36,233 nt of DNA from Desulfobacteraceae bacterium (GTDB lineage Bacteria; Desulfobacterota; Desulfobacteria; Desulfobacterales; JAABSP01), in NCBI GenBank assembly GCA_011390345.1, contig JAABSP010000051.1, positions 1-36,233 of the forward strand, read 5' to 3'. The translations under genes and the position numbers were made by a program. A model generated the notes under the pieces. It saw only the letters and a list, made by a program, of their open reading frames with translations. It searched no databases and had not been told where the DNA came from. Positions 1 through 36,233 of the stretch are shown here, one piece after another; position 1 is the stretch's first letter, and each line of letters begins with the position of its first letter.

Positions 1-954
1 GGGCTGATGCAGGCCCTCTACGCCTGCCACCATCTGCGAAAGCTCCATCTTTTGCTGAACGGCTTTACCGATCTTTTCGCGTCGCCCAGAGCCGCGGATC
101 GGGCCGGGAAGGGAGAGATCCTCCAGACGGCTGCGGATCTGATGGCCGCGCTCCATCTGGCCCAGGAGGCTGCGACGATTCTTGGGGGGCGGGCCGATCA
201 TCCCATCTCCTCCCTGCCGGGCGGGGTGAGCCGGTTTCTGAAACCGGAATACTACGAACGGCTCGATGAGATCGCGGTCCAGTTCAAGCCGGCCGTCGAT
301 AAGATCGGGAAAATATTTTCAGAAAAGATTCTGGCCGAAGACGGTCCTCTGGGGAAAATGGACGGGATTGCGGCAGAAGCGATTGGTGCTGCGTCTCTCT
401 CTGACAAAGAGGCGGAAGAGAAGATCCGCTTTAAAAACGGATCGGGCGCGGATGGTGACAGCCTCTCCCCCGAGGCGGCCCTCGACGGGATCGAATGTTA
501 TACAGAGCCCTGGACCCGCACCCCGTTTGCCGGATATGAAAAGGCCGGGGGCAGCTACTGTGTGGGCCCACTGGCAAGAAGCGCGGAAGAGGGTGAAAAG
601 CCTTCGGCAATGGCCGCGTTCAAAGCGATGCTGAAAGAGCTTTCGAAAACCGCGGCCGCAATGCAGGAGCTTTACATTCAGGAGAAGATCACGGGCCCGT
701 CGGTCCGGACGGTTCCGAAGGATATAGGAACGGAAGGGGCCGCTGCGGTCGAAGCCCCGGAGGGATTGATTCTGCACCGGTATCGGGTCGATGAAAAGGG
801 GATTGTCCGGGAGATGAAGATCCTGGACCCCCGGGTTCAGAATAATGCGCTCCGGTGCGATCTTGCGAAAAACGCGGTCGATCGGGGGCTGAGTCGGGGC
901 AAAAGTCCCAAGGAGATCAAGGGGCTTGTGGAGATGGCGCTGCTGCCGTTCTGA
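1..954 (+). CDS. [NiFe]-hydrogenase large-subunit-like protein, 5'-partial, lacking the C-terminal CxxC
   Basis: The reading frame is open from base 1, so the N-terminus, including any proximal RxCGxC nickel ligands, lies outside the window. The visible 317 residues resemble the second half of group 3 (Mvh/Hox-type) large subunits: a HPISSLPGGVS segment, a GPLAR segment, and a late EAPEGLILHRYRVDEKGIV stretch matching the family's EAPRG(T)LIHxYxVDExG signature. In active enzymes the chain then runs from a (V/I)EM(A/V)xRAYDPCxxC stretch to the cleavage site. Here it reads VEMALLPF and stops, so the distal nickel-binding cysteines are absent, and I see no DPCxxC in another frame just downstream. 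It could be a metal-free paralogue or a truncated pseudogene. It precedes an electron-transfer ferredoxin and AOR, so a redox-scaffold role is possible but unproven. Confidence 0.7.
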   Translation, partial: GLMQALYACHHLRKLHLLLNGFTDLFASPRAADRAGKGEILQTAADLMAALHLAQEAATILGGRADHPISSLPGGVSRFLKPEYYERLDEIAVQFKPAVDKIGKIFSEKILAEDGPLGKMDGIAAEAIGAASLSDKEAEEKIRFKNGSGADGDSLSPEAALDGIECYTEPWTRTPFAGYEKAGGSYCVGPLARSAEEGEKPSAMAAFKAMLKELSKTAAAMQELYIQEKITGPSVRTVPKDIGTEGAAAVEAPEGLILHRYRVDEKGIVREMKILDPRVQNNALRCDLAKNAVDRGLSRGKSPKEIKGLVEMALLPF

Positions 955-1029
955 CAGAAAACCGGTCTGCATCCACCATTCACTATCCACCATTCACTAT
1001 CCACAGCTCTTACAGAAAACCGGTCTGCA
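954..1029. repeat. Composite repeat: 18-bp direct repeats flanking a 14-bp tandem repeat
   Basis: ACAGAAAACCGGTCTGCA occurs at 954-971 and identically at 1012-1029. Between the copies is ATCCACCATTCACT at 971-984 and 985-998, followed by a partial third unit, ATCCAC. The first 18-mer overlaps the stop codon of the upstream gene. CTGCTGC (939-945) and GCAGCAG (1036-1042) form an outer inverted repeat. The reverse complement of the 14-mer recurs at 3494-3507 and 3529-3542. Confidence 0.85.
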
Positions 1030-1102
1030 ACTGCGCAGCAGCAGAGACGGCCCCGGAAAAAATATAAAATGACGATATGCAACATCCGTCGAGGAGGAGA
1101 GA

Positions 1103-1597
1103 GTGACCTTTAAAACACTGATCATCGATGCGGAGAAATGCTCGGGATGCCGATCCTGCGAGAGCTACTGCGCATTGAAGCACGAGTGGGCCTGCAACCC
1201 GGCCAAGGGAAGAATCCATGTGGTCAAATGGGAGCAGGAGGGGATCTTCGTTCCCGTCAACTGCATGCGGTGCGAGGACCCGGCCTGTGAGGCGGCCTGT
1301 CCCAAAGGGGCCACCTTCCGCAACTTCATCACCAATGCCATGTCCGTAGATCACGGCAGTTGCATCGGCTGCATGAGCTGCGTCTTTGCCTGTCCCTTCG
1401 GGGCCACCTATGTGGACCAGGAGACCGGAAAGATACTGAAATGCGATCTGTGCGACGGAGACCCCACCTGCGTCAAAGTCTGCCCCACCGGGGCATTGAC
1501 CTTCGAGGAGGTCTCGGCCGAGGTCTGCAGAAAGCTCGTGGGGAACGCGGACAAGATACCGGCCCTGGTCCGACAGGCCGTTGGTGAGGAGGGATAA
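1103..1597 (+). CDS. 4Fe-4S polyferredoxin, electron-transfer subunit of the AOR
   Basis: This 164-residue HycB/AorA-type ferredoxin has about four [4Fe-4S] ligand sets. The visible motifs are CSGCRSCESYC near residue 13, CMRCEDPACEAAC in the middle, CIGCMSCVFAC, and CDLCDGDPTCVKVC towards the end. It starts at GTG, well placed behind a GAGGAGGAGA ribosome-binding site at 1091-1100. The stop is 3 nt before the AOR start, so the two are almost certainly cotranslated. In the Aromatoleum AOR (AorAB) and related enzymes such a subunit carries electrons between the tungsten subunit and ferredoxin or a partner oxidoreductase. A BamC-like role beside a BamB-like benzoyl-CoA reductase is the alternative. 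The family is clear; the physiological partner is inferred. Confidence 0.9.
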   Translation: MTFKTLIIDAEKCSGCRSCESYCALKHEWACNPAKGRIHVVKWEQEGIFVPVNCMRCEDPACEAACPKGATFRNFITNAMSVDHGSCIGCMSCVFACPFGATYVDQETGKILKCDLCDGDPTCVKVCPTGALTFEEVSAEVCRKLVGNADKIPALVRQAVGEEG

Positions 1598-1600
1598 TCG

Positions 1601-3481
1601 ATGCATGGATGGGTAGGAAATATACTGAAAGTCGATCTTTCAGGCGGCGACGTAAAGACGGACGCGATCGAGCCGTATGTGGACAAATACATAGGCGGCA
1701 GGGGTTTGGGGGTCCGGCTGATCTATGAAAACTTCGTCCCGGGAACGGACCCCTTTGATCCCGCGAACCCGCTGATCTTCAACACGGGCCCTCTCACCGG
1801 AACCGCGCTGCCCGGATCAGGCAGAGTCGATGTGACCGCGCTCTCCCCCATGAGCAGACTCCGGGCCAAATCGAACTTCGGCGCGTACTGGGGCCCCGAG
1901 CTGAAATTTTCCGGCTTCGACCACCTGATGATCACCGGAAAGGCCGACAAACCGGTCTATCTCTGGATCAACGACGGAAAGGTCGAGATCCGGGATGCCT
2001 CCAACATCTGGGGCAAAGACACCTTCGAGACCCAGAAGGCGATCCAGGCGGAGCTGGGGGACCCGGAGATCAAGGTGGTCTGCATCGGCCCGGCCGGAGA
2101 GCGGTTGGTGCGGTTTGCCTGTCTCATCACCGAGACCGGGGACGCGGCCGGACGCACCGGCATGGGCGCGGTCATGGGTTCCAAGAATCTGAAGGCCATC
2201 GCGGTCCGCGGCTCCGGAACCGTCTCCATTGCCGATCCCCAAGCCTTTCTTGAGATTTCCATTGCGATCAACAACGAGATCCGGCAGCACCCGGCCTACC
2301 AGGAACTCTCCCAGTGGGGCGTGGCCCGGGGCGTTCACATGATGTATCAGATGGGCTTCTTCCCGGTCGGCTATTTCGAGGATGTCTGCTGGGATGAGAT
2401 CCTGGAGAAGTATGCCGCGCCCGACTATGTGCAGAAACATCAGGTGAAGAACACCGGCTGCTTCTGCTGCCCCAACCGGTGCATGAACTTCCTCTCGGTT
2501 CCGGGCATCGGCAAGGGCGTCACCTCCTGCGAGCCCTTTTCCGGCTTCACCGGGGCCGTCTGGAACCTCGACATGGATACCTTCTGGGAGGCGACCCTGC
2601 TGGTCAACAAGCTCGGGATGGACTGCACCGAGACCTCGGCCTCCATCGGCCTGCTCATGGAACTCTACCATGACAAGATCATCACTGAAAAGGAGACCGA
2701 CGGCATCCCCATGGAGCGGGGCAGCAAGGACGCGATCCTGGAGACCATCAAGAAGATCGCCGGCCGGGAGGGATTCGGGGATCTTCTGGCCGAAAGCCAG
2801 ATGGTCTTCGCGGAGAAGATCGGCCCCGAAGCCGTGGAAAAGGTGGACATCGTCAAGGGTCTGGCCCCCCACGCCTACGAATTCAGATCATTCAAGGGCA
2901 CTGGCCTGATGCAGGCCGTTGGCCACCGGGGCGATCCCCTGCCCCTCCGCGGAAGCCTCCTCGAGGTGGACTGGCACCACGCCAACGACTGGTTCCAGCA
3001 AGTGGCCACCGAGCAGTACGGCGCGCCCGAGGCGGCCATCCCCACCTCCTATGTGGGCAAGGCAATGTCCGCGGTGGTCTCCGAGCACATGGAGCGGGTC
3101 GCGGACAACTTCGGGGTCTGCAAATGGCTCTACGGCCTCTTTATCTACAACGATGTGAACATGATCTGCAAGGTCTTCAACACCGCCACCGGCAAAGACT
3201 GGGGCATCGAGGAGATCCTGAAGGTATCGGAGCGGGTGCGGAACCTGGAGCGGATGTTCGACGTCCGCCAGGGGCTCCGCAGAAAGGACGACAGCCTGCC
3301 GAAAAAGTTCTTTGAACAACCTCTGGAAAAGGGGCCCTATACCGGCGAAGTCCTGGACAGGGAGAAGTTCGAGCAGATGAAGGACGAGTATTACGAGATC
3401 CGGGGCTGGGACAAATCGAGCGGGATTCCCACGCCGGAGAAGCTGGCGGAGCTGGACCTGGCGGATGTCAGTAGTGGATAG
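1601..3481 (+). CDS. Aldehyde:ferredoxin oxidoreductase (tungsten/bis-pyranopterin family)
   Basis: The 626-residue product matches the AOR family end to end. It opens with GWVGNILKVDLS and YIGGRGLGVRLIYE, and shows the NTGPLTGTALPGSGR and RTGMGAVMGSKNLKA pterin-binding segments. The [4Fe-4S] ligands are visible as Cys287, Cys290 and Cys294 (CxxCxxxC), with the fourth probably Cys507 in FGVCKWLYG. These positions are close to those of the Pyrococcus furiosus enzyme. Such enzymes interconvert aldehydes and carboxylic acids using ferredoxin-level electrons. The ferredoxin upstream and the radical-SAM protein downstream fit an AOR module. The last codons and the TAG stop lie inside the repeat array that follows, so the original C-terminus may have been altered. 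The exact substrate cannot be read from sequence. Confidence 0.93.
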   Translation: MHGWVGNILKVDLSGGDVKTDAIEPYVDKYIGGRGLGVRLIYENFVPGTDPFDPANPLIFNTGPLTGTALPGSGRVDVTALSPMSRLRAKSNFGAYWGPELKFSGFDHLMITGKADKPVYLWINDGKVEIRDASNIWGKDTFETQKAIQAELGDPEIKVVCIGPAGERLVRFACLITETGDAAGRTGMGAVMGSKNLKAIAVRGSGTVSIADPQAFLEISIAINNEIRQHPAYQELSQWGVARGVHMMYQMGFFPVGYFEDVCWDEILEKYAAPDYVQKHQVKNTGCFCCPNRCMNFLSVPGIGKGVTSCEPFSGFTGAVWNLDMDTFWEATLLVNKLGMDCTETSASIGLLMELYHDKIITEKETDGIPMERGSKDAILETIKKIAGREGFGDLLAESQMVFAEKIGPEAVEKVDIVKGLAPHAYEFRSFKGTGLMQAVGHRGDPLPLRGSLLEVDWHHANDWFQQVATEQYGAPEAAIPTSYVGKAMSAVVSEHMERVADNFGVCKWLYGLFIYNDVNMICKVFNTATGKDWGIEEILKVSERVRNLERMFDVRQGLRRKDDSLPKKFFEQPLEKGPYTGEVLDREKFEQMKDEYYEIRGWDKSSGIPTPEKLAELDLADVSSG

Positions 3482-3648
3482 TGGTTGGTGGTTAGTGAAT
3501 GGTGGATAGAGGTTGGTGGTTCATGGACAGTGAATGGTGGATAGTGCAATGGTGACGGGTCAGGTCAATTTTGGAAATGAAGCTCCCGGCAAAGGTCTTG
3601 GGGTTTAGACCTCCACTATGACCACTATATCCACTCCGTCCACTTTTT
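3472..3648. repeat. Short tandem repeat cluster with opposite-strand CCACT array
   Basis: The left part is built from AGTGAATGGTGGAT (3494-3507 and 3529-3542) and GGTTGGTGGTT units, and it supplies the AOR stop codon. The right part, 3613-3648, has four units of exactly 9 nt that each begin with CCACT. The two parts are partly complementary, for example GTGGATAGTGG against CCACTATATCCAC, so the transcript could fold into a large imperfect hairpin. A small hairpin, GGTCT(3594-3598)/AGACC(3607-3611), sits between them. I see no ORF here. Confidence 0.8.
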
Positions 3649-3652
3649 AGTC

Positions 3653-3664
3653 CCTTTTAAAAGG
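3653..3664. promoter_or_regulatory. 12-bp perfect palindrome upstream of the DUF4242 gene
   Basis: CCTTTTAAAAGG is a perfect palindrome that ends 21 nt before the start codon of the DUF4242 gene, just ahead of its AAGGAG ribosome-binding site. It could be a regulator site or chance in an AT-rich leader. Confidence 0.35.
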
Positions 3665-3685
3665 ATATTGATTAAGGAGTAAACA

Positions 3686-3961
3686 ATGCCGAAATTCGTG
3701 ATCGAGCGGGAGATTCCCGGAGCCGGAAATCTGTCGGATGCAGAGGTGCAGGGGATTTCTTCGAAGTCGTGTGAGGTGCTCCATAAGCTGGGGCCCGAGA
3801 TCCAGTGGGTGGAGAGTTTTGTCACCGATGACAAGATCTACTGCATCTACATCGCGCCGAATGAGGAGATGATCAAAAAACATGCAGAGGAAGGGGGTTT
3901 TCCCGCGAACCGGATCTCGGCCGTAAAGCGGATCATCAACCCCACCAGCGCGGAATCCTGA
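3686..3961 (+). CDS. DUF4242 family small protein (SCO4226-like, putative metal-binding)
   Basis: This 91-residue cytosolic protein begins MPKFVIEREIPGAG and contains the family-typical segments SCEVLHKLGPEIQWVESFV, KIYCIYIAPNEEMIKKHAE and GGFPANRISAVKRIINP. DUF4242 proteins are small ferredoxin-like-fold barrels; a Streptomyces member (SCO4226) binds nickel. The ATG follows AAGGAG (3674-3679). It sits between the AOR and the radical-SAM gene, so a metal or cofactor role in that module is conceivable, but nothing in the sequence proves it. Confidence 0.75.
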   Translation: MPKFVIEREIPGAGNLSDAEVQGISSKSCEVLHKLGPEIQWVESFVTDDKIYCIYIAPNEEMIKKHAEEGGFPANRISAVKRIINPTSAES

Positions 3962-3991
3962 TCGGTCCTTCACAAGTTCTTCGACATATCT

Positions 3992-4057
3992 GACAGGGAG
4001 TGCGCAATTCGTGTATTGGGCATTCCCTAGTATCTTCGCGAAGATCCCGACTGTCGG
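3992..4057 (+). other. Palindrome-rich leader upstream of the radical-SAM gene
   Basis: Three consecutive dyad elements occupy the short intergenic region. A long hairpin spans 3996-4027: GGGAGTGC pairs with GCATTCCC, then after one G/G mismatch CAAT pairs with ATTG around a 6-nt loop. A perfect 14-bp palindrome, ATCTTCGCGAAGAT, is at 4032-4045. CCGACtGTCGG is at 4047-4057, and its CTGTC could instead pair with GACAG at 3992-3996. No U-tract follows, so a simple terminator is unlikely. A structured regulatory RNA or a multi-site operator is possible. I could not match it to a known riboswitch. Confidence 0.55.
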
Positions 4058-4068
4058 CTTAAGCACCT

Positions 4069-5178
4069 ATGGCGAGCAGTACATCGGCCATATCAACCGG
4101 ACCTCGACCATGGTCATCTTCGGAGATGCCGGATCTTAAGGGTGTTACCCTTTCGGTAACGAACCTCTGCAACCTCCGGTGCCGCCACTGCTGGCCCGAC
4201 AGCGGCCTGGGAAGGGCCGTCCCATTAAGGGCTCTCCGAGAGATTATCCACGGCCTTTCCCGGCACGGCGCAAAGATGATCACCCTGACCGGCGGCGAGA
4301 TCCTCACCCGGCCCGACTGGCCCGAGATCGTCCGCTGCTGCTTTGAAATTCCCACCTTTGAAGAGATCCTGATCCAGACCAACGGAACCCTGCTCACCGA
4401 GAAGATCGCAGCAATTCTCTCGCGCATGGACCGGAAGAGAATCCGGATTCAGGTGAGCCTTGACGGCGCATCCCCCCTTTCCCACGACCGGTTGCGGGGG
4501 CAGGGAACCTTTCACAGGGCAATGGGCGGTCTCTATGCCCTTGCCGATGCGGGGCTGGGGGATCGGACCGTCATCGCATTCACTGAAATGCACCACAACT
4601 TCGATGAACTCCCGGATCTGCTGCAGTTGGCACAATCCATCTCCATCGGCAGGGTGATCTCTTCCACCCTGGTCATGGGAGGCCGCGCCCGCAGCGCATC
4701 CGGCCTGGAACTTCCCACCGTCGAGCAGTATCATAACCTTCTTTTCAAATATACAACCGATGAATCCTTCCGGATGCTCTATGAACGGATGGGGATGATT
4801 GCTGCCATCGAGTGGTATCGTCATGGAACCGAAAACCGCGAAATGTCCTGCATCTGCGGTGAATCCCCCTATATCACATCCAAAGGCATTCTCTACCCCT
4901 GCCCCATGCTGCAGGCCGATGATCTGGCGGTTCACGATCTCTTTGGCCGGCCCTTTGCGGAGACCCTGGCGATCGCCTCTCCGCGATGGAAGCATCTGGA
5001 GGCGCTGCGGGAGCTGCGATATGAAAAGCTTGGGGAATGCACGGAGTGTCCGGGAAGGGAGCACTGCCGCGGTGGGTGTATGGGGAGGGCAATGCTTGGG
5101 GAGGAGGGGCTGAGAGGGGTTGAAGATCGGTGTTATCTGCGGCGGGGAGTTTATTCTCTGAATCCGGGTTGCATGTGA
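4069..5178 (+). CDS. Radical SAM/SPASM protein, likely AOR-associated maturase
   Basis: The radical-SAM cluster motif CNLRCRHC (CxxxCxxC) lies near residue 33, followed by the TGGE-type GGEILTRPDW segment. A C-terminal SPASM-type region has cysteines in CIC, YPCPM, CTECPGREHCRGGCMGRAM and DRCYLRR, enough for auxiliary [4Fe-4S] clusters. Genes of this kind (P. furiosus cmo and related families) sit next to tungsten AORs and are thought to act in cofactor or protein maturation, so the neighbourhood supports that role. A stop at 4060-4062 bounds the frame. ATG 4069 has a poor ribosome-binding site, and the first 19 residues are Ser-rich and family-atypical, so ATG 4126 (MPDLKGVTLSV) is a credible alternative start. 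GTTACC/GGTAAC (4144-4160) forms a hairpin inside the gene. Confidence 0.85.
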   Translation: MASSTSAISTGPRPWSSSEMPDLKGVTLSVTNLCNLRCRHCWPDSGLGRAVPLRALREIIHGLSRHGAKMITLTGGEILTRPDWPEIVRCCFEIPTFEEILIQTNGTLLTEKIAAILSRMDRKRIRIQVSLDGASPLSHDRLRGQGTFHRAMGGLYALADAGLGDRTVIAFTEMHHNFDELPDLLQLAQSISIGRVISSTLVMGGRARSASGLELPTVEQYHNLLFKYTTDESFRMLYERMGMIAAIEWYRHGTENREMSCICGESPYITSKGILYPCPMLQADDLAVHDLFGRPFAETLAIASPRWKHLEALRELRYEKLGECTECPGREHCRGGCMGRAMLGEEGLRGVEDRCYLRRGVYSLNPGCM

Positions 5179-5247
5179 ACTATGGTATGGGTTATGATGG
5201 CTTAGCTGGGATCAAGGGGCTCTGTACCGGCCCGGCCTCTGCGACAA

Positions 5248-5281
5248 CCTTTGGGAAAGGATGGAACGCCTGATAGCAGGC
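5248..5281 (+). promoter_or_regulatory. Two tandem small hairpins in the BCCT leader
   Basis: CCTTT/AAAGG (5248-5252 with 5256-5260) and GCCTG/CAGGC (5268-5272 with 5277-5281) are adjacent hairpins upstream of the transporter's AAAGGAGGT ribosome-binding site (5312-5320). I see neither a terminator U-tract nor a recognisable riboswitch core. Confidence 0.3.
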
Positions 5282-5323
5282 ATAAAGACCGAATAACGCC
5301 AACCGAGCAGCAAAGGAGGTCCC

Positions 5324-6967
5324 GTGACGGAACAGCAAACCGAACAATTTTCAACACCGCCGCCTGAGACGGAAGAGACCGGATGGTTTCACTTGGATGT
5401 TCACCCCTGGGTCTTTTTCATTTCCGCAGGGCTGATCATCTTCTTCGTGGCCGCGGCCATCATCTTCCAGCAGTACCTCGGCAATTTCTTCCAGATCCTC
5501 CAGAGTGCCATGTCCGAGTATGCGGGATGGTTCTTCATCTGGACCATGAACATCACCCTGGTCTTCGTGCTGTCGCTGCTGGTGAGCCGTTTCGGCGACA
5601 TCCGGATGGGTGGACCCGATGCCCGGCCCGAGTTCTCCACCATCTCCTGGTTTGCCATGCTCTTTTCGGCCGGCATGGGCATCGGACTTCTCTTCTACGG
5701 GGTGGCCGAACCCATGTTCCACTACGCGGCCAACCCCCTGGTGGACCCCGGCACAACAGAGGCGGCCCGCAAGGCCATGGACATCACCTTCCTCCACTGG
5801 GGGCTCCATCCGTGGGGGATGTACACCCTGGTGGCCCTATCTCTTGCCTTCTTCTCCTTCAACAAGGGGCTGCCGCTCTCCATCCGCACGGCCTTCTATC
5901 CCCTGTTCGGAGAGAAGATCCACGGCGGCATCGGCAATGCCATCGACATCATGGCAACCGTTGCCACCCTCTTTGGCGTGGCCACCTCTCTGGGGCTGGG
6001 GGTGCAGCAGGTCAATGCGGGGCTGGATCACCTCTTTTCCATCGGCCAGAACGCTACCATCCAGGTCTCCCTGATCGCGGGGATCACGGCCGTGGCCACC
6101 TGGTCAGTGGTCCGGGGGCTGGACAAGGGTATCCGGCGGATATCGGAGATCAATATCATCCTTGCCGGCTGCCTTGCGCTCTTCGTCTTCCTTTTGGGCC
6201 CTACCATTTTCATCATGGATGCGCTGCTGGAGAACATCGGCTACTACTTCCAGCACCTGCCGCAGCTCTCCACCTGGAACGAGACCTATGAACAGAGCGA
6301 GTGGCAGCACGGTTGGACCATCTTCTACTGGTCATGGTGGATCGCCTGGTCCCCTTTTGTGGGGATGTTCATCGCGCGGGTCTCCTACGGCCGGACCCTT
6401 CGGCAATTCATTCTCGGGGTGATGCTGGTTCCGACATTTGTCACCTTCATCTGGATCACCATTTTCGGGAATACGGCCATCTACATCGAGATGTTCGGCG
6501 CGGGCGGGATAGCGGCTGTGGTGCAGAAGAACATTCCGGTCTCCCTGTTCGTTCTTCTGGAGCACTTTCCCCTGAGTACTCTCACCTCGATTCTGGGGAT
6601 CTTGGTGGTGTCCACCTTCTTTGTCACCTCCTCGGACTCCGGCTCCATGGTGATCGACATCATCACCTCGGGCGGCAACCCGGAGCCGCCGGTCTTATCC
6701 CGGCTCTTCTGGGCCATCATGGAGGGTGCGGTCGCGGGGGCCCTGCTGCTGGGCGGCGGGCTTGTGGCCCTGCAGACCGCCACCATCATCACGGGCCTCC
6801 CCTTTGCAGCGGTGATCCTCGGGATGTGCTTCTCTCTATACAAAGGGCTTTCCGAATATTCAGGGCCCCAGGCATTTACCCTGGATGTCATCGGTAAGAC
6901 CCCGGAATTTCGGGTCAAGCAGACGTCATCTCTGAAAAAGACCTACGGACACCAGAGACTCTGGTAG
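5324..6967 (+). CDS. BCCT family (betaine/carnitine/choline) transporter
   Basis: The 547-residue integral membrane protein has about 12 hydrophobic segments and the BCCT hallmark from residue 331 on, containing the WTIFYWSWWIAWSPFVGMF stretch followed by IARVSYGRT. The GMGIGLLFYGVAEPMFHY segment near residue 110 matches the family's conserved Gly-rich TM3. These secondary carriers import trimethylammonium osmolytes such as glycine betaine, driven by sodium or protons. The start is GTG behind an excellent AAAGGAGGT. The gene is followed 32 nt later by a betaine-type binding protein, which suggests a shared osmolyte function. Substrate choice among betaine, choline and carnitine is not resolved. 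Confidence 0.95.
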   Translation: MTEQQTEQFSTPPPETEETGWFHLDVHPWVFFISAGLIIFFVAAAIIFQQYLGNFFQILQSAMSEYAGWFFIWTMNITLVFVLSLLVSRFGDIRMGGPDARPEFSTISWFAMLFSAGMGIGLLFYGVAEPMFHYAANPLVDPGTTEAARKAMDITFLHWGLHPWGMYTLVALSLAFFSFNKGLPLSIRTAFYPLFGEKIHGGIGNAIDIMATVATLFGVATSLGLGVQQVNAGLDHLFSIGQNATIQVSLIAGITAVATWSVVRGLDKGIRRISEINIILAGCLALFVFLLGPTIFIMDALLENIGYYFQHLPQLSTWNETYEQSEWQHGWTIFYWSWWIAWSPFVGMFIARVSYGRTLRQFILGVMLVPTFVTFIWITIFGNTAIYIEMFGAGGIAAVVQKNIPVSLFVLLEHFPLSTLTSILGILVVSTFFVTSSDSGSMVIDIITSGGNPEPPVLSRLFWAIMEGAVAGALLLGGGLVALQTATIITGLPFAAVILGMCFSLYKGLSEYSGPQAFTLDVIGKTPEFRVKQTSSLKKTYGHQRLW

Positions 6968-6999
6968 GAAGATTTCCCAAAAATAGAAAGGAGATCAAG

Positions 7000-7929
7000 G
7001 TGAAACATTCAAGATATCGAATAGAGAGCATCTGCAGATGGTCTGTGGTGATCCTGATGCTGGCGGTCTTTGCAATCGGCAGTTCTACCGCTTTTGCTGC
7101 CGAACCGGTGCGGCTGGCCTATGTGGAATGGTCCAGTTCCGTTGCCGGCGCAAACCTTGTCAAAGCCCTCATTCAGGAAAAGCTGGGGCTCGACTGCCGG
7201 CTGATATCCATGAGCGCAGACGGGATGTGGGAGGCGGTGGCTACAGGAAAGGCCGACGCGATGGTTTCGGCATGGCTTCCGGATACCCATGCCCACTATT
7301 ATGAAAAATACAAGGATGATGTCGTGGATCTGGGCCCAAATCTCAAGGGGACCAGGATCGGCCTGGTGGTTCCGGAGATCACCACGGGCCGGCTGACGGC
7401 CGGCACCGGCATCCGGAACCGTCCTTATATGGATGTGGATTCCATCCCGGAATTGAAGGAACATGCAGACAAACTGAAAAGCCGCATCATCGGGATCGAC
7501 CCGGAGGCCGGGATCATGTACAAGACCCGGGAGGCGATGGAGACCTATGACATGGAATCCTTCCGGCTCATCGAGGGCAGCGAGGTCTCGATGGTGGCCG
7601 AGCTGACTCATGCGATCCAGCGCCAGGGGTGGATCGTGGTGACGGGCTGGCTTCCCCACTGGATCTTTGCCCGGTGGGAGCTGAAGTTTCTGGAAGATCC
7701 CGAAAACGTCTACGGATCATGGGGCAGCATCCACACCATTGTCCGCAAAGGGCTGCAGGAGGAGATGCCGGAGGTCTGCCGGATGCTGGATCGATTTTAC
7801 TGGTCTCCGGAGGATATGGGGCAGGTGATGCTCTGGAACCAACAGGACAAGGGCCTCTACCCGTATGAAAAGGCCCTGCGATGGATCAACACCCATCCCA
7901 AACGGGCGGAGATCTGGCTGGACAACTAA
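7000..7929 (+). CDS. Glycine-betaine/proline-type substrate-binding protein (OpuAC family)
   Basis: This 309-residue exported protein has a signal peptide over roughly the first 34 residues (hydrophobic core VVILMLAVFAIG, cleavage after AFA). The mature part shows the OpuAC pattern VRLAYVEWSSSVAGANLVKALIQEKLG, then ADAMVSAWLPDTH, GSEVSMVAELTHAIQ and VVTGWLPHWIFARWELKFLEDP, with tryptophans suitable for a cation-pi box. The GTG start follows AAAGGAGA. No ABC permease or ATPase is adjacent. It sits behind a BCCT carrier instead, so it may serve a remote ABC system, scavenge substrate, or act in sensing. Family assignment is firm; how it is used is open. Confidence 0.9.
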   Translation: MKHSRYRIESICRWSVVILMLAVFAIGSSTAFAAEPVRLAYVEWSSSVAGANLVKALIQEKLGLDCRLISMSADGMWEAVATGKADAMVSAWLPDTHAHYYEKYKDDVVDLGPNLKGTRIGLVVPEITTGRLTAGTGIRNRPYMDVDSIPELKEHADKLKSRIIGIDPEAGIMYKTREAMETYDMESFRLIEGSEVSMVAELTHAIQRQGWIVVTGWLPHWIFARWELKFLEDPENVYGSWGSIHTIVRKGLQEEMPEVCRMLDRFYWSPEDMGQVMLWNQQDKGLYPYEKALRWINTHPKRAEIWLDN

Positions 7930-7967
7930 AAAAAGATCGCTGAAGAGAACCAAGACGGAGGATTGCC

Positions 7968-8642
7968 ATGTTCCGAGACCTATATGCCCGCTTCAGAGGC
8001 GGGTGCATGAAACTGTTCCGCAGAGAGGGCGAGGAGGTTGCCTTTATCGGGACCGCATTTCTGGTGCATTCTGAAGGATACCTGCTGACGACTGCCCACA
8101 TTCTCTACAGCAGGGAGAACCTGATGGTGGCGCCGGCCCAGGATTTCGATGATTTTTCCCCCATGTCCGCGGAGACGGTGGTGCCGCTGCCGGCCGACGT
8201 GGTTGCCATTGACAAAGACCGGGATCAGGCATTGCTCAAATTCCACCACGAGATCGACATCAACATGCCGGATCATCTCATAGGCGTGCCGGGCTCGGTT
8301 TCCCTGGGCAGCAGCGCGGTCTGCATCGGATTTGCCTATGGTTTCTACAACATCTACACCCAGGTGGTTCAGCAGTCTGTGATCAGCTCGAAATTCATCT
8401 CTCCCAACGGCACAAACCTGATTCTTTTCGATGCCGCGGTTCCCGAGGGCAGCCGGGGCGGGCCTCTGGTCAGCACCGATGACGGCCGGGTGATCGGGGT
8501 AATCGGGGGTCGTTTCGATCCCCAGGCGATATCGGGGGTTCATGCGGGAAAGGATGCTCTCCTGCCGCCGAATATCTCCTATGCCGTCTCCGTCGAGTAC
8601 GGTGCGGCACTGCTGGAAGCGCAAGAGGTTGAGGTGATTTAG
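7968..8642 (+). CDS. Trypsin-like serine protease fold, catalytic Ser replaced by Arg
   Basis: The 224-residue protein has a chymotrypsin-fold pattern: FIGTAFLVHSEGYLLTTAHIL with the expected catalytic His44, DQALLKF with Asp86, and EGSRGGPLV at 160-168. In active S1 enzymes the last motif is GxSGGP. Here it reads G-S-R-G-G-P, so the nucleophile position (163) is Arg and a serine is displaced one residue upstream. The codons ggc agc cgg ggc ggg cct are unambiguous. It could be a pseudo-protease with a binding or regulatory role. No signal peptide or PDZ domain is visible. The ribosome-binding site is GGAGG, 7-8 nt before ATG. The gene ends the osmolyte cluster just before a terminator. Confidence 0.75.
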   Translation: MFRDLYARFRGGCMKLFRREGEEVAFIGTAFLVHSEGYLLTTAHILYSRENLMVAPAQDFDDFSPMSAETVVPLPADVVAIDKDRDQALLKFHHEIDINMPDHLIGVPGSVSLGSSAVCIGFAYGFYNIYTQVVQQSVISSKFISPNGTNLILFDAAVPEGSRGGPLVSTDDGRVIGVIGGRFDPQAISGVHAGKDALLPPNISYAVSVEYGAALLEAQEVEVI

Positions 8643-8717
8643 AAAAATTCAACAGCGGCCTTTTCCGAACAAGGCGCAGAAATAGAAAGGTCGAAGTTGT
8701 TAGAACGGATCTGAGGG

Positions 8718-8744
8718 AAAGGGGTGTTGGCAGCACCCCTTTTT
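8718..8744 (+). terminator. Rho-independent terminator after the osmolyte cluster
   Basis: AAAGGGGTG (8718-8726) pairs with CACCCCTTT (8734-8742) across a 7-nt loop, and the 3' arm runs into a T-tract. This is a strong intrinsic terminator about 75 nt after the protease-like gene. Confidence 0.88.
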
Positions 8745-8841
8745 ACGTTTCAGATGCTACTGAACCGTATCCGGTGCATGATAAAGGCTTTGAACGGATT
8801 TCCACTCAACAACCCGAACGGCCTTTTTCATTATATTCCAT

Positions 8842-8870
8842 TTGAAATCCATCCAATAAAATATTATAAA
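8842..8870 (+). promoter_or_regulatory. Sigma-70-type promoter for the response regulator gene
   Basis: TTGAAA (8842-8847), exactly 17 nt of spacer, then TATAAA (8865-8870). It lies in the AT-rich stretch between the terminator and the response regulator and would give a leader of about 70 nt. The rest of 8745-8948 holds no convincing gene; a 32-codon ORF from ATG 8894 overlaps the regulator start but has no good ribosome-binding site. Confidence 0.7.
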
Positions 8871-8948
8871 AGGAGAGCGGGATTGATCCGAAAATGAAAA
8901 AGATCAAAACTTGGATCGAAGGATATCAAAGGGCATCGGAGGTAGAAT

Positions 8949-9599
8949 ATGCCGCAAACGGAAAAGGAGACGATCCTGCTGGTGGACGATGATCCGGTCA
9001 ACCTGCAGGTGCTCCTGGAATATCTGGATGAGGAAGGGTTTAGGGTGCTGATTGCCGAAGATGGCGAAGATGCCATTGAACAGGCTGAATTCGCCCAGCC
9101 CAATATCATCCTGCTGGATGTGATGATGCCGGGGATGAACGGTTTCGAGACCTGCGAATATCTGAGAAAGCATTCCCAGACCAGAGAGATCCCGGTGATC
9201 CTGATCACTGCGCTCTCCGACACCCGGAACAAGATCAAGGGGTTTCATTCGGGCGCGGTCGATTATATCGTCAAACCCTTTCAGCAGGAGGAGGTGCTGG
9301 CCCGGATCCAGACCCATCTGACCCTGCAGCGGCAGAAAACAGAGCTTAGGGCGGCACTTGAGAAGGTCAAGCTGTTGAGCGGTCTGCTGCCCATCTGCTC
9401 CAACTGCAAGATGATAAGAGATGACAAGGGGTACTGGCAGCAGATCGAATCCTATATCCGGAAGCACTCCGAGGCCGAGTTCAGCCATGCCCTCTGCCCC
9501 GAATGCGCCCAGCGCCTCTATCCGGACCTCTATGCGCGGGTCAAGGAGAAGCTGTCCCCACATCTGGTAATGAAAGAGGAGGACGAACATGGCAATTGA
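8949..9599 (+). CDS. Response regulator: REC domain with C-terminal four-cysteine module
   Basis: Residues 1-125 are a receiver domain: acidic pocket DDD near residue 14, phospho-acceptor Asp57 in LLDVMMPG, and Lys109 in IVKPF. After a short coiled linker (about 125-145) comes a tail with CSNC (150, 153) and CPEC (183, 186) around GYWQQIESYIRKHS. This paired-Cys module recurs in bacterial signalling proteins and may bind metal. There is no HTH or enzymatic output domain, so output is probably through protein contact. ATG follows GGAGG. No histidine kinase is adjacent; the hybrid kinase at 25.1 kb is a possible but unproven partner. Confidence 0.85.
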   Translation: MPQTEKETILLVDDDPVNLQVLLEYLDEEGFRVLIAEDGEDAIEQAEFAQPNIILLDVMMPGMNGFETCEYLRKHSQTREIPVILITALSDTRNKIKGFHSGAVDYIVKPFQQEEVLARIQTHLTLQRQKTELRAALEKVKLLSGLLPICSNCKMIRDDKGYWQQIESYIRKHSEAEFSHALCPECAQRLYPDLYARVKEKLSPHLVMKEEDEHGN

Positions 9600-9631
9600 C
9601 AATATTTTCTCCATCAGCTAGGATAAGCCCT

Positions 9632-10387
9632 ATGGAAACCAAGATCTCATTTCAAAATCATCAGGCGGAGAAACTGGTCGGGACTCTTCACGAGCCCGAA
9701 AGATTTTCGGGCAATGGCGTAATTGTTGCCCACTGCTTCACCTGCTCTCAGAACATCCGGCTGCTTAAGGAACTGGCGGCCGCGCTTGCAGCAGAAGGCT
9801 TCATGACCCTGCGCTTCGATTTCTCCGGCAACGGCAGAAGCGAGGGGAGTTTTGCCGACGCCACCTATTCCAAGGGGATCGCGGAGATGCATCTGGCCGC
9901 GGATTTCCTGATAAAGAAGGGGGCCGAGCGTCTCGGCTTTGCGGGCCACAGCATGGGGTCGGCCATCGCGATCCTTGCCGGGGCCCAACATTCTGCGGTA
10001 AAGGGGGTCTGCGGCATCGGGGGCCGGTCATCGGGGCTGGGGGCCGCGGGTTTTCTAAATGAAGGGCAGCAGAAAGAGCTGGAGAAGACCGGAAAGGTGA
10101 GCTTCACCAGCCGGAACCGGGAGCTTTTTCTGACAAAGGATTTCTTTGCCGATGCAGCAGGACATGATCTTGCCGGAGCCATTGAAAGCTATCCAAAGCC
10201 GCTCTGCCTTATCCACGGGGATAAAGACATGATCATTCCCCCGTCCGAAGCCCATAATGCTAAAGAACTCAACCCGGATGTGGAAGTTTCAATCATCGAG
10301 GGGGCAGATCATATGTTTTCGGATGAGGGGGACAGGGCTGAGGCGGTGCAGAGGGCTGTGGAATGGATGAAGGGACGGTTTTGGTGA
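9632..10387 (+). CDS. Alpha/beta hydrolase (serine hydrolase family)
   Basis: The 251-residue protein has the nucleophile elbow GHSMGS (Ser107), the acid loop HGDKDMIIP (Asp199) and the catalytic histidine in GADHMF (His227), so a complete triad is present. The family includes esterases and acyl-hydrolases; the FDFSGNGRSEGSF oxyanion-side segment is typical of the DUF/osmotically-inducible hydrolase-like group. I chose ATG 9632 because upstream in-frame residues overlap the response regulator and look non-native. The ribosome-binding site is a weak AGGA. It starts 32 nt after the response regulator and probably shares its promoter. The TGA stop lies in the start of a tandem repeat. The substrate is unknown. 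Confidence 0.85.
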   Translation: METKISFQNHQAEKLVGTLHEPERFSGNGVIVAHCFTCSQNIRLLKELAAALAAEGFMTLRFDFSGNGRSEGSFADATYSKGIAEMHLAADFLIKKGAERLGFAGHSMGSAIAILAGAQHSAVKGVCGIGGRSSGLGAAGFLNEGQQKELEKTGKVSFTSRNRELFLTKDFFADAAGHDLAGAIESYPKPLCLIHGDKDMIIPPSEAHNAKELNPDVEVSIIEGADHMFSDEGDRAEAVQRAVEWMKGRFW

Positions 10388-10430
10388 ATGGTGAATGGTG
10401 AATAGTGGTTGGTGGTTGGTGATTGGTGGA
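10383..10430. repeat. GGTGAAT heptamer repeat and GGTTGGTG array
   Basis: Three exact GGTGAAT heptamers (10383-10403) are followed by AGTGGTT, GGTGGTT, GGTGATT and GGTGG variants. They overlap the hydrolase stop codon. The sequence family matches the arrays at 971-1004 (opposite strand) and 3472-3545. Confidence 0.85.
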
Positions 10431-10500
10431 ATATTCGTTCAGCGGTGATGCTGAGTTTTTGACAATTGAACCGATGAATCTTGCTTGAGGGATTTTTTTG

Positions 10501-13326
10501 ATGAACATTCCTGAGACACTCAATCTGGAATACCTGGAACAGCAGTATCTGCAGTGGAAATCGGCTCCGGACTCCCTGAGCCGGGAATGGCAGTTCTTCT
10601 TCAAAGGCTTTGAGGCGGGGTTCGCTTTCGATGGGGACGCCGAGGGCCAAACGCCGCGTTCGATACCGGAGACCGAACCGGAAGCCGAACAGAAGGCCGA
10701 ACCGGGGACCCCAGGGGCCGGCTCATTTTCCGAGGCCGATCTCATGCGCCAGTCCAATGTGGACCGGCTGATCTACCGGTATCGGGATCTGGGGCATCTG
10801 CTGGCCTGCCTCGATCCTCTGTCGGCCTGCCCCACGAGCCATCGGCTGCTGGAACTCTCTGCATTCGATCTTGCTGATGGGGATCTGGAACAATCTTTTT
10901 ATGCCCGAACCCTGATTCCGGAGGGGAAAGCCCCGCTCAAAGAGATTGTGGCCACCCTCAAGGAGACCTACTGCCGTTCCATTGGTGTGGAATATATGCA
11001 CATCCAGGACCCCGGGGAGCGGGAATGGCTCCAGGCCCGGATGGAGCCGAACCGGAACCGGCCCCAACTCGAGAAGAAAGAGCGGGTACGGATCTTTGAA
11101 AAGCTGAGCGAGGCCGCACTGTTTGAAGGTTTCATGAACAAGAAGTACATCGCGCAGACCCGGTTTTCCATCGAGGGCGCGGATGCGGCCATTCCGCTGC
11201 TGGACGCTCTTTTCGCCCATTTCGCAGCCCGAGGAGGCAAAGAGGTAGTGATGGGAATGGCCCACCGGGGGAGGCTATCTATCCAGACCAATGTGTTGAG
11301 CCGGCCCTACGAGGAGATCTTCAGCCAGTTCGAGCATTGCTACGACACGGAGAACCTGATCGGCTCCGGTGATGTCAAGTACCACAACGGCTATCTCACG
11401 AACCTGGAGACGGGCAGCGGAAAGTCGATCCGGGCCTATATGGTGGACAACCCTAGCCATCTCGAATCGGTTGACCCGGTGGTGGAGGGCGCGGCCCGGG
11501 CACTGGGGGATCTGATGAAGGAGCGGGATCGAAGCATGATCCTGCCGCTGCTGATCCACGGGGATGCGGCCTTCGCGGGCCAGGGGATCGTGCCCGAGAC
11601 CCTGAATATCTCCCAGTTGGAGGGGTATCGGACCGGCGGAACGGTCCATCTGATCATCAACAACCAGATCGGCTACACCACCTTGCCGGAAAACGCCCGA
11701 TCCACCCGGTATGCTACCGACGTGGCCAAGATGCTCATGATCCCGATCTTCCATGTTCACGGCGAGAATCCTGAAGCGGTGGTGCATGTGGCAAATCTGG
11801 CCGCGGAATATCGAAGGGAATTTGCAAAAGATGTGGTGATCGATCTGATCTGCTACCGGCGCTATGGCCACAATGAGGGGGATGAACCCTACTTCACCCA
11901 GCCGGCCATGTATGCCCGGATCAAAGACCGGCCCCCGGTCCACCGCCTCTACGGAGACAGGCTGCTGGAGGAAGGGGTCATTCAACAGGAGCTGATCGAC
12001 GGCATCGAGGCGCGGGTCAGCGAAACGCTGAAAGAAGCCTTTGATTCCACCCACGGCACAGCGTGCGCGTTTCCCGTATCAAGCTTTTTCAAAGAATGGA
12101 ACGAGTTCAAGAGCAAATACACCCATGAACCGACCGAAACCGGCGTGGAAGAAGAGCGGCTTCTGGAACTGGCAAGAAAGCTCAACACCCTGCCCGAGGA
12201 TTTCACGCCGCACCGGAAGCTCGATGCGATCTTGAAAAAACGGCTGGAGGCCGTGGAATCGGGGGAAGGGATCGACTGGGCCAACGCGGAGGCTCTCTCC
12301 TTTGCCTCTCTGCTGGTCGAGGGGATTCCGATCCGCCTTTCGGGGCAGGACTGTCAGCGGGGAACCTTCAGCCAGCGCCACAGCGTTCTGGTGGACAACA
12401 ATTCCGAAGCGGAATATCTGCCCCTGAACAACCTCTCCGAGGATCAGGCCCAGTATCGGGCCTATAACAGCCTGCTTGCCGAGGCGAGCATATTGGGCTT
12501 TGAATACGGATACTCCCTGGTGCAGCCAAAGGGGCTCACCCTCTGGGAGGCGCAGTTCGGCGATTTTGCCAACAACGCGCAGTCGATCATCGACCTCTAT
12601 ATCGCCAGCGGACAGGCCAAGTGGCAGCGCCTCAACGGGCTGGTGATGCTGCTGCCACACGGACTGGAGGGGTTGGGGCCCGAACACTCCAGCGCCCGGC
12701 CCGAGCGGTTTCTGCAGCTCTGCGCAGATGACAACATGCAGGTCTGCAACCCGACCACGCCGGCCCAGTACTTTCATCTGCTGCGCCGCCAGATCAAGAG
12801 CCCGCACCGGAAACCGCTCATCGTTCTCACCCCCAAAAGCCTGCTCCGCAACCCCCAGGCCGTCTCGGCTCGGGAGGCCTTCACAGGGGGGAGCTTTAAG
12901 GAGGTGATCGATGACGAAAAGGATATCGAATCCCCCAAGCGGCTGCTGATCTGCTCCGGAAAGCTCTATTACGAGCTGCTGAAACGGCGGGAGGAACTCA
13001 GCGAGGAGATCGCGATCATCCGGCTGGAGCAGTACTATCCCTTTCCCCGGAAGCCGATGGAGATGATCCTGGAAAAGTACGGCGAGGTGAGCCAGTGGTG
13101 CTGGGTTCAGGAGGAGCCGGCCAATATGGGGGCATGGACATTCATCGCCCAGCGGCTGGAGATTCTGGCGGACCGGCCCATCCGCTATATCGGCCGGAAA
13201 TCGTCATCGAGCCCGGCCACCGGCTTTCCCAAGATATATCGGGCCGAGCAGGCCGCCATCGTGGAGGAGGCTGTGGGCCCGCCGCCCGATCAGGTCCACG
13301 CGGCCGCGAAATACCAAGGAGGCTGA
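10501..13326 (+). CDS. sucA: 2-oxoglutarate dehydrogenase E1 component
   Basis: The 941-residue protein is close in length to E. coli SucA. It shows an N-terminal NLEYLEQQYLQWKSAPDSLS arm used for E2 contact, then GMAHRGRLSIQTNVLSRPYEEIF, the thiamine-diphosphate region HGDAAFAGQGIVPETLN and the GHNEGDEP segment, and C-terminally GLEGLGPEHSSARPERFLQLCADDNMQVCNPTTPAQYFHLLRRQ-like residues. It decarboxylates 2-oxoglutarate and reductively succinylates the E2 lipoyl group. A TTG at 10498 is an alternative start directly before the ATG; GAGG at 10487-10490 could serve either. It is separated from sucB by about 2.3 kb of accessory genes, which is unusual. Confidence 0.97.
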   Translation: MNIPETLNLEYLEQQYLQWKSAPDSLSREWQFFFKGFEAGFAFDGDAEGQTPRSIPETEPEAEQKAEPGTPGAGSFSEADLMRQSNVDRLIYRYRDLGHLLACLDPLSACPTSHRLLELSAFDLADGDLEQSFYARTLIPEGKAPLKEIVATLKETYCRSIGVEYMHIQDPGEREWLQARMEPNRNRPQLEKKERVRIFEKLSEAALFEGFMNKKYIAQTRFSIEGADAAIPLLDALFAHFAARGGKEVVMGMAHRGRLSIQTNVLSRPYEEIFSQFEHCYDTENLIGSGDVKYHNGYLTNLETGSGKSIRAYMVDNPSHLESVDPVVEGAARALGDLMKERDRSMILPLLIHGDAAFAGQGIVPETLNISQLEGYRTGGTVHLIINNQIGYTTLPENARSTRYATDVAKMLMIPIFHVHGENPEAVVHVANLAAEYRREFAKDVVIDLICYRRYGHNEGDEPYFTQPAMYARIKDRPPVHRLYGDRLLEEGVIQQELIDGIEARVSETLKEAFDSTHGTACAFPVSSFFKEWNEFKSKYTHEPTETGVEEERLLELARKLNTLPEDFTPHRKLDAILKKRLEAVESGEGIDWANAEALSFASLLVEGIPIRLSGQDCQRGTFSQRHSVLVDNNSEAEYLPLNNLSEDQAQYRAYNSLLAEASILGFEYGYSLVQPKGLTLWEAQFGDFANNAQSIIDLYIASGQAKWQRLNGLVMLLPHGLEGLGPEHSSARPERFLQLCADDNMQVCNPTTPAQYFHLLRRQIKSPHRKPLIVLTPKSLLRNPQAVSAREAFTGGSFKEVIDDEKDIESPKRLLICSGKLYYELLKRREELSEEIAIIRLEQYYPFPRKPMEMILEKYGEVSQWCWVQEEPANMGAWTFIAQRLEILADRPIRYIGRKSSSSPATGFPKIYRAEQAAIVEEAVGPPPDQVHAAAKYQGG

Positions 13327-13332
13327 TGAAAG

Positions 13333-13809
13333 ATGGAATGGTCTCAGGCAATGGAAGATCCTGCGCTTAAAAATCTTCCGTACAAGATCGAACTGAACCG
13401 GTGGGGGAAAGTAGTTTTGAGCCCGGCATCAAACAGACACGGATGGATCCAATCGGAATTGAGCGGCTTTCTGCGGGAGCACCGGAAGGATGGCATGGTA
13501 ATCACAGAGTGTTCCGTGGCAACTTCAAAAGGGGTGAAGGTTGCGGATGTGGCATGGGGCTCCGGAGAATTTTTCCGCAGAAATGAGTTCGAGACTCCCT
13601 ATCAGGAGGCCCCGGATCTCTGCATCGAAATCGTCTCTCCCTCCAATGTACCTCAGGAGATGGAAGAAAAGGTGGAACTCTATCTGGCAAAAGGGGCAGA
13701 AGAGGTCTGGATCTGCGAGGAAAGCGGCAGGATCACTTTCCATGCACACCGGGGAATCGAGCCGGTTTCCCGGCTTTTTCCCCATGCACCGAATCGCCTG
13801 GAAATCTGA
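13333..13809 (+). CDS. Uma2 family (DUF820) putative endonuclease
   Basis: The 158-residue protein shows the Uma2 PD-(D/E)XK-like pattern: VADVAWGS (Asp72), then PDLCIEIVSPSN (Asp95, Glu99), a conserved Lys in EEKVELYL, and GAEEVWICEE. Members are often single small genes of unknown biological role, abundant in cyanobacteria and other bacteria with many TA genes. It begins 7 nt after sucA with a GAAAGATGG context, so it would ride on the sucA transcript. Together with the TA pair that follows, it looks like inserted accessory material. Confidence 0.85.
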   Translation: MEWSQAMEDPALKNLPYKIELNRWGKVVLSPASNRHGWIQSELSGFLREHRKDGMVITECSVATSKGVKVADVAWGSGEFFRRNEFETPYQEAPDLCIEIVSPSNVPQEMEEKVELYLAKGAEEVWICEESGRITFHAHRGIEPVSRLFPHAPNRLEI

Positions 13810-13839
13810 AAAGGTAATATTGGAAAGGAATGATTGATA

Positions 13840-14052
13840 ATGCAGGTTATCGAAGTTACATACAAAGATGGAGCTTTTGTTCCTGTACAGAAACTGAATA
13901 TCGAAAAGGAAGGTAAAAAGTTCAAGATTCTGATTATCGAAAGGGGAACTCCGGAAACGGAGCAGGAGGAATTTTTCAGATTCGTAGATCGCTTTTCTTT
14001 TACACTTCCCGAAGATTACACCTTTGACCGGGATGAAATCTATGAGTCATAA
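13840..14052 (+). CDS. DUF104 (AF2212-like) antitoxin
   Basis: The 70-residue protein begins MQVIEVTYKDGAFVPVQKL, the beta-strand pattern of DUF104/AF2212-like antitoxins, and ends in an acidic/aromatic tail, YTFDRDEIYES, likely the toxin-binding part. ATG 13840 lies behind GGAAAGGA; a TTG at 13834 is possible but less likely. It overlaps the PIN toxin by 11 nt, the usual TA arrangement. The gene is AT-richer than sucA and sucB, consistent with transfer. The DRDEIY end recurs in the orphan gene at 18519. Confidence 0.82.
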   Translation: MQVIEVTYKDGAFVPVQKLNIEKEGKKFKILIIERGTPETEQEEFFRFVDRFSFTLPEDYTFDRDEIYES

Positions 14053-14461
14053 AATCATTATTGATACGAACCTGTGGGTTTATCTGTATGCTCATCATCC
14101 TGAAGAAAAATATCATAGAGTGAGGCGGCTTATACAGGATCAGTATGATGCGATTGTTTTAAGCCCTCAGATTGCGGGTGAATTGTATCATGTGTTGACA
14201 AGAAAGAATCTCTGCTCAAAGAAAAAGGCCAAAGAAATCATTGTTCATATGGTAACGGCTTTTCAAGTAGTCGAACTCGAAATTTCATGCGTCATAAAGA
14301 CACTGGAGATAGCGGAAAGATATCATTTTTCATATTGGGACAGCCAGATCGTCGCGACTGCGCTTTTGAAGGATTGCCATGAAATCCATTCCGAAGATAT
14401 GCAGCATGGTCAAGTAATTGAAAAGAAAGTTCGCATCATAAACCCTTTACTGGTGTCATGA
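14042..14461 (+). CDS. PIN-domain ribonuclease toxin (VapC-like)
   Basis: The 139-residue PIN protein carries the acidic residues expected for magnesium-dependent RNA cleavage: Asp8 (IIIDTNLWVY), Glu47 (IAGELYHVL), Asp100 (YWDSQIVATA) and Asp119 (HSEDMQHG). It therefore looks catalytically intact. ATG 14042 overlaps the antitoxin end and avoids the six extra residues of an upstream in-frame start. AT-rich codon use (aaa, gaa, att) contrasts with the neighbouring metabolic genes. With the DUF104 gene it forms a complete type II TA module lodged between sucA and sucB. Confidence 0.88.
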   Translation: MSHKIIIDTNLWVYLYAHHPEEKYHRVRRLIQDQYDAIVLSPQIAGELYHVLTRKNLCSKKKAKEIIVHMVTAFQVVELEISCVIKTLEIAERYHFSYWDSQIVATALLKDCHEIHSEDMQHGQVIEKKVRIINPLLVS

Positions 14462-14543
14462 CGATATTCTGAAAATCTGAGGAAACGATTTCCGGCAATG
14501 ATGCATACCCTGTTGAACGCTTACGAAAGGAAAGGAAAAGAAC

Positions 14544-15314
14544 ATGAGAATCAAAGCATTGCTCAGTTGTATCCTCATCTGCGGCCTTTTTGCTCCCTCA
14601 CTTTCCGCGGTCGAGATCATAGCTCCGGCCATCCAGGATATGGTTACTGAATCGGGCGACGGCAAATATCAGCAGGTGATGAAAGAAGCGGCAAAGCGGG
14701 CCGGCGTGACATATCAGGAGATCTTTTATCCCATCAAACGGGCTCTGGCCGTCTTTGAGCAGGAAGAAAAGGATTGCATCTACTCCTATACGGATCAGGC
14801 AAAGGAGATCGCCGGCCCCGAGAAGATCATCACCAGCTATCCCTTTACCGTCTTCAAACTTTATATGTTCACCAGAAAGGTAACCGAACCGCCCACTTCG
14901 CCGGAACAGCTCGTGGGAAAGCAGGTCGGCGGTGTTATGGGCCATGAGGGGTTTTACGACAGACTCAAGGATCTGAAGATCGATTATTCAATGGCCAATG
15001 ACGACGAACAGAACCTGAAGATGCTGGAAATGGAGCGGGTCGATGTGCTGCTCGGATTTCTGCCGGATCTCGCGGAAGCTTCGGCTGACATGGCCTATGC
15101 ACCGGATGCTTACCTCTATACCGGCTATGACGCCATCAACTGCAGAAAGAATCCCGAGACCGAAATCTTTATCGAAAAGATCAGCCGCGCGATCAAAGAG
15201 ATGAAGGCGGACGGAACCCTCAAATCCATCATGGGCAGTTATTATCTGGAATTCGAATATCCTGTGCAGACAACAGAAAACAAGGAAAGGGAAAAAGAAG
15301 TCGATCATCGATGA
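14544..15314 (+). CDS. Periplasmic solute-binding protein, SBP_bac_3-like
   Basis: The 256-residue exported protein has a signal peptide (about residues 1-22, hydrophobic LLSCILICGLFAPS, cleavage after SLSA). The mature domain resembles family 3 binding proteins: VMKEAAKRAGVTY, a PEQLVGKQVGGVMGHEGFYDRL hinge, a MERVDVLLGFLPDLA second lobe, and IKEMKADGTLKSIMGSYYLEF at the end. The ribosome-binding site is AAAGGAAAGG. No ABC permease or ATPase is near. It overlaps the next small membrane gene by 4 nt (ATGA), so the two are translationally coupled. Ligand unknown. Confidence 0.8.
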   Translation: MRIKALLSCILICGLFAPSLSAVEIIAPAIQDMVTESGDGKYQQVMKEAAKRAGVTYQEIFYPIKRALAVFEQEEKDCIYSYTDQAKEIAGPEKIITSYPFTVFKLYMFTRKVTEPPTSPEQLVGKQVGGVMGHEGFYDRLKDLKIDYSMANDDEQNLKMLEMERVDVLLGFLPDLAEASADMAYAPDAYLYTGYDAINCRKNPETEIFIEKISRAIKEMKADGTLKSIMGSYYLEFEYPVQTTENKEREKEVDHR

Positions 15315-15616
15315 AACCGCTGAAAATTACCATTAGAAAGATCGTATCCGGGATCGCTATCATCTGTTTTTTTGCCGCACTGATCATCCTGATCCAGCGG
15401 GCCTATTTCTGGCTGAAGAACGGCTACTGGGTGTCGGAGTGCATTTATGATATCTGTTCGGCCAATTTCGCGGGCTGGTGGGGGAACAATCTGCATAACT
15501 GGGTGGGGGCCAAAAAGATTCTTCTCTGGATGTTCAGCGTCGATTATGTCTTTGTGCTGCTGGGCGTCACCTTCTTATGCGCTTTCATTCATGATTATTT
15601 TATCGGAGGCCGGTAA
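15311..15616 (+). CDS. Small two-helix membrane protein of unknown function
   Basis: The 101-residue protein has two predicted membrane helices, about 12-33 (IVSGIAIICFFAALIILI) and 73-95 (MFSVDYVFVLLGVTFLCAF), with a Trp- and Cys-containing loop between them (YWVSECIYDICSANFAGWWGNNLHNWVG). I do not recognise the family. Its ATG overlaps the stop of the binding-protein gene by 4 nt, which suggests the two products work together, perhaps as a membrane-anchored sensor or docking pair. It directly precedes the repeat in front of sucB. Confidence 0.6.
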   Translation: MKPLKITIRKIVSGIAIICFFAALIILIQRAYFWLKNGYWVSECIYDICSANFAGWWGNNLHNWVGAKKILLWMFSVDYVFVLLGVTFLCAFIHDYFIGGR

Positions 15617-15627
15617 AATGAGGATAA

Positions 15628-15671
15628 GGAGTTGAAATAGAGTTGAAAAAGAGCTGAAAAGGAGCTGAGAT
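15628..15671 (+). repeat. Four tandem 11-bp Shine-Dalgarno-bearing repeats before sucB
   Basis: Four units of 11 bp lie in phase at 15628, 15639, 15650 and 15661. They vary between GGAGTTGAAAT, AGAGTTGAAAA, AGAGCTGAAAA and GGAGCTGAGAT. Each contains a purine-rich GGAG or AGAG box. The last unit provides the sucB ribosome-binding site and runs into its ATG at 15670. Copy-number change here could tune sucB translation. Confidence 0.85.
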
Positions 15672-17070
15672 GGAAATAGAGATCAAAGTGCCTGCCGTAG
15701 GAGAATCGGTTCAGGAGGCGGTGCTGGCGCAGTGGTACAAGGCCGACGGCGATTCGGTTCAAAATGACGAGCCGCTCTTTGTCATCGAGACCGACAAGGT
15801 GACGCTGGAGGTGAATGCCGAGGCCGAGGGGATTTTGAGAATTCAGGTTCCCGAGGGGGAGACGGTCGCGGTGGGCGCAGTGGTAGGGCTCATCGAGACC
15901 CAAGCGGCTGAAGGGGCAAAACCGCAGGCCGAAACAGAGAAAACGGAGAAAAAGGCGCAAACTCCGGAAAAGGCCGAAGAAGCGCCGGAAAAAGGGCCTG
16001 AGCCTGAAAAGGAGCCGCCCCCGGAGAAACAGGTTCCCGAAGCCCCGCCCAAGGCCGCTCAACCCAAAGGAGAACCCGAAGAAAAGCCTGCCGCAGAGCA
16101 GGCAGAACAAGCCCCTTCCGAAGAACAGATCCTACCGCCATCGGTGCGCCGGCTGGTTGCCGAAAAGGGGATCGATGTCTCGAAGATCCAAGGAACCGGC
16201 CCCAGGGGCATGGTCACCAAGGGCGATGTGATCGCGCACATCGAAGGGAGCATCGGCCAGACGCCGCCACCGGAAAAGGAGGCCCCGGCCCCGGAAACCC
16301 CTGCCCCAAAAACCCCGGCTCCAAAAAAAGAGGAAACAGCGCCGAAACCTGCCCAACCCGAAGGACCTTCGGAAAAGGTGGAGCGGAAACCCATGTCCCC
16401 CATCCGGAAACGGATCGCGTCCCGTCTGCTGGAGGCCCGGCGGAACACGGCCATGCTCACCACCTTCAACGATGTGGACATGACCCGCGCAATGGAGATC
16501 CGCAGCGAATACAAAGAAGCCTTCAAGAAGAAACATGATGTCTCACTAGGCTTCATGTCATTTTTCATCAAGGGGTGTGTCGCGGCCCTGCAGGAGTTTC
16601 CCGCGATCAACGCGTATATCGAGGGCGACGAGATCGTCTATCACCACTACTACCACATCGGCGTCGCGGTCGGCTCGGACAAGGGGCTCGTGGTTCCGGT
16701 GATCCGCCATGCAGACAAGCTCAGCTTTGCCGGGGTGGAAAAAACGATTATCGAATATGTGAACAAGATCAGGAACAACAAGTTGACACTTTCCGACATG
16801 GAGGGGGGGACATTTACCATCACCAACGGAGGGGTCTTCGGCTCCCTCTTGAGCACCCCGATACTGAACACCCCCCAGAGCGGAATACTGGGAATGCACC
16901 GGATCGAAAAGCGGCCGGTTGTCGTTGATGATAAGATCGTGATCCGGCCCATGATGTATCTCGCGTTGAGCTACGACCACCGCATCGTGGACGGCAAAGA
17001 TGCCGTCACCTTCCTGGTCAGGATCAAGGAGTGCGTGGAAAACCCGGAACGAATCCTATTGGAGATGTGA
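15670..17070 (+). CDS. sucB: 2-oxoglutarate dehydrogenase E2, dihydrolipoyl succinyltransferase
   Basis: The 466-residue multidomain enzyme has an N-terminal lipoyl domain with lipoylated Lys43 in ETDKVTLEV, a long Ala/Pro/Glu/Lys linker (about 78-150), a peripheral subunit-binding domain ([32 protein letters not shown], about 155-195), a second Pro/Ala linker, and the catalytic acyltransferase domain ending in SYDHRIVDG (His437, Asp441). It transfers the succinyl group to CoA and forms the complex core. lpdA follows 6 nt later. The distance from sucA implies either a long operon through the accessory genes or separate expression; the SD repeat is directly in front. Confidence 0.97.
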
Positions 17071-17076
17071 TAAAAA

Positions 17077-18495
17077 ATGGCGGAAAAGCGAACATACGAC
17101 CTGGTGATCATCGGCAGCGGCCCCGGCGGATATGTCGCGGCCGTGCGCGCAGCGCAGCTCGGCATGAAGACGGCCTGTGTGGAGCGGTATCCGAGGCTGG
17201 GCGGGGTCTGCCTCAATGTAGGCTGCATCCCGAGCAAGGCCCTGCTCGACTCCAGCGAATTCTACCATATGACAAAGGAGAAATTCAAAGAACACGGCAT
17301 TCTGGTCGGTGACCTGAAGCTCGATCTGGCCACCCTCATGGGCCGCAAGGAACAGGTGGTGGAGGAGCTGACCTCAAACGTGAAGAAGCTGCTTGATGGC
17401 AACAAGGTTGAGATCCTTCAAGGAACCGGATCTGTCGAAGCCGAAGACCGGGTAATGGTCAAAGACGGCGACGGCAAGGAGATTTACGATCTTTCCTGCA
17501 AGAACATCCTGCTGGCAACCGGCAGTGAACCGGTGCAGGTTCCGGGGATGGAATTCGACAAAGAGCGGATCGTCTCCTCCACAGGCGCGCTTCAATTCGA
17601 TTCGGTTCCCGAACATCTCGGGGTCGTGGGCGGCGGCTACATCGGCCTGGAACTCGGCTCGGTCTGGCTGCGGCTGGGGGCCAAGGTGACGGTGATCGAG
17701 ATGCTGCCACAGATCACGCCGATGCTCGACGGCCAGGTGGGCAGAACCCTGAAGCGGATTCTGGACAAGCAGGGATTTGCATTCAGGATGAATACCAAGG
17801 TCTCCAAAGCGGAAGTCGATGGGAACAAGGTTCAGGTGACGCTGGATGCAGAGGGCGGCGAAACCGAATCCCTGACCTGCGACCGGCTGCTGGTGGCCGT
17901 AGGAAGGCGGCCCCTCTCCAAAGGACTTGGATTGGAAGAAGTGGGCGTAAAGATTGACGGGAAGACCGGACAGGTTCTGGTGGATGAATTCTATCGCACC
18001 AATATCCCCTCCATCTCTGCGATCGGCGATCTGATTCCCGGCCCCATGCTCGCGCACAAGGCATCGGCAGAGGGGATTGCCGCGGTCGAGTGCATGGCCG
18101 ATCTTCCCGGAGAGGTCAATTACGATGCGATCCCGTCGGTGGTCTACACCTGGCCCGAGGTCGCGATGGTCGGCCTCACCGAAGAGCAGGTGAAAGAGCG
18201 CAAGATCCCCTACTGCGTCGGCTCCTACCCCTTTTCGGGCGCGGGAAGGGCACGCTGCATGGGCGAAAAGGAGGGCTTTGTCAAGCTCATCTCCCACCAG
18301 AAGACAGATCGGATCCTGGGGGTTCACATCATCGGGCCAAGAGCCGCGGACATGATCGCGGAGTGCGTCCTTGCCCTGGAATTCGGCGCGAGCGCAGAGG
18401 ACATAGCAAGAACCATCCACGGCCATCCGACCTTTGCCGAAGCCCTGCAGGAGGCGGCCATGAGCGCGGGGAAGTGTTCGATCTATGCATCATAA
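17077..18495 (+). CDS. lpdA: Dihydrolipoyl dehydrogenase (E3)
   Basis: The 472-residue flavoprotein has the FAD dinucleotide motif GSGPGG near residue 14 and the redox-active disulfide in GGVCLNVGCIPSK (Cys45, Cys50). The NAD-binding motif is VGGGYIGLELGSVW, and the C-terminal catalytic pair in HGHPTFAEALQEA is His450 and Glu455. It reoxidises dihydrolipoamide on E2 with NAD+. It begins 6 nt after sucB with GGAG upstream, a clear sucB-lpdA unit. Length and motifs are normal. Confidence 0.97.
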   Translation: MAEKRTYDLVIIGSGPGGYVAAVRAAQLGMKTACVERYPRLGGVCLNVGCIPSKALLDSSEFYHMTKEKFKEHGILVGDLKLDLATLMGRKEQVVEELTSNVKKLLDGNKVEILQGTGSVEAEDRVMVKDGDGKEIYDLSCKNILLATGSEPVQVPGMEFDKERIVSSTGALQFDSVPEHLGVVGGGYIGLELGSVWLRLGAKVTVIEMLPQITPMLDGQVGRTLKRILDKQGFAFRMNTKVSKAEVDGNKVQVTLDAEGGETESLTCDRLLVAVGRRPLSKGLGLEEVGVKIDGKTGQVLVDEFYRTNIPSISAIGDLIPGPMLAHKASAEGIAAVECMADLPGEVNYDAIPSVVYTWPEVAMVGLTEEQVKERKIPYCVGSYPFSGAGRARCMGEKEGFVKLISHQKTDRILGVHIIGPRAADMIAECVLALEFGASAEDIARTIHGHPTFAEALQEAAMSAGKCSIYAS

Positions 18496-18518
18496 TCGAT
18501 AATGAAGAGGTATTGAAC

Positions 18519-18683
18519 ATGATTGATTCTGAGAACATAGAGAATATCAGGAAGAAACCCGATAAAGATGAAATAAAAACCGGCCCGGAAAAGATTCCTC
18601 CGAAGAAGTTTATCATCCGAAAATTCAGTTTAGGGAGTGAAGTAACTGTTGATAGAGATGAAATCTACGCAGAAAGAGTATAA
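18519..18683 (+). CDS. Orphan antitoxin-like small protein (54 aa)
   Basis: ATG 18519 lies behind GAAGAGG (18503-18509). The product is highly charged (Lys, Glu, Asp) and ends in VTVDRDEIYAERV. That tail resembles the DRDEIYES end of the DUF104 antitoxin at 13840 and the C-terminal toxin-binding tails of VapB-type antitoxins. No toxin gene follows; trxB starts 24 nt later. Its AT-rich codons differ from lpdA and trxB. It may be an orphan or degraded antitoxin, or a solitary regulator. Too short for certainty. Confidence 0.55.
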   Translation: MIDSENIENIRKKPDKDEIKTGPEKIPPKKFIIRKFSLGSEVTVDRDEIYAERV

Positions 18684-18707
18684 AAAGATTAAGGAGCGAA
18701 ACATCAA

Positions 18708-19670
18708 ATGCCTGAAGAAATCTATGATCTTGTCATCGTCGGCGGCGGCCCCGGAGGCCTGACCGCTGGGATCTATGCCATGCGTGCGGCACTCAGGACC
18801 GTGTTGATCGAAAAGGGAGTTCACGGGGGCCAGGTGGCCATGTCGGCCGAGGTGGAGAACTATCCCGGCTTTGAAAACATCGGCGGCGCGGAACTCTCAC
18901 AGAAGTTTCTACAGCATGCAGAGTCCTACGGCCTCGAGATGGTGGGCCGGGAGGTGCTCTCTATCGAGCCGGGCCTGAAGCATCACACAGTGAGGCTGGA
19001 CAACGACGAAATCTACCGGGCTCATGCGTTAATCATCGGCACCGGCGGCAATCCCCGCCAACTCAACGTCCCGGGCGAGGAGAGCAATTACGGAAAAGGG
19101 ATTTCCTACTGCGGGGTCTGCGACGGCTTCTTTTTCAGAAACAAGACCGTGGCCGTGATCGGCGGCGGCGACACCGCGGCCGAAGAGGCCCTCTACCTGT
19201 CAAAGCTGGCCACACAGGTCTACATGATCCACAGAAGGGATGCGCTTCGCGCGGGAATGATCCTTCAGAATCGGATCGAAAAGGAGTGCAAGATCGAGAT
19301 GGTCTGGGACACCATCGTCACCGAGATCAAAGCCGGCGATGAGGGCGTCAACGGCGTCGCGCTGGAAAACGTCAAGACCGGCGAGAAAAAAGAGCTTCCG
19401 GTGGACGGTGTCTTTATCTTTGTCGGCTTTGTGCCCAACAACGGTCTCGTTCCCAAAGGGATACAGATGAACGCAGAAGGCTATGTGATGACGGATGACA
19501 AATGCGGAACCAAAATCCCCGGCATCTATGTCATCGGAGACCTTCGCGCAAAATACGCGCGCCAGATCGTGATCTCCGCGGCCGACGGCAGCACTGCGGC
19601 ACTCGCGGCCGCGCATTATGTGGAGTCGAAAAAGGCCACTGACGGGGATGAATGTCAGTTGCCGACCTGA
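18708..19670 (+). CDS. trxB: Thioredoxin-disulfide reductase
   Basis: The 320-residue flavoprotein has the FAD motif GGGPGGLTAG near residue 12, the redox disulfide in SYCGVCDGFFF (Cys135, Cys138), the NADPH motif GGGDTAAEEALYL and the C-terminal FAD contact GDLRAKYARQIVISAADGS. The active site is CGVC rather than the common CATC, a variant seen in some lineages. It transfers NADPH electrons to thioredoxin. ATG follows AAGGAGCG. It is the last gene before a terminator. Confidence 0.94.
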   Translation: MPEEIYDLVIVGGGPGGLTAGIYAMRAALRTVLIEKGVHGGQVAMSAEVENYPGFENIGGAELSQKFLQHAESYGLEMVGREVLSIEPGLKHHTVRLDNDEIYRAHALIIGTGGNPRQLNVPGEESNYGKGISYCGVCDGFFFRNKTVAVIGGGDTAAEEALYLSKLATQVYMIHRRDALRAGMILQNRIEKECKIEMVWDTIVTEIKAGDEGVNGVALENVKTGEKKELPVDGVFIFVGFVPNNGLVPKGIQMNAEGYVMTDDKCGTKIPGIYVIGDLRAKYARQIVISAADGSTAALAAAHYVESKKATDGDECQLPT

Positions 19671-19696
19671 TTGTTTTTTGAAGATGTTCAATCGAT

Positions 19697-19726
19697 AAGG
19701 GGGATTCCGGATGGTTTCCCCTTTTT
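19697..19726 (+). terminator. Intrinsic terminator after trxB
   Basis: AAGGGGGA (19697-19704) pairs with TTCCCCTT (19716-19723) around a loop of about 11 nt and is followed by T-rich sequence. It closes the lpdA/trxB group about 27 nt after the trxB stop. Confidence 0.75.
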
Positions 19727-19980
19727 GTTTCCCCGGTTTTCTCAAAGACTTCTTTTGAATTTCCAGCAGCGGGGCATTTTTCTCTGTTGATTGCAGAATA
19801 TCACTTATTCATTGTAAATGGTTTTTTGCAGTGGGACAGGTGGAGCAAAGGGAGAGCGGTGTGCTGAAGAAAAGCTTGAAAAAACGATGGGGGTTGGCTA
19901 TTGTAGATCAGAAAACGAACAGCAATTTCTTGTGATTCCGAGAGAATGAATCCCAAAACACTCAACCGCAAAAGGACATT
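19727..19980. other. Gene-free stretch before the Rpn-family gene
   Basis: This AT-rich stretch holds only a weak 43-codon ORF from ATG 19818, with no convincing ribosome-binding site or similarity. AAAGGACATT at its end serves the TTG start of the next gene. No clear promoter could be placed. Confidence 0.5.
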
Positions 19981-20943
19981 TTGATAACGATACCTGCCCA
20001 GGATTTCGACGGCCCCTGGAAAACAGCCGTGGAAGTCTATTTCAAAGATTTCATGCGCTTCTTTTTCCCGAAGATCCACGAAGATATCCAATGGGAGCGC
20101 GAATACACCTTTCTGGACAAGGAACTGGAGAAGATCGTCCGGGATGCCAAAATCGGCAAACGGTACAGTGACAAGCTGGTGAAGGTCTTCCTGAAGGACG
20201 GGCAGGAGACATGGCTGCTGATCCACATCGAGATCCAGGGATATCGGGATAAAGACTTCCCTCAGCGGATGTTCATCTACTATTATCGGATCTTCGACCG
20301 GTATGACGCGGAAGTAGTGAGCCTTGCGGTCCTGAGCGACGACAACCCCGAATACCGGCCATCCCGATACCGGAAAAGCCGCTGGGGGTGGAATCTTATC
20401 TTTGAGTTTCCCATTGTCAAGGTGCTGGATTACGGGAAGGACTGGAAAGCGCTGGAGGCGGATCAAAATCCCTTTTCCATTGTTGTAATGGCACATCTCA
20501 AGGCCCGCGGTATCCGGGACAACGAGGAGCGGAAAGCATGGAAGATCCGGCTGATCCGGATGCTCTTTGCCAGAGGATATGAGCGGGAGGATGTTTTTGA
20601 TCTTTTCCGGTTCATCGATTGGTTGCTGATTCTGCCGGAAGAACTTGAGAAGGTCTTCAAGGAAGAACTGGACAAAATAGTGGAGGAATTTGAGATGCCA
20701 TATTTCACAAGCATTGAGCGGGTTGCCGCAAAGGATGGGATGCAGAAGGGTGAAATCAAAGCAACGCGGGAAAATATCATCGATATTCTAGCGACACGAT
20801 TTCAATCCCTGCCGGAAGGTCTGATCAATCGAATTTTGAAGTTGGAGGATCAAAATCTTTTGAAGACGCTTGTAAAAAAAGCGGCTGTTGCCGATTCGGT
20901 CGATATGTTCAGCCAAAATATGGACAGCGGTTTCGAGAGTTGA
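19981..20943 (+). CDS. Rpn/PD-(D/E)XK nuclease family transposase-like protein
   Basis: The 320-residue protein belongs to the group annotated as Rpn-family recombination-promoting nucleases or putative transposases. It opens with DFDGPWKTAVEVYFKDFMRFFFP. A nuclease core is visible as Asp64 (SDKLVKV), then LIHIEIQG with Glu84 and Gln86, giving a D...ExQ pattern. A helical tail ends LLKTLVKKAAVADSVDMF. The TTG start at 19981 is supported by AAGGA just upstream and by the absence of an in-frame ATG. The C-terminal 80 residues have a diverged second copy at 21743-21991. These proteins probably cut DNA and promote recombination. Confidence 0.82.
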   Translation: MITIPAQDFDGPWKTAVEVYFKDFMRFFFPKIHEDIQWEREYTFLDKELEKIVRDAKIGKRYSDKLVKVFLKDGQETWLLIHIEIQGYRDKDFPQRMFIYYYRIFDRYDAEVVSLAVLSDDNPEYRPSRYRKSRWGWNLIFEFPIVKVLDYGKDWKALEADQNPFSIVVMAHLKARGIRDNEERKAWKIRLIRMLFARGYEREDVFDLFRFIDWLLILPEELEKVFKEELDKIVEEFEMPYFTSIERVAAKDGMQKGEIKATRENIIDILATRFQSLPEGLINRILKLEDQNLLKTLVKKAAVADSVDMFSQNMDSGFES

Positions 20944-20967
20944 TCGTTTCAAGGAGATGAAAGCCTC

Positions 20968-21231
20968 ATGGACACATTGATCCTATCAGAAGATTACAAA
21001 ATTGAAATCCCTGAAGAGGTACGAAAAAAAATGTCGCTGGAGCCGATGGTAAAGCTCCAAATGATCGTTTTCGATGGTCGAATCGAGCTGATTCCGGTGC
21101 GTCCGATGGCGGAAATGAGGGGATTTTTAAAAGGATTTGATCCCGAGTTTAAAAGAGAAGGGGACGAAAAAGGATCAAGATTTGCGGAATTTCTGAGCGG
21201 TCCAATCCATGTGGAAAAATCATCCGGTTGA
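20968..21231 (+). CDS. AbrB/MazE/SpoVT family antitoxin-like DNA-binding protein
   Basis: The 87-residue protein begins with the swapped-hairpin AbrB pattern LILSEDYKIEIPEEVRKKMSL and VKLQMIVFDGRIELIPV, followed by a charged tail with FLKGFDPEFKREGDEKGSRFAEFL. Antitoxins of this type usually precede a VapC/PIN toxin, but here the next frame is a truncated nucleotidyltransferase remnant, so the partner toxin appears lost. The ribosome-binding site AAGGAGATG is strong. Confidence 0.8.
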   Translation: MDTLILSEDYKIEIPEEVRKKMSLEPMVKLQMIVFDGRIELIPVRPMAEMRGFLKGFDPEFKREGDEKGSRFAEFLSGPIHVEKSSG

Positions 21232-21246
21232 GGCGGGACCAAATGC

Positions 21247-21423
21247 ATGAGCGCTGCCCCGTCAAAGAGATTTAATCTCGACCGGTTGAAGGAGCGGCTC
21301 TTTGCCCGGGAAAATGTTGTGATGGCCTTTGTCTTTGGTTCGGCCGCATCGGGGGAAATGATGCCGCGGATCTGGGATGAGGTTCATAGGGAAGAGGAAC
21401 GCCCTGCATTGTCAGAAAAATAG
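21247..21423 (+). pseudogene. N-terminal fragment of an MNT-type nucleotidyltransferase antitoxin
   Basis: A 58-codon frame begins MSAAPSKRFNLDRLKERLFA and reaches VVMAFVFGSAASGEMMP, the start of the minimal nucleotidyltransferase fold (GSAxxGE). It then diverges into unrelated residues and stops before the catalytic DxD. MNT proteins normally neutralise a HEPN toxin, which is also absent. I read this as a truncated remnant. Confidence 0.65.
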
Positions 21424-21436
21424 CCTGGAGAGGAAA

Positions 21437-21673
21437 ATGGCGAAGACGGATCGGCATTTAACCTATGAAGAGGTCGCTCAAGGTATCGGCTCCCTTACAA
21501 CCGAAGAGCATTTGAAGCTTCTTGAATTGATATCATCCCTTTTGCGGAAAAGGATTGCCGAAAAACCAGTAAAAGAGCGCAATATTATTGAGCTTGAAGG
21601 ACTTGGGGCTGAGATCTGGAATGGAATGGACGCTCAGGAATATGTTCGCAGGGAAAGGGAATCATGGGATTGA
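21437..21673 (+). CDS. VapB-type antitoxin of a PIN pair
   Basis: From ATG 21437 (GGAGAGGA upstream) a 78-residue protein starts MAKTDRHLTYEEVAQGIGSL and ends IIELEGLGAEIWNGMDAQEYVRRERESWD. This is the usual C-terminal layout of antitoxins paired with PIN toxins (a short helical N-part, then an ELxGLGxEIW toxin-binding segment). It overlaps a PIN-toxin start by 10 nt, as in intact modules, but that toxin is cut short. It is therefore an antitoxin left without a functional toxin. Confidence 0.75.
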   Translation: MAKTDRHLTYEEVAQGIGSLTTEEHLKLLELISSLLRKRIAEKPVKERNIIELEGLGAEIWNGMDAQEYVRRERESWD

Positions 21674-21765
21674 CGGAGGATTGCATCGGCAAAAAGATTT
21701 GTATCGATACCTCGCCATTCATCTATTTTCTTGGAGAAGAAGATGCCACATATCACCAGTATTGA
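21664..21765 (+). pseudogene. Truncated PIN-domain toxin (N-terminal 33 codons)
   Basis: The frame starting inside the antitoxin gene encodes MGLTEDCIGKKICIDTSPFI and continues YFLGEED before stopping. IDTSPFIYFL is the first beta strand of a PIN domain with its catalytic Asp. Homology ends where sequence matching the Rpn C-terminal region begins (about 21742), so an insertion or deletion junction destroyed the toxin. Confidence 0.75.
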
Positions 21766-21991
21766 AAGAATAGCCACCCAAAAAGGGATCGAACTGGGAA
21801 TCAACAAAGGAATCAGGGAAACTCTCGTCGAGATTCTGGAGACACGCTTCCAATCTGTTCCCAGTACTTTGAAAGATCGAATTTTGGAGATCGACGATGA
21901 AAAGCTTTTGAAATTACTTGTGAAAAAGGCAGTTGTTACGGATTCGGTCGATATGTTCGGCAAAATTGTTGACAGCAGTTCCTGCAGTTGA
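21743..21991 (+). pseudogene. C-terminal remnant of a second Rpn-family gene
   Basis: The product from ATG 21743 (MPHITSIERIATQKGIELG... ending DSVDMFGKIVDSSSCS) aligns along its length with the C-terminal 82 residues of the intact Rpn gene, where the matching parts read MPYFTSIERVAAKDG and LLKTLVKKAAVADSVDMF. The nuclease domain is missing. It abuts the PIN fragment directly. It could be a decayed duplicate or a remnant from recombination between Rpn copies. Confidence 0.8.
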
Positions 21992-22022
21992 TCGATGATT
22001 TAAAAATTGAAGGATGAAGCCC

Positions 22023-22133
22023 ATGCGCTACTTCAACACATCCGGCCCCTGCAACCCGGCCGAACACTTCACGGTCCTGCGGGAGAAGCTGATGGAAAAG
22101 GGCCGCCAGAAGACAGAAGCGAAAACCATTTGA
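22023..22133 (+). pseudogene. N-terminal fragment of an AAA-like ATP-binding protein
   Basis: A 36-codon frame starts MRYFNTSGPCNPAEHFTVLR, the conserved opening of a family of AAA-like ATPases common in TA-rich genomes. It ends in an unrelated run (EKGRQKTEAKTI) before any Walker A motif. ATG 22014 is an alternative start. It ends about 40 nt before the TPP riboswitch. Confidence 0.7.
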
Positions 22134-22173
22134 CAAACCCGCCCCTTCTACGCTATAGCCTTTCCCGGACAAT

Positions 22174-22249
22174 TCGAACAGGGGTGGCCATTCGGGCCTG
22201 AGATCATACCCTTTGAACCTGATCCGGGTAATGCCGGCGTAGGGAGAAA
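22174..22249 (+). promoter_or_regulatory. TPP riboswitch (THI element)
   Basis: The thiamin-pyrophosphate aptamer is recognisable from GGGGTG (22181-22186), the CTGAGA core (22198-22203), ACCCTTTGAACCTGATC (22208-22224), and GGGTAATGCCGGCGTAGGGA (22226-22245). It lies 116 nt upstream of a CytX-type permease, so it should reduce that gene's expression when TPP is abundant. CTACGC at 22148-22153 can pair with GCGTAG in the aptamer 3' side (22237-22242) and might form a competing structure. The exact expression platform is not clear; GGGTA/TACCC pairing across 22226-22257 is another candidate. Confidence 0.93.
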
Positions 22250-22364
22250 AAAATACCCATGTTTGCTCTTTTCATCGGGTCTCTCCTCCGTTTTTACCCG
22301 CCGGAATCGAAAGGACTACCGCCCCTCAAAAATCCCTTCAACCTTCTTACCGCAGGAGCAGCAA

Positions 22365-23651
22365 ATGATGGACATCCGACCCACAGCCACTTCCGAACGC
22401 AACCTCAACGGCATCGACTACTTTTTACTCTGGGCAGGAGTGGCCATCTCTCTTGCCGAGATCTGGGCCGGAGGCTTTCTCGCGCCCATGGGATTCTGGG
22501 CCGGGCTATGGGCCATCCTGCTGGGCCATCTTATCGGCAACACCTTCATGGCTCTGGGCGGGGTGATCGGCTCGGATCACGGGATCATGTCCATGGTCTC
22601 GGTGCGGCCCGCGTTCGGCATTCGGGGGTCCAATCTTGCGGCCATCTTCAATATCGTCCAGCTCATTGGGTGGGCATCCATCATGCTGATCATCGGGGGA
22701 CGGGCCGGCGCGGCTCTGGGAGGACCCTACGGCGGGATTCTGGCGGCCGATCAATTCTGGATCATCCTCATCGGCATGGGAACCCTGTTCTGGGCACTCT
22801 ACACAGGCCGGCCCCTCTGGCGGATTCTACAGACGGCCGCTGTCCTCGGCTTGCTGGCCGTGATCCTTCTGATGACCTTCGTCTCGGTAAAGGAGCTGGG
22901 GCTGGGGATTTCCACAAGGCCCGACGGCTCCATGCCCTTCATGATCGGGCTCGATCTGGTGATCGCGATGCCCATCTCCTGGATGCCTCTGGTATCGGAC
23001 TACTCCCGGTTTGCCAAAAAGAGTCGGCCCGCGTTCTGGGCCACCTGGTGGGGCTACTTCATCGTCTCCTCCTGGATGTATATCCTGGGGCTGCTGGCCA
23101 CCCTGGTGACCGGGGAGACAGACCCGGGAATGCTGATCCTGCAGACCATGGGCCGCATCGGCATGGCGGTTCCCGCGCTGGTCATGGTCGTCTTTTCCAC
23201 CATCACCTCCGACTTTCCCGATGTCTATTCAGCCACCTGCTCGGTCCTCAACATCTCCCGCAGAATCAGCGCAAATGTGGTGATGTGGATTGCAGGCGCC
23301 CTTTCCATCCTGGTGGCGCTGGTCTTTCCCATGGAGCAGTACGAAAATTTCCTCTTCCTCATCGGCGCAATGTTCGTGCCCCTCTTCGGGGTGGTGCTCA
23401 CCGACTATTTCTTTATCCGCAAAGGAAAGCTGCAGACAGAGGAGATCTATAAGGAGGGCGGCGCATACTGGTATTTCAAAGGCTTCAACCCGACCGCCAT
23501 CATCTCCTGGGCCGCGGGCTTCATTGTTTTCGAATTCGTGGTGCGGATGAATTACCCGCTGGGCGGATCGCTGCCCTCCATCGGTGTTGCAGGAATTCTC
23601 TATTATCTTTTCACCCCACAGCCAAAAGCCGCAGATCGGACATCAGAATAG
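22365..23651 (+). CDS. cytX: NCS1-family permease, CytX-like hydroxymethylpyrimidine transporter
   Basis: The 428-residue protein has about 12 hydrophobic segments and NCS1 features: GIDYFLLWAGVAISLAEIWAG at the start, GSDHGIMSMVSVRPAFGIRGS, and MPISWMPLVSDYSRFAKK. CytX permeases import the thiamin pyrimidine moiety HMP and are typically under TPP riboswitch control, as here. ATG 22365 follows AGGAG (22354-22358) with good spacing; the frame is open upstream to 22263, but those residues (MLFSSGLSSVFTRRNRK) do not look like the family's N-terminus. It is followed by a terminator, so it is a one-gene thiamin-responsive unit. Confidence 0.9.
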   Translation: MMDIRPTATSERNLNGIDYFLLWAGVAISLAEIWAGGFLAPMGFWAGLWAILLGHLIGNTFMALGGVIGSDHGIMSMVSVRPAFGIRGSNLAAIFNIVQLIGWASIMLIIGGRAGAALGGPYGGILAADQFWIILIGMGTLFWALYTGRPLWRILQTAAVLGLLAVILLMTFVSVKELGLGISTRPDGSMPFMIGLDLVIAMPISWMPLVSDYSRFAKKSRPAFWATWWGYFIVSSWMYILGLLATLVTGETDPGMLILQTMGRIGMAVPALVMVVFSTITSDFPDVYSATCSVLNISRRISANVVMWIAGALSILVALVFPMEQYENFLFLIGAMFVPLFGVVLTDYFFIRKGKLQTEEIYKEGGAYWYFKGFNPTAIISWAAGFIVFEFVVRMNYPLGGSLPSIGVAGILYYLFTPQPKAADRTSE

Positions 23652-23680
23652 CCCTTCTCCGCGCTACTGTTATCCCTGCC

Positions 23681-23715
23681 GCCCGGAGTCGAAAACTCCG
23701 GGCTTTCCCCCTTTT
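23681..23715 (+). terminator. Intrinsic terminator after cytX
   Basis: GCCCGGAGT (23681-23689) pairs perfectly with ACTCCGGGC (23695-23703) around a 5-nt loop, and T-rich sequence (TTTCCCCCTTTT) follows. The stem is very stable. Confidence 0.85.
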
Positions 23716-23794
23716 CCTTTACTTAATCCATTGTCATTTCTGTTTTTATACTGTAAAAAAAGATCTGCAACCGTAATCTTGATCGGGGGAATTC

Positions 23795-25093
23795 ATGCAG
23801 ATCGAGCGCCTTAAAAACCGGTTCCAGATGCTGATGGCTTTATGGCTCGTCCTTGCCCTGTTCTGCGGCTGTCCTGCAGAGCCGGTTTCCGGTCCCGCGC
23901 CCGAGCCTGTCACAGTCGGCGCCATCTATCCCTTTACAGGTTCCAGCGCCTCCTCAGGAGAGGACATCCGTGCCGGAATCGAACTGGGAATGGAACTGGT
24001 CAATAATATACATGATCTTCGGATGCCTCTTGCGTCTGAAGCGGGTATCCGCAATCGCAGAAAGATCCGATTGATCTTTCGGGATTCCCAATCGGATGAG
24101 ACAGCCGCGGCCCGGGCCGTGGAGGAACTTGTTGAAAAAGAAGGGGTCGTCGCCATTCTCGGCTGCTACAACAGCTCGGTGACAGCAAGCGCGAGCGAGC
24201 AGGCCGAGATGAAGAAGGTTCCTTTCATCAATGGACACTCCACCTCGCCGATCCTGATCCGGCGGGGGCTGCGCTGGTTCTTCCGCACCACGCCGGACGA
24301 CGAGATCTTTTCGGAAAACTTCTTCACCTTCTTTTCCGATATGCTCTGGAAGGAGGGGTTGAGCATTCCCCGACAGCTCGTTCTGGTGTATGAGAACCGG
24401 CTCTGGGGAACCAGCGTCTCCAATGCCGAGAGAAAGATCGCTATGAAGCTGGGCTATGAGATCATCGGAGACTTTCCCTATGCGGCCGGCAGCAGCTCCT
24501 TTGATGATGTTCTGGCCTCCCTGTCGCAACTCTCTCCTCCCTATGTGATCCTTCAGGCCTCCTATGACGAGGATGCCCTCTCCCTGATCCGGGGATATGC
24601 AAAGAAGAAGATCCGGCCCACCGCGATCCTCGGCATGAACGCCGGCTTCAACAGCCCCGAATTCATCCCGGAGCTGGGCCCCCTTGCCGAGGGCATCCTG
24701 AGCCGGGAGGTCTGGGCCCTGGACATTGCAGGTAAAAAACCGCTGGTAGGAGAGGTCAATGATCTTTTCAAAACCCGGTATGGCCGGGACATGACCGGAC
24801 ATTCGGCCAGAGCCTTAACCGCATTCATGACCCTAGCCCAAGCATTGAACCGCGCGGCCGGGCTCGACCCGGAGTCGATCCGCCAGGCTCTGATCGATAC
24901 GGATATCTCTGCAGATCAGGTGATCATGCCCTGGGATGGGGTCCGATTCGATCCGGAAACGGGCCAGAACATCCGGGGAAGGGGGATTGTTGTTCAGGTG
25001 CAGGATGGAAAATACCGAACCGTATGGCCCAAAGACTTGAAAGAGCGCCCTCTGATCTGGAACAGAGAAAAAACCGTGCCCCGAAAACCATGA
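23795..25093 (+). CDS. Lipoprotein ABC-type (Leu/Ile/Val family) substrate-binding protein
   Basis: The 432-residue protein has an N-terminal hydrophobic segment ending in a lipobox-like FCGC (Cys27), so it is probably a membrane-anchored lipoprotein. The mature part is a periplasmic-binding-protein type I fold: VTVGAIYPFTGSSASSGEDIRAGIELGMELVN, VEELVEKEGVVAILGCYNSSVTASAS, VPFINGHSTSP and VYENRLWGTSVSNAERKIA. There is no permease or ATPase nearby. It is 10 nt upstream of a hybrid histidine kinase, so a sensing role (ligand delivery to the kinase) is more likely than transport. Ligand unknown, perhaps an amino acid, amide or similar small solute. Confidence 0.88.
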   Translation: MQIERLKNRFQMLMALWLVLALFCGCPAEPVSGPAPEPVTVGAIYPFTGSSASSGEDIRAGIELGMELVNNIHDLRMPLASEAGIRNRRKIRLIFRDSQSDETAAARAVEELVEKEGVVAILGCYNSSVTASASEQAEMKKVPFINGHSTSPILIRRGLRWFFRTTPDDEIFSENFFTFFSDMLWKEGLSIPRQLVLVYENRLWGTSVSNAERKIAMKLGYEIIGDFPYAAGSSSFDDVLASLSQLSPPYVILQASYDEDALSLIRGYAKKKIRPTAILGMNAGFNSPEFIPELGPLAEGILSREVWALDIAGKKPLVGEVNDLFKTRYGRDMTGHSARALTAFMTLAQALNRAAGLDPESIRQALIDTDISADQVIMPWDGVRFDPETGQNIRGRGIVVQVQDGKYRTVWPKDLKERPLIWNREKTVPRKP

Positions 25094-25103
25094 GCACCGG
25101 AAA

Positions 25104-27746
25104 ATGAAGCAGCGTCTGAAGGATTTCAAAAGGGGAATCGCCGGCCGAATCGTCACCCATCTCTTTGCCTTTGGGATCATTCCGCTGGGGGTGGTGGGGC
25201 TGCTCTTTCTCTTCATCTTCTTCAAAAGCCAGAAACAGGACATCATTGCACTGCAGCAGGAGATCAGCCAGCGGATCGCGGCCAGCGTCTCCACCTATAT
25301 CAACCAGAGCGTCTCCCAGATTCAGATCTTTGCCGGCATGCTCGATCTCAAAGACAGTAACATCGGACATGTCCGCCACCTGTGCAATTCCCTGCTGGAC
25401 CGAGTCTCGGCCTACGAAAGCATTACGATTGCGGATGCGGCCGGAAACGAAAAGGTGAAGGTCTCCCGCTACTATACCTACCGGCCCTTTGAAATGGAGA
25501 ACATCGCGGATCAGAAGGGATTTCAGAGGGCCATCTGGAATCGGGAGCCCCATATCGGGGAGGTCGGAATCTCCGGATACAGCCGATTTCCCACCATGAA
25601 GATCACCGCACCGGTGAATGACTATCGGGAGCGGATCACCGGGGCCGTGATCATCGAGATCAGCATCTTGAGAATCTGGAATCTGATCTCTCGGCAGCGG
25701 ATCGGGGGAAACCGGTACGCCTATATCGTGGACCGGAAAGGAAAACTGATCGCGTATCAGGAGATCTCCTCTGTACTGGAGAAGAAGGATATGAGCGGCA
25801 TCCGCGGCGTCAGGGAATTTCTGTCGGGAAAAACCGGCGTCTATCAGTATCCGGGGATCAAGGGGAATCGGGTGATCGGTGCAGTGGAGGAGATCCGGCC
25901 CATCGGCTGGGGCGTGGTGGTGGAACTGCCGGTTCAGACCGCCTACCGAAACCTTCATCTTCTTTCGGGCCTCTTTCTGCTGGTGCTGATCGCAACCACC
26001 GGGGCCGCGGTCTTTCTGGGGCTGAAATTCAGCTATCAGAGCATTATCCGGCCCATCCGATACCTCCAGAAGGAGGCCGGCATCATCGAAGAGGGCGAAC
26101 TGACCCGCCGGATCGAACTTGACCGGGAGGATGAACTTGGCCAGCTTGCCCAGAGCTTCAATCAGATGGTTTTCAATCTTCAGCGGATCACCGTCTTTAG
26201 AAATGAACTGTTGGGGGAGATCGCAGAGCGGAAACGGACTGAGGCCGAACTTCGGGAAAGCGAGGAGCGGTACAGAACCATCTTTGAAAATGCCCCTATG
26301 GGCATCATGCGCTTTGACGGAACCGGAACGATCCTGGAGTGCAACGAACCTTTTGCCGAGATCATTGGCGCGCCGAGATCCCGGCTGATCAGCTTCAACA
26401 TGCTGGAGAACATGCCATCAGGGCCGGCGCGCCAGGCATTGTTCGACGCCATCGAAACCGGTGTAGGCCATTTTGAAGGGCCTTATATCAGCGTCTCCGG
26501 CGACAAAGATATTATCATCAAGGCAAACCACAAATGCATCCGGAAAGAGGGGGATCGCTCTGTGGAATGGATCAGCATCTTTGAAGATGTCTCGGAACGG
26601 CAGCGGCTGGAGCGCCAGTTCCGCCAGGCCCAGAAGATGGAGGCCGTGGGAACCCTTGCCGGCGGCATCGCGCACGATTTCAACAACCTGCTCATGGGGA
26701 TCATGGGGAATGCCTCCCTTATCCTGAACCGGATCGAGCCGGATGATCCCATTGCCAAGAAAGCCAGGATCATCGAGAACATGGTGGAACGGGGCAGCGC
26801 ACTGACCCGGCAACTGCTTGGTTTTGCCCGGGGCGGAAAATATGAGGTGACGGTCGAAGATATCAACGTGCTGATCAGAGAGCACAACGAGATCTTCGGC
26901 AGGACCCGCAAGGAGATCACCATTGTCGAGGATTTTGCAGAGAATCTCTGGCCGGCAGAGGTGGATCGGGGTCAGTTCGGCCAGGTGCTGATGAACCTCT
27001 ACATCAATGCATGGCAGGCCATGCCCGGCGGAGGAAATATCTTTGTGCGCACCCAAAACATCAATCTGGATCAAGGATATGTCCGCGCCTTTACGGTAAA
27101 GGCCGGAAGATATATAAAGATAACAGTGACCGATACCGGAGACGGCATCGATACCGAAAACCAGCAGAAGATCTTCGAGCCCTTCTTCACCACCAAGGGG
27201 ATCGGCATCGGAACCGGGCTGGGGCTGGCGTCGGTCTACGGCATAATGAAAAACCATGACGGATTTATCAATGTCTACAGCCAAAAAGGTTGCGGGACCA
27301 CCTTCACCCTCTATTTTCCCGCATCGGAAAGGAACATCATGAGCGAAAACCTGCAGATTTCCGGAGAGATCCGCACCGGAACCGGAACCATTCTTCTTGT
27401 GGATGACGAGGATATGATCGCAGAGGTGGGTGCGGAGATGCTCCAGGCCCTGGGATACGAGGTCTTGATCGCGTTCAACGGCAAAGAGGCTCTTCAACTC
27501 TTTGATGAACATCAGAAAAAGATCGATCTGGTGATTCTGGATATGATCATGCCGGACATGAGCGGCGGAGAGGTCTTTGACCAGTTGAAGAAAAAGGATG
27601 AAATGGTCAAGGTGATTCTCTCCAGCGGCTACAGCGTCAACGGACAGGCCCAGGAGATTCTGGAACGGGGCTGCAATGGCTTTATCCAGAAACCCTTCAC
27701 CCTGGAGGACCTTTCCAAAAAGGTGGGGGAGATTCTCGCGTCCTGA
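25104..27746 (+). CDS. Hybrid sensor histidine kinase (dCACHE-HAMP-PAS-HisKA-HATPase-REC)
   Basis: The 880-residue protein has, in order: TM1 (about 22-42), a periplasmic double-cache sensor (about 45-285, with [16 protein letters not shown] and WGVVVELPV), TM2 (about 290-310), HAMP (about 312-365), PAS (about 376-490), HisKA with phospho-His524 in [11 protein letters not shown], an HATPase domain with the DTGDGID and [12 protein letters not shown] boxes, and a C-terminal receiver with Asp813 in [10 protein letters not shown]. It is 10 nt downstream of the binding-protein gene, suggesting coupled expression and a two-part sensor. No output DNA-binding protein is adjacent. Regulated targets are unknown. 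Confidence 0.93.
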
Positions 27747-28056
27747 CCCCTGACTTCCGGATCATTTTTTGATCTGATCTTTCCAAAACGTACAGATACC
27801 GGAGCGCTGTTTCCGCCTCCTCCTTGTGGAGAGCGTCAAAGATGCTTGAACATCCACTAAAAACTTGAAAAATACGGACATGTCTTGTATTGTTCGCGTG
27901 GTGTTGAAAAAACAGGCTGAGGTCTGATGTCTTTTTTTCTCTGATAAAAACTCTATTGTCAGAAATAACAACCCGACAAGGTTGCGGTTTGACTGTAATG
28001 TCATGTGTGGTTTCCATTTGCCTCATGACACATTGCGCTTCGATCGGGGATAACCC
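27747..28056. other. AT-rich regulatory gap upstream of the defence-like operon
   Basis: No supportable gene lies here; an 80-residue minus-strand frame (27762-28004) looks spurious. The stretch is AT-richer than either flank. It holds the promoter at 27865-27893. It also contains TCTGA/TCAGA (27940-27963) and the inverted repeat TGTCATG (27999-28005) / CATGACA (28024-28030), which ends 26 nt before the first start codon. These may be operators or leader hairpins. Confidence 0.6.
27865..27893 (+). promoter_or_regulatory. Candidate sigma-70 promoter with palindrome in the spacer
   Basis: TTGAAA (27865-27870), a 17-nt spacer, and TATTGT (27888-27893). The spacer carries the perfect 8-bp palindrome GACATGTC (27877-27884), flanked by AATAC (27871-27875) and GTATT (27887-27891). 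This arrangement fits a repressor site overlapping the promoter of the downstream operon. The first gene starts about 160 nt further on. Confidence 0.55.
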
Positions 28057-28464
28057 ATGTCCAGTTTGTTCCCTGAAGGCCTGACAGACAAAGAATTTTC
28101 CCTGCTGACCACCTGCTCCAAAGAGGCGGATAGCCTTACGCCCCAGGCGCTTCTGGCGCAGGCCTCCGGCCATCTCGACAAGGTCCGTCACGCCCATGCG
28201 CGGAATGCCTTTGTCAACCGCCGTCTCGCCGAGGCGATGGTGGATGTTTTCAAGACCGTCGTCGCCCAATGGGACGGCCTCCCCGACCCCGCCAAGCCCT
28301 GGCTCAGGGGAATGATCCGGTATTTCGCCCTCTCCACGGACCTGGAAAGCGACCTGACCTCCCCCATCGGGTTCGACGACGATGTGGCCATCATGAACGC
28401 CTGTCTGCGGCTGGCGGGTCTGGACGATCTGTGCCTCGATCCCGAGGATTTCGATGACGTATAG
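28057..28464 (+). CDS. DUF1232/YkvA-like small protein, first gene of the defence-like operon
   Basis: The 135-residue acidic soluble protein has a C-terminal half with IRYFALSTDLESDL and TSPIGFDDDVAIMNACLRL, resembling the YF...D...D...GF.DD...N core of DUF1232/YkvA proteins, although the usual membrane character is missing. The N-terminal half is helical (LTPQALLAQASGHLDKVRHAHARNAFVNRRLAEAM). It overlaps the helicase gene by 11 nt (ATGACGTATAG), implying translational coupling. A DUF1232-like partner of a SNF2/methylase pair is the inferred role; its function is unknown. Assignment to the family is by pattern only. Confidence 0.6.
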   Translation: MSSLFPEGLTDKEFSLLTTCSKEADSLTPQALLAQASGHLDKVRHAHARNAFVNRRLAEAMVDVFKTVVAQWDGLPDPAKPWLRGMIRYFALSTDLESDLTSPIGFDDDVAIMNACLRLAGLDDLCLDPEDFDDV

Positions 28465-31400
28465 ATGCGACGCCCCGCCGACGCCCGGGGTCCGGGTCCT
28501 GTGCCGGGACGCCGAGTGGATGATCACCCGGGTGGACGCCTTCGAGGAGGCCCGGGATTTTGCGGTCCATTGCGTGGGCGTGGACGATCTGGTCCGGGGG
28601 CATCCCGCGGTGTTTTTGACGCCGCTGGACCACATCGATCCGGTCGATCCGGCCAAGACCCGCCTTATCAAGGACGAATCCAACGGATACAAGCTCTCCA
28701 AGCTCTTTCTCGAGGCTCAGTTGCGGCAGGTCCCGGCCACGGGGACCGAACCGGATTTCGACGGCATGGGGGTCTTCCGGCGGATGCGGTTCCAGGAGGA
28801 GACGGTGCGGCGGGCCCTGACCCAGTTGCGGCCCCGGCTGCTGCTGGCCGACGCCGTGGGGCTGGGCAAGACCATCCAGGTGGGGATGATCCTTACCGAG
28901 TTGATGCGGCGGGAGCGGGCCGACCGGATTCTGGTGCTGGCCAAAAAATCGATGCTGACCCAGTTCCAGGCGGAACTCTGGAACCGCTTCAACATCCCGC
29001 TGGTGCGCCTCGACTCGGCCGGCATCGCCCGGGTGAGGCTCCGCATCCCCGGCAACAAAAACCCCTTCGAGGTCTATCACCGGGTCATCGTCAGCATCGA
29101 CACCCTGAAGAACGTGGCCCGGTACGAGCATTTCCTGAAAGACACCCGCTGGGACTTGGTGGTCATCGACGAGGCCCACAACGTGGCCGGCGCGTCCATC
29201 CCCGAACGCCACCTGAGTTACCGCCTGGCCCGGCTCCTGTCCCGGCGGACGGACAGCATGCTCCTGACCACGGCCACGCCCCACAACGGAAAGAAAGAGA
29301 CCTTCGGCCGGCTGATCTCGCTCCTCGACCCGTCGGCCATCCCCGATCCCCGGTTCCGGGAATACTGCGCGGACGACATCAAGGATTTTTTCCTCATGCG
29401 CTTCAAGGAGGACATCCGCGACGACGCCTCCGGCATGCTGGCCGACCGGCGGGTGATCCCGCCGGCCCGAACCACGGCCGACGCCACGCCGGCCGAAGAG
29501 AGGGTGTACGGCGTGCTGGCCCATATGCGCGAGGCCCTGAAAGACGAAGACCTGGAAGCCCGGACCGAGGGGAAGAAACACCGGCACACGGCGTTGCTCC
29601 AGTATGGGTTTTACAAGCTGTTTTTGTCCAGCCCCGACGCCTGTTCCGGCGCGGTGCGCGCTCGGCTGGAGAAACTGGATCGGGAACCCGCCAGCGGGAT
29701 CGAACGGGACCTGCTGGGCCGATTGGCGGCCGCGCTGAAAAAGTTGACCCTCCCGGATTCGGCCCGGTATCGGATCTTCAAGGACCAGTTGCACGAGATG
29801 GGGTGGGACGGCGGTTCGGACAGCTCACGGGTGCTGGTCTTCACCGAATACCGGCGGACCCAGGACGCGCTGGCCAGGGCGTTGGCCAAAGATTTCAAGA
29901 TCCGCCACAGCGACAAGTTCGAAGACCAGGCCCGGCAGGCCATCGCCGTGCTCCACGGATCGACGCCGGACATCCATTTGATGGGGACTGTGGAGGCCTT
30001 TGCCACGGGATCGTCGCCCCTGCGGATCATGATCGCCACCGACGTGGCCTCCGAGGGCATCAACCTCCACCACGAATGCCGCCACATCATCCATTACGAC
30101 CTGCCCTGGTCCATCATCACCCTGATCCAAAGGAACGGGCGCATCGACCGGCTCGGGCAGGAGAAAAACCCCATCCTCCGGTATCTCCTGGTCAACACGG
30201 AACAGGGGCTGCTCAAAGGCGACGGCGTCATCTTCAACCGGCTCATCGAAAAGGTGGAGGAGATCAACCGGCTCCGAAAATCCGGGGAGAGCGTCCTGCA
30301 ACTCTATGATCCGGAGGCGGAAGCGGCCTACGTCGCCCGCTGGGGCATCCTCGGGGGCGACGCGGATGTCCTGGAAAAACCCTGGACCGGGGAAACCGAT
30401 CCCAACGGAATGGAGGCCGGCGACCTGGAGACACTCTTGTCGGACGCCGCCCAGACCGGACACGACGATTTCATGGCCTTTTTGATGGGCGAAGCGGAAG
30501 GCGGCCCGGACCCCGCGGAACCGCCCCCGGAAGCGGAGATCGAGGATGCCGGCCGCCTTCGCCTGTTTTCGGACCGCGCGTTTCTCCAGGTCGGATACCA
30601 ATTCCTGCGGGAGCGAAACCCGGATTACCTGCCCCTGGAAGAGACCGAGGGAATGGCCATTCTCACCGCCCCCGAGGATCTGCAGCGGCGATTGGGCAAA
30701 TCCGGGTCGGGCCACGGCGTGGTCTTCGGGGCCACGGCCATCCCCATGGAATCCTGGCCCAAACACGATCAGTTCCGCCTGACGGAGGACCCGGAGCGGG
30801 TGGAGATGGCCATCAAGGCCGCGCGGCACCATTCGGGCTACTGGTCCGGCGAGCTGCTCTGCAACGAGCAGCACCCCATCCTCAAATGGCTGACGGAGCG
30901 GCTGCTGATGACGGTGGACCGGGGCCAGGCCCCCATCATCGTTTCGCCCCACTTGCAGGCCGGGGAACTCTGCTTCTGCTTTATCGGGCAGGTCAGTTCC
31001 AAAAGCGGCGCGCCCCTCATCGTGGCGGAACACGCCCTCTCCTTTTTCAAGGACGGCGACGGGGAGCCCCGGACCCGGCCCCTCAAGCCGGTGATGGACG
31101 CCGTCCGGTTCGATTCGTTGACCAACACCGGAGCCGAGCCCAACATCCTGGCGGCCGAGCCCCTGCTCCACGCGGCCGTCCGGGCGAGCCTCGACTATAT
31201 GGACGGGCTCAAGACCGCCCGGGAAAAAGAGTTGATCCCGCTGCTCCGCAAGGAAGAGCGGCGGCTGAAAAAGTGGAAGGACCGGCGGGAGGAGATCCTC
31301 CGGAAGCGGATGGCGGAGCTGGGCGAAAACTCGCCCCAAGCCAAGCGGATTAAAACAGAACTGGAAGAAATCGCGGATTATCTGCGGGACCGGCAAAAAC

Positions 31401-31477
31401 ACTGGCGGGATGCCCATTTCCAGGCGGCTAACTATCCGGCCACGCGGCTGATCCTCGTTATCCAGGGGGAGGCGTAG
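28454..31477 (+). CDS. drmD: SNF2/HepA-family helicase, likely DISARM DrmD
   Basis: The 1007-residue protein has a DEXH helicase core. Walker A is DAVGLGKT (Lys139), the DEAH box is VVIDEAHN (239-242), TATPHNG is motif III, and LVFTEYRRTQDA leads into the C-lobe. IATDVASEGINLHHE and LIQRNGRIDRLGQ (about 556-567) are motifs V and VI. The unusual DAVGLGKT replaces the common DEVGLGKT. A long C-terminal part ends in a charged coiled-coil (about 900-980, KELIPLLRKEERRLKKWKDRREE). It fits the SNF2-like DrmD of class 1 DISARM, which is followed by the methylase drmMI, as here. A HepA-like standalone helicase is the alternative. The start ATG overlaps the upstream stop; the methylase begins 1 nt after it ends. 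Confidence 0.75.
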   Translation: MTYRCDAPPTPGVRVLCRDAEWMITRVDAFEEARDFAVHCVGVDDLVRGHPAVFLTPLDHIDPVDPAKTRLIKDESNGYKLSKLFLEAQLRQVPATGTEPDFDGMGVFRRMRFQEETVRRALTQLRPRLLLADAVGLGKTIQVGMILTELMRRERADRILVLAKKSMLTQFQAELWNRFNIPLVRLDSAGIARVRLRIPGNKNPFEVYHRVIVSIDTLKNVARYEHFLKDTRWDLVVIDEAHNVAGASIPERHLSYRLARLLSRRTDSMLLTTATPHNGKKETFGRLISLLDPSAIPDPRFREYCADDIKDFFLMRFKEDIRDDASGMLADRRVIPPARTTADATPAEERVYGVLAHMREALKDEDLEARTEGKKHRHTALLQYGFYKLFLSSPDACSGAVRARLEKLDREPASGIERDLLGRLAAALKKLTLPDSARYRIFKDQLHEMGWDGGSDSSRVLVFTEYRRTQDALARALAKDFKIRHSDKFEDQARQAIAVLHGSTPDIHLMGTVEAFATGSSPLRIMIATDVASEGINLHHECRHIIHYDLPWSIITLIQRNGRIDRLGQEKNPILRYLLVNTEQGLLKGDGVIFNRLIEKVEEINRLRKSGESVLQLYDPEAEAAYVARWGILGGDADVLEKPWTGETDPNGMEAGDLETLLSDAAQTGHDDFMAFLMGEAEGGPDPAEPPPEAEIEDAGRLRLFSDRAFLQVGYQFLRERNPDYLPLEETEGMAILTAPEDLQRRLGKSGSGHGVVFGATAIPMESWPKHDQFRLTEDPERVEMAIKAARHHSGYWSGELLCNEQHPILKWLTERLLMTVDRGQAPIIVSPHLQAGELCFCFIGQVSSKSGAPLIVAEHALSFFKDGDGEPRTRPLKPVMDAVRFDSLTNTGAEPNILAAEPLLHAAVRASLDYMDGLKTAREKELIPLLRKEERRLKKWKDRREEILRKRMAELGENSPQAKRIKTELEEIADYLRDRQKHWRDAHFQAANYPATRLILVIQGEA

Positions 31478-31478
31478 G

Positions 31479-34400
31479 ATGTCCCTGGACCCCAGCATCG
31501 AAAACGTCGGCGAATACTACAGCTCCCACTATCTGGCAACGACCTTTTCAAACGATGTGAAAGAGCTGATCACCGGCTGGCGCCGGCAGGGGGCCGACGC
31601 GGTTCCCCGTCGCGTTCAGCAGCTTTCCCGGCGCTATTTCGGGGCCAAGGCCCAGGCCCTGGAAGAGGACGCGCCGGCCGACCGGTGGCGGGCCGGGGAC
31701 GACCTGTCCGCGTGGCACAGCCACCTGCTGGAGCACCTGGGGTACACGGAGCGGAACCCGGTGGACATCCCGGTGGAGGGCGCGAAGACATATGTGCCCG
31801 CCGCGGCCCGGATCCACCGGTACAGCCGGCCGTGGCTGCTGATCTGCGAAACGGTCTTCTGTCTGCCCGACGCCAGCCTGAAGGACGGCATGGCCGCGGA
31901 AGATCCCCTGGAGATGGAACCCTTGCCGGACCAGTTGGCGGACCGGGAACACCCCCTTTGCGAGGGCGCGTGGGGACGGCTGATCCAGCGGCTCTTCATC
32001 GAGGAGGACGCGCCCCGCTGGGTGATGTTTCTGGCCGGCAGCCAGGTCCTGCTCCTGGACAAGCACACCTTTGCCCAGGGCCGCTGGCTCGCCTTCGACC
32101 TGGACGACGCCTACGGCCGCGGCGACCGGACCGCGTTCGACCATGCGGCCGCTTTTTTGAGCGCCGAAACCCTCTGCCCGGACGGCGAATCCGGCGACGC
32201 CATCCACGACCGGCTCGAAAAGCAGAGCCACCGGTTCGCCCACGGGGTGACGGAAAACCTGCAAGCGGCGGTGCGGGAGGCCATTCATGCGCTGGCCCGG
32301 GAATGGGTCGAAGACCGGCGGCGGCGGAACCGGTCCTTCACCCGCCGGATGGAAAACGAGCTGCTGCCCGACGGGTCCGACGGGATCACGGCGGAACACC
32401 TCAAGCACGAGGCCCTGATCTTCGTTTACCGGCTCCTGTTCTGTTTCTACGCGGAGGCCCGGGGCGGGGAACTGGGCATCCTGCCCATCACCGACGACCT
32501 GTACCGGCTGGGCTACAGCCTGGAATCCCTCCGGGACCTGGAGCAGGTCCCGCTCACGGCCGTCACCGAAGCGGGGAACTATTTCCATCGCCACCTGACC
32601 CTTCTTTTCGACGCCATCCACCAGGGGGTCAACCTCGACAACCGGAAGCCGGCGCCGCCGCCCAATCCGGTGGTCCAGAGAATGCTGTTTCCCGACCGGG
32701 ACCCGGAACCGGCCGTCCAGATGACGATGTTCGATGCGGAGGCCGCCGCGGTCGCGGAGCGCATCCGCAAGGCGTTCACCATCCGGCCCCTGACGGCCAC
32801 CCTTTTCGAGCCGTCCGCCACCCCGCTGCTCAACAACGCCCGGTTGACGAACCGGTGCCTCCAGGCGGTGATCCGCCACCTCTCCCTGAGCCGGGATGAA
32901 TCCAGAAAGTCCATCGGACGGGTCAACTACGCGGAACTGGGCATCCACCAGCTCGGGGCGGTTTATGAGGGGCTGTTGTCCTACAAGGGCATGTTCGCCG
33001 TAGAAGACCTGATCCAGGTGAAAGCGCCCCGGGGGACCTTTGGGGACAAGAACACGCCCACCTGGTTCGTGCCGGCGTACCGGATCGATGCATTCCGGGA
33101 TGGAAAGAACCGGAACATCGTCGAGCGGCTGGAAGACGGAAAGCCGCGGATCTACAAGAAGGGCGAGTTCATCCTCCACCTGTCCGGCATCGACCGGGAG
33201 CAGAGCGCCTCCTATTATACGCCCCTGCCGCTGACCCAGTGTACGGTGGCGGAATCGCTGCGGGAACTGCTGAAGGATGTCGGGCCGGCGGACGCCGACC
33301 GGATTCTGGAAATGAAGATCTGCGAGCTGGCCATGGGCAGCGGCGCCTTTTTGAACGAGGCGGCTGAACAACTGGCCCGGCGATACCTGGAACTGAAACA
33401 GAAGGGGACCGGCGAGACCATCGAGCCGGGTCGATTTTTGGATGAACTGCGGCGGGTCAAGCACTACATCATCACCCGGAACATCTACGGGGTGGACCTG
33501 GAGCCCAACGCGGTGGAGCTGGGGGCCTTGTCGCTGTGGCTGGGCAGCATCCATAAGCTGGGGGCGGACGCGGGCGACTATGGCGAGCCGGACCGGCGGC
33601 GGGCCGGGGCCACGCCCTGGTTCGGGCTGCGGCTCCGGTGCGGCAACAGCCTCATCGGGGCGCGGCGGGCGGTGTGGAAGAAGGATCATCTGCTCAAGGG
33701 CCGGCATTGCGGCGCAAAGGGCAAGACGCCGCGGCAGCTCAAGCCGGGCGAGGCCCGGGAAAAGGACGAGATCTACCATTTTCTGGTCTTTGACGAGGAG
33801 ATGGCCCCGGCGGCCGGGGACCGGCTCATGCGCCGGTTCCATCCGGATGCGTGCGAGGCGGCCAGGGGATGGCGCGCGGCCCAGGTCAGGAAGATATGGG
33901 ATGGGGAGGCGGTGGCCGAAGCCTTGGAGATCTGCGACCGGATCGATTGGCATTGGGCGCAATATTCGTCGGAGCGGGTCCGGGCCCTGGAAAAGACGGC
34001 CTGCACGGCGACGGTCTGGCCGGTGGCGGCGGAGAGCGCCGAAGCGGTGAAGGCGGGGCCGACGTTGGAACGGCAGGAGGCGATCAAGGCGCGGCTGGAG
34101 TCGGCCAGCGGGAGTTTCCAGCGGCTGAAGCTGGTCATGGATGTCTGGTGCGCGTTGTGGTTCTGGCCTCTGGAGGAGATGGAGTGTCTGCCCGACCGGA
34201 AGGCGTTTTTGACGGCGGCAGGGTTGTTGTTGGGGACGGAGCCGCCGGCGGCGGAGATGCAGGGCTGGATTTCGGCGAATCTGGGGTTTGAGATCGGCGG
34301 GGTGATCCAGGCGGCGGGCGGGGAGGTGCCGGACGCGGAGGTGATTGGCAATCTGGTGCCGTGGATGTCCGTGAGCCGGGAGATTGCGGAGGAGCAGCGG

Positions 34401-36233
34401 TTCCACCATTGGGAGCTGGTCTTTTCCGAGGTGCTGGGGCCGGCGGCGGAGCGGGGCGGGTTCGATCTGCTGGTGGGGAATCCGCCGTGGATCAAGGCTG
34501 AATGGCAGGATTCGGTGGTCTTAGCAGAAATCGAGCCGTTACTAGGGGTGAAAGAGGCAAGGAGCGCGGAATACAACCGGAAGCGGGAGGACTTGCTACA
34601 AGACCGGGCGGCGCTGCGGTTTTACCGGGAGGCGCACCGGAAAAACGAGGGGGCCTGCACGTTTTTGAATTCCCGGCGGAATTATTCGGAACTGGCGGGG
34701 GTGCAGACGAATCTGTATAAAAATTTCATGGTGAGGGCGTGGATGTTTTTGGGGGAGACGGGGATTGTGGGGTTGCTGCATCCGGATGGGCCGTATGACG
34801 CTGCCAAAGGGGGACGGCTTAGAGAGGAGACTTACAGAAGGTTAAGAGGGCATTTTCAGTTTAGCAATGAGTTGAATTTGTTTAACGATGTGGATCATCA
34901 CGCCCGATTCAGCATCAATGTGTATGGCGCAAAAAGAGTCCAGGTTTGTTTTCGGAACATGGCTAACCTGTTTGCGCCGCACACCTTGGCGGACAGTCTT
35001 TTTCATGATCGTCCGAACGATCCCGTTCCCGGCATTAAAACCACAGAAGGGAAATGGGAAACCCGGCCTCATGTGCATCGGGTTGTGAGAATTACCGAAA
35101 AAGAACTGGAAACTTACGCCTTTCTGCTGGAGGAGAACGGAACGCCGCCTTTACAGACACGGTTGCCGCAAATTCATGCGCAGGCCATTGGGAAAGTGGT
35201 CGAAAAATTGGCGAAAGCGCCAAAAAGGCTTAAGGACTTGGATGGCGAATATTATTCTACTGTGATGTTCGATGAAACATACGCTCAGCGAGTTGGTATT
35301 ACTACCAGACAAAACGACCCAAGCTACCAGCCAGAAACTGTAGAGGATTGGGTGTTGAGCGGGCCGCATTTTTACATTGGCACTCCCCTGATGAAAACTG
35401 CCCGAAGGAATTGCGGCCATAAAAATGCTTATGATGCTATTGATCTTACAAAAATAACTGATGGTTATATACCGAGAGCGATGTATTTGCCGGGAGACAA
35501 TAAAGCCGACAAATCGGCTTTTTACCGCGGTATTGCAGAATGGCCTAAACCCACTCTTCCTGGATTCTGGCCTGTGAACAGTTCGAATGAGGAACAGGCT
35601 TGGGAGATTTTATTTGGAGAGTCCCCGAAGCTATACAGCATCGATCCGAAAAAGCCAGGCTCGAAGACCGCAAGACAGTTTCTCTGCCTTTCCGTGGCGG
35701 AAGGGGAGCCGGCAAAGATTTTGGCGTGGATGGCAGATAATCCTGAAGAAACTGATCCAGTTCGCATTCAAGAACTGGTGGGAGATTTTGATTTCAAACA
35801 GGCGAAACCGGATGAAGTGGATTTTTCGCGTTTGCCTCGGCCCATCACCAGTTATTACAGGCATATAAATCGAAGAAGATTTAGCCCTAACAATGAGCGA
35901 GCCCTGATCTCTGCAATTGTCCCGCCCGGTGCATCCCATATTCACCCTGTTTTGTCTGTATCCCTTCAAAATGATGCCAGCCTGTTGGAATTTCATTCTG
36001 TAACGTGTTCTTTGCCAGCCGATTTTTACATTAAGATTACCGGTAAAACAGATATTTACGGCTCTACACTTGGTTCATTGCCTTTGATCGAAGATGAAAG
36101 GATTCGGTCATCCTTGATAGCCCGCGCCCTCCGCCTCAACTGCCTCACCACCGCCTACGCCGACCTCTGGCGCGAAGTCGCCGGCCCGTGGATCAAATCG
36201 GAAAAATGGACCTCGGACGCCCCGCAACTCACA
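31479..36233 (+). CDS. drmMI: Very large N6-adenine DNA methyltransferase, DrmMI-like, 3'-partial
   Basis: The frame is open from ATG 31479 to the window end, 1585 codons without a stop, so the C-terminus is missing. It carries AdoMet motif I GSGAF (620-624, in CELAMGSGAFLNEAA) and the catalytic NPPW (1001-1004, in LLVGNPPWIKAEW), marking an N6-adenine amino-methylase of the Eco57I/PglX kind with an insertion of about 380 residues between the motifs. The N-terminal part (about 95-115, YVPAAARIH followed by PWLLICETVF) recalls a PD-(D/E)XK layout but lacks the ExK lysine, so a nuclease-dead N-terminus is plausible. The late part ends ALRLNCLTTAYADLWRE. Codon use changes sharply along the gene (C-ending, then G-ending, then AT-rich about 34.8-36.1 kb, then GC-rich again), suggesting a swapped specificity region. 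Confidence 0.8.
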   Translation, partial: MSLDPSIENVGEYYSSHYLATTFSNDVKELITGWRRQGADAVPRRVQQLSRRYFGAKAQALEEDAPADRWRAGDDLSAWHSHLLEHLGYTERNPVDIPVEGAKTYVPAAARIHRYSRPWLLICETVFCLPDASLKDGMAAEDPLEMEPLPDQLADREHPLCEGAWGRLIQRLFIEEDAPRWVMFLAGSQVLLLDKHTFAQGRWLAFDLDDAYGRGDRTAFDHAAAFLSAETLCPDGESGDAIHDRLEKQSHRFAHGVTENLQAAVREAIHALAREWVEDRRRRNRSFTRRMENELLPDGSDGITAEHLKHEALIFVYRLLFCFYAEARGGELGILPITDDLYRLGYSLESLRDLEQVPLTAVTEAGNYFHRHLTLLFDAIHQGVNLDNRKPAPPPNPVVQRMLFPDRDPEPAVQMTMFDAEAAAVAERIRKAFTIRPLTATLFEPSATPLLNNARLTNRCLQAVIRHLSLSRDESRKSIGRVNYAELGIHQLGAVYEGLLSYKGMFAVEDLIQVKAPRGTFGDKNTPTWFVPAYRIDAFRDGKNRNIVERLEDGKPRIYKKGEFILHLSGIDREQSASYYTPLPLTQCTVAESLRELLKDVGPADADRILEMKICELAMGSGAFLNEAAEQLARRYLELKQKGTGETIEPGRFLDELRRVKHYIITRNIYGVDLEPNAVELGALSLWLGSIHKLGADAGDYGEPDRRRAGATPWFGLRLRCGNSLIGARRAVWKKDHLLKGRHCGAKGKTPRQLKPGEAREKDEIYHFLVFDEEMAPAAGDRLMRRFHPDACEAARGWRAAQVRKIWDGEAVAEALEICDRIDWHWAQYSSERVRALEKTACTATVWPVAAESAEAVKAGPTLERQEAIKARLESASGSFQRLKLVMDVWCALWFWPLEEMECLPDRKAFLTAAGLLLGTEPPAAEMQGWISANLGFEIGGVIQAAGGEVPDAEVIGNLVPWMSVSREIAEEQRFHHWELVFSEVLGPAAERGGFDLLVGNPPWIKAEWQDSVVLAEIEPLLGVKEARSAEYNRKREDLLQDRAALRFYREAHRKNEGACTFLNSRRNYSELAGVQTNLYKNFMVRAWMFLGETGIVGLLHPDGPYDAAKGGRLREETYRRLRGHFQFSNELNLFNDVDHHARFSINVYGAKRVQVCFRNMANLFAPHTLADSLFHDRPNDPVPGIKTTEGKWETRPHVHRVVRITEKELETYAFLLEENGTPPLQTRLPQIHAQAIGKVVEKLAKAPKRLKDLDGEYYSTVMFDETYAQRVGITTRQNDPSYQPETVEDWVLSGPHFYIGTPLMKTARRNCGHKNAYDAIDLTKITDGYIPRAMYLPGDNKADKSAFYRGIAEWPKPTLPGFWPVNSSNEEQAWEILFGESPKLYSIDPKKPGSKTARQFLCLSVAEGEPAKILAWMADNPEETDPVRIQELVGDFDFKQAKPDEVDFSRLPRPITSYYRHINRRRFSPNNERALISAIVPPGASHIHPVLSVSLQNDASLLEFHSVTCSLPADFYIKITGKTDIYGSTLGSLPLIEDERIRSSLIARALRLNCLTTAYADLWREVAGPWIKSEKWTSDAPQLT

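Follow-up and report, generated by a model that had tools for sequence, protein, structure and literature searches.

We have found that the end of the window (the whole stretch of DNA analysed, 36,233 bp, which is the entire contig G000:C152) probably belongs to an ARMADA Type II operon with the composition ArmS-ArmA-ArmB-[cargo]-ArmC-ArmD, in which ArmS would be a subunit of ArmA and the cargo would act as a backup. Directly observed are the identities of the genes, the order in which relatives carry them, the overlaps and fusions that tie ArmS to ArmA, and the bias of inserted genes towards one junction. The window contains three of the genes:

28057 to 28464, + strand: ArmS (a name coined here), a predicted all-helical DUF1232-like protein of 135 aa, assigned by profile-level homology and by homologues that lie upstream of or are fused to ArmA
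28454 to 31477, + strand: armA, a SNF2/RapA-like (BrxHII/DrmD-type) helicase of 1007 aa, assigned by Pfam, PADLOC, motifs and ArmA trees
31479 to 36233, + strand: armB, a PglX/type IIG-like adenine methylase, first 1585 residues with the C-terminus cut by the contig end, assigned by Pfam, PADLOC and motifs

These coordinates bear out the preliminary description, which reported three co-oriented genes with an 11-nt overlap (ArmS/armA) and a 1-nt gap (armA-armB). The methylase frame is still open at the contig end; comparison with relatives puts the missing part of ArmB at some 130-150 residues, and a search of the window's genome with the ArmB C-terminus of a relative gave no match. Because homologues stand in matching order in G623, a genome on a single contig (60% identity for the small protein, 71% for the helicase and about 60% for the methylase), the three genes are not chance open reading frames.

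ARMADA Type II has been described as a BrxHII-like helicase, a PglX-like methylase, a YprA-like helicase and a RelE-UvrD protein, and the main text of that description speaks of four genes in a strict order and of a C-terminal nuclease in ArmC (Bell et al. 2025 preprint, PMC12458937). The window's ArmA is a BrxHII/RapA-like SNF2 helicase with GLGKT at 136, DEAH at 239 and QRNGRIDRLGQ at 559, and it is directly followed by a PglX-like methylase with GSGAF at 620 and NPPW at 1001; DEAH, GSGAF and NPPW had been named in the preliminary description. Pfam finds SNF2-rel_dom/Helicase_C in ArmA and Eco57I in ArmB, and the corresponding E. coli plasmid genes are 33% (ArmA) and 37.6% (ArmB, with 92% of the query covered) identical. 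Among the matches listed by PADLOC 2.0.0 there is no family named ARMADA. A search for related loci with the window's helicase confirmed none, and ArmB searched in phage records yielded a single fragment.

The rest of the operon is likely to be found on another contig of the same genome, C53 (locus L050), the start of which holds the genome's one strong ArmC match and one strong ArmD match (the remaining two and one, respectively, are weak and cover short helicase stretches). Its features, all outside the window, are:

102 to 506 of C53: PIN protein
534 to 746 of C53: MqsA-like protein
1435 to 8037 of C53: armC, YprA/DruE-like helicase
8122 to 10275 of C53: armD, UvrD helicase

The link between C152 and C53 runs through relatives and not through a physical join, and the order A-B-C-D, which is seen in relatives, would thus extend across a contig break here. 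ArmC and ArmD of C53 are 57% and 63% identical to those of Desulfamplus, which belongs to the same taxonomic order as the window's genome. The complete gene order stands on a single contig in Desulfamplus (G037), G623 and Metabacillus malikii, the last with a locus of five genes, armS-A-B-C-D, and E. coli has the same order, adjoining zorA2. In C53 ArmC, DEAD, Helicase_C and MZB domains lie in one chain whose best PADLOC matches are to DruE; C53 ArmD matches Pfam UvrD-helicase, with GajB among its PADLOC matches. A Vsr nuclease in ArmC gave no Pfam match on the genome's own ArmC stretch or on the E. coli C-terminus, and a motif regex hit none of six sequences. At the start of ArmD, which aligns by eye with that of E. 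coli ArmD, Gp49/ParE-like (RelE-like) matches are sub-threshold (E 0.02-0.09) and a PDB search was without a match. The locus shares with ARMADA Type II, as set out in the main text of PMC12458937, the order ArmA-ArmB-ArmC-ArmD, the SNF2/BrxHII-like helicase, the PglX-like methylase with NPPW and GSGAF, the DruE-like YprA helicase with MZB and the UvrD helicase; it differs in having ArmS before or fused to ArmA and, at the armB-armC junction, cargo that varies from locus to locus.

The preliminary description had assigned the system to class 1 DISARM (drmD-drmMI), with drmA, drmB and drmC expected beyond the contig end. Its observation that the helicase and methylase form a pair of the kind common to class 1 DISARM stands, in that PADLOC ranks DrmD first for the helicase (263 bits) and lists DrmMI, at 169 bits, for the methylase. 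The two systems (DISARM class 1 comprising DrmD, DrmMI, DrmA, DrmB and DrmC) do share a homologous helicase and methylase. The methylase itself, called DrmMI at first, scores 602 bits against a PADLOC type IIG model, far above its score for DrmMI. Relatives whose genes are 58-71% identical carry armC and armD downstream, and armC and armD are also present in the window's own genome; DrmA and DrmC (PLD) are not among the genes downstream in relatives or on C53, where cargo, armC and armD are found instead. The absence of drmA/drmB/drmC downstream, which had been named beforehand as refuting DISARM, is what the neighbourhoods seen display. The own genome has two MZB/DUF1998 matches, located in ORFs 2215 and 966 aa long, and since both coincide in contig and length with the ORFs that match the ArmC helicase, we see no separate DrmB-like protein in it. 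Unlike DISARM class 1, the locus thus has DUF1998/MZB within the armC helicase polypeptide, has armD, and shows no separate DrmA/DrmB pair or DrmC in the adjoining genes seen. We consider class 1 DISARM largely refuted by this context and very improbable. A BREX type 3 or Hma-like system, to which BrxHI/BrxHII (174 bits) and HmaA (171 bits) matches of the helicase could point, is rejected on matches weaker than that of DrmD, and with pglZ/brxC-like genes absent among the neighbours scanned and armC and armD found instead we regard it as still more remote than DISARM. Assigning the locus to ARMADA corrects a DISARM call of the kind that profile tools invite.

On the ARMADA reading, ArmB would methylate host DNA and so allow self to be told from non-self, ArmA and ArmC would translocate on unprotected phage DNA, and ArmC and ArmD would carry out restriction. 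ArmS would most likely be dedicated to ArmA, as a small adaptor or regulatory subunit in contact with it, a role suggested by its being coupled or fused to ArmA. That the small protein is DUF1232-like, as first proposed, holds at the level of profiles and not at that of Pfam, which finds no DUF1232 match in the window's protein; none of five ArmS members reaches the PF06803 gathering cut-off, and a PF06803 search of the entire own genome found nothing. When a two-row ArmS profile was run against 395 genomes, three of the four weak matches were DUF1232-like, two of them confirmed by Pfam. Comparison of ArmS with DUF1232 in hhalign, which is not fully independent because the three DUF1232 proteins compared were picked by the ArmS profile, gave a probability of 82-85% and an E of about 1e-5, with a score of 37.4, where 100 column shuffles reached 16.7 at most. 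ArmS and DUF1232 (YkvA-like, PF06803) share 48 gap-free columns that include Y, D, D and G[YF].DD, and where the DUF1232 proteins examined have a P-x-D-x-I-x-D stretch ArmS has an acidic one; unlike DUF1232, ArmS falls below the Pfam threshold and is coupled or fused to ArmA. ArmS is a diverged DUF1232-like protein, with Y89, D95, D99, S102 and G105-D109 as its invariant residues. Fold searches with an ArmS model against PDB and BFVD gave no match at E 0.001 or better, and the best Z in VIA-align was 7.1, within the range stated for helical bundles.

The suggestion that a leading DUF1232-like gene recurs with the helicase proved sound, in that homologues precede or are fused to ArmA in other genomes. 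ArmA loci with ArmS come from four phyla. In Thermodesulfobacteriota, a planctomycete and a Bacillota strain it is the gene immediately preceding armA; the overlap between the two measures 8-11 nt in four cases (the window, G623, G037 and, if ATG is the start, Erken). In two related genomes, G222 and Umea, ArmS is fused in frame to ArmA; both fusions fall in one ArmA clade and may reflect a single event. In the window's class, 26 genomes have an ArmB match, and ArmS could be assessed in 15 of them, at 16 loci since G682 has two; left out were G597, G525, G532, G047, G026, G029 and G041, with no armA start in the stretch examined (which in G525 was too short), together with G572, G679, G721 and G665. 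ArmS is present in all four assessable loci whose ArmB is at least 58% identical and in none of the 12 below that, and the ArmS profile matched none of 14 further loci, 13 on plasmids (drawn from 266 plasmid records with a match) and one on an E. coli chromosome (from 518 matching genomes). With 12 of 16 class loci and these 14 lacking it, ArmS is not a general requirement of ARMADA. The gap between armA and the helicase gene upstream of it is only 223 bp in E. coli CFSAN061761. G584, with an armA 54% identical, has no ArmS, and a planctomycete at 56% has one. A tblastn search of plasmids found no ArmS, and no ArmS-related loci were found in viral contigs. Two simple views of its distribution fail, restriction to close relatives of the window being ruled out by the finds in Metabacillus, the planctomycete and Pseudonocardia, and universality in ARMADA by the class, plasmid and E. 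coli chromosomal loci.

It is conceivable, if rather unlikely, that ArmS is a neighbour with no function in ARMADA, such as a regulator or a passenger gene. Most ARMADA loci examined do without it, in Pseudonocardia it is convergent and follows armD, and two further ArmS-like genes (L072 and L073) are in genomes with no ArmB match. A mere neighbour would not readily account for the in-frame fusions, for overlaps kept in four diverged loci, or for the position directly upstream of armA in three groups. ArmA is itself seen alone, with no ArmB match in the genome, in G222 and G426.

The second departure from the four-gene operon is at the armB-armC junction. Within the window's phylum, inserts of more than 500 bp (a cut chosen after the loci were seen, in loci that share ancestry) occupy the B-C junction in 16 of 16 cases measured, as against 2/19 for A-B and 1/10 for C-D; the 16 loci have A-B-C-D on one contig in nine cases, A-B-C in six and B-C-D in one. 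With the cut chosen in that way and the loci related by descent, p-values exaggerate the bias. Outside the phylum such an insert is present in 3 of 15 loci, Cylindrospermopsis (order C-D-A-B) being excluded from the count. For 13 of the 16 inserts the cargo could be named; it includes Gabija, AbiL-like, Mokosh-like, PDC-M38, HigB, PIN and Fic, and some of it recurs (a HigB pair, AbiL-like and PDC-M38-like, twice each). The scans covered one of the three genes in the G578 insert, which gave no match, and left out G727, G422 and, outside the phylum, the Haematobacter and Nostoc inserts. Cargo genes with Pfam matches have the same orientation as the arm genes, and in 8 of 13 measured loci the cargo ends between 18 nt inside and 52 nt before armC. 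One ORF in the G584 insert resembles an IS200-type transposase by eye, and two antisense ORFs lie beside the G029 cargo.

Such cargo would presumably be co-transcribed with ARMADA, and what is exchanged between armB and armC would most likely be a backup effector that fires if the core is blocked or overrun. A substantial possibility, if the lesser one, is that the inserts are random defence-island insertions tolerated at one junction and have no functional link to ARMADA. Defence islands gather genes of this sort, the inserts are rare beyond the phylum, and the transposase-like ORF and the antisense ORFs would fit. Random insertion sits less easily with A-B and C-D junctions that are nearly always free in the same group, with the shared orientation of Pfam-matched cargo, with cargo ends close to or inside armC, and with the recurrence of cargo types.

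Auxiliary or backup effectors within core loci have been proposed for BREX and BR systems (Rakesh and Krishnan 2026, PMC12839542), the main text of which makes no mention of ARMADA. From that text, those systems share with the present one OLD/TOPRIM, HEPN, PIN and GmrSD-type modules inside a defence operon; they differ in having PglZ/BrxC or DUF499 as their core, and the inserts here concentrate at one junction. The main text of PMC12458937 makes no mention of DUF1232/YkvA, a PIN domain, HEPN, or accessory or intervening genes, and both the ArmS gene before or fused to ArmA and, for ARMADA, the B-C cargo junction appear to be undescribed. An ARMADA with a position-specific cargo junction makes the backup-effector idea from BREX testable, since it offers a similar core, many natural cargo swaps and one insertion point, and for DUF1232, a domain of unknown function, partnership with a defence helicase becomes a role that can be tested. 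We would venture only tentatively the fullest version, which may well claim too much: a five-subunit ARMADA Type II with a DUF1232-like part integral to the ArmA motor, and, as on a chassis, a dedicated docking site between armB and armC at which whole secondary defence systems (Gabija, AbiL, Mokosh-like, toxin-antitoxin pairs) would be swapped and transcribed as a fail-safe should a phage disable the core.

Two trees were built, both of ArmA. The G371 helicase, which is probably not an ArmA, sat on a very long branch of the first tree and was dropped from the second, which also omits EcoliRCS32, Klebsiella, G029, Streptomyces and Microvirga. The armA of G422, whose junctions were counted above, is absent from both trees and carries an interruption of some 1.3 kb that falls between residues 379 and 390.

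The helicase and methylase genes at the end of the window are assigned to a new ARMADA Type II operon. Together with a small leading gene they lie exactly where the preliminary description had placed them, with an 11-nt overlap followed by a 1-nt gap:

28057-28464, forward strand: armS, small leading ORF (ORF call)
28454-31477, forward strand: armA, helicase (Pfam SNF2-rel_dom and Helicase_C)
31479-36233, forward strand: armB, methylase with its 3' part cut off (Pfam Eco57I)

The methylase carries the motifs GSGAF at 620 and NPPW at 1001. The window is a complete contig of its genome (G000:C152, 36233 bp) and the methylase is thus cut by the contig end; judged by its relatives, ArmB lacks ~130-150 residues here, and the ArmB C-terminus of a relative had no match in the window's own genome. 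The best PADLOC match of the helicase is DrmD (263 bits) and that of the methylase is a type IIG enzyme (602 bits; DrmMI 169 bits). We note that the 13 ORFs scanned in positions 1-27746 encode ordinary functions: in metabolism, aldehyde ferredoxin oxidoreductase and 2-oxo acid dehydrogenase subunits, with BCCT and OpuAC transport; in sensing, a dCache/PAS hybrid histidine kinase.

In Desulfamplus magnetovallimortis (G037; NZ_LT828541.1; phylum Thermodesulfobacteriota), a member of the order to which the window's genome belongs, a locus on a 665,663-bp contig encodes a methylase 58% identical to that of the window, in the order small gene, helicase, methylase, 141-aa gene, 908-aa ATPase, 2228-aa helicase and 709-aa helicase. 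DEAD, Helicase_C and MZB domains are found in the 2228-aa protein, whose best PADLOC matches are DruE, and the 709-aa protein is a UvrD helicase. Each of these two helicases has one strong match at the start of contig C53 of the window's own genome (identities of 57% across 2222 residues and 63% across 703, respectively), other matches in that genome being weak helicase stretches; C152 and C53 remain separate contigs, and the assignment of C53 rests on the relatives and on these single strong matches. This gene set is the one defined for ARMADA Type II in the main text of a 2025 preprint that reports a protective effect (PMC12458937): ArmA, a BrxHII-like helicase; ArmB, a PglX-like methylase; ArmC, a YprA-like helicase closest to that of Druantia; and ArmD, a GajB-like helicase with a RelE-like start. 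The same A-B-C-D order adjoins zorA2 in E. coli CFSAN061761, where two genes beside the operon are taken for Druantia III from the description in that text, and of 5426 complete E. coli genomes 518 gave a match to the armB-type gene.

The helicase-methylase pair had been tentatively assigned to a class 1 DISARM-type operon (drmD-drmMI); the observation was correct but the system name was not. Neither C53 nor the window's relatives showed DrmA, DrmB or DrmC adjoining the pair. Two ORFs of the window's own genome, one of 2215 aa (ArmC) and one of 966 aa, have the MZB/DUF1998 domain, and both contigs carry ArmC-helicase matches in ORFs of these same lengths. On a Tsukamurella plasmid (NZ_LR134452.1; L126, 5231-26107) a DISARM-like pair of a helicase and a DUF1998 protein immediately precedes a full ARMADA operon whose armC seems to be divided into two genes; here two related YprA systems stand side by side.

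The ARMADA core is already known; ArmS and the cargo inserted between armB and armC are concrete, testable additions, and these two variant features of the window's system look new. ArmS (135 aa; the name is ours) has no Pfam match, yet profile searches uphold the DUF1232-like label given to the leading gene. A two-member ArmS profile searched against 395 genomes gave, besides the window's own, three strong matches, all from a single genus, and four weak matches with E-values of 9e-4 to 0.01. Of the weak matches three are DUF1232-like, two of them confirmed as such by Pfam. Profile-profile comparison with DUF1232 gave a probability of 82-85% (E ~1e-5), the DUF1232 proteins having been picked by the ArmS profile so that the comparison is not fully independent; its score of 37.4 exceeded that of every one of 100 column shuffles (maximum 16.7). 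The residues Y89, D95, D99, S102 and G105-F-D-D-D109 are common to eleven members. The AlphaFold2 model is confident and all-helical (pLDDT 88, pTM 0.85), with D95 to G105 falling between helices 4 and 5 in its region of lowest confidence, and comparison with solved structures gave no clear relative. In the literature listings no defence operon was described as including a DUF1232 protein; the three papers found to use the term all concern plant RING genes.

ArmS was seen with ArmA in ten loci, in nine of which it is directly upstream of, or fused to, ArmA. Two loci, G222 (L059) and Umea (L068; an uncultured Desulfobacteraceae), have it fused in frame to the ArmA N-terminus; both fall in one ArmA clade, and the fusions may therefore be one event. 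Two genomes of that clade, G196 and G426, have frames broken relative to the fusion, perhaps through assembly error, and were left out of the fusion count. Provided that translation begins at the ATG, the armS-armA overlap amounts to 8 or 11 nt in the window, G623, Desulfamplus and a planctomycete. Metabacillus malikii (Bacillota) has a complete armS-A-B-C-D, and Pseudonocardia terrae (Actinomycetota) has A-B-insert-C-D with armS convergent downstream of armD. ArmB is present in eight of the ten loci; the G222 and G426 loci end within armA, and neither genome gave an ArmB match. Nor did the genomes carrying two further ArmS homologues (L072, 9902-10303; L073, 3746-4132). ORFs of ~150 aa lie between armA and armB in the planctomycete (L070, 5582-6034) and in G196 (L060, 319-795). 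In G001, of the same family, a 55-residue ArmS remnant (80% identity) sits at a contig end with an ArmB start bearing large internal in-frame deletions (L020, G001:C312, 1-1367), reflecting either decay or an assembly artefact. In the single-contig genome G422 (L028/L029), ~1.3 kb of what looks like an inserted element interrupts armA between residues 379 and 390 (G422:C1, ~3058393-3059672), and this locus may be inactive.

An ArmB-first survey found matches in 26 of 389 class genomes. Scored in the 16 loci (15 genomes) with a visible armA start, ArmS occurs in all four with ArmB identity of at least 58% (window, G623, G037, Umea) and in none of the 12 below (Fisher p 5e-4, for loci that are not independent); it was found in 0 of 13 plasmid loci and not in the one E. 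coli chromosomal locus. Seven ArmS-bearing loci formed one group (100/99) in a first ArmA tree. A second, quicker tree with more rows grouped seven, including G623 (SH-aLRT 99); the planctomycete, which has ArmS, and G584, which lacks it, attached to this group, while Metabacillus fell elsewhere, and Pseudonocardia formed a long branch of unsure place. The group is a biased sample in that four of the seven came from the ArmS search. ArmS is a lineage-biased accessory and not a core part of ARMADA.

Within the window's phylum, inserts >500 bp occupy 16 of 16 armB-armC junctions, 2 of 19 armA-armB junctions and 1 of 10 armC-armD junctions (Fisher p 4e-8 and 3e-6, loose values given that the loci are interrelated and the threshold was fixed with the data already in view); across all loci the counts are 19/31, 2/36 and 1/26. 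An armB-armC insert is present in 3 of the 15 loci from outside the phylum; these 15 include three near-identical enterobacterial copies that lack one. Of the 16 phylum loci, 13 have identified cargo, all but G578, G727 and G422.

Cargo at the armB-armC junction, by genome
G492: full-length GajA (959 bits) and GajB (843 bits)
G570: AbiLi/AbiLii
G525: AbiLi/AbiLii-type pair (Pfam AAA_21 and RloB)
G586: Mokosh-like helicase-PLD protein
G623: PDC-M38A/B (898 and 635 bits)
G455: PDC-M38, weaker matches
G493: HigB and HTH protein
G436: homologues of both G493 proteins (62-63% identity)
G347: ParE
G584: Fic
G029: HTH-M78 and PIN
G682: two AAA_21 ATPases
G037: 141-aa HEPN-looking protein (by eye) and ATPase with weak PDC-M28 matches
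Pseudonocardia (outside phylum): HEC-05 (GmrSD_N)
Window's own genome, 1434 bp upstream of armC on C53 (presumed junction): PIN protein and MqsA-like protein, the latter below the Pfam cut-off

Cargo genes with Pfam matches share the orientation of the arm genes, and in 8 of 13 measured loci the last cargo gene stops close to the start of armC, at most 18 nt into it or 52 nt short of it. Literature listings and the searched main text of the preprint yielded no report of this junction.

These parts might work together as follows. ArmB would mark self DNA and ArmA and ArmC would act on unmarked DNA, steps suggested by the mutational data in the preprint (PMC12458937) and by knowledge of the families; ArmS would ride on ArmA and the cargo would act as backup, which for both we infer from gene coupling, fusion and position. 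Backup effectors of the same kind (OLD/TOPRIM, HEPN, PIN and GmrSD) have been proposed for BREX in the searched text of PMC12839542, which makes no mention of ARMADA. It is conceivable, if rather doubtful, that ArmS is integral to the ArmA motor as a fifth subunit and that the armB-armC junction is a docking site for exchangeable fail-safe defences, a reading made slightly less probable by the possible single origin of the fusions. We also note that in G029 a pair of antisense ORFs, of 148 and 139 aa, separates armB from its co-oriented cargo (L016, 10508-11363), and that G584 (L109, L110) has an insert of 1.8 kb at A-B as well as one of 2.2 kb at B-C, the latter with an ORF that by eye is IS200-like beside the Fic gene.
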